Part shown: one piece after another, positions 1 to 60,497 of the stretch
How positions within the stretch are numbered: position 1 is the stretch's first letter
Layout: every line of letters begins with the position of its first letter
From: Candidatus Sabulitectum sp.
GTDB taxonomy: Bacteria; Fermentibacterota; Fermentibacteria; Fermentibacterales; JCC-6
DNA length: 60,497 bases
Assembly (NCBI GenBank): GCA_023139045.1
Contig: JAGLOJ010000027.1
Location: 1 to 60,497, forward strand
Direction: 5' to 3'
Program-made: the position numbers and the translations under genes
The notes under the pieces: generated by a model
What the model was told of the DNA's origin: nothing
Seen by the model: only the letters and a program-made list of their open reading frames with translations
Databases searched by the model: none

Positions 1-5
1 GTTTT

Positions 6-150
6 CATTAACGGGGCTGAATCGCCTTGGGGAAGTACGCCTCCCCTGCGGCCTACAGTGTTCTCTGTGTACGCTTCACCCATTTTGTTCACCGGCGCGT
101 ACACCGGTTCCGCCACAGGCGCAACACTCGATACGGGCTGCTGGTTAGGC
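6..150 (-). repeat. Possible second attC-like integron recombination site
   Basis: Read on the minus strand, a perfect R''-type core GCCTAAC (150 to 144) is followed about 130 bases later by GTTAATG (12 to 6), a partial R' match. The R' side shares TAAC-N(3-4)-CTGAAT with the attC at 222-303, as expected for sites of one array. Internal hairpins occur at about 34-53 (GGGGA/TCCCC) and 67-104 (GTGTACGC/GCGTACAC, 8 bp perfect). The region is visibly more GC-rich than the cassette to its right. Pairing of the R''-side arm is only moderate, so this is tentative; it could instead be part of another structured element cut by the window edge. Confidence 0.3.
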
Positions 151-221
151 TTTGCCCGATAGGGACTTGCTACTCCCAATGAGTAGCTCACTCTATAAGA
201 AGCACCAAGCTGAGCTTGGCG

Positions 222-303
222 CACTAACATCCTGAATAACCTGCACAAGTATCACTGAAGCCAACACCGAAGCGTTTGTGGCAGGTTCATTCAGTGGTTA
301 AGT
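222..303 (-). repeat. attC-like integron recombination site
   Basis: An imperfect inverted repeat of 82 bases. The left arm is CACTAAC-ATC-CTGAAT-AACCTGCAC and the right arm, reverse-complemented, is ACTTAAC-CA-CTGAATG-AACCTGCCAC. The outer cores are GTTAAGT (297-303) and CTAAC (224-228). Two single unpaired bases lie on the right arm only, about 7 bases apart. This matches the extrahelical bases on the L'' side of known attC sites. That asymmetry implies the cassette array is read on the minus strand, the same direction as intI. Assignment is by eye; no covariance model was run. Confidence 0.6.
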
Positions 304-756
304 ATTTATTGCTTTTTATAAGTTACATGTTTACCTTTGAGATGATAACACCTGAACAATCGAATCACAATGGGTTAATAACCAGTACCCCCTGGTATTT
401 CTGGGGAATTTGCGGAGCGTACGCAGTATCATCGGAGCATCTTCCGGTATTCTAATCATTGAATTGCGAATCTCAAGCGGATTCAAGCCATTTTTCATGC
501 CATGTGGGAGTTAATATTAATACTTTGCGAGTTGTTCTCGCGCGTGATAATCCCACTTGAAAATATCTTAACAATTTTACTGAAGCACACCCATAATACT
601 ATTTGTCTGATAGTCGGCACTTCTACTGGGAATTACTCAGATTTTCTGAGCACTTATATAGTCACATCACTAGGACTTTCCGTTTCCCAAATAGGTTTCT
701 ATATTCCTTGTAGTGTAGTTGTTGGTTTTGGATGTAATCTTGGAGAAAGGAAAGCT
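304..756. other. Gene-poor cassette DNA with repeat copy A
   Basis: About 450 AT-rich bases between the attC-like site and the start of the DUF1566 gene. An open frame reaches upstream from that gene to 502, but it has no ribosome-binding site and no recognisable protein signature, so I treat it as non-coding. The stretch holds repeat copy A (341-470). The only other feature seen is a good Shine-Dalgarno sequence just before 757. Confidence 0.5.
341..470 (+). repeat. Diverged direct repeat, copy A
   Basis: Shares with 2123-2260 the blocks gatgataaca (341-350), tcacaat 24 bases later at the same offset, and gagcgtacgcagt (415-427). The last block sits within a 29-base stretch that matches at about 25 positions. 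The blocks are in the same orientation, 74 bases apart here and 81 in copy B. The two copies flank the nuclease/DUF1566 gene pair. The centre includes the 8-base palindrome GCGTACGC. Confidence 0.5.
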
Positions 757-1185
757 ATGAGCATAAATACCTTGGTCATTCAGAAATTTATACTTACTTC
801 AGTAATTTTGCTGGCATTCGTAAATATTGCCTCGGGTTCTGACCGTTATGTGAAGGACTTGGATGATATAATCACAGATACGGAGGCAGGTATTCAGTGG
901 CAGGTTGGCCCTGACAGGGACACCAGCTGGAATGCAGCCGAAGAATGGGTCAACAGTTTGGGTGATGACTGGCGTATGCCTACCCGTGATGAGCTTCGTG
1001 CTCTTTATGATAGCGGTATCACATTTGATAACTGGGGGCCCTTTCACAATAGTGGTTACTGCATATGGACAGGGGAGCACGATTCTCATCATGCTTGGTA
1101 CTGTTACTTCTGGGGTTATAATGAGACATGGGATCGACGCGTTTTTAAAGTTAGCAGGCGAGCATTTGCAATTCGTTCCCAATAG
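757..1185 (+). CDS. Exported DUF1566 (Lcl-type) domain protein
   Basis: A 142-residue protein with an N-terminal hydrophobic signal peptide (about residues 5-27) and then a short domain containing GIQWQVG, a TSWNAAEEWVNSL helix and DWRMPTRDELRALY. This is the pattern of DUF1566/Lcl C-terminal domains, which are exported lectin-like modules of unknown role and common on integron cassettes. The start at 757 is chosen because GGAGAAAGG lies just upstream and the signal peptide begins there; the frame is open back to 502 without a better start. It is convergent with the nuclease-like gene, about 40 bases apart, and antisense to the inferred array direction. Confidence 0.65.
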   Translation: MSINTLVIQKFILTSVILLAFVNIASGSDRYVKDLDDIITDTEAGIQWQVGPDRDTSWNAAEEWVNSLGDDWRMPTRDELRALYDSGITFDNWGPFHNSGYCIWTGEHDSHHAWYCYFWGYNETWDRRVFKVSRRAFAIRSQ

Positions 1186-1225
1186 CATTATTGTGATCAA
1201 CTACGACTAAAGTCAATTGAGAACC

Positions 1226-2080
1226 TCACTGACCATCTAGTTTGTTTTGGCTCAACAATGTTCTTCTCGTTCCGTTGAACTTGTTAGCAAAATCAAGAAA
1301 CGGCTGCTTAAGTGGCGACTTTGGAGCTTGTCTGAAAAGCGTCTCATAGGAAACCCAATTAAGGTGTAGACTGCTAAGCCTCTCGTTGATATCTGGGAAT
1401 GGCCTCCTAAAAGGCAGACATGATGTTGCCAAGTCTCTTACTAAATGTTTTGCCCCAGATTCTACATTTCTATACTCGGCATACTTATACTGATAGAAGC
1501 GTGAATTAGTCGGGGATGACTCAAATACTTCCGGTGTAATAAGCGTAACGTGTACGGTTTTTGGGAACCAATCACCTCTATTGAAATACAAGGCGTTTTC
1601 AATAACCCGGGCTAATTGGTTTCTCTGTCTGTCATGAGAAACATAGCCAGCTATGTCCGAGTACCATTTACATTCAACAAAACAGATCCAGCTGTTCTCA
1701 TTTCTTTCGAGTTTGATTCCGCTCTGCGTTCCACTCCTTTGAGAGATGGTACCAAATGCTAAATCGAGATGTGTGCTTCCCTCTCTCAATCTTAGGGGTA
1801 GGGGAAGCACCTCAAACCACGCTTTTGTAGGACTTGGTAGCTTGGTTTTTATAAGAGCTTGAGCTAGCGCATTTATGCCGTCCATGCCTTGTATTGCATA
1901 AATACACACGACGAGAAATGTCCAAACCTGTTCATCGGCGAAGTCTTCATGGCTGGATTCTTCTTGTGCTTCAATCCGGTTTAGTAAGCTATCCCAGTTT
2001 GCATACCCGATGTGGAGCACTTCGTTTATCCGACTCTTGTTTTGATTTATGCTATCTGCAAGCACTGTGATGTCGTACAT
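1226..2080 (-). CDS. PD-(D/E)XK nuclease-superfamily cassette protein
   Basis: 284 residues. The central part carries the PD-(D/E)XK layout: HLDLAFG (Asp106), then WICFVECKW giving E136-x-K138, then a helix with Q155 (DRQRNQLARVI). Restriction-type and repair nucleases share this core, with D, E and K binding metal. Flanking regions match nothing I recognise, so the substrate is unknown; a stand-alone restriction or defence nuclease is possible but there is no methyltransferase partner. AAGGAG abuts the ATG with no spacer, so initiation may be inefficient or at a later codon. It is probably the main gene of the first integron cassette, transcribed away from intI. Confidence 0.6.
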   Translation of the reverse strand: MYDITVLADSINQNKSRINEVLHIGYANWDSLLNRIEAQEESSHEDFADEQVWTFLVVCIYAIQGMDGINALAQALIKTKLPSPTKAWFEVLPLPLRLREGSTHLDLAFGTISQRSGTQSGIKLERNENSWICFVECKWYSDIAGYVSHDRQRNQLARVIENALYFNRGDWFPKTVHVTLITPEVFESSPTNSRFYQYKYAEYRNVESGAKHLVRDLATSCLPFRRPFPDINERLSSLHLNWVSYETLFRQAPKSPLKQPFLDFANKFNGTRRTLLSQNKLDGQ

Positions 2081-2451
2081 CTCCTTAACAATGATTACTA
2101 TTATCTCAGTTAGTCGCTAAGGGATGATAACAGCTCTTCAGGCCTCTCACAATAGAGCTTATGCCCTTTTCTGTTTTGCCTTTAACTACTTACGAAATAT
2201 GCTGAGCGTACGCAGTTTCATCCGAACATTTGTCTGGATTTATCTTGAATAACTGAATCAGTAGGCTCGATGCGGAATGACTACTTAACTACTGTTTATA
2301 TGGTTTCCAGATATGCCCGTTTTCTAGTCTAATGCCGTATAACATTCCATCACCCCTCCATAGTAATTGTATATAACTCAATGACATAGCACCACTATTA
2401 GTGATAGCTGGTATCTTATCAGTTTTCCGCATAATATGCGCGGTCTGTTCG
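2081..2451. other. Spacer between intI and first cassette gene; presumed attI region
   Basis: 371 AT-rich bases with no gene. They contain repeat copy B (2123-2260) and the 7-base core GTTAAGT on the minus strand (2289 to 2283), identical to the outer core of the attC at 297-303. The pair tttaactacttacg and gactacttaactactg gives short direct repeats here. If cassettes insert downstream of intI's 3' end, attI should lie in this interval, with 2283-2289 the best core candidate. This is inference from one core match. Confidence 0.35.
2123..2260 (+). repeat. Diverged direct repeat, copy B
   Basis: Counterpart of 341-470. It holds gatgataaca at 2123, tcacaat at the same relative offset, and gagcgtacgcagt from 2204. 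Similarity continues weakly to about 2260. It lies directly upstream of the nuclease-like gene and in the presumed attI region. Confidence 0.5.
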
Positions 2452-3483
2452 TCACAAACTATCCAGTGGGTTTTTTACACCCCTGCCGCCCCTGTTCAGT
2501 ACATGGGTGTAGATCATAGTGGTTCTTACATCTTTGTGACCAAGCAATTCCTGTACTGTACGAATGTCATAACCATTATCAAGCAGGTGAGTAGCAAAAG
2601 AATGGCGCAGCGTGTGGCATGTTGCATGTCTGGTAAAACCGGATCTGCAAACAGCTCGTTTGAAGGCCTTTTGCATTATGGATTGATCCATATGATGCCG
2701 TCCTTCTTCGTCGGTCTTCTGGTTCTTCCAGCGGCTTTTCTGCGGGAAAACCCACTGCCAGCGCCACTCCTCCGGGGCGTTGGTGTATTTGCGCTCGAGA
2801 GCATCGGGCAATAACACACGACCCCAGCCATCGACCAGGTCCTTTCTATGGATGGCTCTGACACTCTTGAGGTGTTCCTGGATGGATTTCCTGAGTGATT
2901 CAGGTAGCATAGAGACACGATCTTTGGCTCCTTTACCGTCACGGATATGTATCTCGTTGCGTGAAAAGTCTATATCCTGTACTCGGAGACTCATGCATTC
3001 AGTCAGGCGCACCCCTGTACCATACATAAGAGAGGCAATAAGCCACTTATCACCGACTAAATGCGTCAGTACAGATTTCACTTCCTCACGCGTCATTACA
3101 ACGGGCAAACGCTTTGGTTTGCGCGCACGAATAATTCCATCAAGATCACCGACTTCGCGGCCAATGACATTTCGGTAAAGGAAGAGCAGGGCGGCAAGAG
3201 CCTGGTTCTGGGTCGAAGCACTGACATTCTCTTTAACTGCTAAATGCGTCAGAAAAGCATTTATTTCCGGCTCAGACATATCTCTGGGATGGCGAATATT
3301 ATGGAAGTAGATAAATCGTTTTACCCAATTGCAATACGACCGCTCTGTGCGAGGACTGTAATGGCGTGAGCGTAGAGAATCATGCATTTGATCAAGAAGT
3401 CTGGGTTTGTTGAGATTTATTTGAGTGGCAACCGGTCTTCCGTGGTTGTTTTTATGGGGAACATGATTTGCCATCGATCGCAT
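2452..3483 (-). CDS. intI: Integron integrase (tyrosine recombinase)
   Basis: 343 residues. The N-terminal core-binding domain (about 25-110) includes SPRTERSYCNWVKRFI. The catalytic domain has R159 (TGVRLTE), H290 and R293 (HTLRHSFATHLL), H316 (LLGHKDVRTT) and Tyr325 (MIYTHV). The insertion at about 226-247 (LERKYTNAPEEWRWQWVFP) is specific to integron integrases and absent from XerC/D. The enzyme recombines attI with folded single-stranded attC. GAGGAG lies 10 bases before the ATG; a second ATG is 3 codons on. A candidate -10 (TATGAT) lies upstream around 3535. Unlike classical integrons, the cassette side faces the gene's 3' end. Confidence 0.95.
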   Translation of the reverse strand: MRSMANHVPHKNNHGRPVATQINLNKPRLLDQMHDSLRSRHYSPRTERSYCNWVKRFIYFHNIRHPRDMSEPEINAFLTHLAVKENVSASTQNQALAALLFLYRNVIGREVGDLDGIIRARKPKRLPVVMTREEVKSVLTHLVGDKWLIASLMYGTGVRLTECMSLRVQDIDFSRNEIHIRDGKGAKDRVSMLPESLRKSIQEHLKSVRAIHRKDLVDGWGRVLLPDALERKYTNAPEEWRWQWVFPQKSRWKNQKTDEEGRHHMDQSIMQKAFKRAVCRSGFTRHATCHTLRHSFATHLLDNGYDIRTVQELLGHKDVRTTMIYTHVLNRGGRGVKNPLDSL

Positions 3484-3863
3484 GCTTCATCCGCTCCTCA
3501 CAGCAGTAAGGCCAAAACAATGTTATCATATTGCCGTGGTGATCCGGCTGGTTCTGTTGCCGGAATGCTGTATTCCATTCTTTGTCACATTGTCATATGA
3601 TATTTTAATAACAACAAGTGATCATATGCTTGTGCAATGATGCAGTCAACCCGCCTAAATAGATTCTTCGACAGTGTTTCTGCTCGGAAACGGACTTATC
3701 AACAGTATTTCAAGAATTAATATCCGGCAACTTCAGAATCAGAATAGGAGATGTTCAACTCGATCAGTCGCAATGGTATTAGGTGACTTGAGTATCATGT
3801 TGACGGAGATGGATTCCTTCTGCTTTATCAGATCCTGTTTCAATACATGCTTCCGCGGTGTAT
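3484..3863. other. Intergenic region upstream of intI
   Basis: 380 bases separating the integron from the envelope operon. On the minus strand it should hold the intI promoter; TATGAT near 3530-3540 is a plausible -10, but the -35 is poor. A small hairpin GTTTC/GAAAC lies at 3676-3691. I found no LexA box, no RNA gene and no convincing terminator for the glycosyltransferase gene that ends at 3864. Confidence 0.4.
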
Positions 3864-4997
3864 TCAGTGACTATTGTAGATCTGGAAGATCTTTCTGAAG
3901 CATGCATCCCATGTGTAGTTCTCTGCGAAGTTTCTGAAATCGTCTCTTTTTTCTTTTTTTGTGGATGCGGCCTTCAGAATTGCTTCTGCTAGAGCTTTTC
4001 CGGAGTTCCAGGGGGAGTATGTTGAATTGCCGCCTGATTTTATGATTAATTCTGAGGCTGCTGCTTTGCTGCATGCGGCTACTGGTGTGCCACAGCTGAG
4101 GGCTTCAAGAGTGACCAGTGAAAAGGTTTCCAGCGGTCCCGCTGAGATGAAAGCGTCTGCACTTGCCATGAGCTTTGCAGCTTCAGCTCTGGTGGTTACC
4201 CGGTTTAGTATTTTCATTTTGTCTGGGTTCAGACCTGCCATCCGTTTCACCTCTTTATCCCAGTGGCCTCCTCCTGCGACAACCACAACCAGATCCTTCT
4301 GCTTGAACAGGTGGGTGCATGCTTTCAGGAGGACATGAATTCCCTTTTCAGGGGCAAGTCTGCCCATGTAGAGAATCATTTTCCCGTTGTTTTTGATTCC
4401 GAGGCTTTTTCTCAATTCTTCGGATCTTTTGTTTGGATGAAAAATGTCGGGGTTTGTGCCCAGGGGAACCTTGCTCAGCTTTGTCAATCCGGCATCCTGC
4501 AGTTTTTGTATTGAATAATCACTCGCACCGATCACCGCGTTCAGGGGCTTGTATGCTCTGCGCATGACTGGCATGGTCAGCTTTCTGAAGAGATACGGGA
4601 GAATGCCGCCTGTAATTCCGAGTGTGCTCAGGGGAAGTGTTTCAGGCCAGTTTGAATGGAAGTAGGCGAATGAAGGAATGCCGTTCAGTGCCCGGTGAAC
4701 CATGCCCGGTACGACCATACCGCTGCCCAGTTCAACAACATCGGGATTGAACTCTTTCAATGCCTGTCTGATTGGCTCTCCCCTTGTGAAGAAATTGTAG
4801 CCGCTTCCGGCAAGCCGGGGTGATTTCAGACCCTTTACAGTACCGCCATGTACGGAGACTGTTGTGTTTTCGGAAGAGGGATAAAGAAGAAGGTTCTCAA
4901 TACCGTTGGCCTTGCACCACTTGAGCTTTTCATGGTGATAGATGTGTATTCCGCCACCGGTGGGAGAGTACAGATTGTTGATATCGAGTACTTTCAC
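3864..4997 (-). CDS. Family 4 glycosyltransferase
   Basis: A 377-residue GT-B protein. The N-terminal Rossmann half starts MKVLDINNLYSPTGGG. The C-terminal half has ILYMGRLAPEKGIHVLL and the nucleotide-sugar motif ETFSLVTLEALSCGTPVA (E-x7-E). It resembles the MgtA/PimB-type mannosyl- or glucosyltransferases, but the donor and acceptor cannot be read from sequence. The start is GTG, overlapping the TAG stop of the NlpC/P60 gene by one base, with GGAAGG upstream. It is the last gene of a lipid A and cell-wall operon, so glycolipid or LPS-core decoration is likely. Confidence 0.88.
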   Translation of the reverse strand: MKVLDINNLYSPTGGGIHIYHHEKLKWCKANGIENLLLYPSSENTTVSVHGGTVKGLKSPRLAGSGYNFFTRGEPIRQALKEFNPDVVELGSGMVVPGMVHRALNGIPSFAYFHSNWPETLPLSTLGITGGILPYLFRKLTMPVMRRAYKPLNAVIGASDYSIQKLQDAGLTKLSKVPLGTNPDIFHPNKRSEELRKSLGIKNNGKMILYMGRLAPEKGIHVLLKACTHLFKQKDLVVVVAGGGHWDKEVKRMAGLNPDKMKILNRVTTRAEAAKLMASADAFISAGPLETFSLVTLEALSCGTPVAACSKAAASELIIKSGGNSTYSPWNSGKALAEAILKAASTKKEKRDDFRNFAENYTWDACFRKIFQIYNSH

Positions 4998-5524
4998 TAT
5001 AGGAACCTTCCAGCGGTGACATAACGGGCTGAGTAATAAGGGTGATTAAGAAGGTCTCTCACCACTCCCCTGCTGCTTGATGCGTGAACGAACTGGCCGT
5101 TGCCGAGATAAATGCCGCAGTGGGAGATTCCCGATCCCGATGTGTTGAAGAAGATGAGATCGCCGTACTTGAGACTGCTTCTGCTTACAGTCTGAGCTGC
5201 TGCGGATTGTCTGGATGCCCGTCTTGGAATCTCAATACCCACGGAACGGTAAACAGCCTGTGTAAAGCCCGAGCAGTCAACTCCTCTTTTGGAAACGCCG
5301 CCGTATACATAAGGAGTGCCCATCCAACTGTCTATCTCACCCTGCATTCTGTGTTCAACTGAGTTTGAAGGGTTCGGGGGAGCTGTTGCTGTCGTTGCTG
5401 TCGTTGCTGTTGTGCCGGTTGTGGTGGGCATTGGTCCCCGGCAGTTCACTCCGTCTCCGCGATAGACGGGTGCGGATGAACATCCCGCTATGATCATTGA
5501 AAGAAGAAGAAAATATTTTTTCAT
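4997..5524 (-). CDS. NlpC/P60-family peptidoglycan endopeptidase lipoprotein
   Basis: 175 residues. The lipoprotein signal peptide ends in IIAGC (Cys15), then comes a Thr/Ala/Pro-rich linker at about 33-52 encoded by short 9-base DNA repeats. The NlpC/P60 domain (about 60-175) has the nucleophile Cys84 in VDCSGF, His135 in SHCGIYLG and His147 in FVHASS. The family cleaves D-Glu/meso-DAP or cross-link peptide bonds in murein, like Spr/MepS. It is expected in the periplasm on a membrane leaflet. It lies between nadB and the GT4 gene in one transcription unit. Confidence 0.92.
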   Translation of the reverse strand: MKKYFLLLSMIIAGCSSAPVYRGDGVNCRGPMPTTTGTTATTATTATAPPNPSNSVEHRMQGEIDSWMGTPYVYGGVSKRGVDCSGFTQAVYRSVGIEIPRRASRQSAAAQTVSRSSLKYGDLIFFNTSGSGISHCGIYLGNGQFVHASSSRGVVRDLLNHPYYSARYVTAGRFL

Positions 5525-5543
5525 GTATTTCCTGCGTTATGCG

Positions 5544-7130
5544 TTACATGTTGATCTTCAGAACAGTATCCGTTTTAATATGTGATGTGTAGGGACAATC
5601 TATAAGGTAGTGAAGCCCCACACTCTCCCGGCGCTTGAGAGCACTCCTTACAATTACCCTGGCTACTGTTGTAAGGTTCCGAAGCTCAAGTTGATCAACC
5701 GTGGGGAGAAGAGTCCAGTAGTCTTCTTCCACTTCTTCCGCAAGTACATCGAGAAGTTTTAATGCCCTGCGAAGTCTCTTGTCGGTTTTCACAATTCCTA
5801 CATAATCCCACATAACACTTCTAAGGCTGGCCCAGGAGTGATCCACAAGAACGCTTTCCTCAAGGGGCTCCGCCCTGCCGAAAGACCAGTCTCTCACTCC
5901 GAGTTCTGTTATCTGATTCGGCAGGTTACCGGTAAAAGACCTTGCACAGAGCAATCCCATGACACCGGCTTCAAGAAGACTGTTGCTGCCAAGACGGTTT
6001 GCTCCGTGAAATCCGGTGGATGCAGCTTCACCGATAACCCGGAGACCGGTCATCTCGGTTGAACCATCTGTTGCCGCTATCACACCGCCGACACAGTAGT
6101 GAGCTGCCGGCACGACAGGGATCGGGTCATTCCAGGGCTCGATTCCCACGGAAGTTACACCGGATGTCACTTCAGGAAAGTGTTCTTCAAGAAAACTTTT
6201 TGAAAGGTGTGTGGCATCAAGAAGCATGTGATCTGTTCCGAGACGCTTCATCTCGCTGTCTATTGCTCTGGCAACCACATCTCTCGGGGCAAGCTCCATC
6301 CGCTCGGGGTCATAGTACTTCATGAATCTCCTGCCGGCTTCATCTACAAGCCTGGCTCCCTCGCCTCTGAGAGATTCAGTTATAAGAAAGTTCCTTTTGT
6401 CCGGGTGATAGAGGCAGGTGGGATGGAACTGGTAAAACTCCATGTTTCTAACTGGAAGACCGGCCCTGAAAGCCATGGCGATACCGTCTCCCGTTGAAGA
6501 GTCCTGGTTGGATGTGTAACGGTATGTTTTTCCGGCACCTCCGGTAGCAAGTACTGTTTCTCTTGCAAGAAATGTTACTACATCTTTTCCAATAAGCACA
6601 TAAGCACCCAGACATCTGTCACAGCCCTTCTGGAGAAGTGACAATGCCTCCCGGGAAGCTGGAATCAGGTTGATGGCAAAAGCATCCTCAATAATTGTGA
6701 TGTTGCTTCGTTTCCTGCACTGTTCACCAAGGCGTTCAGAAATGAACCTGCCGGTCTTGTCGAAGTAGTGAAGCACTCTTCTGAATGAGTGCCCTCCTTC
6801 CATTCCTCCGCCGTCACCGTCTGATCCCTCAAGAGTAATGCCCCACCCGGAAAGTCTGCTCACCAGATCAGGTCCCAGGGAAATGATCTCCTGGGCTACC
6901 CTTGCGTCTACCATGCCCGCTCCGGCTTTCTGCGTGTCTTTGAGATGATTCTCAAAACTGTCATCCTCAGAGGTAACAGCCGCGAGCCCACCCTGTGCGA
7001 GATATGTGCTTCCGGTGGGAAGTTTGACCTTACTGAGAATTGTTACAGCATACTTCTCCGGTATCTCCAGCGCGCATGTAAGACCGGCCATTCCTCCGCC
7101 TATGATAAGTATGTCTGTTTTTCTGGTCAT
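5544..7130 (-). CDS. nadB: L-aspartate oxidase
   Basis: 528 residues. This FAD enzyme oxidises L-aspartate to iminoaspartate in de novo NAD synthesis. It has the N-terminal dinucleotide fold (DILIIGGGMAGLTCAL), STYLAQGGLAAV, TGGAGKTYRYTSNQ, the active-site-side MEFYQFHPT and the C-terminal AAHYCVGGV and GANRLGSNSLLE motifs shared with succinate dehydrogenase flavoproteins. HY.CGGV spacing and length fit NadB. Its ATG overlaps the lpxK stop (ATGA). nadA and nadC are not in the window. Confidence 0.95.
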   Translation of the reverse strand: MTRKTDILIIGGGMAGLTCALEIPEKYAVTILSKVKLPTGSTYLAQGGLAAVTSEDDSFENHLKDTQKAGAGMVDARVAQEIISLGPDLVSRLSGWGITLEGSDGDGGGMEGGHSFRRVLHYFDKTGRFISERLGEQCRKRSNITIIEDAFAINLIPASREALSLLQKGCDRCLGAYVLIGKDVVTFLARETVLATGGAGKTYRYTSNQDSSTGDGIAMAFRAGLPVRNMEFYQFHPTCLYHPDKRNFLITESLRGEGARLVDEAGRRFMKYYDPERMELAPRDVVARAIDSEMKRLGTDHMLLDATHLSKSFLEEHFPEVTSGVTSVGIEPWNDPIPVVPAAHYCVGGVIAATDGSTEMTGLRVIGEAASTGFHGANRLGSNSLLEAGVMGLLCARSFTGNLPNQITELGVRDWSFGRAEPLEESVLVDHSWASLRSVMWDYVGIVKTDKRLRRALKLLDVLAEEVEEDYWTLLPTVDQLELRNLTTVARVIVRSALKRRESVGLHYLIDCPYTSHIKTDTVLKINM

Positions 7131-8206
7131 TGCCTGCCTCCAACTAACTCCAGAATGCTGCCCAGCAGTTCGTCCTCTGCCGACTGGTCTGACACGGAGA
7201 GCCTGATTGGAAGAACTCTCAAGTTCATTGTTTTTACCGGACCTGTACCCAGTCTTGCCGCGTCTTTTTCTGTGGTAATAAGATAATCGGCAGATGTCTG
7301 CTTAAGACTTTTCATCAGATGCTGCATATCAGTCTGTGTGTAGCGCCAGTGATCGGGGTAAATATGGAATTTTGCTATTTCAAATCCTGTTTTTTCAAGA
7401 GTGCGCTTGAATCCCTGTGGTTTTCCTATTCCACAGAAGGCGACAACTCTGCCGATTCTGTCTGAGGTTCCGTCATATTTCACGGGTTTTCTTGGAACCA
7501 CACTGCTTGAAATAAAGGGGGATTTCCAGTTTCTTCCGGAAATGAGTCTTCTGGCAAGAGATAACTGAGCATCGGATGTTACACCGTTGATCCAGAGATA
7601 ATCGGCATTGGCAAGAGCCGTTGAAGATTCCCGCAGAGTACCGACCGGAAGAACTCCCCCCTGACCGAAAGGGTGGTCGGCATTAAGAACAACAACATCT
7701 ATATCGCGATGAAGTTTGTGATGCTGAAAACCGTCATCCACGATAACTACTTCGGGCTTCATTTCCCTGACTGCTCTTTCCACAGCGGCAGTTTTGTCAC
7801 TGCCTGTGTAGACGGAGCATGTATTACCGAGGATTCTCCCCAGAAGAATAGCTTCATCACTGAGGGGGGGGCCGCCGGAGGTATTACCCTCCCTTACAGC
7901 TACTGGAGAACCGTGACCCGCGGAAAGCAGACCGCAGACAACTGAAGTATTGATGCCCATACCTGCAAGTTTGCTTGCAATTCTGATGGTTACGGGTGTC
8001 TTTCCCACACCACCCACTTCAATGTTGCCTATGCTTACTACAACTGTATCGAAAGACTGTTTCGAGAGGATACCTCTTGAGTAGAGCAGTCTATTGACCA
8101 TAGCGCCGATGAGATACAGAAATGCCGCAGGCAGAAGCAGCCAGGCAGCCCAGAGCCACAAGCCTTCCCTGTTGGATAGTTTTCTGTGTATTTCATCAAG
8201 TCTCAT
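7127..8206 (-). CDS. lpxK: Tetraacyldisaccharide 4'-kinase
   Basis: 359 residues. It phosphorylates the 4' position of the lipid A disaccharide at the inner membrane. It has an N-terminal membrane helix (about 18-40), the P-loop SIGNIEVGGVGKTPVT, VDDGFQHHKLHRDIDVVVLNA and a C-terminal TTEKDAARL. The length is typical. It overlaps both neighbours by 4 bases, so it is translationally coupled between the KdtA fusion and nadB. Confidence 0.96.
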   Translation of the reverse strand: MRLDEIHRKLSNREGLWLWAAWLLLPAAFLYLIGAMVNRLLYSRGILSKQSFDTVVVSIGNIEVGGVGKTPVTIRIASKLAGMGINTSVVCGLLSAGHGSPVAVREGNTSGGPPLSDEAILLGRILGNTCSVYTGSDKTAAVERAVREMKPEVVIVDDGFQHHKLHRDIDVVVLNADHPFGQGGVLPVGTLRESSTALANADYLWINGVTSDAQLSLARRLISGRNWKSPFISSSVVPRKPVKYDGTSDRIGRVVAFCGIGKPQGFKRTLEKTGFEIAKFHIYPDHWRYTQTDMQHLMKSLKQTSADYLITTEKDAARLGTGPVKTMNLRVLPIRLSVSDQSAEDELLGSILELVGGRQ

Positions 8207-9990
8207 GTAAAGATTTCCATTTTTTTCAGAAGAACCTTCATTCTTGATTGGAAAATACCGGTACTGAATTCGGCCTCATTGCTGCGGGTTTTCCCGTTTG
8301 AGGCCAGCAGTTCCAATGCGACAGCTGCGCCCTGGTCAACAGTGGTAAACACTCTGCAAATATTATCTTTTGAAGCCTTTGCAACAACATCGGTAAAATG
8401 ATGATGCTCGGGACCAACGATCACAGGGACATTGTGCGCGAGGGGCTCAAGAATGTTGTGCCCTCCCACCGGAGCGATCGTTCCACCGACAAAGGCAATA
8501 TCGGCAAGGCCGTACAGTGACGAGAGGATTCCTCTGACATTTACGATCAGGCATTTGGATTCAGTGGGATTGTCTGTCCAGAGATCAGGTTTGAAACCTG
8601 CTTTTTCCGCGATGCGGACAACTTCTTTTACCCGGTTTTCGTGCCTGGGAACAAGTACCGGAGTAAGCCCGGTGAGACGGGCAATTTCCAGAATTGTTTC
8701 TTCCTCGCCTTCCCGCGTGGATCCCGCGACAATAATACCTCTGGGTCCGGGTTTGATTTTTGCCTTCCAGAGCGGGTCCGGTTCCTGTGGTTTTACAGCA
8801 GCTTTTCCATCTCCGGCAACTTCCGTCTGCACTCCCAGTTCAAGAAATCTGTCTGAGTCACCCTGTGATCTGGTTAATATGCCCCTGAAGCATGAAAATA
8901 TCTTGCTGAACAGTGGTCTGATCATTCTGTATCTGCCGGCACTTTTCTCTGAAAGCCGGGCATTTACCATTCCCGCTGTGATGCCTCTGGATACAGTTTC
9001 ATGAAGAAGAACCGGCCAGAACTCTGTTTCCGCGAGAATCAAAGCCTTTGGTTGAAGCCTGTCCAGAAATCGACCCACTGCGGTTTGTGTATCTATCGGC
9101 TGATATGCGCCTTGTAGATTTTCCTTCTCAATAAATTCCCGTGCAGCGGGCGTTGAGCATGTGATGAACAATGGAGTATTCGCTGATTTTAAACTGTCAA
9201 TTACCGGAAGCAGCCCTTTCAGTTCTCCGAGACTGGAGCCGTGGAGCCAGACGGGTCTGCCGGGGTTCCCTGGCACCAGACCTCTGCGTTCCTTCCTCTC
9301 TTCTGCTGGTCTGAAAAGAAGTATAAGCTCCGCCAGAGGGGTCAGTATCCAGGCGGCAGCTTTTATTATTGAGATTGTCAGAGATGCGATTGGGCTTGCA
9401 AGAAGCTGCGCACGGCTGGATTCTGAACGGACGGCGGCGGTCAGTGTTTCCTGATCGCAATGCTCCGGTGGAACGGGTTTGCCCTCGCTGATCACCAGTT
9501 TTGCGAATGGAAGGGGAATCATGAAACTGTCCCAGCTTTTCAGTCTGACTGCGGGAAAGGCACAAACTCCGTAGGGAACCACAGGAACCTCTGCCCGCTT
9601 CGAAATAAGAGACACGCCTTTCTTTACAATTTCCGGAGGTCCCTTTGGTCCGTCAGGAGTAATTGCAACGGCATTGCCTTTCCTGAGAGCGCCCACCAGT
9701 TGACGGGCTGCTGAAGCCCCTCCCCTGCTGGAAGAACCTCTGACAGTTTTGAAACCCATTTTCTCGCAGATAGCGGAAACCAGTGAGCCGTCTCTGCTTC
9801 GGCTGATTAATATCTGAATTCCCATTCCGCGATGAGTGAAAATGAGTGGAAGCTGTTCACCGTGCCAGAATGCATACAGAACGGAATTGCCCCTGATCCC
9901 CGTGGACGGTCGCAACCTGGAGACCCTCCAGGTTCTTCCCAGTATGCTCAGCAGAATTCTGCCTGCTGTTCCTGTTGTTTCAGCTTTCAT
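8203..9990 (-). CDS. Fusion of DUF374 acyltransferase-like domain and Kdo transferase (KdtA/WaaA)
   Basis: 595 residues in one open frame. Residues about 30-185 form a DUF374 domain related to lysophospholipid acyltransferases: YAFWHGEQLPL (His43), SRSRDGSLVS, GSSSRGGASAARQL, ITPDGPKGP and LKSWDSFMIPLPF. Residues about 205-595 are a Kdo transferase (GT30): a hydrophobic segment at 205-227, WLHGSSLGE with catalytic-position Glu256, AETEFWP, and ILEPLAHNVPVIVGPEHHHF. KdtA adds Kdo to lipid IVA at the membrane; DUF374 is often a separate neighbouring gene. No stop or frameshift separates the halves. It overlaps lpxB by 11 bases and lpxK by 4. Confidence 0.92.
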   Translation of the reverse strand: MKAETTGTAGRILLSILGRTWRVSRLRPSTGIRGNSVLYAFWHGEQLPLIFTHRGMGIQILISRSRDGSLVSAICEKMGFKTVRGSSSRGGASAARQLVGALRKGNAVAITPDGPKGPPEIVKKGVSLISKRAEVPVVPYGVCAFPAVRLKSWDSFMIPLPFAKLVISEGKPVPPEHCDQETLTAAVRSESSRAQLLASPIASLTISIIKAAAWILTPLAELILLFRPAEERKERRGLVPGNPGRPVWLHGSSLGELKGLLPVIDSLKSANTPLFITCSTPAAREFIEKENLQGAYQPIDTQTAVGRFLDRLQPKALILAETEFWPVLLHETVSRGITAGMVNARLSEKSAGRYRMIRPLFSKIFSCFRGILTRSQGDSDRFLELGVQTEVAGDGKAAVKPQEPDPLWKAKIKPGPRGIIVAGSTREGEEETILEIARLTGLTPVLVPRHENRVKEVVRIAEKAGFKPDLWTDNPTESKCLIVNVRGILSSLYGLADIAFVGGTIAPVGGHNILEPLAHNVPVIVGPEHHHFTDVVAKASKDNICRVFTTVDQGAAVALELLASNGKTRSNEAEFSTGIFQSRMKVLLKKMEIFT

Positions 9991-11083
9991 CAGTTACTTC
10001 AAGGTATCGGATTATTTCCACTGCGGCATTTTCGGCAGGATCGCCATCACCCAGGGAATTCCTCACAAGTTCGAGTTTTTTTCGAGCCGTTTCCGCAACC
10101 GTGTTATCGGTAAAAAGAGGCTCCAGCAGGTTCTGCATGTTAATGGGGGTAACATCCTTCTGAATCAGCTCGGGAGCCACTTCTTCGCCCGCGATGATAT
10201 TGGCGAGACCAATCTTCTTAATTCCTTTTACAAGATGCCTTGCAATGGTGTAGGTGAAACCGCTTGTTTTGTAGCATACAACAAAAGGAACACCGCACAG
10301 AGCAGTCTCCAGAGTGGCGGTGCCGGAGCAGACAAGAGCGGCTTTTGAGCCGGCCAGAACCTCTCTGGTTCCTTCTATAAGCTCAACACCGACGGTGTTT
10401 TCCGCTTCTCTGTATACATCTCTTTCCAGATGATCGGAAACCGCAAGAAGAGCTTTGTCCACAATGCCTTTGTCTCTCAGCAGGATGAAAGTCTGCAGCA
10501 TTGCGGGTAGAAGCTTCTCCACTTCCTGGGCTCTGCTTCCGGGAAGCAGCCCGAGAGATTCCCCTTTCGCGATTTGAGGAGGGATCTGTTTCCTCAGCGG
10601 GTGACCTGTGAAAACAGCGTTGACTCCTCTGGCTCTGAAGAACGGTTCCTCAAAAGCAAAAAGAGTGAGAAGAATGTCTGTGCTTTTCCTCAGCTTCCGA
10701 ACCCGCCATGCCCCCCATGCCCACATCTGCGGAGCAACATAATGAACCACCGGAATTCCCTTTTTCTTCGCCCATCTACCGAGGCGCATGTTGAATCCGG
10801 GGTAGTCCACAAGAAGAATGCAGTCGGGTTTTTCCCTGATACACAGGGCTTTGAGTTCCTTCTCCAGTTGGAGAAATTTACCAAGTGACAGAAGTATCTC
10901 ACCAAAACCCATCACCGCGTAATCGCGAAGGTGATGGGTGACATTCATTCCCTCACCGGCAAGTCGGCCTCCTCCGAGACCGAAGGCTTCCAGATGGCCC
11001 GGATGTATCCTTTTCAACGCGGCAAGAACCTCGGCGCCTCTCTGGTCTCCTGAAGCTTCCCCTGCGGATATCAGCAGCTTCAT
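9980..11083 (-). CDS. lpxB: Lipid-A-disaccharide synthase
   Basis: 367 residues, a GT19 enzyme joining UDP-diacylglucosamine and lipid X. It has the N-terminal LLISAGEASGDQRGAEVL, VMGFGEILLSL, LLVDYPGFNMRL, HYVAPQMWAWG and GHPL, plus the C-terminal SGTATLETALCGVPFVVCYK. It is peripheral on the inner membrane. It overlaps the following fusion gene by 11 bases and is preceded, with a 4-base overlap, by the oxidoreductase gene. Confidence 0.96.
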   Translation of the reverse strand: MKLLISAGEASGDQRGAEVLAALKRIHPGHLEAFGLGGGRLAGEGMNVTHHLRDYAVMGFGEILLSLGKFLQLEKELKALCIREKPDCILLVDYPGFNMRLGRWAKKKGIPVVHYVAPQMWAWGAWRVRKLRKSTDILLTLFAFEEPFFRARGVNAVFTGHPLRKQIPPQIAKGESLGLLPGSRAQEVEKLLPAMLQTFILLRDKGIVDKALLAVSDHLERDVYREAENTVGVELIEGTREVLAGSKAALVCSGTATLETALCGVPFVVCYKTSGFTYTIARHLVKGIKKIGLANIIAGEEVAPELIQKDVTPINMQNLLEPLFTDNTVAETARKKLELVRNSLGDGDPAENAAVEIIRYLEVTDES

Positions 11084-11997
11084 GGGAGAGCGAGAAGGCT
11101 CTTCTCGGATTTTTCAAGAATCGTTGTTGCCGCTCTGAGGGCCTTCAGCCCTTCGCTGCCTGAAACCGCGACAGGTGTACCGTTGTTTACGGCACTGAGG
11201 AAACTGTTTATTTCAGCAGTCAGAGCATCACCGTCGGAAACATTCATTGGCACAGGTACGATCATGCCGTTATCAAGCTTCAGAGCTGTTACTTTTCTGT
11301 CTCCGAAGTCTACAGAAATGTAACCGTGCTTCTGGAAGAATCTTAGTTTTCTTTTTGGCTCTGCGGATATTCTGCTTGCTGTCAGATTGGCCACTGCGCC
11401 ATTCTCAAAGAGGATTCGGGCATTGCAGATATCAACGGTTTCGGTGAGCACAGGAACACCGGACGCATGGATCTCGGCAACAGGTGACGCTGCCTTCCAC
11501 AGCACAATGTCGATGTCGTGAATCATCAGATCCATCACAACCGATACATCTGTGCAGCGCACATTGAAACCGGCCATTCTGTGGCCCTCCATGAAAATGG
11601 GTTTATCTATTGTGCTGCTGGCAGCCATCATCGCCGGGTTGAACCGTTCGATGTGCCCCACGGCAAGAACCAGACCTTTTTCCTCTGCCAGCTCAACCAT
11701 CTCTTCACCCTGCCGGGCGGTGGCCGCAATGGGTTTTTCCACAAGAACAGGTACATCGTTTTTAAGAGCCGCGATTACAACATCGTAGTGAGCGGATGTG
11801 GTGCACGCGACATCAAGGGCGTCCGCCCAGTCGACCAGTTCTTCAAGAGATCCCGCGGCACGGATTCCGAGTTCTTCGGAAACCTTCTTCAAACGGTCAG
11901 GGTCTGTATCGTGGATCATCACATCATCCACGAGAGTTTTCATAATTCTGGCATGGTGATAGCCAAGATGACCAACTCCGGTCACTCCTGCTTTCAT
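11080..11997 (-). CDS. Gfo/Idh/MocA-family oxidoreductase in the lipid A operon
   Basis: 305 residues. A Rossmann domain opens with AGVTGVGHLGYHHARIM; LVEKPIAATARQGEEM carries the family EKP motif, followed by GHIERFNPA and MIHDIDIVLW. The family oxidises or reduces sugars with NAD(P). Directly upstream of lpxB, the best hypothesis is a UDP-GlcNAc 3-dehydrogenase like GnnA, which prepares the 3-amino sugar of amide-linked lipid A. The expected GnnB aminotransferase is absent nearby; the adjacent PLP gene is a threonine aldolase. The substrate therefore remains open. Confidence 0.82.
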   Translation of the reverse strand: MKAGVTGVGHLGYHHARIMKTLVDDVMIHDTDPDRLKKVSEELGIRAAGSLEELVDWADALDVACTTSAHYDVVIAALKNDVPVLVEKPIAATARQGEEMVELAEEKGLVLAVGHIERFNPAMMAASSTIDKPIFMEGHRMAGFNVRCTDVSVVMDLMIHDIDIVLWKAASPVAEIHASGVPVLTETVDICNARILFENGAVANLTASRISAEPKRKLRFFQKHGYISVDFGDRKVTALKLDNGMIVPVPMNVSDGDALTAEINSFLSAVNNGTPVAVSGSEGLKALRAATTILEKSEKSLLALP

Positions 11998-13029
11998 CTA
12001 AATCTCCTTTTTTATTAGTTTTACTGCTTCATCAATACATTCGGAATCAAGTGAAAGATGCGTTACATAACGCACCGAACCGGCATCCAGCGCAAGAACC
12101 GAAAGACCCATAGCCTCAAGTCGGGATACCAGATCTTCCGCATGGCCGGATTCCGTTTTAAGGAAGACAATGTTGGTATCAATCGCCTCAATGTCAACTT
12201 CGAACCTGCCTGTTGACTTGAACGCCTCTGCAAGTCTTCCTGCATAGTCATGTGTAACCCGCAGTACGGGCAGGTTGTTATCGAGAGCGTAGTGGCAGGC
12301 TCCGCCAAGAATTCCCACCTGTCTCATTCCTCCGCCCATCCGTTTTCTGAACCACCTTGCTCTGCCGATCAGATCGGAAGGTCCGGCAACCATTGAGCCT
12401 ACCGGCGCTCCGAGTGCTTTTGAAAAACAGACGGAGACCATATCAAACGGCTCGGTCAGCCGGTCGAGAGGAATTCCCGTCGCGGCATGGACATGCCACA
12501 ACCGGGCACCGTCAAGATATGTTTTTACCCCTTTTGAACGGGCACAGGAGCAGGCTTCAATTACTTCATTCTGCGGCAGTATTCTTCCACCGAGAAGGTT
12601 GTGGGTGTTCTCAAGAGCAAGAACCGTTACCGGAGCACGGTGAATGTTTTCCTTTACATCAAGTACCCGTCTTATGTGATCAATCGGGATCATGCCGTCT
12701 GCCCGTTCATCAATGCGGTGCATCTGCAGACCGCAGTTCATGGCAAACTGATCTCCCTCGAAATTATAGATGTGGCTGTTTGTTCCGCAGAGTACTCTTT
12801 CCCCCGGTGAGGTCAGAGATCGTATCGCCAGCCCGTTGCCCATGGTTCCTGATGGTACAAAGAGCGCAGCTTCCTTACCGAGCAGATCAGCCACACGCCT
12901 TTCCAGAGAGTTTATCGTGGGATCCTCTCCGAAAACATCGTCCCCTACCGGGGCCTCAACCATGGCTGTTCTCATACCCCGGCAGGGCGTTGAGAATGTA
13001 TCGCTTCTAAGTTCAAGCTTGCAGCTCAT
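11998..13029 (-). CDS. ltaE: Low-specificity threonine aldolase
   Basis: A PLP enzyme of the beta-eliminating lyase/threonine aldolase family, cleaving L-threonine or allo-threonine to glycine and acetaldehyde. Motifs are LRSDTFSTP, DVFGEDPTINSLE, ALFVPSGTMGNGLA, YLDGARLWH and the PLP lysine in CFSKALGAPVGSM. The ATG at 13029 is preferred over one at 13077: AGGAG lies 4 bases before it and the family N-terminus begins here. The earlier start would overlap ddl by 47 bases. It sits inside an envelope operon, possibly for glycine supply to peptidoglycan, though that is speculation. Confidence 0.92.
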   Translation of the reverse strand: MSCKLELRSDTFSTPCRGMRTAMVEAPVGDDVFGEDPTINSLERRVADLLGKEAALFVPSGTMGNGLAIRSLTSPGERVLCGTNSHIYNFEGDQFAMNCGLQMHRIDERADGMIPIDHIRRVLDVKENIHRAPVTVLALENTHNLLGGRILPQNEVIEACSCARSKGVKTYLDGARLWHVHAATGIPLDRLTEPFDMVSVCFSKALGAPVGSMVAGPSDLIGRARWFRKRMGGGMRQVGILGGACHYALDNNLPVLRVTHDYAGRLAEAFKSTGRFEVDIEAIDTNIVFLKTESGHAEDLVSRLEAMGLSVLALDAGSVRYVTHLSLDSECIDEAVKLIKKEI

Positions 13030-13030
13030 T

Positions 13031-14047
13031 TCACTCCTGACATAAGCCGTGTTCAACCCTTGAAACAGCTTCATCAAGAATAAAATTAAGCAGTTTTTCA
13101 GAATTCATTCCGGATGCCGCCCAGAGCTTGGGAAACATGCTGATGGTTGTAAAGCCGGGGATGGTATTTATCTCGTTGAGCCAGATTCCTTCAGAATTCA
13201 TGAGGAAATCAACTCTGGCAAACCCCCTGCCGCCAAGAAGACGAAATGCACTCTCCGCCATCATCCGGATATCCTCCGTCTGCGATGCGGAGAGACCGGC
13301 GGGAATATCCAGTTTCGAATCATCACACTGATATTTTGCAGTGTAGTCGTACCAGTCTCTGCCGGGAAGAACTTCACCGGGTACGGAACTGAATATTTGA
13401 AAACCGTTACCGATCACACTGACCTCAATTTCCCTGGGAGAATCAACAGCCTTTTCAATAAGGATCATGTAGTCATATTTTTTTGCAGTTTGAATTGCTT
13501 CTTTGAGTTCTTCAGCAGTATCTGCCTTTCCGATACCGACACTGGAGCCAAGTCTTGAGGGTTTTACAAACAGCGGAAATCCCAGAGAAGCAATTTCCTC
13601 TTCAAGAGATTCAAGAGAGGTACTCCGGTTTTCATCCAGAAATACCCATGGCACTACGGGAATTGATGCCTGTGCGGCAAGTTTTTTAAGAGTGTGTTTC
13701 TCCATTGCTACAGAAGAACCCATCACCGGCACTCCGGCACACGGCCACCCCGCAGTGGCGCAGAGCCCCTGCACTGTTCCGTCTTCACCATAAGATCCAT
13801 GAAGCACAGGGAAAACCACATCAAAAGGAATTGTATCTTCGCCGGAAAAAAGTTTCCACGGTACTGGACCGGTTTCGAAGGAAAGTTTCCGGGAAGAACC
13901 CGCCGGTACCCAGGATCCGTCCTGCTCTATGATTACATCAGTAACGCTGTGTCCGGCTGCTTCAAGCTCACCGGATACCCACTTCGCCGACAGGCGACTT
14001 ATCTCCCGCTCGGCAGACCTTCCCCCTGACAGAACCAGAACTCTCAT
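13031..14047 (-). CDS. ddl: D-alanine--D-alanine ligase
   Basis: 338 residues of ATP-grasp ligase making the D-Ala-D-Ala peptidoglycan terminus. It has LVLSGGRSAEREISRLSA, PVLHGSYGEDGTVQG, FVKPSRLGSSVGIGKA, GFARVDFLMN and LNEINTIPGFT. The ATG has a strong AAGGAGG 5 bases upstream. As the first gene of the minus operon it lies directly behind the promoter at 14078-14106. Confidence 0.96.
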   Translation of the reverse strand: MRVLVLSGGRSAEREISRLSAKWVSGELEAAGHSVTDVIIEQDGSWVPAGSSRKLSFETGPVPWKLFSGEDTIPFDVVFPVLHGSYGEDGTVQGLCATAGWPCAGVPVMGSSVAMEKHTLKKLAAQASIPVVPWVFLDENRSTSLESLEEEIASLGFPLFVKPSRLGSSVGIGKADTAEELKEAIQTAKKYDYMILIEKAVDSPREIEVSVIGNGFQIFSSVPGEVLPGRDWYDYTAKYQCDDSKLDIPAGLSASQTEDIRMMAESAFRLLGGRGFARVDFLMNSEGIWLNEINTIPGFTTISMFPKLWAASGMNSEKLLNFILDEAVSRVEHGLCQE

Positions 14048-14077
14048 GGAAACCTCCTTGTTTGCCCGCAGGTGTGA

Positions 14078-14106
14078 TTATAAAAGAGTGGAACATGAAA
14101 GGTCTA
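14078..14106 (-). promoter_or_regulatory. Sigma-70-like promoter for the ddl-to-GT4 operon
   Basis: On the minus strand TAGACC (14106 to 14101) and a perfect TATAAT (14083 to 14078) are separated by 17-18 bases, about 30 bases upstream of the ddl ATG. The -35 is 4/6. This is the only good candidate in the 116-base divergent spacer for the nine-gene envelope operon. Confidence 0.6.
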
Positions 14107-14163
14107 TCTTTGTATATTCAAGTACGATGTAATTTATCCAAAACCCTTCATGGAGGTTGATAA

Positions 14164-15102
14164 TTGAAGATCCTGATCACAGGCGGAGCGGGTTTTATCG
14201 GATCCAATATAGCTGATGCTCTCAATGAAGCCGGACACTCGGTACATGTGCTGGATGACCTTTCCACAGGGTTCCGCGAGAACATAAGTGAGGGCATCAC
14301 TCTCCATGAACTTGATATCAGATCAGATGAAGCCGCAAGATTGATTGAGAACGGCGGTTTCGATATTCTCTGCCATCATGCTGCTCAGATGGATGTCCGC
14401 AGATCTGTTCGCGAGCCTCAGTTCGATGCTGATGTAAACATAAAAGGTACTCTCAATATTCTTGAAGCTGCGGTAAGGGGTAAGGTAAAAAGGGTAATTT
14501 ACGCATCCACCGGCGGAGCAGTCTACGGCGAACCTCAGTACATTCCCGTCAGAGAAGATCACCCCATTAACCCCATCTGTCACTACGGTATAAGCAAACA
14601 CACAGTAGAGCACTACCTCTATCTCTACAAGTACCTCTACAATCTTGGTTATGTGATTCTCCGTTATCCAAATGTCTATGGCCCGCGGCAGAATCCATTT
14701 GGAGAAGCCGGTGTTACCGCCATATTCACTGTGAAGTACTTGAACGGAGATGCTCCGGTGATCAACGGTGACGGCCAGCAGCTTCGTGACTACGTTCACG
14801 TGAAGGATATCGCCAGAGCCAATATGGCAGCCATGGATTTGAGCAGGTCAGATATTGAAGGAGAAATATTCAATATCGGCTGGGGTATCGGCAGCTCAGT
14901 AGAAGATCTGGACAGAATCATCCGCGGATATGTGGGTACAGATATTGAACCGTCCTATGGCCCTGCTCTTGCAGAGGAGATTTTGAAAGTAGCCCTTGAC
15001 CCCGCCAAAGCAAATTCAATCCTTAACTGGAAGGCAGAGATTCCCTTTGAAGACGGGCTTGAAGATCTTGTGGAATACCACAGAAACAAAATTACAAAAT
15101 GA
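14164..15102 (+). CDS. NAD-dependent nucleotide-sugar epimerase (GalE-like)
   Basis: 312 residues of extended SDR. The NAD motif ILITGGAGFIGSNIA is at the N-terminus; the active site is YGISKHTVEHY (Tyr-x3-Lys), with STGGAVYGE supplying the Ser/Thr. RDYVHVKDIARA is typical of UDP-glucose/GlcNAc 4-epimerases. Start is TTG with GGAGG 7 bases upstream. It overlaps gmhB by 4 bases, so it likely supplies an NDP-sugar for LPS. Whether the substrate is UDP-Glc, UDP-GlcNAc or another sugar cannot be read. Confidence 0.88.
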   Translation: MKILITGGAGFIGSNIADALNEAGHSVHVLDDLSTGFRENISEGITLHELDIRSDEAARLIENGGFDILCHHAAQMDVRRSVREPQFDADVNIKGTLNILEAAVRGKVKRVIYASTGGAVYGEPQYIPVREDHPINPICHYGISKHTVEHYLYLYKYLYNLGYVILRYPNVYGPRQNPFGEAGVTAIFTVKYLNGDAPVINGDGQQLRDYVHVKDIARANMAAMDLSRSDIEGEIFNIGWGIGSSVEDLDRIIRGYVGTDIEPSYGPALAEEILKVALDPAKANSILNWKAEIPFEDGLEDLVEYHRNKITK

Positions 15103-15656
15103 AGCTGCCTGTATTTCTGGACCGTGACGGAGTGATCAACACCAACAGAGCAGACTATGTGAAAACCCCCTCTGAATGGATACCGATTCCCGGCGCCATT
15201 TCAGCAATTGCTGAACTTCACAGAGCAGGGCATCCTCTTGTAATTGTAACCAACCAGTCCGGCATAGGAAGGGGTTACTACACTGCTGAGGCTGTTGACC
15301 TGATTCATGAAGTAATGCTGTGCGCACTGGGAGCCGCCGGGGTTCCTCCCGTTCCGGTAATGTACTGCCCACACCATCCTGGTGAGGGATGCACCTGCAG
15401 AAAACCTGAAACCGGAATGATAGACCGGGCGAAGCTTGATCTGAATCTACCGGAAGGCGGATGGCTGGTTGGTGATGCCGACAGCGACATGGAACTTGGC
15501 AGAAGATCCGGTCTGGAAACAATTCTTGTTCTTTCCGGCAGAGGTGCAGATCAGCTTGAAATAATAAAGGCGGAGAACCGGGTCATGCCGGATCATGTTA
15601 CCGACTCGCTGGTCTCCGCCATTGAAATAATACTTGCTCCTGCTCCTACTCCATAG
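15099..15656 (+). CDS. gmhB: D-glycero-D-manno-heptose-1,7-bisphosphate 7-phosphatase
   Basis: 185 residues, HAD superfamily. It has the nucleophile motif VFLDRDGVIN, VTNQSGIGRGYY, the zinc loop CPHHPGEGCTC and GDADSDMELG. It removes the 7-phosphate in the ADP-heptose pathway for inner-core LPS. Coupled to the upstream epimerase by ATGA overlap. Its 3' end overlaps the convergent M42 peptidase gene by 11 bases, leaving no terminator space. Confidence 0.94.
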   Translation: MKLPVFLDRDGVINTNRADYVKTPSEWIPIPGAISAIAELHRAGHPLVIVTNQSGIGRGYYTAEAVDLIHEVMLCALGAAGVPPVPVMYCPHHPGEGCTCRKPETGMIDRAKLDLNLPEGGWLVGDADSDMELGRRSGLETILVLSGRGADQLEIIKAENRVMPDHVTDSLVSAIEIILAPAPTP

Positions 15657-16668
15657 CGAAGATGGTCACCAGATCAATGGTGGCCTTAATCCCTTCCTCA
15701 TGCGTTCTCTCAATAGCGTGTGAGGTGTCTACTCCCGGCCCCACCAGTGCGTGCCTTGCATCAAGACCCATCTTCATTGCCGCTGCCGCATCGGAGCCGT
15801 AAAATGGAAATGTATCCACCACATAAGGGATGTTGTTCATCTCGGCAAGATTGATGAGATGCTTTGTCAGTTCGTAGTTGTATGGACCTGAGCTGTCAGC
15901 GGCACAAACGGTAACTTTCTTCTCGTCTGAAGTCTGGTCGGCTCCGCAGACCCCCATATCCACAGCCAGAAAGTCTGAAACATTATCGGGAAGCCACCCC
16001 GCCGCACCATGACCAACTTCTTCGTGAACGGTAAAAAGAAAATGAATATTCCTCTGCGGTTTAACTTTCATACTCACAAGATTTTCCGCTACAGCAATAA
16101 GCACTGCCACTCCGGCTTTGTCATCAATGTGCCGGCTTTTTACATACCCCGAGCTTAAATGAAGAGCCCTGGGTTCAAAGTGAATGTAGTTACCCACACT
16201 GATACCGAGTTCTTTTACGGCGTCAGACGAGTCTGCCCTATCATCAAGTCTTATGTACATTTCATCATGGCTTCTTTTAACACTGCTTTTTTCTCTGCCG
16301 TGGGCATGTACCGAAGTCTTTGAAAAGAGAATGGTTCCAGTGATCAATCTGCCCGTGAACGTTTCAACCTGACAGTACTCGCCCTCGATGCTGTTGGCGG
16401 TGAAACCTCCGACACAGTGATACTTCAGTGTGCCGTCCGATGTAATTCGTGACACAACAGCTCCCAGCGTGTCAATATGAGCACTGATCACTGCGGAATC
16501 ATCTGTGGTGCCCTCCATGGTTGCTATCACAGAGCCCTTGTTGGTTACTTTGACTTCCAGACCGAGAGAATCCAGCCTGGCCCTGACAATTTCTGCTGCG
16601 AGATCCGTGTTTCCAGTCACACTCCGTGTTCTCAGAAGCTGCATAAGAAATTCCATTGTATTCTGCAT
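15646..16668 (-). CDS. M42-family metallo-aminopeptidase
   Basis: A cytosolic dinuclear zinc/cobalt aminopeptidase of the FrvX/YpdE/glutamyl aminopeptidase type. Metal and catalytic motifs are SAHIDTLG, SRHIDDKAGVA, FTVHEEVGHG, AVDMG and DTSHAIER. The frame is open to 16734, but the ATG at 16668 has GAGGGG before it and starts at the family N-terminus (MQNTMEFLMQLL); the longer version adds an odd hydrophobic stretch. Divergent from the following hypothetical gene with only about 43 bases between. Confidence 0.93.
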   Translation of the reverse strand: MQNTMEFLMQLLRTRSVTGNTDLAAEIVRARLDSLGLEVKVTNKGSVIATMEGTTDDSAVISAHIDTLGAVVSRITSDGTLKYHCVGGFTANSIEGEYCQVETFTGRLITGTILFSKTSVHAHGREKSSVKRSHDEMYIRLDDRADSSDAVKELGISVGNYIHFEPRALHLSSGYVKSRHIDDKAGVAVLIAVAENLVSMKVKPQRNIHFLFTVHEEVGHGAAGWLPDNVSDFLAVDMGVCGADQTSDEKKVTVCAADSSGPYNYELTKHLINLAEMNNIPYVVDTFPFYGSDAAAAMKMGLDARHALVGPGVDTSHAIERTHEEGIKATIDLVTIFAME

Positions 16669-16711
16669 AAATTTCCCCTCTGTTGTTCCACTGATTATAT
16701 TCAGCAATACT

Positions 16712-17596
16712 ATGGCAAGAAAAGGAAAAATCAAACAGCTGCTCCCGGTATTGCTTCCGATACTTCTTCCCGTCGCCCTTCTTTTGACCTATCTGGTCAA
16801 AGAGAGCCTCGGGCAGTTGAATGATCCGGTGCAGATTCTTGCATCCATAGATCCTTCCGGTGATGGAACCGCATACCTCTCCACAATTCTTCCGGATGGA
16901 GCTCAGGCAGTCTGGACGTGCAGCTCAGGTCAGTTTACTGACACAAATTCAGCGGAAGGTTACGGCAGAAGTGTCACATGGCAGGCTTCTCCCGGATACC
17001 TGGACAGTGTCACAGTGGTTGTAGTAACTCCATCTGCAACAGATACGGTAAGATTTCTGCCGGTGATTCTGGAAGTAACTCCGACCATTACCGTTTCCAG
17101 TGCTTATCACCTTGCAATTCTTGAGAGATCACGGTCTCTCTCTCTTCCCGCCGGCAGCTATACCATTATCGTTGAAGACGACAATCTTATGAACTACGAT
17201 GGTCTAACCATCCTTATCGGACATTTTCCCGGTAATGTCCGGGATGCATGGCCACTTTTCCCCGGTGATACAATGAGTATCGACCTTCCACTGGGTGCTG
17301 AATTTGAAGCAGTCGGACTCGATAACCTTGAAAATGCTCTGAACAACACCGGATCTATCTTCATCAGGTTTATCAGGGATGAATCTGCCCCGGCTTCCTC
17401 CCCGAAACCTGTTGCAGAAGAGATTGATGAAGTCGAGGTGGAACCTGTTGAAGACTCGCTTGAGGTTGTAATACCCCGAGACACCCTGGCAGTTGACTCT
17501 ATGGTAACAGTTGAGTCGACCCGGGAGATGATGGAAGACTCGCTTGCGCTTACACCGGAGATTGACGGCATTCCTGTCGATACCACATCTATCTGA
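16712..17596 (+). CDS. Membrane-anchored extracytoplasmic protein of unknown function
   Basis: 294 residues, not recognised. A basic N-terminus (MARKGKIK) is followed by one strong hydrophobic helix (about 9-28). Then comes a 220-residue beta-rich region heavy in Thr, Ser, Val and Asp, and an acidic Pro/Glu/Asp tail from about 230. This suggests a single-pass protein with its bulk outside the cytoplasm. The start at 16712 places the anchor at the N-terminus; no Shine-Dalgarno is evident. Its end overlaps the convergent comEC-like gene by 8 bases. Confidence 0.7.
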   Translation: MARKGKIKQLLPVLLPILLPVALLLTYLVKESLGQLNDPVQILASIDPSGDGTAYLSTILPDGAQAVWTCSSGQFTDTNSAEGYGRSVTWQASPGYLDSVTVVVVTPSATDTVRFLPVILEVTPTITVSSAYHLAILERSRSLSLPAGSYTIIVEDDNLMNYDGLTILIGHFPGNVRDAWPLFPGDTMSIDLPLGAEFEAVGLDNLENALNNTGSIFIRFIRDESAPASSPKPVAEEIDEVEVEPVEDSLEVVIPRDTLAVDSMVTVESTREMMEDSLALTPEIDGIPVDTTSI

Positions 17597-18794
17597 ATCT
17601 TCGATTGAATCCATTCCACCTGGAAAATACCCTTAATCCCAGCAGAAGAATACCCCACAATGGATACAGAACAAACTGCGGCAGACAAATGGGAGAATGG
17701 CTGAAAACCTCCAGAATATTCACCCATAAGCTGGAGATCGGGTGAAGTAGAACATTTGCCGCGTTGAGCCCCAGGGATGAGAGAAAACCCAGAGCCATCA
17801 CAACCAGCATGAACGGCAGAGAAACCACCGTAGCCGTTGGGCCCAGCCACGAGAACCCGCCGTATATGGAGATCATCAATGGTGCAAGGGAGATGGTTAC
17901 TACAACTCCCGCGTAAAATGGAGAGAGAACAGCAGAATGCCTTCCCTTGACATTCCGGCCAAAGAGTATGAGTGAAAGGACTGCTCCGTAAGACATTTGA
18001 GCTCCCCTGTCTGCCAGTGTTCCCGGCAGAAAGATCGAAGAGAGCAGCAGTGCGGTCCACCAGACTGTCAGCAGATGCAGTTTTCCCCCTCTGTGGCTCA
18101 TCCACAACACAGCGAATGAGGCCATGATTCCTGCTCTTACAGTTGACGCCCTGCCACCGGATAATGCTACAAATAAAACTATTCCGGTAACCGCAAGCCA
18201 ACCTGAGAAAACTCCCCTGCCAAACATTAATCTTGTCAGAAAAAGAAGCACCAGTGCGATGATCCCCGTATGGAGCCCGGAGAGAGCCAGCAGGTGCGAT
18301 GTTCCTGACTGTTTGAAGGCATCTGCCGTATTCCCGGGTATCAGCCCCCTGAGCCCCATAAGAAGCCCCCCGGCAAGACCCCTGGCAGCCGGGTCGGGTA
18401 TCGTTTCAAAAAGCCTGTCTCGATATTGCCTTCGCAGAGAGGAAAAAAGGGAGGAAGAAAGCTTCAATCTGATACTGAAAGGGGTAATGAACATTCCCCT
18501 GCTGTGGCCAAGCACTATCAGAGAATCGCCCTTGAGTGACAAAGCAGCCAGAGATTTATCTGAAATCCAGAAGTTTCCCCCGGCAGTATCGAGCATCCCT
18601 CCTTTGGCTGTAACAGTGGTCAGTTCACCACGCCAGACACCATGAGATGCTTCGCCATAAACATGTTCCTCTGCCCCGAATACCAGAAGAAGAGACAGAG
18701 TTGCAAGGAGAACCGCAATAACCGGGTTTGAAAGTTCCATACTGGGAATAACCGCTGAAACAGTCAGATTTCCAAACTCTTCACCGGCACCCAA
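17589..18794 (-). CDS. ComEC/Rec2-family membrane channel protein (no nuclease domain)
   Basis: 401 residues with many hydrophobic segments. The ComEC competence domain signature FKQSGTSHLLALSGLHTGII is clear, together with SGGRASTVRAGIMA and GAQMSYGAVLSL. ComEC moves single-stranded DNA across the inner membrane in transformation. The OB-fold is short or absent and the usual C-terminal metallo-beta-lactamase domain is missing, so this is a half-length version. Start is uncertain: TTG at 18794, or ATG at 18740 directly before a membrane helix. Confidence 0.82.
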   Translation of the reverse strand: MGAGEEFGNLTVSAVIPSMELSNPVIAVLLATLSLLLVFGAEEHVYGEASHGVWRGELTTVTAKGGMLDTAGGNFWISDKSLAALSLKGDSLIVLGHSRGMFITPFSIRLKLSSSLFSSLRRQYRDRLFETIPDPAARGLAGGLLMGLRGLIPGNTADAFKQSGTSHLLALSGLHTGIIALVLLFLTRLMFGRGVFSGWLAVTGIVLFVALSGGRASTVRAGIMASFAVLWMSHRGGKLHLLTVWWTALLLSSIFLPGTLADRGAQMSYGAVLSLILFGRNVKGRHSAVLSPFYAGVVVTISLAPLMISIYGGFSWLGPTATVVSLPFMLVVMALGFLSSLGLNAANVLLHPISSLWVNILEVFSHSPICLPQFVLYPLWGILLLGLRVFSRWNGFNRRFR

Positions 18795-18838
18795 TCAAGT
18801 TTCAGCGGAACACAGGTCGAATACCCGGAGCCGCTGAA

Positions 18839-19240
18839 TTAGTTGTAATCCTGTATGCCAACGATAGAGCTGTTAAGGAAAAAAGCTCTGATTGTGTTTG
18901 AATCCGGATCCAATGGAAAAATGAAGAAACCGGAATCATCAGGATCGGAATGCATTGTTTCCACTCTGCCAATAAATTCCTCTCCATCTTTGAAGGTAAC
19001 AATGACTTTCTTCCCATAAGAAAGATCATTTTCGAAATAAAGTCTGGTTTTATGAAGAAAGTTACCATCAAATGATTTCACGAAGAAAATGGCTTTCAAA
19101 TCCTTCAGCTGAACGGTCTGATTTATTCTGATGGTTCCATCTTCGCTGGAAAAGAGAAAAGAAGGCTTGTGTCTTGAAAAATCTCCTGTATAGCCCTTAA
19201 TAATTTCGCCACCTGCGCTATGAACCACAACTTTGTTCAT
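18839..19240 (-). CDS. Conserved hypothetical protein (DUF6982-like beta domain)
   Basis: 133 residues. It has repeated beta elements: VVVHSAGGEIIKGYTGDF, LKDLKAIFFVKSFDGN, KKVIVTFKDGEEFIGRV and GFFIFPLDPDSN. I recognise this as a small domain common in deltaproteobacteria and related phyla, often called DUF6982 and sometimes near PilZ proteins; no activity is known. The start at 19240 is chosen because GGGAGAGGGAG precedes it by 8 bases and the conserved domain begins there; an open frame continues to 19381 without a ribosome-binding site. Confidence 0.65.
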   Translation of the reverse strand: MNKVVVHSAGGEIIKGYTGDFSRHKPSFLFSSEDGTIRINQTVQLKDLKAIFFVKSFDGNFLHKTRLYFENDLSYGKKVIVTFKDGEEFIGRVETMHSDPDDSGFFIFPLDPDSNTIRAFFLNSSIVGIQDYN

Positions 19241-19418
19241 CAGAGTAACTCCCTCTCCCTTTTGTAAAAGTTGCTCACGAACCTGTTCAGACTTCCAGTT
19301 CTTGAAAACCACCGACCACTTCCCTGAAAGTTCCAGAGAATGGGCGTATAGAGCCATAAGCGTACGCGGCAATGCCATCACTGCACTACTACCATTTACC
19401 TAAACACCATCATTACAA

Positions 19419-19448
19419 TTGTCAATGGTGAATTGAATTCCGTATACC
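19419..19448 (+). promoter_or_regulatory. Predicted promoter for the methyltransferase-ferredoxin unit
   Basis: TTGTCA (19419-19424) and TATACC (19443-19448) are 18 bases apart. The same site gives a perfect TTGACA on the opposite strand (19425 to 19420), so a divergent promoter for the 19240 gene may overlap it; the matching -10 there is weak. Confidence 0.45.
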
Positions 19449-19497
19449 ATTTGTATGCTTATTGACCGGAAGAGTTGGGGTTGATAGAATTGGAACC

Positions 19498-19980
19498 ATG
19501 TTCACCGAGAAATTTCCTCTGTTTGTTCTTGATTCCCTGAGAAGCGCCTTTAATGTGGGTTCTGTTTTCCGCACAGCGGAATCTATTTCCCCTTCAGGTG
19601 TGATTCTTGCTGGAATTTCGGCGCGCCCCGGTGGCAGGAAAGTGGGAAGAACCTCGCGGGGTACCCACGGGCTTGTCCCCTGGCGGTGGTTCCCTCTGGC
19701 AACTGAGGCAGTTCGCTATGCACAGAGCAGCAGGATGGTTGTAGCTCTGGAGAACACACCCGATGCTGTACCGCTGCACCTGGCTGATTTTCCGCTTGAT
19801 GCTGCGTTTGTTCTGGGAAATGAAGCAGATGGTATTTCCAATGAAGTTCTTGAGATGTGTCAAATGAAGATAATAATACCCCAGTCGGGGTTGCGGCGCT
19901 GTATCAATGTTTCGAGCACAGCTGCAATGATCGCCTGGGAAATACAGAGAAGAAGACTGACAGGAGAAAAATATGCTTAA
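19498..19980 (+). CDS. TrmH/SpoU-family RNA 2'-O-methyltransferase
   Basis: About 160 residues of SPOUT knot fold. Motifs are LRSAFNVGSVFRTAES, AAFVLGNEADGIS and IPQSGLRRCINVSSTAAMIAWEI, the last forming the SAM-binding knot. It is a catalytic domain only, without the N-terminal RNA-binding extension, so the tRNA or rRNA target is undefined. An alternative TTG start at 19462 would add 12 residues. It overlaps the ferredoxin gene by 8 bases. Confidence 0.9.
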   Translation: MFTEKFPLFVLDSLRSAFNVGSVFRTAESISPSGVILAGISARPGGRKVGRTSRGTHGLVPWRWFPLATEAVRYAQSSRMVVALENTPDAVPLHLADFPLDAAFVLGNEADGISNEVLEMCQMKIIIPQSGLRRCINVSSTAAMIAWEIQRRRLTGEKYA

Positions 19981-20455
19981 AATTATTGCTGTTGCGTTTC
20001 TGCTGCTTGCCCCCTTCAAGTGGATCTACGTTGTCGATAATGTGAAGTGCAACGGCTGCGGCAACTGCCTCTCATCATGTGCCCTGGGAGCAATAACCAT
20101 GTCGGGCCCCGATGCCTGTATTGACCCGGAACTGTGTGACGGATGCGGGAACTGTGTAAACTACTGCCCCAGAAATGCCATCTACAAAGAATGGTACACC
20201 GGCATCGAAGAAGAAGAGACTGCTGATAATAATGAAACTCTCTCTTTTTCTCAGAATCCGGTGGTCGGCAACGGTGTTACACTGACTGGAGCAACACCGC
20301 AATCAGAGATAAAGGTCATTGATCGTTCCGGCAGAGTTGTTATTTGCGGCAGTGCAGATGAGCAGGGTCAACTGCTGCTGGACATGTCTGATGTGCCGGG
20401 AGGGGCGTATCTGGTAATTTCAGACGACAGAATTTCAGTCCTTACAACTATCTGA
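19973..20455 (+). CDS. Exported or anchored 2[4Fe-4S] ferredoxin with C-terminal sorting-like domain
   Basis: 160 residues in three parts. Residues 1-21 are hydrophobic (signal or anchor). Residues 22-70 are a bacterial ferredoxin with two clusters: C26-x2-C29-x2-C32-x3-C36 and C55-x2-C58-x2-C61-x3-C65, plus an extra Cys49. Residues about 90-160 look like a secretion sorting/Ig-like tail: SQNPVVGNGVTLTG, IKVIDRSGRVV, LLDMSDVPGGAYLVISD, the pattern of type IX (Por) C-terminal domains. There is no twin-arginine motif. An iron-sulfur protein outside the cytoplasm is unusual. It is translationally coupled to the methyltransferase gene by overlap. Confidence 0.85.
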   Translation: MLKIIAVAFLLLAPFKWIYVVDNVKCNGCGNCLSSCALGAITMSGPDACIDPELCDGCGNCVNYCPRNAIYKEWYTGIEEEETADNNETLSFSQNPVVGNGVTLTGATPQSEIKVIDRSGRVVICGSADEQGQLLLDMSDVPGGAYLVISDDRISVLTTI

Positions 20456-21776
20456 TGTAGCCCAGATTCCTCAGTTCTCTACTGGCCGTTTCACTGTAAT
20501 TCACAAGAGGCGCCTCCCCCATGGGTGGCGTTACCCAGTAGAATTCTGCAGCTTCAATCATTGAGAGATCGGGTTTGATCAGTTCCAGCTCCTGCGGATC
20601 GGCAGCCAGATTATATGCTTCTATGGAATCATCTTCCACCGACCATATAAGCTTGTTGTTGTTCGATACAATTGAAACCAGATCACCCTCGGGTCTCCAG
20701 AGCACACCACTTGCGGGAATATTACGAGCTGAATCAACAGTTCCGGCAAGATTTACCGCCGGCTCACAAGTGGTGAATTCAATTCCCGTAACTGCTGCAA
20801 TTGTTCCTGCAATATCCAGCTGACCAACCGACCGGGAGATTACACGGCCCCCGTTGAAACCGGGGCCCGCAATAATCAGAGGAACATGTGTAGTTTCCTC
20901 ATAAAGTGTGCGCCCATGCTCTATACCACCGTGTTCAAGAAATTCTTCTCCATGGTCACCCACCAGAATTATGAGAGTATTTTCCGCAAGTCCTCTGGAT
21001 CTCAATTCGGCGAGCATTCTGCCAATCTCCGAATCAGTGTAAGCCAGTTCTCCGTCATAAAGAGCGATAAGATTTGCGATATCAGATGGCGCAGGTATAA
21101 CCTCACCTGAATTGACATCCATCATCTCGGTGACTCCTTCTCCCCATGAATCACCGTATTCACCATTGTACCCGGGATCAGTGTAGAGTGATCTGAACGG
21201 TTCCGGAGCCTTGTAGGGGATATGCGGATCATAGAAATGTACCGCTGCGAAGAATGGTTCATTCTGATTGTCTGAATCAAGCCATTCAAGGAAATCGTCT
21301 ACTGTCGGTCCGGCTTTTCTAAGGCTGTTTCCACTGGCTACCCCCTGGCAATCAAAATGCTGGAACCCTCTGTGAAATCCGAAATCTTCGTTCATGAACA
21401 TGACATTGAAGAAAGCGGCTGTTCTGTACCCTTCCCTGTGAAAAGCAAGTGGCAGCCAGGGAACTTCAGGAGATATTCCGTGAAAGCCGGTACTGCTTCT
21501 TCCTGCTCCATGAACCACGGATGTTACACCTGACATGATTGTGGTCATTGTCGGGAGAGTCCATGAAGCCTGTCCCTGACACATTTCGGCAAGGGTTCCC
21601 GCCAGTGCAAGACTGTCAATGTGAGGAGTTGTATTTCTCTCGTATCCATAACAGCTCAGATGATCAGCTCTTACAGTATCAACAAGAATAAGCAGAACAT
21701 TTACCTTCTTTTCAGTTCGGCAGGAACTGGTAAGAAGAACGGTTAACGAAAATAAAAGGAGAATGATTCTTTTCAT
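20448..21776 (-). CDS. Alkaline-phosphatase-superfamily (sulfatase-like) lipoprotein
   Basis: About 442 residues. A lipoprotein signal ends in LLTSSC (Cys19 from this start). The fold is sulfatase-like: NVLLILVDTVRADHLSCYGY (metal Asp), FAAVHFYDPHIPY, LIILVGDHGEEFLEHGGIEHG (metal Asp-His). At the nucleophile position it reads ASWTLPTMTT, with Thr where active sulfatases have Cys or Ser followed by x-P-x-R. That favours a Thr-nucleophile phospho- or phosphoglycerol-type hydrolase/transferase rather than a sulfatase. The ATG at 21776 has AGGGA upstream and clears the polA stop; an upstream start at 21800 is less likely. Confidence 0.85.
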   Translation of the reverse strand: MKRIILLLFSLTVLLTSSCRTEKKVNVLLILVDTVRADHLSCYGYERNTTPHIDSLALAGTLAEMCQGQASWTLPTMTTIMSGVTSVVHGAGRSSTGFHGISPEVPWLPLAFHREGYRTAAFFNVMFMNEDFGFHRGFQHFDCQGVASGNSLRKAGPTVDDFLEWLDSDNQNEPFFAAVHFYDPHIPYKAPEPFRSLYTDPGYNGEYGDSWGEGVTEMMDVNSGEVIPAPSDIANLIALYDGELAYTDSEIGRMLAELRSRGLAENTLIILVGDHGEEFLEHGGIEHGRTLYEETTHVPLIIAGPGFNGGRVISRSVGQLDIAGTIAAVTGIEFTTCEPAVNLAGTVDSARNIPASGVLWRPEGDLVSIVSNNNKLIWSVEDDSIEAYNLAADPQELELIKPDLSMIEAAEFYWVTPPMGEAPLVNYSETASRELRNLGYIR

Positions 21777-21783
21777 AAATTCC

Positions 21784-24450
21784 CTAGTGGCCGGCTTCAA
21801 GCCAGTTGGAGCCGGAACCGGTTTCTACTGTTAGCGGAACCTCCAGGTGAAAGGCTTCCTGCATTTCTTCTTCAAGTATCGACCGGGCCCTCTGTTCGTC
21901 TTCTTCCGGGCAGGTCAGAACAAGTTCATCGTGTACCTGCAGTACCAGACCTGCACCGGGAAGTTCCACTGCCAGCCTGTTCTCCACTTTTATCATTGCA
22001 AGTTTTATTATGTCAGCAGCAGACCCCTGCACTGCGGAATTAACTGCGGCTCTTTCCATCTGTTTCCGACCGGCGCCCTTTGCAGCCTTCATTCCGGTAA
22101 ACAATCGCTTCCGGCCAAGAATGGTTCGAATCTCGCCTGTTTCTTCAGCGGTTTTAACCATTTTCTTATAAAATTGTTGTACTTCAGGATATGTTTCGTA
22201 GTAACGGGCAATAATTCCTGCTGCTTCTCCCCTTGAGATGGAAAGCCTCCGGGCAAGGCCGAAGGCGCTGATACCGTAGATGATAGAGAAATTTACTTCC
22301 TTGGCCTTCCTTCTGTGGTCAGGGGCGGCATCACCAAAAAGAGCTTCTGCAGTGCGGGAGTGAATATCTGCATTCTCGTTGTATGCCTTCCGGAGAACTC
22401 CCTCACCGGCAAGATGCGCCAGAATTCTCAGTTCTATCTGGGAATAATCTGCAGTAACAAAAACATGCCCGTCAGCAGGCGGAATGAAGCACTTTCTGAT
22501 CTCCCTTCCCCTGCTCGTTCTAATGGGAATGTTCTGCAGGTTCGGGTTGCTGGAGCTGAGTCTGCCTGTCGCAGTTACAGCCTGATTGTAATTTGTGTGT
22601 ATCAATCCTGTAGCAGGATTCACATATTCCGGCAGTTTTTCAATATATGTATTCAGCAGTTTTGAAAGCTCTCTGAACTCAATGAGGGTCTCTACGAATG
22701 GATGTTCATTTCTTAGTTTTGCAAGAACGGTCATATCAGTTGATCTGGCACCTTTTGAAGTCTTTCTCACTGGATTCAGCCCCAGAGTATCAAAAAGTAT
22801 TGATGCAACCTGCGCCGGACTGGCAAGGTTGACAGACCTCCCGGTCTGCTCTGAGGCAAGTCTCATAAGACTGAATATTTTTTTGCTGATCAGGTCACCC
22901 TCACGGCGGAGGGCATCCCGGTCGATGCCTATACCCCTAGTCTCCATACTGCCAAGCACTGATGACAGCGGAAGTTCCACTTTTCTGTAAAGCTTTTCCA
23001 AGTCAGGATCATTTGCAAATTCAAGTGACATCCTGTTGGCTAGAGCAAGAGTGGATGCCGAATCAGAGCAACAGTATTCAGCAACTGTTTCCACAGGAAT
23101 TCCAATAAGCGATCCTGTGCCGCTGGAAACTTCATCAAATGTTCTCATGCTTTTCCCGAGCCAGACGGGAACAAGTTTCTTTAAAGAATGACTTCGGGCA
23201 TCAGGTCTCAGAATGTAGTCTGCGAGGTAGGGGTCTTCTGATGGTGGTGGAAGGCTGATTCCGTACCTGTGAAGAACACGGCTGTCGTATTTTGCATTCT
23301 GAGCAACATACCCTCTACTGTTCAGAAGCGTTCCAAGGGAACTGAGTATCTGCTGCCTGTTGTCCAGGTCTGCAAATGGTACGTACCAGCTTTCACTCTG
23401 AATGGAGGTAACAGAAAATCCTATAAGCTCGGCTTTCAGGGGGTCAACAGAGGTTGTTTCCGTATCAATACATATCGGACCATTTCCCGGAAAATTAATG
23501 TCATCTATGCTGTTGACGATGTTCACCCTGCATACGAACTGCTCGGAAGAAGCAGATTGGTCATCTGTTTTTGTGAGTTCAAGCCCCAGGCGGTCTGCTA
23601 TTTTTGAAAGTGTAAGCCGGTTAAGAATTGGCAGGGCCCTGTCTAAATCGGGTTTTCTCAGTGTAAGGTCAATTTTCTTGAGATCCGGTGGAAGCGGTTG
23701 ATCAAGTTTTGTCAGCTTCAGACTCAATTCAACCATCTCACGGGAATCATTCAGTTTTTTTCTGATTGAATCAGACTTGACCTCAGAAAGATTTTTGTAA
23801 ATGTCACCGATGCCGCCAAACTGCTGTATGAGCTTAACCGCACCCTTTGCGCCGATACCCCGCGCACCGGGGATGTTGTCGGAAGAGTCACCCATGAGAG
23901 CCAGAAGGTCTGCCACATATCTGGAGGGCACACCCATAATTTTCGTAACATCGCCATCTTCAACAAGTGTGGGAGACTGTCCGTATTTGCCCGGACGAAG
24001 GACAGATACATTGGTGCCTACCAACTGAAGAAGATCTTTATCGGGCGACAAGACAACAACAGGAATAGTGGATTCCAGAGCAAAGCCGGCGATGATGTCA
24101 TCCGCTTCGAGCCCCTGTTTTTCAACAAAGGGTATACCCAGGAGGGGTATTAGCTCTCTGGCAATTTGTGTCTGAACTCTGAGATCATCAGGAGTCGGAG
24201 GTCTGTTGGCTTTGTATTCAGGAAACAGATCTCTGCGGAATGTGGGGCCGGGAGCATCGCTGATCGCTGCCACAAAACAGTCGGGGTTTGCGTCGATAAG
24301 CGCAAGCAGCTCATTGAGCAGAAAGTTCAGACCGCTTGTGACAGTGCCGTCTGTGCCTTTGAGAGGGCTCTTCATCATTGCATAATGGCCTCTGTAAAGA
24401 AGACTGAGTGTATCCACCAGAATGAGTTTTTGTACCGTTTTTTGCACCAC
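21784..24450 (-). CDS. polA: DNA polymerase I
   Basis: About 888 residues with all three domains. The 5' nuclease (about 1-290) has LILVDTLSLLYRGHYA, LEADDIIAGF and GDSSDNIPGARGIGAKGA. The 3'-5' exonuclease has an intact DTET (ICIDTETTSVDP), AQNAKYDS and YCCSD, so proofreading is expected. The polymerase has TADYSQIELRILAHL, RRKAKEVNFSIIYGIS and LQVHDELVLTCPEE. GTG at 24450 is preferred: GGAAGGAAG precedes it and family members start here; the ATG at 24531 adds 27 unrelated residues. The role is Okazaki processing and repair. Confidence 0.95.
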   Translation of the reverse strand: MVQKTVQKLILVDTLSLLYRGHYAMMKSPLKGTDGTVTSGLNFLLNELLALIDANPDCFVAAISDAPGPTFRRDLFPEYKANRPPTPDDLRVQTQIARELIPLLGIPFVEKQGLEADDIIAGFALESTIPVVVLSPDKDLLQLVGTNVSVLRPGKYGQSPTLVEDGDVTKIMGVPSRYVADLLALMGDSSDNIPGARGIGAKGAVKLIQQFGGIGDIYKNLSEVKSDSIRKKLNDSREMVELSLKLTKLDQPLPPDLKKIDLTLRKPDLDRALPILNRLTLSKIADRLGLELTKTDDQSASSEQFVCRVNIVNSIDDINFPGNGPICIDTETTSVDPLKAELIGFSVTSIQSESWYVPFADLDNRQQILSSLGTLLNSRGYVAQNAKYDSRVLHRYGISLPPPSEDPYLADYILRPDARSHSLKKLVPVWLGKSMRTFDEVSSGTGSLIGIPVETVAEYCCSDSASTLALANRMSLEFANDPDLEKLYRKVELPLSSVLGSMETRGIGIDRDALRREGDLISKKIFSLMRLASEQTGRSVNLASPAQVASILFDTLGLNPVRKTSKGARSTDMTVLAKLRNEHPFVETLIEFRELSKLLNTYIEKLPEYVNPATGLIHTNYNQAVTATGRLSSSNPNLQNIPIRTSRGREIRKCFIPPADGHVFVTADYSQIELRILAHLAGEGVLRKAYNENADIHSRTAEALFGDAAPDHRRKAKEVNFSIIYGISAFGLARRLSISRGEAAGIIARYYETYPEVQQFYKKMVKTAEETGEIRTILGRKRLFTGMKAAKGAGRKQMERAAVNSAVQGSAADIIKLAMIKVENRLAVELPGAGLVLQVHDELVLTCPEEDEQRARSILEEEMQEAFHLEVPLTVETGSGSNWLEAGH

Positions 24451-24572
24451 TTCCGCTTCCTTCCCCTTGATTGATTGCGGAATATAATCAATCGAATCGA
24501 GCCGACCTTGCATGTTGGAATGGTGTGACATTAAAGCAGCTCATTTGAAGCGACTAAGATACCTGCTCTTTC

Positions 24573-24602
24573 TTGACAAATCGTCTTTAAACAATGTATT
24601 CT
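24573..24602 (+). promoter_or_regulatory. Strong promoter giving a nearly leaderless acyltransferase mRNA
   Basis: TTGACA (24573-24578) is perfect; TATTCT (24597-24602) follows after 18 bases. Initiation about 7 bases later falls at 24608-24611, immediately before the ATG at 24612, so the mRNA would have almost no 5' leader and no Shine-Dalgarno. Confidence 0.6.
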
Positions 24603-24611
24603 CGTGCCACT

Positions 24612-25484
24612 ATGAAAAAAATACCATTCAAAACACTCCGCCATGCTCTCACAGTGCCGGCAGTTAAACTCGTGATCTTTGCAGCTGCAGTAACACCCAG
24701 ACCGATTTCCCGTTTCAATGCAGGTATGGCTGGATGGATTCTTTCCATTCTTCCTCTGCCCTCAAACAGGATTATCAAAAAACACCAGCAGATAATAATG
24801 GCAGATCAGAATATTCATGCAACAGTTGCCGGGATATACACCAGCGTTCTTGCAGGATTCTTTGATTTTTTCTACCTCTCCTATCGCAGTGATGGAGCCT
24901 TCAAAAGGATAGTCAAGGTAAACGGAGCAGACAACATGGAAGAAGCACTTTCCTTTGGAAAGGGTGTTATTGCCGTTACGGCCCACTTCGGGCCGTGGGA
25001 GCTGCTTCCAAGAGCCATGAAACTGCTTGGTTTTGAAATTGGTGTGGTTGGAAGATCGCTTTCACTGAAGGGAGCATCTGATGTGCTTGAAAAACTGAGG
25101 CGGAAACCGGGAATTCATACTATCGACCGCGATGCCGGGGCTGCACCTGTCTTGCGTCTGCTGCGGAAGAATAATTCTCTCGGAATACTTATCGATCAGA
25201 ACACAAAAGGTATTCAGAGTGAATCTGTAGATTTTCTGGGCCACCCGGCCCGTACACCTGTGGCACCGGCTGTGCTTGCAAAAAGACTTGAGGTGCCGGT
25301 GGTTACCATGCACATAACCAGGCAGAAAGATTCCACATACCTTCTTGAAATTGATGAGCCTGTCTTTTTTACAAAAAATGATTCCATCTCTGATGCACTG
25401 ACACTGCTTAACGGAAGAATAAGTCAGTGGATAATGAATGCTCCGGAGCAATGGGTGTGGTTCCACGACAGGTGGCGTAAATAG
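24612..25484 (+). CDS. LpxL/HtrB-family lipid A secondary acyltransferase
   Basis: About 290 residues. It has an N-terminal hydrophobic segment and then the acyltransferase core: TAHFGPWELLP (H-x4-E catalytic motif), VGRSLSLKG, GILIDQNTKG, FLGHPARTPVAPAVLA and the C-terminal PEQWVWFHDRWR typical of LpxL/LpxM. It transfers an acyl chain from acyl-ACP to Kdo2-lipid IVA at the inner membrane. The ATG at 24612 fits the promoter; an ATG at 24594 would overlap the -10 box. Convergent with the polymer locus with a 4-base gap. Confidence 0.92.
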   Translation: MKKIPFKTLRHALTVPAVKLVIFAAAVTPRPISRFNAGMAGWILSILPLPSNRIIKKHQQIIMADQNIHATVAGIYTSVLAGFFDFFYLSYRSDGAFKRIVKVNGADNMEEALSFGKGVIAVTAHFGPWELLPRAMKLLGFEIGVVGRSLSLKGASDVLEKLRRKPGIHTIDRDAGAAPVLRLLRKNNSLGILIDQNTKGIQSESVDFLGHPARTPVAPAVLAKRLEVPVVTMHITRQKDSTYLLEIDEPVFFTKNDSISDALTLLNGRISQWIMNAPEQWVWFHDRWRK

Positions 25485-25488
25485 AATG

Positions 25489-26655
25489 TCAGGATTTCTC
25501 CATTTTCTTTGCCGCGTGACGAATACTGTCTCTGATAAATACTGACAGGTTATGGCAGACCATCCGAAACTTGCTCTGCTTTTCAACTTTATCGTAGAGT
25601 TTAACTATCTCAGCCAGCTGTCTTTCTGTAGCGTGACCGTCAGGCATGTAAAATGAGTGATTAAGAAGCTTATTGCGAATAGCTCTGTGGGTGTCTGAAG
25701 CAAGATTCTGTCGGATCGCCGGCAGAATATCCTCTTCTTTGTAAAGAACATCACCTGCCTGCCATGCATAGGTATTTGATATCTCATCGGTGGACGGTCT
25801 GTAATGATCAGGAGCGGGGTTTGCAAACAGAATTGGTCTGTTTGTGTGGAACCACTCGTAACAGACTGCCGAAATATCAGATATCATAAGATCGGCCTGG
25901 TTCATGTACTGTGTAATATCCGAATCCAGAACAACCTTCACACTGTCTTCTGCACCGAGTTCAGTAATGCACTGATCAATCTTCCTGTAAACATCTCTGT
26001 GACTCTCATAAATCCGTGAATGATACTTGATGATCAGGTTCCATTCTGGGGAAATTGCTCGTATGAGTTTAACTCCCCATAACGGCAGCGAACTCTCTCC
26101 GTGTGATGAAAACTTGAGCTTTGTGCCGGATCCTTCAGTTATCCACGTGGGTGCATAGAGAATTGTTGGTTTTCCGTTGTTAAACAATGGAGTGGAAGCA
26201 ATTGTTTTCAGTACCAGTTTATCAAATTTGGGGTATCCCACTATTTTAAACTTTTCCGGGTGTTTCAGCTTGTATATGCTGCATATTTTTTCCATATGCT
26301 TATTCCCGGGCAGAAGAAGCAGATCGTAAAGAAGTATTCGTTTATGCTCAAGCAGATAGTGTTTGTCTGATGCTCCATGGAACACCTGCACTGAATATCC
26401 CCAGAAGATCATCTGAAATCCTGTGTATACAACAAGTTTGGTGTCCATCCTGTTTATGATCTTTTTTGCTTCAGTTGAATTCTTAACCAGAAGAAGATCC
26501 TCGCAGAGATACGGGAAGTTTTCCTTCAGATAATTGTAAATAGTGGGGTTCTTTGTAAGTATAACACCACCCAGGTTGTCGTAGATCGGGCGGATATGGG
26601 CGAAATGCTGAATATCGGTACGGAGCCAGTATGCTATCTTGTAATTACGCTGCAT
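25489..26655 (-). CDS. CDP-glycerol glycerophosphotransferase-family protein 1
   Basis: 388 residues of GT-B-like TagB/TagF fold. Family motifs are VQVFHGASDKHYLLEHKR (His of the acceptor side), VGYPKFDKL, ILYAPTW, LIIKYHSR and the donor-side LMISDISAVCYEW. The family moves glycerol- or ribitol-phosphate from a CDP donor onto a lipid-linked acceptor at the cytoplasmic face. The C-terminal 40 residues are basic, suiting membrane association. It is the last gene of the locus containing three paralogues and a TagD. Confidence 0.88.
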   Translation of the reverse strand: MQRNYKIAYWLRTDIQHFAHIRPIYDNLGGVILTKNPTIYNYLKENFPYLCEDLLLVKNSTEAKKIINRMDTKLVVYTGFQMIFWGYSVQVFHGASDKHYLLEHKRILLYDLLLLPGNKHMEKICSIYKLKHPEKFKIVGYPKFDKLVLKTIASTPLFNNGKPTILYAPTWITEGSGTKLKFSSHGESSLPLWGVKLIRAISPEWNLIIKYHSRIYESHRDVYRKIDQCITELGAEDSVKVVLDSDITQYMNQADLMISDISAVCYEWFHTNRPILFANPAPDHYRPSTDEISNTYAWQAGDVLYKEEDILPAIRQNLASDTHRAIRNKLLNHSFYMPDGHATERQLAEIVKLYDKVEKQSKFRMVCHNLSVFIRDSIRHAAKKMEKS

Positions 26656-26664
26656 TGCAGAATC

Positions 26665-27756
26665 TTACTCCCTTGCCTTCAAAACTGAATCAATGCACTC
26701 TTTCACACGGCTGGAGGCTTTCCCGTCAAGTCCGGTGAAGAAATATTTTCTGTATTCTTCAAGTTTAGTTTTCATAGCCTCTGACGGGGAAAGCGCCTGT
26801 TCTACAGCCTCTTCAAGTCTATCGGGAGTTGAGATATGGGGAAAAGCTCCCTTCAACCATTCAGCGGGATCGATTGAGAGTATCGGCATACCATCGGAGT
26901 GTTTCAGACTCTTATGGGGAAGCAGGTAGATAATGCCGTGTTTCCCCAGAGCGAGAAATTCGTTAATAACACTGGATGTATCGCTTATCAGGGTGTCTGC
27001 AAGATACAGGTAGGGATAAACATCATACTCATCCTCCGGTACCAGAAAAAGCTCTTTCTGCTTCTCTGCCAGTTTCTGATACATCCTGTGCTGGGAATGC
27101 GAAGCATACTTCCCCCCCCATGAATAGGGATGCAGCTTCACAACCAGATTGTAGCGGGGAATAAGTTCAAGGATACTGTCACCGATCTGATCGATACAGC
27201 TTGGCTTGTACGACGGCGCGAATAGAACGGTCTGCTTTCCGGGGTCAAGCCCCAGTTTCTTCTTAATGGCGGCATTATCGTAATGACCAGGCTGAAAAAA
27301 GGGATCAAGCTTGGGCAGCCCTGTAACATGGAAATCCGCAGACTCTCCGTACCCTGCGCTTTTAATGTAATCGTACCAGTACCGGCCTTCCAGAAAAACA
27401 TGATATCGTGTGTTTTTCTGCCTTGCAATGTTTCTGATTCTCAGTGTTTTTATTCCCACACCGTGATCCAGGTGAAACCTGGGGACATCATCGTACTTAC
27501 CGGGATTCTTAAGCGCATCTCCACAAATTACGGCGTCGAATCCGGTTGTTCTGTTCGTGACCCGGAAGCCCCTGTCTCGAAGATCATCTTCGATCCTTGA
27601 TCTGTTTGAGATGAGAAACACTCCCAGAAAACGGTGCTGATCCCTGCCCACTCTGATCCATAAATCGTAGTCGGGATCTTGAGACATCGCTGTGTAAAGA
27701 GGGTGCAGAGAATTGAAGTAGTACTCTTTTTTCAGGTCAAACAGAATTTTCTTCAT
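26665..27756 (-). CDS. CDP-glycerol glycerophosphotransferase-family protein 2
   Basis: 363 residues, divergent paralogue of its neighbours. It has RFHLDHGVGIKTL at the HG position, VTGLPKLDPFF, VLFAPSYKPS, LVVKLHPYSWGG and ADTLISDTSSVINEFLALGK, the conserved SDTSS donor motif. It lacks the long N-terminal region of TagF. Its start overlaps the preceding paralogue's stop by 4 bases, so it is coupled. Different paralogues may act as primer and polymerase; which is which cannot be assigned. Confidence 0.87.
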   Translation of the reverse strand: MKKILFDLKKEYYFNSLHPLYTAMSQDPDYDLWIRVGRDQHRFLGVFLISNRSRIEDDLRDRGFRVTNRTTGFDAVICGDALKNPGKYDDVPRFHLDHGVGIKTLRIRNIARQKNTRYHVFLEGRYWYDYIKSAGYGESADFHVTGLPKLDPFFQPGHYDNAAIKKKLGLDPGKQTVLFAPSYKPSCIDQIGDSILELIPRYNLVVKLHPYSWGGKYASHSQHRMYQKLAEKQKELFLVPEDEYDVYPYLYLADTLISDTSSVINEFLALGKHGIIYLLPHKSLKHSDGMPILSIDPAEWLKGAFPHISTPDRLEEAVEQALSPSEAMKTKLEEYRKYFFTGLDGKASSRVKECIDSVLKARE

Positions 27757-28820
27757 TGTCCCAGTTTACCCGCAAGACTTTTCACAAATTCTGCTGCTCT
27801 CTGCACAGATTTTCCGTCGTTGATGTAAAAACAATTGTGCAGCATCTCCGTATATTTTGAATTGTTTACTTCATCTGAAAGATTCCTGTTCAAAACATCC
27901 AGAATGCTTTGTGAGCCGTCAAAGAAATCTGCGATTGTCATTACATTCATTTGATCAGGCATGTTGTGTAAAGCGCTGAAATCAGTATTGGCCACTACTA
28001 TGGGCTTTCCTGTGACAAGATACTCATACAGTATTGAAGATGTGTCACTTATGAGAATATCTGAAACAAGAAAATCCTGCATCGTATCATTGGTCGTGAG
28101 CTTATTGGGATTGGAGAAATACACATTGTCTATCCCGTTCACAGCGGCCCAGAGCTTAAGACGCGGAAGACGATGAGCATCGAAATGGTGAGGTCTGATT
28201 ATAAGGTTGTGTTCCTTTGTGATTTCTTTGATGAACAGTTTCGCATACTTTTTTATCGTACCGTTTCCCCACCTCCATGTGGGAGCGTACAGAACCGTCT
28301 TCCTCGATCTGTCCTTCAGGGGAATACCCATCTTTTTCATGAGAGCATCCCTGTCATTCGATCCATTCAGATAATCATCAAACCTGAGATTACCGATCTT
28401 AACAAGACTTTCTTCCGGGAAATCAAGCCCGCTGTCTTTGAATTTCTCCATGTGCTTGGGGCCGGATACAAAAAGATACTGGTAACTCTCCAGAGTATGA
28501 GCTTTCCCGCCGTATTTCTTATCACCGGTGCCATGACCTATGAAAATGCTCCGGGATTTTCCGGTGTCATTATGCACTCTGGCATTCGATTGAGAAAGAA
28601 TTATTCCACTTATATCAGAAATGTCTTTCAGATTCCGTTTCGCAATCCCGGGTGTTCCGAGAAATGCAGCGTCTTTTGATTTAACGCTTCCCCTGAGGTA
28701 TCTCTTGAATTTAAGATAAGTCTTGGTCTTCCTCACAAGGAAGGAGCCACCGATCTCATTGTAAAGCGGCCAGGCATACGACAATTGATATATCTGATTT
28801 GCAAAGTAGTAGATATTCAA
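27753..28820 (-). CDS. CDP-glycerol glycerophosphotransferase-family protein 3
   Basis: 355 residues. Motifs are SRSIFIGHGTGDKKYGGKAH (HGTGDK, the canonical acceptor-side histidine motif), LVKIGNLRFDDYL, VLYAPTWRWGNG, NLIIRPHHFDAHR and ILISDTSSILYEYLVTGKP. Of the four paralogues its HGTGDK and RPHH-type motifs look closest to typical TagB/TagF enzymes. It overlaps the nucleotidyltransferase gene upstream by 4 bases. Confidence 0.89.
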   Translation of the reverse strand: MNIYYFANQIYQLSYAWPLYNEIGGSFLVRKTKTYLKFKRYLRGSVKSKDAAFLGTPGIAKRNLKDISDISGIILSQSNARVHNDTGKSRSIFIGHGTGDKKYGGKAHTLESYQYLFVSGPKHMEKFKDSGLDFPEESLVKIGNLRFDDYLNGSNDRDALMKKMGIPLKDRSRKTVLYAPTWRWGNGTIKKYAKLFIKEITKEHNLIIRPHHFDAHRLPRLKLWAAVNGIDNVYFSNPNKLTTNDTMQDFLVSDILISDTSSILYEYLVTGKPIVVANTDFSALHNMPDQMNVMTIADFFDGSQSILDVLNRNLSDEVNNSKYTEMLHNCFYINDGKSVQRAAEFVKSLAGKLGQ

Positions 28821-29566
28821 CTGGTAATCCTGCTGATAAGGTTTTTAAAGGCAAACATCTCAGGTGTATCAAGATCGATCCACCTTCTGTCACCAATATC
28901 AATGCCGATCATTTTCCCTTCAGTCGCAAGAGCATTGCAGGCGTCCGAAAGGCTGTCTTTACCCTGTTCAACAGAGTCCCGCAACAAGGAGAAAAAGGAG
29001 TGATTGAACTTGAACATACCGCAGTCAATTGCCTGATAATCTTCATACTTTTTATCAAGTCCGGTTATCTCAAACCTGCTCTTCCCTGTTCTGCTGCATT
29101 TGATCTTCATGCCGTCGTCCAGATCGGGGATATCATCAAGCTTGAAATCAATGGCAAGCAATGCCTGATCCGGTTCAATTGGTGTCTCTACGGTTAGTTT
29201 CAGCATTTCTGATTCAAAGATGTGATCACTCATCAACAGAACAAATTCCTCTTCCGGTTTGATCATTTTTTCTGCGCTGAGTACAGAAACCCCGTTGGAA
29301 AGCTCCCAGAAAGGATTGTGGCAAAACTCAATATTGAGAGTGTCCAGCGCAATCCCGCTTAAATAATCTTCCAGTACCGCCGCCTTGAAACCGGTGACAA
29401 TCACCACATCCCTGATGCCTGACTCTGCTATTCCGTCAAGAATGATATCAATAATACTCAGATTCCCTATTTTCAGAAGAGTCTTGGGCAATCCATTGTG
29501 CTGTGATTCCAATCGAGAACCGCAACCAGCTGCGATTATTACTGCTTTCAATATTCTGCTCCGCAT
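28817..29566 (-). CDS. Sugar/alditol-phosphate nucleotidyltransferase
   Basis: About 249 residues of NTP-transferase fold. AVIIAAGCGSRLESQHNGLPKT is the nucleotide-binding loop (G-x-G-S-R with a distant PK), with VVIVTGF, LLMSDHIFE as the metal Asp segment and a C-terminal DRRWIDLDTPEM. The short single domain and LLMSDH segment recall inositol-1-phosphate or phosphocholine cytidylyltransferases more than glucose-1-phosphate enzymes. It probably makes a second activated building block or decoration. A TTG at 29551, with GGAG 8 bases upstream, may be the true start. Confidence 0.82.
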   Translation of the reverse strand: MRSRILKAVIIAAGCGSRLESQHNGLPKTLLKIGNLSIIDIILDGIAESGIRDVVIVTGFKAAVLEDYLSGIALDTLNIEFCHNPFWELSNGVSVLSAEKMIKPEEEFVLLMSDHIFESEMLKLTVETPIEPDQALLAIDFKLDDIPDLDDGMKIKCSRTGKSRFEITGLDKKYEDYQAIDCGMFKFNHSFFSLLRDSVEQGKDSLSDACNALATEGKMIGIDIGDRRWIDLDTPEMFAFKNLISRITS

Positions 29567-29603
29567 AACTTCATGTGATTGTGTATGTTATAAATATTTA
29601 CGA

Positions 29604-29616
29604 CCTGATTATCAGG
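29604..29616. promoter_or_regulatory. Perfect palindrome upstream of the nucleotidyltransferase
   Basis: CCTGAT-T-ATCAGG, a 13-base dyad in the 89-base gap before the nucleotidyltransferase gene. On the minus strand a TATAAC (29594 to 29589) lies just downstream and could be a -10. It could be an operator for an internal promoter; no matching site was seen elsewhere. Confidence 0.3.
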
Positions 29617-29655
29617 AAGAATTATAATCGTTTGCCCCTGTTTTTGCAAAAAAGC

Positions 29656-30693
29656 TCAGCGCAGATACCCTTTCCGGAAATAGCTGTGATAAAGGATCTG
29701 CATTTTGCGAAAGAGATTAAGCGGTTTCCGTCCTTCTCCCATCGGCTGAGTGGGATCGATGGACATGAGCAGGTTGATAATTCCTTTTGAAATGGATCCG
29801 TCAAGTTGTGGATTTACCTCAGCAAGGTGTCTCTTTCTCTGTGCCGAGAACTCATCCGGTCTTAAGAAAGATCTGTCCAGAGCGTTTCTCAGTTCATCAG
29901 GTGAGTGTATGTTAATCCCTTTGTCTTTCCTGCCGAGCGTTCTGCAGGTAACAACCGGTTTATCCAGAACCATAAACTCGTAGACCACTGAAGAGGTATC
30001 TGAAACAAGCACATCGGCCAGGTGAAGGTAAGGTGTGATATCGTAGTGGTCTATGATCTGGAACTGTTTTCCTCGCAGCTCCCGGAGAAGCTCTCTGTTC
30101 ATGAACTCATGAGGTTTGCAGAACCATATTTCTTCCGGTCTCATAATTGTTTCAATTGCAGGAAGAATTTTCTGAGAAGATTCCATACTGCTGCTGTGTG
30201 TTGGTGCATACAGGATTATCTTTTTGTCCGGAGGCAGATTGAATCTTTTTCTGAGATCGGTGGTATCGTATTTCAAGATGTGGTCGATTTTCGGCCAGCC
30301 GGTTTCAATGGTTTTGAAATACCTGTATTTTTTCTGCATTTTCTCGAACCGCTCTGTTACTGCCGGACCTGAGGTAAGGTAAAGATCGAAGAAATGCCGG
30401 ATCTTGTAGTGGGAAGGCTTCTCAATTCCAATTCCGTGAAAAAGTTCCACTTTAATACCCGGCAGACGGAAATCAACAAAGTTACCGGGGCAAAGCACAA
30501 AGTCAGGGTTGTAAGTGATTGCAACCTGCATGTCTGTAAAGACCTTGAACTTTGAGACGGTTTCCGGAAGCTTCCCCTGCACTTTGGCACTTGCGAAAAT
30601 TGCAATTTCAGCTCTCTGTCTTTCGGCCTCGATCACCAGAGGTTCTATTACAGGAAGTGAATAAAGCTTGGAAACATAGAATAGTAATCTCAT
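29656..30693 (-). CDS. CDP-glycerol glycerophosphotransferase-family protein 4
   Basis: 345 residues. It has KVELFHGIGIEKPSHYKI (HG motif), IETGWPKIDHIL, IILYAPTHSSS, KPHEFMN and ADVLVSDTSSVVYEFMVLDKP. Its first residues overlap the tagD-like stop by 4 bases, so the two are coupled. Proximity to TagD suggests this paralogue acts first in chain priming, but that is inference. Confidence 0.88.
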   Translation of the reverse strand: MRLLFYVSKLYSLPVIEPLVIEAERQRAEIAIFASAKVQGKLPETVSKFKVFTDMQVAITYNPDFVLCPGNFVDFRLPGIKVELFHGIGIEKPSHYKIRHFFDLYLTSGPAVTERFEKMQKKYRYFKTIETGWPKIDHILKYDTTDLRKRFNLPPDKKIILYAPTHSSSMESSQKILPAIETIMRPEEIWFCKPHEFMNRELLRELRGKQFQIIDHYDITPYLHLADVLVSDTSSVVYEFMVLDKPVVTCRTLGRKDKGINIHSPDELRNALDRSFLRPDEFSAQRKRHLAEVNPQLDGSISKGIINLLMSIDPTQPMGEGRKPLNLFRKMQILYHSYFRKGYLR

Positions 30694-31094
30694 GTGGAAA
30701 TGGATTTGCCGTTCAGTACTGTGTTTTTGATTGCAGTTGTTGAAATGCTTTTCGTTCTTGGAAGATAGACCACTTCACAGTATTCCTTCAAAAAATCAAA
30801 CTTTCCCGCCCAGTCGTGACCGATAACGAAAACATCGATGGAATGATTCCTGATATCTTCTATCTTCTGCTCCCAGTTTGTCTCCGGTATCACCTTGTCA
30901 ACAAATCGGATTGCTTCAACAATCTGCGCCCTGTGCAAGTAGGGATAAACACACTGCTTGTGCTTCCCGATATTGAACTCATCTGTTGAAACAGCCACCA
31001 CAAGATAATCACCAAGATCTCTGGCCCGTTTCAAAATATTCAAGTGGCCGATATGGAACAGATCAAATGTTCCGTACGTTATTACTCTCTTCAT
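30690..31094 (-). CDS. tagD: Glycerol-3-phosphate cytidylyltransferase (TagD-like)
   Basis: 134 residues of the small cytidylyltransferase fold. VITYGTFDLFHIGHLNILKRA holds the HxGH motif, VVAVSTDEFN follows, then NWEQKIEDI, VFVIGHDWAGKFDFLKEYC and VYLPRTKSISTT (RTxxISTT). These match Bacillus TagD/GCT nearly throughout, including spacing. The product is CDP-glycerol, the donor for the four glycerophosphotransferase-family proteins downstream in the same operon. It is the strongest evidence that the polymer contains glycerol phosphate. CDP-ethanolamine or FAD-type cytidylyltransferases fit less well. Confidence 0.92.
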   Translation of the reverse strand: MKRVITYGTFDLFHIGHLNILKRARDLGDYLVVAVSTDEFNIGKHKQCVYPYLHRAQIVEAIRFVDKVIPETNWEQKIEDIRNHSIDVFVIGHDWAGKFDFLKEYCEVVYLPRTKSISTTAIKNTVLNGKSIST

Positions 31095-31100
31095 TGTCTG

Positions 31101-31991
31101 CTACCATCCGCGTCTGATAAGAGTTGCCCATTGCTCAAGAAACTGGGTGTCTCCCGTGGCAGGCTCAGAGCCCCATCCGGTAAACGCTTTTTTTCTGTCA
31201 AGGCCGATAACAGGAATTCCCAGTGCCCGTGCATGTACCCACAGATCTCTTCTTGTAGTGGCAACAGCAGATGCCCCTGCCACCATTGCGGCTATTATTC
31301 CTTCACTTGTCTCCGGGGGAATGTTACTGTTTTTGCCGTCCAGAGTTACTATTTTCAGTGGAACTTCTGCCCGCTTCTTTTCAAAAATCGAAGAAGCTGC
31401 TTCCGTGGCCAGAATGTACGGCAGAGTTCGATGAGAAACCGGTGACAGGATAGCTGATGCCTTATCGGCCAGAACACGGGGTACGGATGGTTTCCAGCTC
31501 GTATCGACCTTCATCTTGAGAACACTCATGATCCCGTGTACATTATCGGGGAAGACATCCGTAATCGTTTTGATTCTGATGTTTACTGCAGGATGCTTCA
31601 CTGAAGAGATACAGGCCAGCGGAGAGGTCTTTTCTATGAACCTGAGCAGCTCATCCCCGGGCTGAGCACAGAAGAGCAGTACACCCTCCGGCAGCATGGG
31701 ATCCACGAGTCCGGGATCACCTGAATAGATGTGCATCTCCGGCGTCCATGGAAGGAATCCTGCCAGTTCGTTCACATCCTGGTGTGCTGCAAAATGAACT
31801 GGAATATCAGGATAGGCATCCTGGAGTGCTTTTGCCATGTAAACAGCGGACCATGCTTCAGATGTGTCCGAAGAGGTAAAAACGCCAACGGATTGAGGTC
31901 TTAGTATATCTGAGGGAAATCTGAAATTATTCCAGTTTGACAAGACTTTGGATTCTCTTCTCCTGCCGAAGAGTTTCTTTATTAACTTCAC
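31101..31991 (-). CDS. Hypothetical protein, possibly GT9-like
   Basis: 296 residues; no confident family. A basic N-terminus (KLIKKLFGRRRES) precedes alternating beta/alpha segments: SVGVFTSSDTSEAWSAVYMAKAL, PVHFAAHQDVNELAGF, VLLFCAQPGDELLRFI, PLKIVTLDGKNS and ATTRRDLWVHARALGIPVIGLDR. The order of segments and the late alpha/beta unit recall heptosyltransferase-type GT-B folds, but key motifs are missing. It lies between tagD and a TPR-like gene, overlapping the latter by 4 bases, so a role in the surface polymer pathway is likely. Confidence 0.5.
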   Translation of the reverse strand: MKLIKKLFGRRRESKVLSNWNNFRFPSDILRPQSVGVFTSSDTSEAWSAVYMAKALQDAYPDIPVHFAAHQDVNELAGFLPWTPEMHIYSGDPGLVDPMLPEGVLLFCAQPGDELLRFIEKTSPLACISSVKHPAVNIRIKTITDVFPDNVHGIMSVLKMKVDTSWKPSVPRVLADKASAILSPVSHRTLPYILATEAASSIFEKKRAEVPLKIVTLDGKNSNIPPETSEGIIAAMVAGASAVATTRRDLWVHARALGIPVIGLDRKKAFTGWGSEPATGDTQFLEQWATLIRRGW

Positions 31992-32659
31992 TGCTCAAAT
32001 CCTTCCATTATGCTCCGGGCTAAAAATTCTGCTGCGGGGTTGGATGAATCTACTGAGTTCAGAACTCTGGAGGATTCACCGAATCGACCCGATACCTGGA
32101 GGCACAAACCGTACATTACATCTCCCAGTGCATCACCGGAGTAATGAATGCGGATCAACCGGGAAAGATGAAGTGCTTCTTCATACATTCCGAGAGTCAA
32201 ATATGCGGAACAGAGATCGATTGCACTCCAGAAAGCTTTTCTGGCTGTTGAGGCGGCAGCAATTGAAAGTGTCAGTTCATCAACTGCCTTTCTGCCGTCT
32301 TCCTGAAAAAGAGCAGACAAACCCCGGGCTCTGTGAAAAAGCCATGGATCAGTGGGCGACATGCGCATAAGCGCTTCAACTGCGTATTCAGAAAGGCCTG
32401 ACGTCCAGGCAATTCTGGCCATCCAGAAATCATTGAGGTCCTGGTCTCTGCAGGCATTTTGCAGCTCAAGAGAGAGCAGAACTGCTCTGATACCATCACC
32501 GGCATAAATAGCTTCTTCAATAAGTCTGCCCATTATCCGAACTTGTCCGGCAAGGTTCTCCTCCTCTTCCCAGGCAGCCCCGGCTTCTGCAAGCATTCCA
32601 GCCTGCTCCAGTTCAATCGGGGAAAATCCGGCGAGAAAAATCAGTATGAATGCTGTCAT
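31988..32659 (-). CDS. Exported TPR-like helical repeat protein
   Basis: 223 residues. A short N-terminal hydrophobic signal (FILIFLAGF) is followed by regular helical pairs with Ala/Leu/Tyr spacing, such as EALMRMSPTDPWLFHRARGL and AYLTLGMYEEALHLSRLIR, characteristic of tetratricopeptide repeats. No enzymatic motif. It probably scaffolds interactions outside the cytoplasm or at the membrane. Overlaps both neighbours by 4 bases. Confidence 0.6.
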   Translation of the reverse strand: MTAFILIFLAGFSPIELEQAGMLAEAGAAWEEEENLAGQVRIMGRLIEEAIYAGDGIRAVLLSLELQNACRDQDLNDFWMARIAWTSGLSEYAVEALMRMSPTDPWLFHRARGLSALFQEDGRKAVDELTLSIAAASTARKAFWSAIDLCSAYLTLGMYEEALHLSRLIRIHYSGDALGDVMYGLCLQVSGRFGESSRVLNSVDSSNPAAEFLARSIMEGFEQ

Positions 32660-33285
32660 TGCATGTACCTCTGTATTAGTCTTCTGGAAAATCTGAAGTA
32701 GCTGATTACACCGAAAATTGCGGCAATTGGCGTCAGTATCTGAGCAACCCGGGTCAGTTTGAAGAAAATGGTTTTATCCGGATATGCCAGAGTGCCTGCG
32801 GCGGTAAGAACAAGAACATAACTGAAAATAATTGTGAGTCTTTCGCTTGTGGTTATAGCGACCACCGGTATCCTGATGCTCCATGATACCACAAGAAGAC
32901 CCAGAACAACAGTGATATGATACCATGCCGGGATCATGGCCAGCAACACATTTACAACTCCCAGCCTCGCCAGAAAAATAAGCATAACTGAAAGAAACAG
33001 CTTGTCTGCAAGAATATCCAGGGTTTTCCCCGGGGTACTGGATTTTTTTAGTTTTCTTGCCAGCCAGCCATCAATGTAGTCGCTGGAAGCCGCTACAAGA
33101 CACAGCCAGAACATGACTGTGTATTCAGAGTTCCAGCCTGCCCACAGGCAGAATGGAAGGAGGGCGATACGAACCCAGGAGACAAGGGCAGGTACAATTG
33201 GAAGCTGTTCCTGCGTTCTCTTTATCATGAAGACAGCTCGAGACAATTGTTCAAGGTGTTTCTGCTGGGTTTCGTTGAGGTTCAT
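32656..33285 (-). CDS. CDP-alcohol phosphatidyltransferase family protein
   Basis: 209 residues with several membrane helices and the catalytic signature in SDYIDGWLARKLKKSSTPG followed by KTLDILADKL (D-x2-D-G-x2-A-R-x8-G-x3-D-x3-D), complete. Such enzymes join a CDP-linked alcohol or diacylglycerol to a second alcohol, as in PgsA or phosphatidylinositol-phosphate synthases. Next to a CDP-glycerol locus and an IPCT-like nucleotidyltransferase, it may build the lipid anchor, but housekeeping phosphatidylglycerophosphate synthesis is equally possible. The N-terminal 30 residues are soluble and not typical. Confidence 0.88.
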   Translation of the reverse strand: MNLNETQQKHLEQLSRAVFMIKRTQEQLPIVPALVSWVRIALLPFCLWAGWNSEYTVMFWLCLVAASSDYIDGWLARKLKKSSTPGKTLDILADKLFLSVMLIFLARLGVVNVLLAMIPAWYHITVVLGLLVVSWSIRIPVVAITTSERLTIIFSYVLVLTAAGTLAYPDKTIFFKLTRVAQILTPIAAIFGVISYFRFSRRLIQRYMQ

Positions 33286-33881
33286 CGTGAAGCTCCGGCT
33301 CCTGTCAGAAACAAGTATTCCAGTGAACTCGCGGGAATGTATTTCATTGCAGAATTTACGCCGGGAAAATAAATAGAAAGAATCTGAATATCTGACGGTG
33401 AAACCAGTTCATCTCCGTGAAACAAACCGTCTTCCCTGATGACCATCCACCCCAGAGCACACACGGCTCCGCACTGGTCGGAATGCATGGTTCCTTCCAT
33501 ATCAGGAGGAATTGCGGGATTAAGTGCCATTGCCGGATAAAGCTCATACCGTCCGAACCAGGAAAGAGCATCAAGAAGTTCATTCCTTGTGGCGGGCAGC
33601 TCCTGTCCCTGTAATTCCCAGTAGATTTCCGCTGACCCTGTTCTGCCTTCAGAAACAAGGAGAGCAGTCAGAGGAACTGCCATAGAGTTGTCTCCCCCGC
33701 GAATTGCGCGGAGAAGATCATCATCTGAAAATTCAACCATAAATGACATTTTGGCCCTGATGTAGAAAGATGCACCCATAACTGAAGTAACACCTGCTGT
33801 TTCGCGTCCTGCCCGCAGGTTCCACATATCTTGCATCGGGGATTGTGGATCGGCAAACAGTAGAAGTATCAAAAATATCAT
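33282..33881 (-). CDS. Exported hypothetical protein
   Basis: 199 residues; family not recognised. It has a short hydrophobic N-terminus (MIFLILLLFADPQ) and then a mixed region with ASFYIRAKMSFMVEFSDDDLLRAI and a late Cys pair (DQCGAVCALGWMVI). It is the first gene of the minus-strand polymer operon, overlapping the CDP-alcohol transferase gene by 4 bases. No clear ribosome-binding site precedes the ATG. Confidence 0.6.
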   Translation of the reverse strand: MIFLILLLFADPQSPMQDMWNLRAGRETAGVTSVMGASFYIRAKMSFMVEFSDDDLLRAIRGGDNSMAVPLTALLVSEGRTGSAEIYWELQGQELPATRNELLDALSWFGRYELYPAMALNPAIPPDMEGTMHSDQCGAVCALGWMVIREDGLFHGDELVSPSDIQILSIYFPGVNSAMKYIPASSLEYLFLTGAGASR

Positions 33882-33949
33882 AGTACTCTGTGGGGTATTG
33901 AGTGTCGGTATAATGCGCCGCCATTCCCCATGCTATCGCAGGGGGAGCT

Positions 33950-34047
33950 CTCAGTTATCGGCCTTATTGCTAACTGAGTTCCAGCAAGGCACTGGTTTAT
34001 GCGCATAGCACCGCTATGTAATCGAACCAGTAACGCCGCTGGGGCTC
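33950..34047 (-). other. Highly structured spacer downstream of tRNA-Gly
   Basis: Two strong stems lie between tRNA-Gly and the polymer operon. The first is CTCAGTTA/TAACTGAG (33950-33978, 8 bp perfect). The second spans 33981-34042 with nested pairings CCAGC/GCTGG, GGC/GCC, ACTGGTT/AACCAGT and CATAGC/GCTATG around a 3-base loop; GAG/CTC may extend it outward. There are no open frames with ribosome-binding sites apart from a shadow of the tRNA. It could be a tRNA trailer, a terminator region, a small RNA or an operon leader. Confidence 0.5.
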
Positions 34048-34095
34048 TGAAGAACCAGCCTATTGCTTGACAGAGTAGTAGTGTTCCCGAGGTTA

Positions 34096-34171
34096 TGGAG
34101 CGGGCAACGGGGGTCGAACCCGCGACATTCAGCATGGGAGACTGACACTCTGCCAACTGAGTTATGCCCGC
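34096..34171 (-). tRNA. tRNA-Gly (anticodon CCC)
   Basis: 76 bases folding as a standard cloverleaf. Acceptor is GCGGGCA/TGCCCGC, D-stem ACTC/GAGT with GG in the loop, anticodon stem TCAGT/GCTGA with loop CTCCCAT (anticodon CCC), and T-arm GCGGG-TTCGACC-CCCGT. Discriminator T is followed by encoded CCA. It reads GGG codons. It begins only 5 bases after the dapF stop, so it is probably processed from the dapF transcript. Confidence 0.93.
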
Positions 34172-34176
34172 TTTGT

Positions 34177-34995
34177 TCAAGAAACTGTCTCCGCTCTGTA
34201 GATGATTCTGGCTTCTCCCTGAAGCCACCAGCCCCGAGAGTCCTTGCCTACGGTAAGATCCAGCCCGCTGCGTACTGCTATTCTAACAGGTAAAGTGACT
34301 GAATCAAACCTTTCAGAAGCTATCAGCGCCGAGGCTACTGCTCCGGTGCCGCATGCAAGAGTTTCACCCTCTATACCTCTCTCAAAAGTTCTCATTTTCA
34401 GTGATCCGTCATCTTGAACCTCAACCCAGTTCACATTAGCACCGTCTTCGCCGAATTCACTGTGTGATCTGAGGAGGGAAGCATATTTTTCAAAAGAGCT
34501 GTCTTCAATATTATCAGTAAAAACAACTGCATGAGGAACTCCGGTATCGGCAAATCCAACCTGAATTGCGCTCCCGATTCTTATTTCTTTTTTGAGAAAA
34601 TGAAGAACGGGCTTTGTCATCCATACTCTTGCTTCGCTCTCACCGGTCACCAGACCAAGGTGGCTGCCCGCATCACTCTTGAATGAAAATTCATCCCCCT
34701 GCTGCACTATTCCAAGTTCTACGGCAAAACGGCAGATACACCTTGCCCCGTTACCGCACATACCTGCCGGGCCACCGTCTGAGTTGAAGTATTTCATGGC
34801 AAAAACATGGTGGGAACCGGGGGTAGTTGTTATCTCGATCAGACCATCTGCACCCACGGAAAGACCTCTGCGGCAGAGTCGGGCAATATCCTCTTTTTGA
34901 AGTTCATTTGATGAACAGGCCCTGTCTCTCTTGTCAACCATAATGAAATCGTTTCCCGCACCACTCATTTTAAGGAATTTGATACTGATACTCAT
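34177..34995 (-). CDS. dapF: Diaminopimelate epimerase
   Basis: 272 residues. A two-cysteine, cofactor-free epimerase converting LL- to meso-diaminopimelate for lysine and peptidoglycan. It has KMSGAGNDFIMVD, the first catalytic Cys in GGPAGMCGNGARC and the second in GETLACGTGAVAS, plus GVPHAVVF. Both lobes are complete. It overlaps the STT3-like gene by 4 bases and is followed immediately by tRNA-Gly. Confidence 0.96.
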   Translation of the reverse strand: MSISIKFLKMSGAGNDFIMVDKRDRACSSNELQKEDIARLCRRGLSVGADGLIEITTTPGSHHVFAMKYFNSDGGPAGMCGNGARCICRFAVELGIVQQGDEFSFKSDAGSHLGLVTGESEARVWMTKPVLHFLKKEIRIGSAIQVGFADTGVPHAVVFTDNIEDSSFEKYASLLRSHSEFGEDGANVNWVEVQDDGSLKMRTFERGIEGETLACGTGAVASALIASERFDSVTLPVRIAVRSGLDLTVGKDSRGWWLQGEARIIYRAETVS

Positions 34996-37133
34996 AAACC
35001 GTTTCGTCCCATTCTTTCGATAATTTCCATGTGGTATTCCGCTCTCTGATTCAGGTTATTGCTCCTCAGAAGCCTCACGAGATCAAACCGGAGCTGAGGA
35101 TCCGGTCCCCACGCTTCAAGATAAGCAACAAAGTCTTCCTCCAGCTGCTCAATGGAGTATTTACCGGCAAGGTGTGCCGTAAGAAGCTCTTGAAGAAGAC
35201 TGATTGCGGCATCGGCAGGTACTTCGCTCTGGAATCCGGAAAAGATCAGCAGAGCTGCCGATAATTTTTGGGGATCATCAGTAACTATTGCCTGGTCAGC
35301 AAGATAAATTCCGGTTTCAATAGGAAAGTTAATCACAGTACCTGCCATCTCCCTGTTGTGCAGAAAAGAAGCATACCTGACCTCCCACAGTGATCGTCTT
35401 CGAATGTGAGCAGTATCTCCGTCAAGCCGGAAAACCCTGATGGATGGCCCCTGCCATGCAAGTTTCAGCCTTTCAAGAAACTGGGGATAGTAATGTAGTT
35501 TTATTGCAAGGGAACCATCAGGAATCTCTGTTAGTGCAGCCAGGTAAAGAAGTCCCTGAGGGGTTCTGTCGAAGATGAAATCGGCCTGGTAAACCAGATA
35601 TTCTGCTCCGGTTCCTTCCATGAAATCAACCATCTCATCCTCTGTGCCGTAGATTCTTTCTGCAAACTCAATAATGGTTTCACGATTCCCTGTGTTTTCA
35701 AAGAATGTGTGTGTAACAACCGGCATTTCAGCATACGCAGAAAGTAACCCGGAGATATGCCAGAATGAAAGCATTGTGCCACGATTCTCATCCGCCCAGT
35801 TTATAAGATCGTCCAGTTCAGAATCACCGAGAAGAGAGGAGGAATCTCCCAATGACATTCCCGCACTGGAAATAGTGTTTGCTATTTGAGGTGCAAACAT
35901 GGTTTGTACACCGAAGATGGTCAGAAGAAGGGGAAGAACCCACTTCCTTCCACGGGAAGCAGCAATTACCGGTGGAATAATACCGATTGCCAGAAGCACA
36001 TGAAGTCTGTCAAAGAAAAGGTAGCCGGCAATGGAAAGAGGTACAAGAAACAACATGGCTGAGTTGCGGGTTTTTTCTCGGAATGGCTTCCATCCCCAGA
36101 TGGCAATAAGTGCGGCAACCCCGAAAAGCAGAATTATCTGAGCAGCCGATGGGCTGGTGTACCCGCTGACCCAGAAAAGACGGGCATCTCCGGAAAGCAG
36201 TGTTGGATCATCCGGATGGCTGAACATGAATTTCAGCTTTGCTGCAATTACAGAAACCACATGACCACTGGAGGAGGAGCCGAGAAATGCGCCTGTGGTG
36301 AAAGAAGCAAGAAGCCCTGCCCATGGGATAAATTTACCCTTAAAGTACGAGGAGGCAACGGCGGCAACAGCCATAAGAGTACCGGGAGAAAGCACAGCCC
36401 CGTCGTGGCGCATGTGAAGCAGAAGAAGCGATGCAGCCAGTTGGCTGAGAGCCATGGGAAGAACTGAGCGAAGGCCCGGTTTTCTAAAAGCCAGCCAGGT
36501 AAAAAGGAAGAAAGAGATAAAACCGGTAACTTTCCATGATGCAAGAGCAAGGAATAAGGTTACAGCAGCTGTGACAGAGAACTTGAGAGTGTCTTTCTTA
36601 TCGCTTCTGATCCCCATATCGGTCAGTGCAAGAGTTAGCGTAATAAGTGGCAGTGCTACGGTTTCGCGGTAAAAGCTCTCGCCTCTTGTTCGAAGAAGAG
36701 CCGGCAGGAAAACCGCATACAACCCGGCGCCTGTGAAAGATTCCTGTATTGAAAAACGTGAATTGCGCATCCAGAAAAAAATGATCGGAACAACCAGAAG
36801 AGGAAAAAGACGGCAGAAGATTAACAGAAAACTTTCCAGATCTCCACCAGTGACTCGATGTATTCCACCGGCAATGTACTCTTCAAAAATTGAGTTTTCT
36901 GCCGTGGTAAAACCGTTCGGGCGCATAACAAGAGTATCTACTGAAGGTACTCCAGTGCCTTCTGAAATCATCCTGGTGTATCTGTAAGCCTGGGTAGTCT
37001 CGCCCTGCATTCTGGAAGGAGGTGGCATCACTGACGTAGCGAAAACTGAACGGAAAGCAAACCCTCCCGCTACAAGGAACAGCAGAAGAAGGGCAACTCT
37101 AATATGAGTTTTTGTGTCAGCCCGTGCGCGCAT
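34992..37133 (-). CDS. STT3-like GT-C membrane glycosyltransferase (putative)
   Basis: 713 residues: about 12 hydrophobic segments (residues 10-430), then a soluble domain (about 440-713) ending in helical repeats. The first loop reads TQAYRYTRMISEGTGVPSVD then PNGFTTAENSIFEEY, the spacing and acidic residues of oligosaccharyltransferase STT3/AglB first loops. A WADENRGTMLSFWHISG segment stands where STT3 has WWD-type residues, although WWDYG itself is absent. A role as a protein glycosyltransferase or lipid-linked sugar transferase is inference. It overlaps the MglA-like gene by 17 bases. Confidence 0.6.
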   Translation of the reverse strand: MRARADTKTHIRVALLLLFLVAGGFAFRSVFATSVMPPPSRMQGETTQAYRYTRMISEGTGVPSVDTLVMRPNGFTTAENSIFEEYIAGGIHRVTGGDLESFLLIFCRLFPLLVVPIIFFWMRNSRFSIQESFTGAGLYAVFLPALLRTRGESFYRETVALPLITLTLALTDMGIRSDKKDTLKFSVTAAVTLFLALASWKVTGFISFFLFTWLAFRKPGLRSVLPMALSQLAASLLLLHMRHDGAVLSPGTLMAVAAVASSYFKGKFIPWAGLLASFTTGAFLGSSSSGHVVSVIAAKLKFMFSHPDDPTLLSGDARLFWVSGYTSPSAAQIILLFGVAALIAIWGWKPFREKTRNSAMLFLVPLSIAGYLFFDRLHVLLAIGIIPPVIAASRGRKWVLPLLLTIFGVQTMFAPQIANTISSAGMSLGDSSSLLGDSELDDLINWADENRGTMLSFWHISGLLSAYAEMPVVTHTFFENTGNRETIIEFAERIYGTEDEMVDFMEGTGAEYLVYQADFIFDRTPQGLLYLAALTEIPDGSLAIKLHYYPQFLERLKLAWQGPSIRVFRLDGDTAHIRRRSLWEVRYASFLHNREMAGTVINFPIETGIYLADQAIVTDDPQKLSAALLIFSGFQSEVPADAAISLLQELLTAHLAGKYSIEQLEEDFVAYLEAWGPDPQLRFDLVRLLRSNNLNQRAEYHMEIIERMGRNGL

Positions 37134-37698
37134 GGCGCTTGGCTATCTGCGAGGCAATAATCTTCAGAGTCTCCGCCGGACCACTTCCGCCGATGGCAAC
37201 TGACTCTACGGTAGGCCAGCCAAACTTGTTAAGATCAGTACCCATTCTGCTGGTTGACATTATTCCGGGAAGATCCCTCTTGTTGAACTGAAGAACCATC
37301 GGAATCATGGACATGTCAAGACCGTAGCTTTTCAGATTGTGTTCCAGGTCGTCAATGGTGCTGAGATTCGCTTCAGCTCTTTCCTTCTGACTGTCTGCTA
37401 CGAAGACAACTCCATCAATACCGTCAAGAATGACCCTTCGGCTCAGGGCATAGTATGCCTGCCCTGGTACCGAATACAGATGAAGCTTAATTCGCATGTC
37501 TCCGATTCTGGCAAAATTCACTGGAAGGAAGTCAAAAAATACAGTTCTCTCACACCTGGTGCAGAGTGTTACAAGCCTTCCGCGATTCTCCGGGGCGATA
37601 ATATCGCGAATACCCCTGAGATTTGTTGTTTTGCCGGAAAGGCCCGGCCCGTAATAAACGATTTTATAAGCAACTTCGTCACCTGATCTGTGCATCAT
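37117..37698 (-). CDS. MglA-like small Ras-superfamily GTPase 1
   Basis: 193 residues. P-loop YYGPGLSGKTTNL, switch region DFLPVNF, HLYSVPGQAYY (the DxxG position is VPGQ as in MglA), and NKRD for guanine specificity. MglA GTPases set cell polarity and motility in deltaproteobacteria, usually with an MglB Roadblock partner; no MglB is present here. It lies between hslU and the STT3-like gene. Confidence 0.92.
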   Translation of the reverse strand: MMHRSGDEVAYKIVYYGPGLSGKTTNLRGIRDIIAPENRGRLVTLCTRCERTVFFDFLPVNFARIGDMRIKLHLYSVPGQAYYALSRRVILDGIDGVVFVADSQKERAEANLSTIDDLEHNLKSYGLDMSMIPMVLQFNKRDLPGIMSTSRMGTDLNKFGWPTVESVAIGGSGPAETLKIIASQIAKRHARTG

Positions 37699-37730
37699 TC
37701 CCCCAATTCATAATGACGCCCGGCACAACA

Positions 37731-39050
37731 CTAGAGAATATAACCTTCTTCATCTCTTCTTTCAACCAGCACCCCAAGCCTCTCCTTTGCTTTCTTCCCG
37801 GTTAGTCTGACCTTTCCTCGAATCAGATCCGGAGCACCAAAAAGGTATTCATCCAGCAGGAAAGAAAGAACGGATCTCAGTCGTCTGGCACCAATGTCTT
37901 CTTTTTCCTCATTCAGGTATCTGGCAACAGCTGCAATTCTCCCTTTAGCCTGTTCTTCAAGAACAAGCTCAAGCCCATCCGCGGCAAGAAGCTGCACATA
38001 CTGATCAAGAATACAGCTTTCCGGTTCTGTGAGTATTCGAAGAAGGTCTTTCTCGGAAAGCGGATCAAGTGAAACCCTCAGAGGAAATCTTCCCTGAAGC
38101 TCAGGGATAAGATCTGCCGGGCTGCTTCCATGAAAAGCTCCTGCAGCGATAAACAAAATGTGATCGGTCTTCACCGGACCGTATCTTGTCGCCACTGTGC
38201 TGCCTTCAACCAGCGGAAGAAGATCTCTCTGAACTCCCATTCTTGAAACGTCAGGGCCGCTTCCGCCCTCCGATCCTATTATCTTGTCTATCTCATCAAT
38301 GAAAACAATGCCTTCTTCCTGGGCGAGCTTGAGACCTTCCTTAATATGATCTCCACCCTCAAGAATTCTGGCCAGCTCATCTTCAAAAAGTTTTTTTCTC
38401 GCTTCGGCAACTGTAAGCCTGATATTTTTTCTTCGCTTCCCGATAACCTTGTCCAGCATTTTTTTCATCTGGTCGTTCATCTGATTATCGAATCCCTGTC
38501 CGGGAATCATCGGAAACACCTCAACACCAATTGCCTTTTCTGTTACAGAAAGTTCAATTTCGATGGTGTCAAGTCTGCCTTTGCTGAGTAATTCTGCAAG
38601 CTCTTCAGCAGACCCGTAATCAACACCATTCCGGGAAACAGCGTCAAGGATTCTTTTACTGACCCTGGCTTCGGCCTCTTCGCTCTTTTTCTCACGAGCT
38701 TTGCCGGTAGCAAGATTTACCGCTGAACGAACAAGATCTCTGATAATCCCCTCAACATCTCTGCCTACATAACCCGTCTCAGTGTACTTGGTGGCCTCAA
38801 CTTTTACGAAGGGGGCTCCAACCATGTTGGCCATTCTCCTCGCAATTTCTGTTTTCCCCACGCCTGTGGGCCCCATCATTATCAGATTGCTGGGATATAT
38901 CTCCGACCGCATGGGTTCTTCAACCAGTCTTCTTCTGTATCTGTTCCGGAGGGCAATGGCAACTGTTCTCTTTGCCTCATCCTGTCCGATAACATGCCTG
39001 TTAAGCCATGTGACCGTTTCCGCCGGTGTCATCGTTTTTGTGATTGGCAT
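37731..39050 (-). CDS. hslU: ATP-dependent protease ATPase subunit HslU
   Basis: About 439 residues of AAA+ unfoldase. It has LNRHVIGQDEAKRTVAIALRNR, Walker A IMMGPTGVGKTEIARR, the pore motif KYTETGYVGRDVEG, Walker B GIVFIDEIDKI and the C-terminal GARRLRSVL sensor 2. It feeds substrates to HslV. The ATG at 39050 with GGAGGAAAT immediately before is preferred over 39089; it leaves a 22-base overlap with hslV. Confidence 0.97.
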   Translation of the reverse strand: MPITKTMTPAETVTWLNRHVIGQDEAKRTVAIALRNRYRRRLVEEPMRSEIYPSNLIMMGPTGVGKTEIARRMANMVGAPFVKVEATKYTETGYVGRDVEGIIRDLVRSAVNLATGKAREKKSEEAEARVSKRILDAVSRNGVDYGSAEELAELLSKGRLDTIEIELSVTEKAIGVEVFPMIPGQGFDNQMNDQMKKMLDKVIGKRRKNIRLTVAEARKKLFEDELARILEGGDHIKEGLKLAQEEGIVFIDEIDKIIGSEGGSGPDVSRMGVQRDLLPLVEGSTVATRYGPVKTDHILFIAAGAFHGSSPADLIPELQGRFPLRVSLDPLSEKDLLRILTEPESCILDQYVQLLAADGLELVLEEQAKGRIAAVARYLNEEKEDIGARRLRSVLSFLLDEYLFGAPDLIRGKVRLTGKKAKERLGVLVERRDEEGYIL

Positions 39051-39577
39051 ATTTCCTCCGACTGAAGCTCTCCCCCGGTGTAAATGCATATATCGCCTGC
39101 GATGGAGATTGACTCTCTGGCAACCCTCAGCGGACCCATTCTGGTGTGCTTCATCAGAGCCCTTGCGGCTGCTATGGCGTAGGGAGATCCCGATCCCACA
39201 GAGACAATACCATCGGGGGATTCAACCACCTCTCCCGAGCCTCCAATGATAAGAGCATGATGACTGTCGACCGCAGCAAGCATGGCGTTCAACTCACGGA
39301 GGTACTTATCCGTTCTCCACTCTCTGGCAAGTTCAATAGAGGCTCTTGGAAGATTTCCACGAAAAGCCTCCAGTTTTTCCTCCAGCCTTTCCACCAGTGC
39401 AAAAGCATCGGCACCGGCACCGGAAAAGCCCACAAGCACAGTTCCACCGCAGAGCGTTCTCAATTTTTTTGCGGTCATCTTCATAATGGTGTCACCAAGG
39501 GTAACTTGACCATCGGCAGCCATTGCGGCTTTGCCGTTTTTAACTATTCCTATAACTGTTGTTGATCTGAAATTCAT
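39029..39577 (-). CDS. hslV: ATP-dependent protease proteolytic subunit HslV
   Basis: 182 residues of proteasome-like Ntn hydrolase. Cleavage of a short leader (MNFRS) would expose Thr in TTVIGIVKNG; AAMAADGQVTLGDTIMK, GFSGAGADAFALVERLE and VGSGSPYAIAAARAL match HslV. It forms the double-ring protease with HslU, translated from the overlapping downstream gene. Confidence 0.97.
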   Translation of the reverse strand: MNFRSTTVIGIVKNGKAAMAADGQVTLGDTIMKMTAKKLRTLCGGTVLVGFSGAGADAFALVERLEEKLEAFRGNLPRASIELAREWRTDKYLRELNAMLAAVDSHHALIIGGSGEVVESPDGIVSVGSGSPYAIAAARALMKHTRMGPLRVARESISIAGDICIYTGGELQSEEICQSQKR

Positions 39578-39591
39578 TACTCCTCCAGCTG

Positions 39592-42531
39592 TCAGTTGAT
39601 CTGACCGGCGATTGACTGACCGGAATGGCAGATTGTCAGTGCCTGTTCCGGCTCAATTTCCAGATCATTTACAAGAATCGCGTAGCTGAGTCCTGCAAAC
39701 CCGTCGTCTGCAAGATTTACCGCCCTGGCCTCGGGTGAAAATGTTCCTGAAGAGAGTAAAAACCAGAGAGAAAGTTCCTCTGCTCTTTCCGGGTCTGCTG
39801 CAAAAACACCGCACAGATCTGTGAGAATCAGAGCTTCCGCTTCTGAATCAACAACCTGCGCCATTATGCTGCCCAGGGAAACAGCAGACATTATGCTGCC
39901 TCTGGAGGCAAGCCCCACCATCTCAACAACAATTGATGCTGCTGAAATATCATCGTTCCATTCCAGAGATGCGCTTGTCTGATCTGTATAGGTGAATACA
40001 GATGCAAAAGCGGTGTCAATGATGCTCATGCCACTTCCCACAGGACTGTATATTGTGAACCTGTCAACAGTTTTTTCCATAAGCCCGAGAACCGGCAGGT
40101 ACTCTCCAGCCCATTCAGTCTTGAGCTCCTGAAGGTGTCTTCTTGCAGCAATGTAATTACCGAAAGAGAGATCCTTCTCTATCCTTATCCATTCCTGGGC
40201 GGGGGAACCATCGCTTAAAAAATCGATAACCCCGTCAAAAGCAGCCTCCTGTTCAAACTCACCGGTAAGGGTGGTAAGCTGTGCCGCCGCAGTATTCAAG
40301 CTGCGAATTCCATAAACAACCGACATGCTGTCCATGTAGGATGCTGCTCCGACCACATAGGCTGTGGCAGCGTCAACACCCTCGAAACCGTGAATGAATC
40401 TGGCTTTTATGAGAACAAAGCTGAACATGATATTAAGCCATTCTCTGGGCATTGCCGAAAAAAGCAATTCAGAGCGGTCAAGGCAAACCTGCACCATCTC
40501 CGCATTGCCTTCCGCCATAAACTGATATGCCAGTCTGTTGTATGCAGCCACGTAGTTATTGGCGATCTGTACAGCCTGGTCATCCTTGTAAACGCCGGGA
40601 TCATCAAGACCTGTTGTGAGAAACTGCTCTGCAAGTGCCCACCCAAGTTCAGTGTTTACATGTTGACGGACAGGACTGTCCATTACCCGGAAAGCAATAC
40701 CCTGCATTTGAAGATAGTCCTGAACATATTTCCTGTTTTCTCCGGAAACGGTTCCTGCTATCATTATTTCTCTTCCGTGAACACCTTTGTTTCTGATCAT
40801 GTTGATCAGAAGAAGATCCTGCATTGGAACAGATCCCTGGTTGCCTCTGCCCAGGGTTGGCACAGGAATACTGATTGCTTCCTGACTGAGAACCCATGGC
40901 CACTGGCTATTGAAAGTAGCATCAAGCGTCTGCCTGTCAATCTCTCCTGTGGCGGGTAATCCATCGGATGAAACATGAAAGAAATTGGGCCCCCAGATGA
41001 ATACCGGCTGCATGTTCTCGATTGTAAGTTTCGGGTAACTCAACAAATCAGGGTCTCTGGCAACAAGCTGCTCAACATACCACCTTGTGTTCATCAGACT
41101 GAGGTTGGAGATAATAACATCCCTGCGCACACCCAGAACTCCCTGGACGAACCACAACGGGAATGTGTCATTGTCGCCGTTGGTTATTATCACGGCATTC
41201 TCCGGGCATGATTCCAGCAAGTTGATACCGTAGTCTCTTGCAACATAGTCACCTGACCTGTCACAATGGTGCCAGTTCATTCCAAGTGAAATCATTGGAA
41301 AGAGCAGCATGGACCATGCTGCGTTTTTAACAAGCCTGCTCTTTGCCGACGCAAACAGAGAACCCAGCCCAATCATCGCGAGCACCGCGAAGAAGATGAA
41401 TGAAGCGCCGAAGAAATAATCTCTTTCTCGAACCTCTCCCAGTGCAGTGCCTTCGGGGCCTGTTTTGAAATTCAGATAAACCACAAAAGCAAGACTCGCC
41501 ATAATAAATGACAAACCGATCAGAATAAGTAAATCACGCCTCCTCAAGCCAATAACCACAAGACCGGTAACAGCGAGAACGGCCGTGCCCATCCATAGAA
41601 AAGCCCAGATAACTCCGCCGGGTGTTCCCATGGCTCCAGTCCATGCCTCAGGTCTTCCCACCTGCCATGAAAGGTATTCAGCAAACAGCCCGAGCTGATT
41701 CTGGAATGGTCCCTTTCTGCTGAAAATAGATACCTGACCATACTGCTTTCTTTCAATAGCCTCTTTGAATTCTGTCCATACGGATGGATTTGTTTCGTTG
41801 ATCTCAGGGTTCTGTACGGCCCTGAGAGGCATGTAAAGGTGAATACTGAAAGCAAGTATCATGAGACCCGCGAAAATCACCAGGAAACTGGGCGATTTCC
41901 ATTCATGTGCTCTTTTCCTGAATGCATACAGAACATACATTGCAATGATTGGAAGGGTGACAATAAGAGCACTGAGGTGGTTACCGATGGCAAGCGTCAT
42001 CAGATAACCTGTGAGAAGCAGTTGCCTGCCGGCAGCTTTGCCGTGCAATCGCCTCTCAATCCACAAGTCAAAAACCCAGAGGATGAGAAGGGAAAGAAGA
42101 CCAGCCATGGCATAGGTCTCCGTGGCATTGTTGTTCCTCCATACCGTATAGCTGAAGGCTGCCATAAGAGCCCCTGCAACTGAGATCGGTCTGTAGAGCC
42201 ATGGCTCAAATTTAAGCCTTACACTCCATCTTTGTATCAATCTTGCAACAAGACCGATTGTAACGGTTCCTGCCAGAGCACACATCAGATTCACCCTTGC
42301 TGCAATGGAAGGAATAAAACCGAAAATCAGTGTACTCACTCTTCCCAGCAAGACGAAAAATGGAACACCGGGGGGGTGTGGAATTCCAACAACCCACGAG
42401 CATGTTATGTATTCCCCGCTGTCCCAGAAGCTGACCGAAGGTGCCAGTGTAATTACATAAACTGTGAGAGCAGCCAGAGCTGCGGCTATTGCAATAATTC
42501 TGTCAGTTGTGAATGCACCTTTAATCTTCAC
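39592..42531 (-). CDS. DUF2723 polytopic membrane protein
   Basis: 979 residues. The N-terminal half has many helices and the DUF2723 signature LAPSVSFWDSGEYITCSWVVGIPHPPGVPFF, whose WDSGE acidic pair resembles protein O-mannosyltransferase first loops (GT-C). The C-terminal third is soluble and helical. The family is common in Bacteroidetes and related phyla and is thought to be a glycosyltransferase; activity is unproven. It lies between xerC and hslV, interrupting a gene order often conserved without it, and overlaps xerC by 4 bases. Confidence 0.88.
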   Translation of the reverse strand: MKIKGAFTTDRIIAIAAALAALTVYVITLAPSVSFWDSGEYITCSWVVGIPHPPGVPFFVLLGRVSTLIFGFIPSIAARVNLMCALAGTVTIGLVARLIQRWSVRLKFEPWLYRPISVAGALMAAFSYTVWRNNNATETYAMAGLLSLLILWVFDLWIERRLHGKAAGRQLLLTGYLMTLAIGNHLSALIVTLPIIAMYVLYAFRKRAHEWKSPSFLVIFAGLMILAFSIHLYMPLRAVQNPEINETNPSVWTEFKEAIERKQYGQVSIFSRKGPFQNQLGLFAEYLSWQVGRPEAWTGAMGTPGGVIWAFLWMGTAVLAVTGLVVIGLRRRDLLILIGLSFIMASLAFVVYLNFKTGPEGTALGEVRERDYFFGASFIFFAVLAMIGLGSLFASAKSRLVKNAAWSMLLFPMISLGMNWHHCDRSGDYVARDYGINLLESCPENAVIITNGDNDTFPLWFVQGVLGVRRDVIISNLSLMNTRWYVEQLVARDPDLLSYPKLTIENMQPVFIWGPNFFHVSSDGLPATGEIDRQTLDATFNSQWPWVLSQEAISIPVPTLGRGNQGSVPMQDLLLINMIRNKGVHGREIMIAGTVSGENRKYVQDYLQMQGIAFRVMDSPVRQHVNTELGWALAEQFLTTGLDDPGVYKDDQAVQIANNYVAAYNRLAYQFMAEGNAEMVQVCLDRSELLFSAMPREWLNIMFSFVLIKARFIHGFEGVDAATAYVVGAASYMDSMSVVYGIRSLNTAAAQLTTLTGEFEQEAAFDGVIDFLSDGSPAQEWIRIEKDLSFGNYIAARRHLQELKTEWAGEYLPVLGLMEKTVDRFTIYSPVGSGMSIIDTAFASVFTYTDQTSASLEWNDDISAASIVVEMVGLASRGSIMSAVSLGSIMAQVVDSEAEALILTDLCGVFAADPERAEELSLWFLLSSGTFSPEARAVNLADDGFAGLSYAILVNDLEIEPEQALTICHSGQSIAGQIN

Positions 42532-43418
42532 TTTTTCCCCCTGGGGTGTGACTGCATGTAAACACCTTTCAACTTCCCTGTCGTCAGATGCGTGTATATC
42601 TGTGTTGTTCCTATCCCGGCATGGCCAAGCAGTTCCTGAACGGTTCTGATGTCTGCTCCTCCATTCAGAAGATGGGTGGCAAAACTGTGTCTGAATGTAT
42701 GAGGTGTGGCCCCTGCTGCCCTGGCTGCACCTTCTACGCCAGCTGAAACAATACGCCGTATATCTCTGGGGTCAAGCTTTCGCCCTCTGACACTGATGAA
42801 AAGAGTGCCCGGATCCTCGTTTGCGACTAATTCAGAACGTTTGTTTATCCATCTACCCAAATATTCTGAAGTTCCTGCTGGAATGGGAACAATTCTCTCA
42901 CGCCTGCCTTTGCCCATTACTTTCACGGTACAGGCTGCGATGTCTGTGTCATGCAGAAGAAGAGATGCCACTTCTGCAGCCCTGAGACCGGCGCCGTAAA
43001 GAAGCTCTACCACCGCCCTGTTTCGGAGTCCATCCGGCATGGAAACATCATATGCACCAAGAACACTCTTTACCTCGCTGACGCCGAGAAATCCCGGAAG
43101 ATTCCGTGGTATTCTGGGGGGCTGAAGTAACTGAGCATGGTCAACTTCAGAACGCCCGGTCTCCACAAGCCAGCTTGAAAAAGTATGGAAGCAACTGACC
43201 ATTCGGGCAATTGTCCGGGGTGACAGGCCAGTGGAAGCCCGTTGCATCAGGTATTCGCGCATGGGTGTTATACTGAAACCCTGAGCTAACGATCCTCCCT
43301 CCCTGACAAAATCGACCATTTGAGCGGTGTATGCTTTCACCGTGATTGGAGAGAGCCCCCTGCCGTGGCGGAGCTCATCTCTGAATGATTCCAGAATCAG
43401 TCTATCTTCTTCTTGCAA
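42528..43418 (-). CDS. xerC: Tyrosine recombinase XerC/XerD
   Basis: 296 residues of site-specific recombinase resolving chromosome dimers at dif. The core-binding domain SPITVKAYTAQMVDF is followed by catalytic R146 (GAGLRAAEV), K170 (MGKGRRER), H240/R243 (HTFRHSFATHLL), H266 (LLGHAGIGTT) and Tyr275 (IYTHL). It lacks the IntI insertion. Context topA-xerC-hslVU is the usual chromosomal neighbourhood of XerC, but C versus D cannot be decided here. Confidence 0.93.
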   Translation of the reverse strand: MQEEDRLILESFRDELRHGRGLSPITVKAYTAQMVDFVREGGSLAQGFSITPMREYLMQRASTGLSPRTIARMVSCFHTFSSWLVETGRSEVDHAQLLQPPRIPRNLPGFLGVSEVKSVLGAYDVSMPDGLRNRAVVELLYGAGLRAAEVASLLLHDTDIAACTVKVMGKGRRERIVPIPAGTSEYLGRWINKRSELVANEDPGTLFISVRGRKLDPRDIRRIVSAGVEGAARAAGATPHTFRHSFATHLLNGGADIRTVQELLGHAGIGTTQIYTHLTTGKLKGVYMQSHPRGKK

Positions 43419-45589
43419 CTGGGACAGAACACCCCTTTCTTTCTCTCTTCAAGCAGGGGAAATCCACATCTGGGACACTCTTTTGCGACCGGCTTGCTCC
43501 ACATAGCGAAGTCGCAATCAGGGTATCTGTTACATGAATAGAACAACTTGCCCTTCCGGGACTTTCTCTCAACCAGATCTCCTGTACACTTTTCAACAGG
43601 ACATTTCACACCCACCGGAACCGGTTGTGTTTGAGCGCACGCAGAATCGGAACAGGCAAGATACCTGCCATACCTGCCATTTCTAATAAGCATATTTTTA
43701 CCGCATTCAGTGCATTTGACATCGGATATGACGGCCTCGGCAGCTTCACCAAGTGGACGCGTGTACCTGCAGGAGGGGAAGCCGCTGCAGGCAAGAAATT
43801 TTCCGAATTTCCCCATTTTTTCAAGAAGCTTTTTCCCGCACTTCGGACACTTCTCTGAAGTTTCTTTAACCATTGATGCTTTTATCTCCGGGAGACGCCT
43901 CATGGCTTCCTCAAGAGATGCAGCAAGGGGAGTATAAAGCTGGGACACTGCTTCTTTGTAACTTTTTTTGCCGGAAGCCACGAGATCCAGTAATTCTTCC
44001 AGTCTGGCTGTGAAACCCACATCAAACAGATGTGGAAAAAGACGGATGAGGAGATCAGTTGTTACAGTTCCAACCTCTGTGGGGAAAAGTTTCTTTTCTT
44101 TAAGTTCGACATAGGTGCGTTTTTTCAGAGTGGCAATTATTGAAACATAAGTGGAGGGTCTTCCGATTGCCTTCTTCTTCATTTCTGACACAAGTGCTGC
44201 TTCTGAGTACCGGGGAAGCGGCTTTGTGAATTTCTGTTCCGCCGATACATTCTCAAGTTCGACAGAGCCTTCTGCAAGAGAGGGAATCTCACTGGTGATT
44301 TTAAGCTGTGCGGGGTCTGCGATGGAAAATCCGGGGTTCACCATCTTCTGTCCTGTGACTTTGAAAACCGTATCTGCACCGGAAACGAGAACAACAGTTT
44401 CCGCAACTACGGCATTGATCATCTGGGTAGCCACAAAGCGTCCCCAGATCATAGAGTACAGCTTCAAGTGCCTGGGGTCAATAATTCCCGCCATAAGCTC
44501 CGGGGTACGCGTTACATCAGTTGGTCTTATGGCTTCATGCGCATCCTGAGCCCCGCCGCTTGCCCTGTATCGCCTTGGTTTGGGAGAAAGATTTTCCACC
44601 CCCCATTTGTCAGTGATGAAACTGCGACACTCTTCGATCGCAGCAGGTTCAATTCGAACCGAGTCAGTACGCATGTAGGTGATTAGACCGGTTGTTTCAC
44701 CGTCAATCTCAAACCCCTCGTAAAGATCCTGGGCGATTCGCATTGTTACTGATGGCGGCATGGAAAATCGGGCGGAGGCAGCAACCTGAAGAGAGCTTGT
44801 AATGAATGGGGGAACTGGCTTTCTCGCCTTCTCTTTCTCTTCAACCGAACTGATTTCCCACCTGGCTTCTCTCACTCTGTTCAGAATGTTGTCTGCTTTC
44901 TCACTGTTACCGGGAGAATACTTATCTCCGTCAGCTCTTTTCCCCTGGAATTTGAACAGTTTCGTCTGAAATCTGGAACCGTTCTGGTCAAATTCCGCAG
45001 TAACCGGCCAGAACTCTTTCGGAATAAAACTATTGATAGACTGTTCCCGCTCCACAATCAGCCGTAGTGCAACCGTCTGCACTCTTCCCGCGCTGAGCCC
45101 CTTGCCCACGGTTCTCCAGAGGTAAGGGCTGATCTTGTATCCAACCAGACGATCCATAACCCGCCTGGCCTGCTGGGCATCTACAAGATCCATATCGATG
45201 TCTGATGCTACTGCTGAAGCCGCTCTTACGGCATCTCTTGTAATAGAATTGAACCTGATACGCTTAAATGTTATACCCTTACCCTGTAATAGTTTATAGA
45301 TATGCCAGCAAATTGCCTCACCTTCGCGGTCAGGATCGGCTGCAAGATAAATTTCTTTGTATGCAGAGGCCGTTTTCCTCAGTTTGGCAACGGCTGCCCT
45401 TTTCTGAGGAAGAACAGTGTATGTGGGCTCAAGTGTTTCACTGTTAACCCCGATACGATTAAGAGGCAGATCCCTTACATGGCCATAGGAGGCAACAACA
45501 TCCCACCCCTTTCCAAGATAGTTTTTCAGACTCTTGGCTTTGGCGGGGGACTCAATGATAACTAACTTTCTCTTGGTATCTCTTGGCAT
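43397..45589 (-). CDS. topA: DNA topoisomerase I
   Basis: 730 residues of type IA enzyme relaxing negative supercoils. The TOPRIM domain has VIIESPAKAKSLKNYLG and AADPDREGEAICWHI; the active tyrosine is in GLITYMRTDS; SAGRVQTVALRLI follows the family. Four C-terminal zinc motifs are visible (KCPKCGKKLLEKMG, KCTECGKNMLIRNG, KCPVEKCTGDL, ECPRCGFPLL). It overlaps xerC by 22 bases. Confidence 0.97.
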   Translation of the reverse strand: MPRDTKRKLVIIESPAKAKSLKNYLGKGWDVVASYGHVRDLPLNRIGVNSETLEPTYTVLPQKRAAVAKLRKTASAYKEIYLAADPDREGEAICWHIYKLLQGKGITFKRIRFNSITRDAVRAASAVASDIDMDLVDAQQARRVMDRLVGYKISPYLWRTVGKGLSAGRVQTVALRLIVEREQSINSFIPKEFWPVTAEFDQNGSRFQTKLFKFQGKRADGDKYSPGNSEKADNILNRVREARWEISSVEEKEKARKPVPPFITSSLQVAASARFSMPPSVTMRIAQDLYEGFEIDGETTGLITYMRTDSVRIEPAAIEECRSFITDKWGVENLSPKPRRYRASGGAQDAHEAIRPTDVTRTPELMAGIIDPRHLKLYSMIWGRFVATQMINAVVAETVVLVSGADTVFKVTGQKMVNPGFSIADPAQLKITSEIPSLAEGSVELENVSAEQKFTKPLPRYSEAALVSEMKKKAIGRPSTYVSIIATLKKRTYVELKEKKLFPTEVGTVTTDLLIRLFPHLFDVGFTARLEELLDLVASGKKSYKEAVSQLYTPLAASLEEAMRRLPEIKASMVKETSEKCPKCGKKLLEKMGKFGKFLACSGFPSCRYTRPLGEAAEAVISDVKCTECGKNMLIRNGRYGRYLACSDSACAQTQPVPVGVKCPVEKCTGDLVERKSRKGKLFYSCNRYPDCDFAMWSKPVAKECPRCGFPLLEERKKGVFCPSCKKKID

Positions 45590-45627
45590 GGATTAAGAAC
45601 TCCCGTTTTCTGAGCTTTAAAGAACAA

Positions 45628-47046
45628 CTATTCTATTGTGGAAAACCACTGAGTCACCGGGCCGGTGATTGATTCCCAGCAATCCTCTCTGTAACCTAAG
45701 ATGCCCTGGAACTGTCTTGGGCTGAAAATACCCTCCACATCCGGAAATGCTTCCTGCACAAGACTGAATAGAATAGCCTCCTGATAGCGGTTCTCTCTGT
45801 AGATGAGCACAAGCTGGTCGATCTGAGTGGGAATAAGCCATGCAGCGATTTCCCGCATCAGCTGTATTCGTACTTCCGTTTCCACAGGATGTAGAAGAGC
45901 AACAACCAGTACGCTGGTCGTATCGTGGTAAACAAGAAAAACACCGTCATCCAGTACTACTGGAATGGAGGATGCAATCAATTCCAGCTGACCGAATATG
46001 ATTTCACTTTCCTCTGCGGGAATTTCCGCGTAGACTTCTCGCGGCACACTTCTTTGATAATTAATCGGAGAGGGATTCTCATCTGGAATGCAACCATCGG
46101 GAAGAGCAATGGACTGCAGACCAAAAGGATCATCGGCGTTCAAGGTATCAGCTGGCGCTGCGGTTGTATCAATCGCTATTTCAATAACACCTGTTGAGTC
46201 CTCTACAACCTGCTGAGTTGTATCGGTATTAATTACTTCAATCTCCGCAACAGAAGAGTATTGACCGTCGGGAAAAAGATTCATCGGATCCATAAAGTAG
46301 AAAAGAGCTGCGATAGCAAAAACAAAGATAACGGCAGCAGCAATCCTCAGATAATTGGAACTCCTGCCACTGGTTTCTTTAACGGGTTCTTCAGTATCGA
46401 ATTCGAGACCTTTTTCAACTTGAGTGCCCATTCCCTCATTTGCCCTGTCGATTGCCTTTCCATCTTTTGCACAGTGGTTGCAGACATGAGCAATTCTGTC
46501 GAAGCAGTTCCTGCATGTCAGCTGGCTGCAGGTTCTGCACGGTGCCAGTCTTTCCCCATTTGTAGGAGTTCTTCCGCAGATATGGCATCGGGTTGTGGAA
46601 ATTATTTCTTCACTTGCTGAAGTTGTCTCAATCGGCTCATAGTCAGTGTTGTCAACGAGAGATGGTTGAGTAATTATGTAATCGTCCAGCGGTCGATCTT
46701 CTGTCCTGGTGTGGCTGGTATCAACTTCAGGTGTTTCCTCTTTTTCCTCTTTTACCTCTTTTACCTCTTCTTCCTCTTCTGCATCTTCTGCATCTGTTTC
46801 ATCATTCACGTCAAGCCCATCTTCAAGCCTGGGCAGCAAATCGATATACGGGTAAAGATCTTTCTGTATGATTCTTGCCTCATTCATAGGTACGGCTTCT
46901 TTAATCACAGCAGGTGAATTGGCTACAGCATTCTCTGCCTCTACAACTGACAAGTCAAGGTTTGTTATTAGAAGTTTCAGAACTTTCTTCTTTTCCTCTT
47001 CCCTGCCCAATCTAACCAGCAGCAAATCAACGAACGAATCAGACAT
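45628..47046 (-). CDS. L7/L12-like domain, zinc-ribbon, single-pass membrane protein
   Basis: 472 residues, unrecognised as a whole. Residues about 18-62 (KVLKLLITNLDLSVVEAENA, SPAVIKEAVPMNEAR) follow the ribosomal L7/L12 C-terminal pattern. Then come an acidic linker (about 75-110) and a double zinc site, CHICGRTPTNGERLAPCRTC with CRNCFDRIAHVCNHC (about 152-190). One transmembrane helix (YLRIAAAVIFVFAIAALFYF) precedes a 230-residue domain outside the cytoplasm. It overlaps the MglA-like GTPase gene by one base, so a GTPase-coupled membrane sensor or scaffold is plausible. Confidence 0.7.
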   Translation of the reverse strand: MSDSFVDLLLVRLGREEEKKKVLKLLITNLDLSVVEAENAVANSPAVIKEAVPMNEARIIQKDLYPYIDLLPRLEDGLDVNDETDAEDAEEEEEVKEVKEEKEETPEVDTSHTRTEDRPLDDYIITQPSLVDNTDYEPIETTSASEEIISTTRCHICGRTPTNGERLAPCRTCSQLTCRNCFDRIAHVCNHCAKDGKAIDRANEGMGTQVEKGLEFDTEEPVKETSGRSSNYLRIAAAVIFVFAIAALFYFMDPMNLFPDGQYSSVAEIEVINTDTTQQVVEDSTGVIEIAIDTTAAPADTLNADDPFGLQSIALPDGCIPDENPSPINYQRSVPREVYAEIPAEESEIIFGQLELIASSIPVVLDDGVFLVYHDTTSVLVVALLHPVETEVRIQLMREIAAWLIPTQIDQLVLIYRENRYQEAILFSLVQEAFPDVEGIFSPRQFQGILGYREDCWESITGPVTQWFSTIE

Positions 47047-47648
47047 CAGGCTCTTCCTTCCAGTATTTCAAATTGTCGGTGCAATCTTCCAATTACCATT
47101 CGACTTACCCTGCGCAGGGTCTCAAAAACCCCTTTGCCCTCTGACGCAACTGCTTCCAGGCATGCAACACGTGATAAACGCAGTTCACGGACGATTTCAG
47201 GAACTGGAATTGCATCATGAAGATCCCTCTTGTTGCACTGCAAAACAAGGCTGACGCCTTTTCTCCTCTGACTGCGCAGGTTTTCCTTGAGGTCTCTCAG
47301 GCTGGCGATATTTGCATCCATCCTCGACTCCTGAGAATCGGCAACAAATACGATACCGTCAACACCTTGAAGTATCAGTCTGCGACTGTCCGAATACATT
47401 GCCTGACCTGGAACGCTGTAAAGATGAAGGCGGATTTTGAAGCCGTTGATTTCGCCTGAATCAAGAGGCAGGAAATCAAAAAACAGAGTTCTGTCGTTAC
47501 CGGCGGCCAGAGAAATCAACTTCCCCCGATAATCAGAAGCTACCTGGCTGTGAATATACTTGACATTTGTTGTTTTTCCTGACAACCCGGGACCTGCATA
47601 GACAATCTTGCAGTCGATTTCTTTTGCGCTGTAACTAACAGTTGCCAT
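47046..47648 (-). CDS. MglA-like small GTPase 2
   Basis: 200 residues, paralogue of the protein at 37117-37698. It has KIVYAGPGLSGKTTNVKYI, FFDFLPLDSGEI, HLYSVPGQAMY, VFVADSQ and NKRD. Start-stop overlap with the membrane zinc-ribbon gene indicates coupled expression and a likely functional pair. No Roadblock/MglB protein is adjacent. Confidence 0.93.
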   Translation of the reverse strand: MATVSYSAKEIDCKIVYAGPGLSGKTTNVKYIHSQVASDYRGKLISLAAGNDRTLFFDFLPLDSGEINGFKIRLHLYSVPGQAMYSDSRRLILQGVDGIVFVADSQESRMDANIASLRDLKENLRSQRRKGVSLVLQCNKRDLHDAIPVPEIVRELRLSRVACLEAVASEGKGVFETLRRVSRMVIGRLHRQFEILEGRA

Positions 47649-47654
47649 ACAGAA

Positions 47655-47867
47655 TCACTCCCCGCTCTGCATTTTATTGTTGCCATCCTTTTTATTATCT
47701 TCATTGGAATCTGAATCTATATCTGCATCTGCTTCTTTCAAACCTCTTTTGAACTGATTCAAAGATTTTCCCACAGATCTGGCAATATCAGGAATTCTCT
47801 TTGCTCCGAAGAGAAGAAGAAGCACAACAAGAATCAGCACAAGTTCCGTGGTTCCAATACGACCCAA
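47655..47867 (-). CDS. tatA: Sec-independent translocase subunit TatA/E
   Basis: 70 residues. One N-terminal membrane helix (ELVLILVVLLLLFGAKRIPDI), the FGAKRIPD hinge and an amphipathic helix (ARSVGKSLNQFKRGLKEA), ending in a polar tail. It forms the pore of the twin-arginine pathway; TatC is not in the window. Lies 6 bases upstream of the GTPase gene. Confidence 0.93.
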   Translation of the reverse strand: MGRIGTTELVLILVVLLLLFGAKRIPDIARSVGKSLNQFKRGLKEADADIDSDSNEDNKKDGNNKMQSGE

Positions 47868-47885
47868 AATTAACCCCCTATGCGG

Positions 47886-48158
47886 TCAGAACCATTTGTA
47901 TAACACACCTACTGCAAGAAGACCTGCGAATGACATGATGTTGAGCTTCACGGCAATTTCAGTAAGATGAAACCTGAGGATGTAGATATCGAAACCCAAA
48001 GGTCCAATCGAAAACTCAGCACTTCCGCTGAAAAACTGCCTCAGAGCAGCAGAACTGTCCGGCAACACAGCACCAATCGCTTCACCAAAAACAGTACCCG
48101 TCATCATGCCCGCCAGGGCAATGAAAATCCAGAAACCTGTGGATCTTCCGTGTAACAA
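47886..48158 (-). CDS. DUF4321 small membrane protein
   Basis: 90 residues with two hydrophobic segments (about 9-30 and 72-90) around a polar loop; the G-T-V-F-G-E-A-I-G start and LNIMSFAGLLAVGVLYK end match DUF4321, a small family without known function. It sits 18 bases upstream of tatA. Confidence 0.75.
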   Translation of the reverse strand: MLHGRSTGFWIFIALAGMMTGTVFGEAIGAVLPDSSAALRQFFSGSAEFSIGPLGFDIYILRFHLTEIAVKLNIMSFAGLLAVGVLYKWF

Positions 48159-48188
48159 TAGTCTTCCTTCCTACCTCTGTATCTTAAT

Positions 48189-48707
48189 TTAACCCTCGGC
48201 TTTGCGCAATGCTTCAGTTCTCGAACTCCTGCCCATAGCCTTTTGCGCCAGCAGACCAACCGCCAGACCGGAAACAACTCCCCACAGAGTCAGCAATAAT
48301 ACAATATTCTGCAACGGAAGTCCCGGCAGAACAAGGCCGGTAACAAGAAGTTGCCCCCACAGCGATGCTACTGCTCCTGCAGCAGAAAGCCCCGGCACTG
48401 ATAATCTGTCCGGCAGCACCCTCCGGAGCAACCCCATGGTTACAGCACTTAATGCTGCCCCCGAAATAGAAAGAAGAAAAGCAGGTGTGGCCAGCAGACC
48501 GGTGATCAAAGCCACCGCGAAAGCCCTGAGAAGATTCAACTCCAGTGTTTTCAATAAACCATATCTGACAACAGCTATTACTGCAGCTACATTGGCCAGA
48601 CCAAGTTTCATAAATGGTATTGGTCTTGGAATGAGACTGTCCACTACACCGAGAGCTGTTGCAGTGAGAATCAGAATTGTCAGATCTTTGTTGCTTTTAT
48701 CAGACAT
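48189..48707 (-). CDS. Gx transporter family / Hpre_diP_synt_I membrane protein
   Basis: 172 residues, polytopic. LGVVDSLIPRPIPFMKLGLANVAAVIA is the signature of the family annotated as Gx transporter or heptaprenyl diphosphate synthase component I. It is probably a small-molecule (possibly precursor or vitamin) transporter subunit of ECF S-component type. It overlaps the GT4 gene upstream by 28 bases. Confidence 0.85.
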   Translation of the reverse strand: MSDKSNKDLTILILTATALGVVDSLIPRPIPFMKLGLANVAAVIAVVRYGLLKTLELNLLRAFAVALITGLLATPAFLLSISGAALSAVTMGLLRRVLPDRLSVPGLSAAGAVASLWGQLLVTGLVLPGLPLQNIVLLLTLWGVVSGLAVGLLAQKAMGRSSRTEALRKAEG

Positions 48708-49753
48708 TCTTCCACTTTTTTAAAAAGAGCCGTACTGTCAAGAAAATCCTGAGCCCTTTTTCTTGCTCTCTTATACATTTCCGTTCTTGTCTCATTCGAT
48801 TCCTCAAACTGTACAACCGCGTCGCAGAGAGCTGACGGATCTCCTGCTGCAAAAAGAAACCCTGTTTCGTTGTGCCGGTTAACCCACGATACGCCGGTAG
48901 GCAAATTGCTGCTTATCACAGCTGTCCCACAGGCCATAGCTTCTACTTGAACCATACCGAATGCCTCACTGCGCTGAGTCGAAGGAAGAATAAGAGCTCT
49001 TGCGCCCTGGTACAGCTTGACAAGTTCGTCATCACAGACATCAGTCGCTACAACTACCGGAAGTTTGTGCGCTCTGATAAACTCTCTGACTTTGCGAATA
49101 ACCCCTCCTCCACCGGCGAGTACAAGATCCGGGGGAGCCGACATCTTTCTCCACGCTTCCAGAAGAACAAAAATGCCTTTGTATCTTCTGAACCTCCCCA
49201 CAAAAAGGTAATAACTTCTTTTCACGCCGTTATCAGGCTTGAATCGTTGAAGATCAACTCCAATGGGAATTGCTTCAGAATTCTGTAAACCACTCAGGTA
49301 GGATGAGGTGCGAATGTAGTTATCTGATGTGGCGATTACTCTTACCGCTCCTTGAAGAAACTTGCGGAGAAAAGGCCCATAAACCGGCATCACAAAAGAT
49401 TGACGAACTATATCACTATGGTATGTAACAATATATGGTTTTCTTCGGGTTTTTTTAACCAGAGCCCATCCCATGACTGCTGCCGGCAGGGGCAGATGAA
49501 AATGGATAATATCCGCATCAGTCTCTGCCAGAAAGTGGGTAAAGCCGGGTACAACAGGGTTGGACATTATCCTGAATGGTGACCACATGCCTGTAACTGT
49601 CAGGCCATCCACAACTCTGTCACCACCGCCTGCCACAAGAATTTGCACAGAGTGCCCCCTGTTCCCGAGAAACAGGGAAAGGTCATGTATGTACCTTTCA
49701 ATTCCACCGCTGACTTCCGGAAAAACATCCTTGTATACCTGAAGAATTTTCAT
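48680..49753 (-). CDS. Family 4 glycosyltransferase
   Basis: 357 residues, GT-B. ILQVYKDVFPEVSGGIERYI starts the acceptor half; YLFVGRFRRYKGIFVLLEA and the donor motif SEAFGMVQVEAMACGTAVI (E-x7-E) mark the other. It resembles mannosyl- or rhamnosyltransferases of LPS and exopolysaccharide clusters. It overlaps the upstream GT4 gene by 4 bases, so the two probably act in sequence on the same glycan. Confidence 0.9.
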   Translation of the reverse strand: MKILQVYKDVFPEVSGGIERYIHDLSLFLGNRGHSVQILVAGGGDRVVDGLTVTGMWSPFRIMSNPVVPGFTHFLAETDADIIHFHLPLPAAVMGWALVKKTRRKPYIVTYHSDIVRQSFVMPVYGPFLRKFLQGAVRVIATSDNYIRTSSYLSGLQNSEAIPIGVDLQRFKPDNGVKRSYYLFVGRFRRYKGIFVLLEAWRKMSAPPDLVLAGGGGVIRKVREFIRAHKLPVVVATDVCDDELVKLYQGARALILPSTQRSEAFGMVQVEAMACGTAVISSNLPTGVSWVNRHNETGFLFAAGDPSALCDAVVQFEESNETRTEMYKRARKRAQDFLDSTALFKKVEECLIKATKI

Positions 49754-50772
49754 TCAAATGCCTTCCCGTAAGCCATGTACGTATTTTCAGCCATCTTTTC
49801 ATCCGTGAACTGAGCGGCGAATTCTCGAAGTTCCGCAGGTTTGCACGGCTTATCCAGGGCATCAAGAACTGCTCGCGCGATTGAAACTGCAGTTTCCCCG
49901 GATATTGCGGCAGCAACCGATCCGAAAATTTCGCGCAGTGTGTCGGCAGGTCCGATTACGAAGGGAAGAGCAGAAGCTGCTGCCTCCAGGGGGGGTAGAC
50001 CAAATCCCTCGTAAAGGGAAGGATAGACCAGCAAGCGGGCACCCGAGAAGGCACTCAAGAGTTGATCTTCCGGAATTGAACCAACCCAGCTGACTCCGGG
50101 TGTGTTCAACAGAGCCAGTTTTGTTTCTTTTCTGCCCCATCCCCATCTGCCTGCAACAACAAGGGTCAATTCCGGATGAATCTTTTTGATGGAAGGCCAG
50201 GCCTCGAGCAGGGTACTTATGTTTTTTCTTGGCTCGATTGTGCTGGTTGAGAGAATGTAGTTGCCCTCAATACCAAAAGTTTTCCGGAAGAGGGTTTCAT
50301 CAGCATTATTTTCAGGAGCTGACAGATAAACCCGACTGGCAGTCAGTCCCAGATGTTTTTTTATCTCAGATACTGTAAAATCGCTGTCTGCAATTATTAC
50401 TGATGCTCCCCTGGCCACTCTGGGAAAATGAAGTCTGTAATAGAGGGATCTGAGTGAAGGAAACCAGTCCGGTCGGGCCATGAATGCCATGTCATGCACT
50501 GTTACTGCATAAGGCACGCCACTGACAGCCCTTCCACCGAATGCGGGAAGATGAAGAAGGTCGAATCCCTCTTTCCTGACCATCCGGGGAATTGAAAAGT
50601 GTTCTGATAGCAGTTTTCCCGCAAACCCTGAACTTTCCAGACCAAGCGGAACAACTTCCGTGATTCCGGCTTCCCTGAACCCGTTAATCAGTCTTCCCGT
50701 ATAAACACCCGTACCACCGCGGTTAGCAGCGGAAGATGCATAGAGCGCTATTCGTTTGTTATGTCTCCGCAA
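49750..50772 (-). CDS. Family 4 glycosyltransferase
   Basis: About 340 residues, GT-B. GGTGVYTGRLINGF, VTVHDMAFM, YILSTSTIEPRKNISTLLEA and LVYPSLYEGFGLPPLEAAA match the alpha-mannosyl/rhamnosyltransferase type. The start is uncertain: no ATG lies near the family N-terminus, and a TTG at 50772 fits best, overlapping the pyrophosphorylase gene by 14 bases; the next upstream start at 50835 would overlap it by 77. Confidence 0.88.
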   Translation of the reverse strand: MRRHNKRIALYASSAANRGGTGVYTGRLINGFREAGITEVVPLGLESSGFAGKLLSEHFSIPRMVRKEGFDLLHLPAFGGRAVSGVPYAVTVHDMAFMARPDWFPSLRSLYYRLHFPRVARGASVIIADSDFTVSEIKKHLGLTASRVYLSAPENNADETLFRKTFGIEGNYILSTSTIEPRKNISTLLEAWPSIKKIHPELTLVVAGRWGWGRKETKLALLNTPGVSWVGSIPEDQLLSAFSGARLLVYPSLYEGFGLPPLEAAASALPFVIGPADTLREIFGSVAAAISGETAVSIARAVLDALDKPCKPAELREFAAQFTDEKMAENTYMAYGKAFE

Positions 50773-51739
50773 CTGAATCGTCGCCTGTGTACATCTTTGA
50801 TGGAGACCCGTGTACAATTGACCTCTCCCCTGCAACTGACTCCGTCAAGATCACATACCTGAACTCGGAATCAGTTCCTGCAATGGTGTTGCTTATTCTT
50901 GAGTTCTCTACAAGAACCCCTGCTCCACCGGAAAACCATGGACCAACAACGGAATTCCTGATAACGGTTCCCTCACCGAAGAAGCAGGGATCGATTACCA
51001 CAGAGTTCTCAAGAACTGGAGAACCGGAACCACCGCTTCTGTCCAGAAGCTCTCTGTTGGTCTCTAGAAGAGTTTCCGGTTTCCCGCAGTCGTACCATCC
51101 GTCAATGTCCAGTATTCCAAAGGGCTCACCGCTTTGCAGCATGAGTTGCATGGCATCCGTAAGCTGATACTCACCTCTGGTTTTTATCTCTCTTTCCTTC
51201 AATTCCCTGCAGTATCTCATAAGTTTTTTACCGCTGGCAAAATAGTAAACACCAACAATAGCAAGATTGCTTATGGGTTCAGACGGCTTCTCAACAAGTT
51301 TTGCAACACTGCTGCCATCCATTACAACCACACCGAATCTTGAAGGATCTTCCACCGGAGAGGTCACAATCATGTTTCTGGTTTCGCCTCGAAGAACAGA
51401 GAGGTCTGCTGAAAAAAGCGTGTCTCCAAGAACAATCATCGATGGGCCGTCATCAACATATTGTTCAGCGAGAAGAACTGCTGAAGCCAGACCATCAGCC
51501 TTTTCCTGTACTGCAAAATCAACTTTTATGTCTGGATAAGCGGCTCTGGCCCAGGAGACAATGGCATCCCCCAGATAACCCACGATAAGGGTAATGTGAT
51601 CCACATCAGCTTCCAGCAGCGAATCCATCACATGAGCCAGCATGGGGCGACCGGCAACAGGAATGAGGGGTTTCGGATTGGACCAGGTAAGTGGCCGCAT
51701 TCTAGAGCCCTTGCCGGCAGCGGGTATGATACAATGCAT
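50759..51739 (-). CDS. NDP-sugar pyrophosphorylase (glucose-1-phosphate nucleotidyltransferase type)
   Basis: 326 residues. The nucleotide loop IIPAAGKGSRMRPLTWSNPKPL is intact, with VLGDTLF, RFGVVVMDG, LVEKPSEP and DGWYDCGKPETLLETN. The C-terminal 80 residues have hexapeptide-like left-handed helix turns. It makes an activated sugar, probably dTDP- or UDP-glucose-type, for the two GT4 enzymes encoded next. Confidence 0.9.
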   Translation of the reverse strand: MHCIIPAAGKGSRMRPLTWSNPKPLIPVAGRPMLAHVMDSLLEADVDHITLIVGYLGDAIVSWARAAYPDIKVDFAVQEKADGLASAVLLAEQYVDDGPSMIVLGDTLFSADLSVLRGETRNMIVTSPVEDPSRFGVVVMDGSSVAKLVEKPSEPISNLAIVGVYYFASGKKLMRYCRELKEREIKTRGEYQLTDAMQLMLQSGEPFGILDIDGWYDCGKPETLLETNRELLDRSGGSGSPVLENSVVIDPCFFGEGTVIRNSVVGPWFSGGAGVLVENSRISNTIAGTDSEFRYVILTESVAGERSIVHGSPSKMYTGDDSVAET

Positions 51740-51742
51740 ATG

Positions 51743-53506
51743 TCAGCCTCCAGTTTTCCAGTCGTTCTCGTCAAGCAGGATTTCCGGATATTTTCCAATC
51801 ACATAAGAGTGAACAAGGGCTCTGACCCTTAAACCGGTCTCAATTGAGAGAGATTTCTCTGCCATTTCCCGAGCTGCATGTGTAGTAACCACTGCGATCA
51901 TTTTCTTCACGTCCGGAATCAGAGACGGAGCCACACTCAGTTCATCAACTCCAAATCCGATCAGAAGTGGAACTGCAAGAGGATTACCGGCCATGGATCC
52001 GCAGACCCCGACCCATTTCCCTCTGGAATGAGAAAGCCTTACAACTGTATCTATCTGCCTCAAAACTGCCGGATGGAAAGAGTCGTACAAATCGGCTACT
52101 TTCGGATTTCCCCGGTCAACAGCCAGAGTGTACTGAGTAAGATCGTTTGTGCCAATTGAAACAAAATCCACATAGGGCAACATCAGGTCGAGGGTAATAA
52201 CAGTTGCCGGAGTCTCCACCATAATTCCAACCTGCATTTTTTCATCAAAGGGGATATTCCGGGCAGTCAGGTCGTTCTTGACCAATTTCAGTAAATCTCT
52301 AAGTCTGCGAAGCTGTTCAACATGGGTTACCATCGGGAACATCATCCGGATGTTCCCATGCACAGAAGCTCTCAGAATTGCTCGAAGCTGAATGGAGAAC
52401 TCCGCAGGTCTGTCCAGTCCAATCCTTATAGCCCTGTATCCCAGGAAAGGATTGGCTTCCTTGCCGGAGTCCAGTCCGGTTCTAAACTTGTCTCCACCCA
52501 TATCGTAGGTTCTAATTATCACCGGCTTCGGCAGCATCTCAAATGCTACTTTGTTGTATATGTCGAAGTGATCTTCCTCACTCTCGCCCTTTTCCTGGAT
52601 AAGACGGAGGAATTCAGTTCTGAACAGACCAATTCCATCCGCTTCAAGTTTTTTTACAAGCTCAACCTCGTGAGGAAGCTCAATATTAGCCGCAAGTTCA
52701 AATCTGACACCATCTTCAGTGAGTGCAGGTCCGGGATTCATCCGCTGAAGAAGACTCTCGGCTTCCTGAAATCTACTCCTGATATCACGGTAATATTTGA
52801 GTTCTTCTTTTGTGGGATTTACTATCACATGGCCGTGTATACCATCCACTATGAGAGTATCGCGAGGGTTTATTTCTGAAGTAATCGCTTGAAGCCCAAC
52901 CACGGCAGGAATACCAAGAGCCCGGGCAAGAATGGTAGTATGAGAAGTTCTGCCACCCATATCAGTAACGAAAGCGAGAACCTGACCCGGCTTCAACCCG
53001 GCGGTTTCAGATGGATCAAGATCTTTCGCCACAAGAACAGCAGGCTGCTCAAGATTCTTCAATGCCTCTTTCTCAGTGCCTGTGAGCTTCTCAATAACCC
53101 TCCGGCCAACGTCTTTTACATCCGCGACTCTTTCGCGAATGTAGGGATCAGCCATCACATTAAATTTCTCCATCACACCGTGCAGAGTGGTGCTTACTGC
53201 GTATTCCGCATTAACCATTCCGCTGAGGATGCTGTGCTTTACCTCTTTGATTATTGTGGGGTCCTGAAGAAGAAGCAGAAGGAATTCAAGAATCTGCCTG
53301 CCTTCAACTACATCTCCCATTGAATCTGCAATGTTCTCAAGATCATGTTTAACTGCAGAAATCGCATCCTGGAATCTTTTAATTTCCTGCCTGGCCTCCG
53401 CAGGAGATTCCAGCGATCTTCTGGCATGCCTGAGTTCTTCCACTTTCAGAAGAAAAGCAGGTCCGATGGCTATGCCGTGTGAAGCCGGAATACCTTTAAA
53501 CAACAT
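51743..53506 (-). CDS. ptsI: Phosphoenolpyruvate-protein phosphotransferase (enzyme I)
   Basis: 587 residues. It takes phosphate from PEP and passes it to HPr. His189 lies in GGRTSHTTILARALGIPAVVG, the PEP domain has RTEFL, GGDKFRTGL, MFPMVTHVEQLR, SIGTNDLTQY and CGSMAGNP. It is full length. The start overlaps the ptsH stop (TGATG). No EII genes are nearby, pointing to a regulatory PTS. Confidence 0.97.
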   Translation of the reverse strand: MLFKGIPASHGIAIGPAFLLKVEELRHARRSLESPAEARQEIKRFQDAISAVKHDLENIADSMGDVVEGRQILEFLLLLLQDPTIIKEVKHSILSGMVNAEYAVSTTLHGVMEKFNVMADPYIRERVADVKDVGRRVIEKLTGTEKEALKNLEQPAVLVAKDLDPSETAGLKPGQVLAFVTDMGGRTSHTTILARALGIPAVVGLQAITSEINPRDTLIVDGIHGHVIVNPTKEELKYYRDIRSRFQEAESLLQRMNPGPALTEDGVRFELAANIELPHEVELVKKLEADGIGLFRTEFLRLIQEKGESEEDHFDIYNKVAFEMLPKPVIIRTYDMGGDKFRTGLDSGKEANPFLGYRAIRIGLDRPAEFSIQLRAILRASVHGNIRMMFPMVTHVEQLRRLRDLLKLVKNDLTARNIPFDEKMQVGIMVETPATVITLDLMLPYVDFVSIGTNDLTQYTLAVDRGNPKVADLYDSFHPAVLRQIDTVVRLSHSRGKWVGVCGSMAGNPLAVPLLIGFGVDELSVAPSLIPDVKKMIAVVTTHAAREMAEKSLSIETGLRVRALVHSYVIGKYPEILLDENDWKTGG

Positions 53507-53778
53507 CAGATCATCTCTTCCCCGAAGCCGCTTTTAATAACCTCCACCACAGCTTCTACCGCTTCAATCTCTTCCGGACCGTCAGCGGACACAGTGATTG
53601 CGGTTCCCCCTGAAGCTGCAAGTGTCATAACACCCATTATGCTTTTAGCGTTAACTTTGTCAGTAGGGCTTTCCACCCAGACATCACAATCAAATTCAAC
53701 AGCAGACCGTACAATCAATGCTGCAGGACGAGCATGAATGCCCAGCTTATTGGGAACAGTTACTATCTTCTCCATCAT
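53506..53778 (-). CDS. ptsH: Phosphocarrier protein HPr
   Basis: 90 residues. His15 lies in NKLGIHARPAALI and the regulatory Ser46 in NAKSIMGVM, so both EI-dependent His and HprK-dependent Ser phosphorylation are possible. GAGGG lies 7 bases before the ATG. It overlaps hprK by 32 bases. Confidence 0.96.
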   Translation of the reverse strand: MMEKIVTVPNKLGIHARPAALIVRSAVEFDCDVWVESPTDKVNAKSIMGVMTLAASGGTAITVSADGPEEIEAVEAVVEVIKSGFGEEMI

Positions 53779-54748
53779 ATTTGTCCCTCAGTCTTTTTCT
53801 GCCCATGCGGGCTATAAGCTTTCTATTCAACCGCTCAGCAGACGTACACCCGGTGTCCTTTGCCTGAATATTCATCATGGCGGCAACTTCAAGAAGGAGA
53901 GTAATGTTTCTTCCGGGAAGAACCGGTATCTCCAGCATTGGAACATCAACTCCCATAATAGTCATAAATTTTTCTTCCAGCCCTGACCGGTTGGCTTCAT
54001 CAACAAGACCGGCGTCAAGAAGCCTCACTACAAGGTCAACCGATTGCGTTTCCTTTGTTGCGCCAACGCCAAACAGTTCAGCGATACTAACAAATCCAAT
54101 TCCTCTGATCTCCATATGGAATCCAATCAACGCATCACCTGTACCGATCAGACGATTAACTGCTTTTCTTACCCTGACCAGATCATCAGCAACCAGCCTG
54201 TGTCCTCTTTCCACAAGACCAAGAACTGCCTCACTTTTCCCGATGGCACTTCTTCCCATAACGAGAAGACCCTCGCCGTAAACATCAACAAGTGTTCCAT
54301 GAAGCGAAACATGGGGAGCAAACACTTCCCCAAGAAAATCCGTTAAATCGTGTATTAACGGTGTAGTGTCCTGCGGGGAAAGAAACAGCGCCGTTTCTTT
54401 CTCTCGAGCTGCGGAAACCAGCTCATCCGGTGGCAAAAGCCCCTTCGTTACAATGCTGCACACAACAGGAAAACCGAATACATTAGCAAGAGCATCTGCC
54501 CTCTCCTGCTGAGACAGTTGATTCAGAAGAGTGATTTCTGTTTCTCCAAAGATCTGTATCCTGTCATACATGAACTTGTACGTGTATCCGGAAAGGCAGA
54601 GCCCCGGACGGCTGATATCCGGGGACACAACCGCATGGTTGTGCCCCCGTGTATCGCTTAAGTCTTCAAGTGATAACCTTTTTCCAAGGCACTCATACAT
54701 GACGCCAACAGAAAAAGTCTCCGGATCCGGAAAGCGGTCCTGCACCAT
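53747..54748 (-). CDS. hprK: HPr kinase/phosphorylase
   Basis: 333 residues. The N-terminal domain ends near residue 135; the kinase domain has the P-loop MGRSAIGKSEAVLGL, LVADDLVRVRK and the HprK signature IRGIGFVSIAELFG. The P-loop reads GRSAIGKS rather than GESGVGKS, a mild deviation. It adds or removes phosphate on HPr Ser46, its neighbour. Starts directly after the hpf stop. Confidence 0.96.
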   Translation of the reverse strand: MVQDRFPDPETFSVGVMYECLGKRLSLEDLSDTRGHNHAVVSPDISRPGLCLSGYTYKFMYDRIQIFGETEITLLNQLSQQERADALANVFGFPVVCSIVTKGLLPPDELVSAAREKETALFLSPQDTTPLIHDLTDFLGEVFAPHVSLHGTLVDVYGEGLLVMGRSAIGKSEAVLGLVERGHRLVADDLVRVRKAVNRLIGTGDALIGFHMEIRGIGFVSIAELFGVGATKETQSVDLVVRLLDAGLVDEANRSGLEEKFMTIMGVDVPMLEIPVLPGRNITLLLEVAAMMNIQAKDTGCTSAERLNRKLIARMGRKRLRDKYDGEDSNCSQ

Positions 54749-55297
54749 CTATCCCTTGCGGGCAAGCTCAACCACCTGAGTGGCGCCACTGGATGTTCTG
54801 TAAGCAGCACTGAAGCTGTCGGTCTCGGTGTTGAAAAAGATCAGGTTGTCATCAGCACCGCTGACTTCAAATTCTGTCATTGCATCATTTGTGGAATATC
54901 TCTTTAACTCTGCGGCATCCTCAAGAAGAACTGGAATACTGAGTTCTGAAGGCTCGGCAGCAACGTACCAGGCGCCCGAGATAAGTTTTTTGCCATTATT
55001 TTCTCTATGCGGATGATTGTGATGAGTTTCCTTGAATTTTTTTAGTTGTCTCTCGAGAGAAGAAACACAATCGTCGAAGGAAAAATACATATCATGTCCT
55101 TTGGACCTGGAGTCAAGTCTGAGCCTGTCTCCGCGTAACTGGACATGTGATCTGCTCAATCCTGAAGAAAGCTCAAGAATAACAAGCACATCATCGATTC
55201 CATCGTAGAATTTGTCGAGAACGGACAATTTCTCATCGACATGCTCCTTCAGGGAATCAGTAAGTTCAAAGTGCCTCGCGCTGATCTCGATGTTCAT
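54749..55297 (-). CDS. hpf: Ribosome hibernation-promoting factor (long form)
   Basis: 182 residues from this start. The N-terminal RaiA/HPF domain begins MNIEISARHFELTDSLKEHV with RLDSRSKGHDMYFSFDDCVSSLERQLKKFK; a linker and then a C-terminal domain (ELSIPVLLEDAAELKRYSTNDAM) define the long form that pairs 70S into 100S ribosomes. ATG at 55297 has AAAGGAG 5 bases upstream. It is the first gene of the PTS operon, behind promoter 55401-55429. Confidence 0.94.
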   Translation of the reverse strand: MNIEISARHFELTDSLKEHVDEKLSVLDKFYDGIDDVLVILELSSGLSRSHVQLRGDRLRLDSRSKGHDMYFSFDDCVSSLERQLKKFKETHHNHPHRENNGKKLISGAWYVAAEPSELSIPVLLEDAAELKRYSTNDAMTEFEVSGADDNLIFFNTETDSFSAAYRTSSGATQVVELARKG

Positions 55298-55336
55298 TGT
55301 AACTCCTTTCATGTTAAATGGAAGCGAAAATAAACG

Positions 55337-55366
55337 CCGCCTTTCCCGAGCTGACGGGAAAAGCGG
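55337..55366 (-). promoter_or_regulatory. Stable hairpin in the hpf leader
   Basis: CCGC-TTTCCCG-(agctga)-CGGGAAA-GCGG forms an 11-bp stem with a single mismatch pair. It lies between the predicted hpf promoter and the ATG, about 40 bases upstream of it. On the minus strand it is followed by a T-rich stretch, so it could act as an attenuator or mRNA stabiliser. Confidence 0.5.
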
Positions 55367-55400
55367 CTACGTAAAGTATTGCTTCCAATCTCACAATACG

Positions 55401-55429
55401 ATAATAGCCTCACCCGCTCAGTCGGTCAA
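55401..55429 (-). promoter_or_regulatory. Sigma-70-like promoter of the hpf-hprK-ptsH-ptsI operon
   Basis: On the minus strand TTGACC (55429 to 55424) and TATTAT (55406 to 55401) are separated by exactly 17 bases; both boxes match 5/6. Initiation near 55394 gives a leader of about 97 bases containing the hairpin at 55337-55366. Confidence 0.65.
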
Positions 55430-55517
55430 TACCTATCCCGGTTTACCCGGAGTGTTCCAATCGTTATTTTCGACGCAACAATTATTCAATCAGCATATTG
55501 TAATGAAAGGAAAAACT

Positions 55518-57209
55518 TTGCAGGATTACACTGAACTGCGCGAACTGGGCTTCAGGGGGGGGCTGGAAACCCATCAGCAGCTTGCCACTGCCGGGAAGTT
55601 GTTCTGCCGGTGTGCCACAAGAATCAGAAATGATGAACACCATCAGGAGATTCTCCGTCACATGCGTCCCACGCTGAGTGAGTTCGGAGAATATGATGGA
55701 ACAGCTCTCATGGAATTCAAAACAAAGAAACAGGTGCACTACCTTCTTTATAATGACTCTGTATGTACTTATGAAATGGATGATACACCTCCATTCCATG
55801 CCAATCCTGAAGCGATAAACTCTGCTCTCCAGCTGGCAATGATGTTCAACATGTCTCTGGTTGATGAGTTGCATATCACACGCAAGCAGTATCTGGACGG
55901 CTCCATTCCAACCGGTTTTCAGAGAACAGCGATTGTCGGCGTTAACGGAATGATTCCTTTCCTGGGCAGAGAGCTTCATTTCATACAGATGAGTATGGAA
56001 GAAGACGCCTGCCGGGAAGTATCTGACATCGGTCACCATGTGATCTTTCGTACCGATCGTCTTTCAATCCCCCTGGTGGAGCCGGTGACTGCCCCTGAAC
56101 TACGCACTCCTCTTGAAATGGCAATCGCCGCAAAACTCATCGGTGAAACAATGCGTTCCACTCATCTGGTAAGAAGAGGAATCGGTTCGGTAAGACAGGA
56201 TGTGAATGTATCCATCAGAGGCGGCACCAGAGTTGAGATAAAAGGCGTGGCAAAAATAGGTTACATCGAGCCCCTTTCAAAAACTGAAGCTTACAGGCAG
56301 AAGGCTCTTCTTGACCTTCGCCACCAGTTGAAAACATCTGATTTAACTGCCGACCGTTTCAAGCCTGAATTCACGGTACTGAAAAAAATTCCTGCCGCAG
56401 GAGAGGGTTTTAACCCTGACAAACTTGAATCCGAAAATCACAAAGCTGCTGTGATGATTCTTCCCGGATTCAAAAAATTCATAGACTGGCCAACTCAACC
56501 TGGACTCTCGTTCCTCGACGAACTTCGCGGCAGAATCAGGGTTATTGCATGTCTTGAATACAACCCCGTACTCACTGAGGCTACAAAAGTTCTAAGAGCA
56601 AACATGAACATCTTCCCCGAGGATGCAGCTCTTGTTTTCGCCGGCCCTGAAGAAGACCTTGAAACCACGGTGAAAGAAATCTGCATCAGAATTGATGAAG
56701 CATTTCAGGGAATACCTCCGGAGACCAGACAGGCTCTTCCAGACGGAAACACAGATTTCGAGCGAATTCTTCCAGGTGCAGACAGAATGTATCCGGATAC
56801 AGATCTCCCCCCGCAACCGATTCCAGCATGTACATTCGACAAGCTGCAGAAACTTCTACCGAAAAAACCATGGGAAAGACGCGATATTTACAGAAAACTG
56901 GGGCTCAGCGATCATCTCATGGATCGTCTTCTCAACCTTGAGCTCTGTGACCTGTATGACGACCTTCTGACCAGTACAGAGCTGAAGCCCGGACCTCTGG
57001 CCAGCCTGCTTGCTGATCGCATGAGAGGATCAAGAAGAGCCGGAAAAGACTGGATGAAAGCACTTGATGTTAATGGAATACGAGACACTGTAATCTGGTG
57101 CTGCAAAAATGGTGTTACAACGAAGGGGGCATGGTTTGTTCTCGACTGGATGTCGGAAAACCCCGGTTGCACACCTGAGGAAGCATTCAAGGTGGTGAAG
57201 CCGGCCTGA
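55518..57209 (+). CDS. gatE: Archaeal-type glutamyl-tRNA(Gln) amidotransferase subunit E
   Basis: About 563 residues. GFRGGLETHQQLATAGKLFC, RPTLSEFGEYD, VDELHITRKQYLDGSIPTG and SVRQDVNVSIRGGTRVEIKG are those of GatE/GatB; AVMILPGFKKFIDWPTQPG starts the AspRS-like GAD insertion (about 290-420) that separates GatE from GatB. A YqeY-like tail closes the protein. GatE is established as the archaeal transamidation subunit working with GatD; bacteria normally use GatCAB. TTG at 55518 has AAAGGA 6 bases before it; an ATG at 55503 is the alternative. GatD is not in the window. Confidence 0.9.
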   Translation: MQDYTELRELGFRGGLETHQQLATAGKLFCRCATRIRNDEHHQEILRHMRPTLSEFGEYDGTALMEFKTKKQVHYLLYNDSVCTYEMDDTPPFHANPEAINSALQLAMMFNMSLVDELHITRKQYLDGSIPTGFQRTAIVGVNGMIPFLGRELHFIQMSMEEDACREVSDIGHHVIFRTDRLSIPLVEPVTAPELRTPLEMAIAAKLIGETMRSTHLVRRGIGSVRQDVNVSIRGGTRVEIKGVAKIGYIEPLSKTEAYRQKALLDLRHQLKTSDLTADRFKPEFTVLKKIPAAGEGFNPDKLESENHKAAVMILPGFKKFIDWPTQPGLSFLDELRGRIRVIACLEYNPVLTEATKVLRANMNIFPEDAALVFAGPEEDLETTVKEICIRIDEAFQGIPPETRQALPDGNTDFERILPGADRMYPDTDLPPQPIPACTFDKLQKLLPKKPWERRDIYRKLGLSDHLMDRLLNLELCDLYDDLLTSTELKPGPLASLLADRMRGSRRAGKDWMKALDVNGIRDTVIWCCKNGVTTKGAWFVLDWMSENPGCTPEEAFKVVKPA

Positions 57210-57224
57210 ATTGAGGGATAAAAT

Positions 57225-59768
57225 TTGAGAATTGATGTCTTCAAAGCTCTGATTGAGAATTCCACACTGCTGGTCGTGGCTTTCCTGTTCCTCGCCCGGT
57301 TTTCAAGGTGGAAGGTAAGCAGAGGATCAACCAGCAGTATGCTTATTCAGGGGTTGGTATTTGCCTTCTGCGGAATTCTTGCAATTCTCTTCAGTGTAGA
57401 GGTTCTTCCTGGTGTACTGATTGATATGCGCACGCCTATAGTGGTTGTGGCTGCCCTTACAGGTGGGCCTGTAGTGGGTACTATCACCATAGTTCCACTT
57501 CTTATTTACAGAATATTAATCGGCGGAGCAGGAATGGTTGCCGGCATCGGTATCATCCTTTCCGCGCTGCTCTTCGGGCTGCTGCTCAGGTTGGCTGAAA
57601 AATCAAGGTTCGAGGTATCCGGTATTCTTTTCCAGCTCTTTGCAGGTTTGGGATCGGCAGCAATCTACCTTGTATGGATACTGATTCTCCCAAAATCCTT
57701 TTCCATGCATGTTTACAATGCTGTATCAATCCCTCTTTGTGTCGCATCAGTTGTATCAATACTTGCGGTATTTTTCATTAGAACCAGAGAGCAGGCCCAT
57801 CAGACACTGCTTAACAGCCTTACAGAGATAAACGATCTCTATGAAGAGATATCCCTGGATGAAAACATCGGCATTGTTATCTTGCAGAGCAATCAGATCG
57901 TGTATGTCAACCAGTCACTTCTGGCTAAATACGGGTTTTCTCGATTTGATGAGAAAAACAGTGACCTGCTCCAGATTGTCGATGCGGATACCCGTATCAG
58001 GGTAGAGAATTTCCTCAACCAGACATTTTCAACTTCCCCCGGGGAATCTGTTCCAATGAAAATCTCTCTCAAGAACAGACCCTCTCTGCATTTTCTGGTG
58101 CACGCTAGAAAACTTCTCTACAGAGGGAAGGAATCACTTCTCATTGTTTCTGTGGATATTTCAGAACTTGTAAGAACACAAAAAGCCCTTCAAAACAGAC
58201 TGGATCAGCTTCAACTGACCCTTGAAGCCTCGGGTGCTGTCAGGTGGAAAGCCTCAGTTGCAGAAGATCTACTCACAGCAAACAGGGAATTCTTCGACAT
58301 CCTGGCTTACAGTCCTCTGGAAGAGCCACCGCGTTTTTCCCACTGGCTGCTTGAATTATCTCTCTCTGATGAGATGCGGCAGAACATGGATGACATCTGT
58401 TCAGGTAGAATTAAAAGTGTTTTCGGCGAAATCTGCTACTATGGAGATGATTTTGTAACCAGATGGTTCAATATTGGTGCCATAGCCAACAGAATTGGTC
58501 CCGACGGGATACCTCTGGAGATAACCGGTATTCTTTTTGACACCACCATAATCAAGGAAAAAGAACTGTCCCTGATGCGGGAGGAGATTGAGGATATTCA
58601 ATCTCAGAAAATGGAAGCCATCGGTCGTCTTGCCGGAGGAGTTGCACACGATTTCAACAACCTGCTGCATGTAATTCTGGGCTACTGTGATATACTGAAC
58701 AGGGTTTCCGATAATGATCCTGTGATTACCGATGTTTCAATACCGATAGTGGAAGCTGCTGAAAAAGGAAGAGAACTTGTGAAACAGCTGCTTCTTTTCA
58801 GCAGGGAAAAGAAACCCCAGCTCCGAAGTGTAAATCTGAGTATGCTGACCGGCAATTTCAGCAAATTGCTTTCGAGAATCATAGAGGATAACATTGTAAT
58901 CTCTACAGAGATTCACAGTGACGACGCCTGGACATTCGGTGACCCCGGTCAGATAGAGCAGGTTCTGATGAACTTGTGTGTCAATGCCCGTGATGCCCTG
59001 CCGCACGGTGGAAAAATCAGTGTTGCGCTGGATGAAATTTCTGTTACGAAGCCTTTCAGTGTTACAAGTGGATTGCTGAAATACGGGAATTACATAACCA
59101 TCACAGTTGCCGATACCGGACCGGGCATTCCCGAATCAAAGCACAGGAGTATTTTTGAACCCTTCTTCTCAACAAAAGCACTTGACGAGGGCACAGGACT
59201 GGGCCTTGCAACTGTTCTGGGAATAGTAAGGGAACACTCCGGATACATCAATGTAACAAACAGAGTCGAAACAGGTTTTGAGATTAAGGTCTATTTCCCC
59301 AGGCTGAAAACAGATCCTCACAGCCCTGCTCCATTGGAAGAGTCAGAGACAGTGGCAGAGAATTCAACTCATTTAAAAACTCAGCCGCATCTCCGTACAG
59401 TATGCATTCTTCTGGCTGAAGATGATCCACAGGTAATGAACCTTGCGGTTGAGGGGCTCGGGGCAGCAGGAATAAAAGTTCTACGGGCAACAAATGGAAG
59501 GGAAGCGGTAGAGCTCTTTAAAAACAAAAAAGATGATATTGAAATGCTTGTCTTTGATGTTATGATGCCTGAAATGAATGGGCCGGATGCATACAGAATG
59601 ATTCTTTCCAACGGATACAACATCCCCGTGGTATTCACAACAGGTTACGCGGGAGACCGGCTCACAGGCATGGAAGAAGCGCACGAAGTGATCAGTAAAC
59701 CCTATGCAATGAACGATCTCATTGCCACAATCCGCAGAATGACTAATTCCGGGAATGGAGCAAAATGA
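57225..59768 (+). CDS. Hybrid sensor histidine kinase with 5TM-LYT sensor and receiver
   Basis: 847 residues. An N-terminal five-to-six helix domain (about 8-185) carries IDMRTPIVVVAALTGGPVVG, as in 5TMR-LYT sensors. Two PAS-like domains follow (about 210-312 and 325-445). The dimerisation domain has phospho-acceptor His475 in GGVAHDFNNLL; the ATPase has VNARDAL, DTGPGIP and GTGLGLATV; the C-terminal receiver has E732-D733-D734 and phospho-acceptor Asp778 in VFDVMMPEMNG. Start is TTG with GAGG upstream. It lacks a DNA-binding output, so signals must pass to another regulator. Confidence 0.92.
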   Translation: MRIDVFKALIENSTLLVVAFLFLARFSRWKVSRGSTSSMLIQGLVFAFCGILAILFSVEVLPGVLIDMRTPIVVVAALTGGPVVGTITIVPLLIYRILIGGAGMVAGIGIILSALLFGLLLRLAEKSRFEVSGILFQLFAGLGSAAIYLVWILILPKSFSMHVYNAVSIPLCVASVVSILAVFFIRTREQAHQTLLNSLTEINDLYEEISLDENIGIVILQSNQIVYVNQSLLAKYGFSRFDEKNSDLLQIVDADTRIRVENFLNQTFSTSPGESVPMKISLKNRPSLHFLVHARKLLYRGKESLLIVSVDISELVRTQKALQNRLDQLQLTLEASGAVRWKASVAEDLLTANREFFDILAYSPLEEPPRFSHWLLELSLSDEMRQNMDDICSGRIKSVFGEICYYGDDFVTRWFNIGAIANRIGPDGIPLEITGILFDTTIIKEKELSLMREEIEDIQSQKMEAIGRLAGGVAHDFNNLLHVILGYCDILNRVSDNDPVITDVSIPIVEAAEKGRELVKQLLLFSREKKPQLRSVNLSMLTGNFSKLLSRIIEDNIVISTEIHSDDAWTFGDPGQIEQVLMNLCVNARDALPHGGKISVALDEISVTKPFSVTSGLLKYGNYITITVADTGPGIPESKHRSIFEPFFSTKALDEGTGLGLATVLGIVREHSGYINVTNRVETGFEIKVYFPRLKTDPHSPAPLEESETVAENSTHLKTQPHLRTVCILLAEDDPQVMNLAVEGLGAAGIKVLRATNGREAVELFKNKKDDIEMLVFDVMMPEMNGPDAYRMILSNGYNIPVVFTTGYAGDRLTGMEEAHEVISKPYAMNDLIATIRRMTNSGNGAK

Positions 59769-60163
59769 CAGATGGAAAGAATATGAATGACCTCTCCCTC
59801 CTTGGAAGTTCTACAAGTGAATTTAAAGGGCTGGAAGCCTTTCCCAATCTTAATCCGGAGAGGGATTACACTGTAACACTCACAACAGATGAATTCACCT
59901 GTGTCTGCCCCAAAACCGGCCAGCCGGACTTCGCAAAAATAACAATCAGCTATGTTCCGGATTTGAAGATTGTTGAATCAAAATCCCTGAAGCTTTACTT
60001 CCTCTCCTACAGGAACAAAGGTGTTTTTCATGAACATGTAACAAACATGATTCTTGATGATCTGCTGGCAGCAATTCAACCCAGATGGTGCCGGGTACAG
60101 GCGGATTTCGGAGTTCGGGGCGGTATTGCCATCACAGTGGATGCGGAGTACAGTAAAGAGTAA
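59765..60163 (+). CDS. queF: NADPH-dependent preQ0 (7-cyano-7-deazaguanine) reductase
   Basis: 132 residues, the short unimodular QueF type. Catalytic Cys48 and Asp55 lie in CVCPKTGQPDFAKI; the QueF motif is IVESKSLKLYFLSYRN. It reduces the preQ0 nitrile to preQ1 for queuosine in tRNA. Overlaps the kinase gene by 4 bases. No other que genes are in the window. Confidence 0.95.
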   Translation: MTDGKNMNDLSLLGSSTSEFKGLEAFPNLNPERDYTVTLTTDEFTCVCPKTGQPDFAKITISYVPDLKIVESKSLKLYFLSYRNKGVFHEHVTNMILDDLLAAIQPRWCRVQADFGVRGGIAITVDAEYSKE

Positions 60164-60497
60164 TCACGCACCCTCAATTCGACAACACAGATTGAGGGCA
60201 TACCAGATATCTGTACGGAACATATATGCCTCTGCGGTCTGCTCTGTTTTCCAATCCAGAAATTCACTCATAAAGATCAGACCGGCCATAGAGTGCAGTT
60301 CCCGTGCTAACGCAGGGGAGCAGTCAGGCTGAAAGCAATGGTGCTTCCCGTGCTAACGCAGGGGAGCAGCCAGGCTGAAAGCAATGGTGCTTCCCTTGCC
60401 ACCCTTTTCGGATGGTTTTGTATGCCAGAGGGCTGAAATGCGCTCGAACGGGTCAAACAGCTGTTGTTGTTCTGGCCGGGTAGGCCGGAGGAATCTC
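60164..60497 (-). pseudogene. Truncated, frameshifted transposase N-terminal remnant
   Basis: On the minus strand an open stretch ALARELHSMAGLIFMSEF then LDWKTEQTAEAYMFRTDIWY and ALNL matches the DUF772-type N-terminal domain of IS1182/IS5-like transposases, whose members read PTKELYSMAGL...EFLDWT...AYMF...YALNL. It stops at 60164-60166, right after queF, so everything C-terminal is gone. Upstream (60400-60497) another frame reads EQQQLFDPFERISALWHTKP. The two frames are joined by a 46-base tandem duplication that introduces a stop. The remnant runs off the window edge. Confidence 0.6.
60299..60390. repeat. 46-bp tandem duplication
   Basis: Two adjacent copies, 60299-60344 and 60345-60390, each starting ttcccgtgctaacgcagggg and differing at one base (agtcagg versus agccagg); a third partial copy (ttccc) follows. 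Each contains an imperfect stem CCCGTGC-taac-GCAGGGG. Copies are identical throughout, so there is no repeat-spacer structure. Confidence 0.9.

Follow-up and report, generated by a model that had tools for sequence, protein, structure and literature searches.

The GatDE amidotransferase is described as exclusive to archaea in the accessible part of a 2022 review (PMC8762117) and as now confined to archaea in that of another (PMC9499178). According to the same part of the latter, archaeal tRNA-Gln carries A1-U72 and A73, and the absence of GlnRS from archaea may be due to the co-evolution of GatDE with a tRNA-Gln of a special kind. What, then, does a GatE do in a bacterium? The gene that raises this question lies in a contig of Candidatus Sabulitectum (Fermentibacterota); the window, that is the whole stretch of DNA analysed, comprises 60,497 nucleotides (Table 1). 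The preliminary description of this stretch had identified an archaeal-type GatE with an AspRS-like insertion and proposed gene transfer. The two oddest points were absent from it: this GatE has no tail, and it shares its genome with a GlnRS.

Table 1. Features of the window and of further stretches. Positions refer to the window unless a stretch is named; GatE residues are counted from an ATG at 55503, which is itself not conserved.
Feature	Stretch	Positions	Strand	Remarks
Group II intron piece (RF02005)	window	1-169	-	56.8 bits; 3' end cut by the window end
Phage-type integrase (PF00589, PF13495)	window	2452-3483	-	near the left end
PEP-utilising enzyme (PtsI-like)	window	51743..53506	-	kept neighbour wherever the locus extends that far
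HPr(Ser) kinase/phosphatase	window	53747..54748	-	kept neighbour
Hibernation-promoting factor (HPF/YfiA)	window	54749..55312	-	divergent neighbour, kept in relatives
gatE-like gene	window	55518..57209	+	TTG start, 563 aa
GLETH motif, E22 and H24	window	55566..55574	+	E13 and H15 of M. thermautotrophicus GatE
E166-E167-D168 and E193	window	55998..56081	+	E157-E158-D159 and E184 of M. thermautotrophicus
AspRS-like (GAD-type) insertion domain	window	56343..56711	+	residues 281-403
Helical C-terminal region	window	56826..57206	+	helices from residue 442 to 565; frame stops where the YqeY-like tail of relatives continues
Stop codon and 15-base gap up to the next gene	window	57207..57224	+	too short to hold the missing tail
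Hybrid histidine kinase	window	57225..59768	+	downstream neighbour within the genus
preQ1 synthase QueF	window	59765..60163	+
Adenosine-specific kinase family protein (PF04008)	L002	503-991	-	immediately downstream of gatD
695-aa protein, asparaginase/GatD-like N-terminal part	L004 (G000:C112)	58-2145
tRNA-Gln(CUG) beside gatD	L018	5271-5342		genome of L018 is G092
tRNA-Gln(CUG) beside gatE	L072	5660-5731
Synthetase match, archaeal-labelled MAG	L248 (G093:C36:1-9000)	1834..3519
Synthetase match, archaeal-labelled MAG	L249	2858..4573

Results

The identification as a GatE with an AspRS-like insertion in a bacterium was borne out. In profile searches the protein scored above the cut-off of the GatE model TIGR00134 (382.4 bits, cut-off 319.6), below that of the GatE model NF003107 (429.8 bits, cut-off 456) and well below that of the best GatB model (109.3 bits, cut-off 338). 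The AspRS-like insertion is present within the cradle, and a GatD partner is encoded in the genome. The protein is predicted to have the GatE fold, AspRS-like insertion included, with the full cradle kept; in structural alignments it is 31–32% identical to archaeal GatE (2d6f, 1zq1). Since the YqeY-like tail is missing, we class it as a tail-less variant and not as a standard GatE.

The Mg2+/ATP-site positions H15, E157 and E184 of M. thermautotrophicus are identical in our protein (H24, E166 and E193); we take H15 to be a Mg2+ ligand and E157 and E184 to be residues of the Mg2+/ATP site. In an alignment of 131 rows, the positions equivalent to E22 and H24 are E and H in 129 rows and gaps in two, and both are also invariant in an alignment of 42 rows. 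The equivalents of E157, E158 and E184 are E in all 131 rows, and at that of D159 129 rows have D and two have E. Comparison of gatE with genus-mates yielded eight dN/dS estimates, six of them distinct since two were made on second copies of the same sequences. The sixth was saturated in dS, and the other five gave 0.033–0.072, values that are rough because dS is near saturation there as well (1.2–3.1). Judged from these ratios, gatE of this clade is under purifying selection.

The Pfam profile search found no match to PF02637, the YqeY-like tail, in the protein. The missing tail is a property of the whole clade: in the 131-row alignment all 21 rows of the clade have 0–9 residues beyond the end of our protein, and the same is true for all 15 distinct clade sequences with a stop of their own (five rows duplicate sequences present in both collections, and L105 is cut off by the end of its contig). 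Outside the phylum, at least 40 residues follow that point in 70 of the 73 listed loci (median over the 73, 62 residues). The three short ones (L029, L041, L046) run off their contigs, and the tail of about 62 residues is thus kept in all 70 listed outside loci that reach their own stop. The precomputed Pfam column of the database matches agrees with the alignment, with PF02637 in none of the best 62 matches and in 55 of the 58 that follow. Supply of the tail in trans was considered and rejected, since a stand-alone YqeY (PF09424) had no match in the 42 genomes of the phylum; this search is weak (8 of 14 controls detected), and a diverged stand-alone YqeY may escape it, as the model also missed the GatE tails of the same phylum.

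The host genome (3.70 Mb in 205 contigs, 93.5% complete, 1.0% contaminated) contains a single GatB/GatE match in a profile search of its contigs, namely our protein. Of the partner genes that the preliminary description had proposed to look for, GatD and GlnRS are present, and GatB had no match in the genome. The GatD frame is intact on contig C175 (TIGR02153, 476 bits, cut-off 324). It has a GatD_N domain and the motifs TGGTIAS, HGTDT and RKMH, aligned to 1zq1 and 2d6f, and is 46% identical to P. abyssi GatD. GlnRS is located on C189 (TIGR00440, 738 bits), and thus the lack of GlnRS that goes with a sole indirect route to Gln-tRNA does not apply. The proposed search for a non-discriminating GltX gave one GluRS, on C204. 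At the residue equivalent to R358 of T. thermophilus, which we take to be a mark of a discriminating GluRS, it carries Arg. The same Arg is found in GluRS of five genomes without GlnRS over cut-off (G057, G061, G080, G082, G090; 40 GluRS fetched, of which L200 and L209 end before this position), and we rejected it as a sign of specificity because it fails to separate genomes with and without GlnRS.

Among the 42 tRNA matches of the host genome are two tRNA-Gln genes (UUG and CUG), both with U1-A72 and G73; neither has the A1-U72 and A73 of the tRNA-Gln used by archaeal GatDE. The tRNA-Asn has G1-C72, so that the host enzyme is unlikely to act in Asn synthesis as GatCAB does. Class II synthetases (PF00152) gave three matches, LysRS, AsnRS and an archaeal-type AspRS, the latter passing NF003483 and scoring below the TIGR00458 cut-off. 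It is of the archaeal short type and the only AspRS among the three (L088, G000:C163); AsnRS lies elsewhere (L089). The genome also encodes a protein of 695 aa whose N-terminal part is divergent and asparaginase/GatD-like and whose long C-terminal part was covered by no NCBIfam match; it lies next to an ATPase that by eye resembles IstB.

The named relatives of the host are Candidatus Sabulitectum and other Fermentibacterota, and all seven named Fermentibacterota loci have hpf and hprK next to gatE in divergent orientation. Other genomes of the phylum contributed 13 further loci with this kind of GatE, with hpf in 12 and hprK in 12; the ends of the short stretches may truncate the rest. The GC content is normal and even across the region. 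Misassembly, which the preliminary description had named as one of two cases that would undo its claim, does not agree with these shared neighbours, and a chimeric contig is very unlikely.

In the survey of the phylum, GatB was over cut-off in none of the 42 genomes. A GatE-type (weaker) match was found in 35, GatD over cut-off in 33 and GlnRS over cut-off in 37. GatE and GlnRS occur together in 30 of the 35 genomes with GatE; the other five lack a GlnRS over cut-off (G001, G002, G019, G024, G038), and only G001 among them is more than 90% complete. All seven genomes without a GatE match have GlnRS. One of them, G041, belongs to the same family as the host, is 95% complete and has no match to GatE or GatD, so that the pair is apparently dispensable.

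Two kinds of GatE are found in the phylum, the tail-less one (genera g1 and g4, family f2) and a tailed one (genera g2, g3 and g9); in five of the 35 genomes (G002, G003, G032, G038, G040) the kind was assigned by kinship, with no locus read. The tail-less kind has gatD and gatE on different contigs in all 17 genomes with a GatE match and GatD over cut-off. The tailed kind is 39–51% identical to our protein and has stop-to-stop frames of 636–745 aa in 14 of 16 loci; L101 is the one short row among its 16, with a frame of 419 aa. Its gatE is followed by gatD on one contig in 15 of 16 cases, with G026 as the exception and only a gatD fragment below cut-off in G023.

A scan of named genomes revealed at least 80 GatE loci, at least 73 of them outside Fermentibacterota (71 labelled bacterial, two archaeal), in hosts including Zixibacteria, Ignavibacteria, Acidobacteria, Aminicenantes, Myxococcota, Caldisericia, KSB1 and others. 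In 54 of the 73 listed outside loci gatD lies within 3.5 kb of gatE, 51 times on the same strand; where it is downstream, the gap has a median of 9 bases. No gatD was found within 3.5 kb in 11 loci, and eight more end too close to gatE. With the gene caller used for recurring neighbours, gatD was found in 38 of the 73 listed loci, and the next family in 10. GlnRS is over cut-off in 59 of the 73 listed outside genomes (37 of 50 and 22 of 23), and three further ones contain GlnRS fragments of 307–419 bits. The GatB search covered 50 of the listed outside genomes, and 20 of these have a GatB over cut-off. Four of the 50 have neither GatB nor GlnRS (G060, G063, G079, G082; fragments counted as GlnRS, completeness not given). 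Because GlnRS or GatB is also encoded, GatDE is an extra and not the sole route in most outside genomes.

Two MAGs with archaeal labels, G093 (Thermoplasmatota) and G092 (Euryarchaeota), have a strong GlnRS match (730 and 685 bits), for which a binning error is possible, and a second match to the glnS model (302 and 208 bits). In G093 this second match is, by eye, an archaeal-type GluRS, which sits amid isoprenoid genes (also recognised by eye).

An Rfam scan of 67 outside loci together with ARAGORN over all 73 revealed four tRNA genes, two of which are tRNA-Gln(CUG) beside gatD or gatE. The one in L018 is of the archaeal type (A1-U72, A73), and the one in L072, labelled a deltaproteobacterium, has U1-A72 with A73 and not G73 as discriminator; no second tRNA-Gln was found in 20 contigs of the L072 genome, a small part of it. 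These two cases, noticed post hoc and located outside the clade of our protein, are only suggestive of a link between GatDE and tRNA-Gln.

In a tree with GatB as outgroup, our protein falls outside bacterial GatB, whose rows stand apart at 100/100; the preliminary description had named such a tree as a check and a place inside bacterial GatB as a refutation. The seven archaeal GatE rows (Methanothermobacter and Thermococcales only) are separated from a group of 60 rows with our protein, with supports of 100/98 and 96/97, respectively. The larger group contains the other bacterial GatE and four rows labelled archaeal/Thermoplasmata (L018, L025, P0068, P0087). Left out of the tree were GATB_246 (branch length 10, probably a wrong frame), P0116 (identical to L016), P0118 (zero branch length beside L014), L074 (long) and L105. 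The AU test did not reject a grouping of our clade with archaeal GatE (p 0.22). It rejected our clade and genus g2 as one clade (p 0.0068; groups named after the first tree), and with this a single GatE lineage for Fermentibacterota was rejected. The stem branch of our GatE clade has 1.3 changes per column. Its GatD forms a clade of its own in a quick GatD tree and is 60.6–66.4% identical to the GatD of 52 outside loci. Besides our protein, 61 database matches of its kind were found at 57–88% identity, followed by a drop to about 50%.

The bacterial GatE group including our protein is the best tree and is not proven, since our protein sits on a long branch and the AU test leaves room for its grouping with archaeal GatE; we claim no direction of transfer. 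A transfer special to this organism, as proposed in the preliminary description, is not supported: GatE of this kind is spread across many bacterial phyla, and in the best tree our protein stands with them and outside the sampled archaeal GatE, the AU test still allowing the archaeal grouping.

Discussion

Databases already label such bacterial proteins GatE. Among the papers listed in searches of open-licence literature for GatDE, GatD and GatE, none had bacterial GatDE as the subject of its title. The bacterial occurrence is thus annotated already, and the listed papers do not discuss it in their titles, abstract starts or the passages covered.

Our protein resembles the GatE of archaeal GatDE (2d6f from M. 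thermautotrophicus, 1zq1 from P. abyssi) in its cradle, AspRS-like insertion, helical domain and active site, and the host GatD has the N-terminal domain and the asparaginase-like site of archaeal GatD. Unlike the archaeal enzyme, it is found in a bacterial host, has no YqeY-like tail, is co-encoded with GlnRS and meets a tRNA-Gln with U1-A72 and G73. The tailed bacterial GatE (Ignavibacteria, Zixibacteria, Acidobacteria, genus g2 and others) share its signature blocks and have the same kind of GatD; those outside the phylum are 45–52% identical to it, and the tailed proteins differ in keeping the tail and, often, the neighbourhood of gatE and gatD. Bacterial GatB has the same catalytic cradle and type of reaction; however, it is without the AspRS-like insertion and works with GatA and GatC. 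A further parallel is the GatCAB of Bdellovibrio, Deinococcus and Thermus which, according to the accessible part of PMC4206432, was retained despite the direct synthetases GlnRS and AsnRS. This enzyme serves Asn synthesis on a tRNA-Asn with U1-A72, whereas the host studied here has G1-C72 in its tRNA-Asn, and GatDE.

How can a kept active site, a lost tail and a resident GlnRS be brought together? We tentatively favour the reading that GatDE here is used for low-flux repair of Glu-tRNA(Gln) or as a back-up and not as the main route, and would give it slightly less than an even chance; it is based on the fact that GatD and GlnRS are both encoded. The invariant active-site residues, the low dN/dS values, the joint occurrence of GatE and GlnRS inside and outside the phylum, the two tRNA-Gln neighbours and the separate GatD clade also speak for it. 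GatD and GatE would still pair even though their genes are unlinked in this clade, GatD would supply ammonia from glutamine, and GatE would phosphorylate and then amidate the misacylated Glu. The substrate would remain a tRNA-Gln, held with a weaker grip. With GlnRS in the cell, a specific amidotransferase of high flux would no longer be needed, and the loss of the tail would be tolerated because GlnRS does the bulk of the charging. Against this speak the ends of the tRNA-Gln, which are not of the archaeal type, the separation of gatD from gatE throughout the clade and the score below the NF003107 cut-off. As far as the accessible part of PMC4810234 goes, GatDE and GatCAB separate tRNA-Gln from tRNA-Glu partly via the tail domains and the D-loop, and the tail of GatDE fits the D-loop of the tRNA. 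Removal of the YqeY domain abolished measurable activity of yeast GatB, according to the part available of PMC4027206, and a tail-less GatE might thus be inactive on tRNA altogether.

In the main alternative, which we regard as rather unlikely, the tail-less GatDE would have left tRNA-Gln and would amidate another carboxylate, on a different misacylated tRNA or on a non-tRNA substrate, with the GatE site being reused. This would explain why the tail was lost while active site and selection were kept, and GlnRS makes the tRNA-Gln task redundant. The lack of a YqeY match in the phylum (weak) and the long stem of the GatE clade, next to a GatD that is still close to that of outside loci, are in line with it. 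However, no kept neighbour hints at another substrate, since outside the phylum only gatD recurs widely near gatE and the kept neighbours of our clade are hpf, hprK and ptsI, and the GatE cradle is retained in full. Fermentibacterota GatDE might then be the first to be freed from its duty in translation, with GlnRS charging tRNA-Gln and the pair amidating something non-canonical, a claim we regard as equally doubtful.

It is unlikely that GatDE provides a complete alternative path to Gln-tRNA(Gln), which the cell would use, for instance, under a shortage of free glutamine, with the missing tail being a minor matter. Both routes do coexist in most GatE-bearing genomes of the phylum, and coexisting direct and indirect Asn routes are described for Bdellovibrio, Deinococcus and Thermus in the accessible part of PMC4206432, but yeast GatB had no measurable activity without its YqeY domain, and this route would require a non-discriminating GluRS, on which the sequence was silent. 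A decaying relic on its way to being lost would fit the lost tail, the unlinked gatD and the seven genomes of the phylum without GatE, including the nearly complete G041 that also has no GatD; the low, if rough, dN/dS values and the unchanged active-site residues make this improbable. That the gene came recently from an archaeon, or that the contig is chimeric, could be argued from the description of the family as archaeal only (accessible parts of PMC8762117 and PMC9499178) and from the unrejected archaeal grouping; this was rejected as the main reading and is hardly credible in view of the normal GC content, the shared neighbours in the named Fermentibacterota loci, the 61 similar matches and the best tree.

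The presence of GatDE and GlnRS in the same genomes, in many bacterial phyla and in two archaeal-labelled MAGs, indicates that a cell can contain both, and this coexistence makes the question why archaea have no GlnRS testable. In the tail-less clade nature has deleted a domain that proved essential in a cousin enzyme, and the clade thus provides a direct test of what remains of GatE function once the tRNA clamp is gone.
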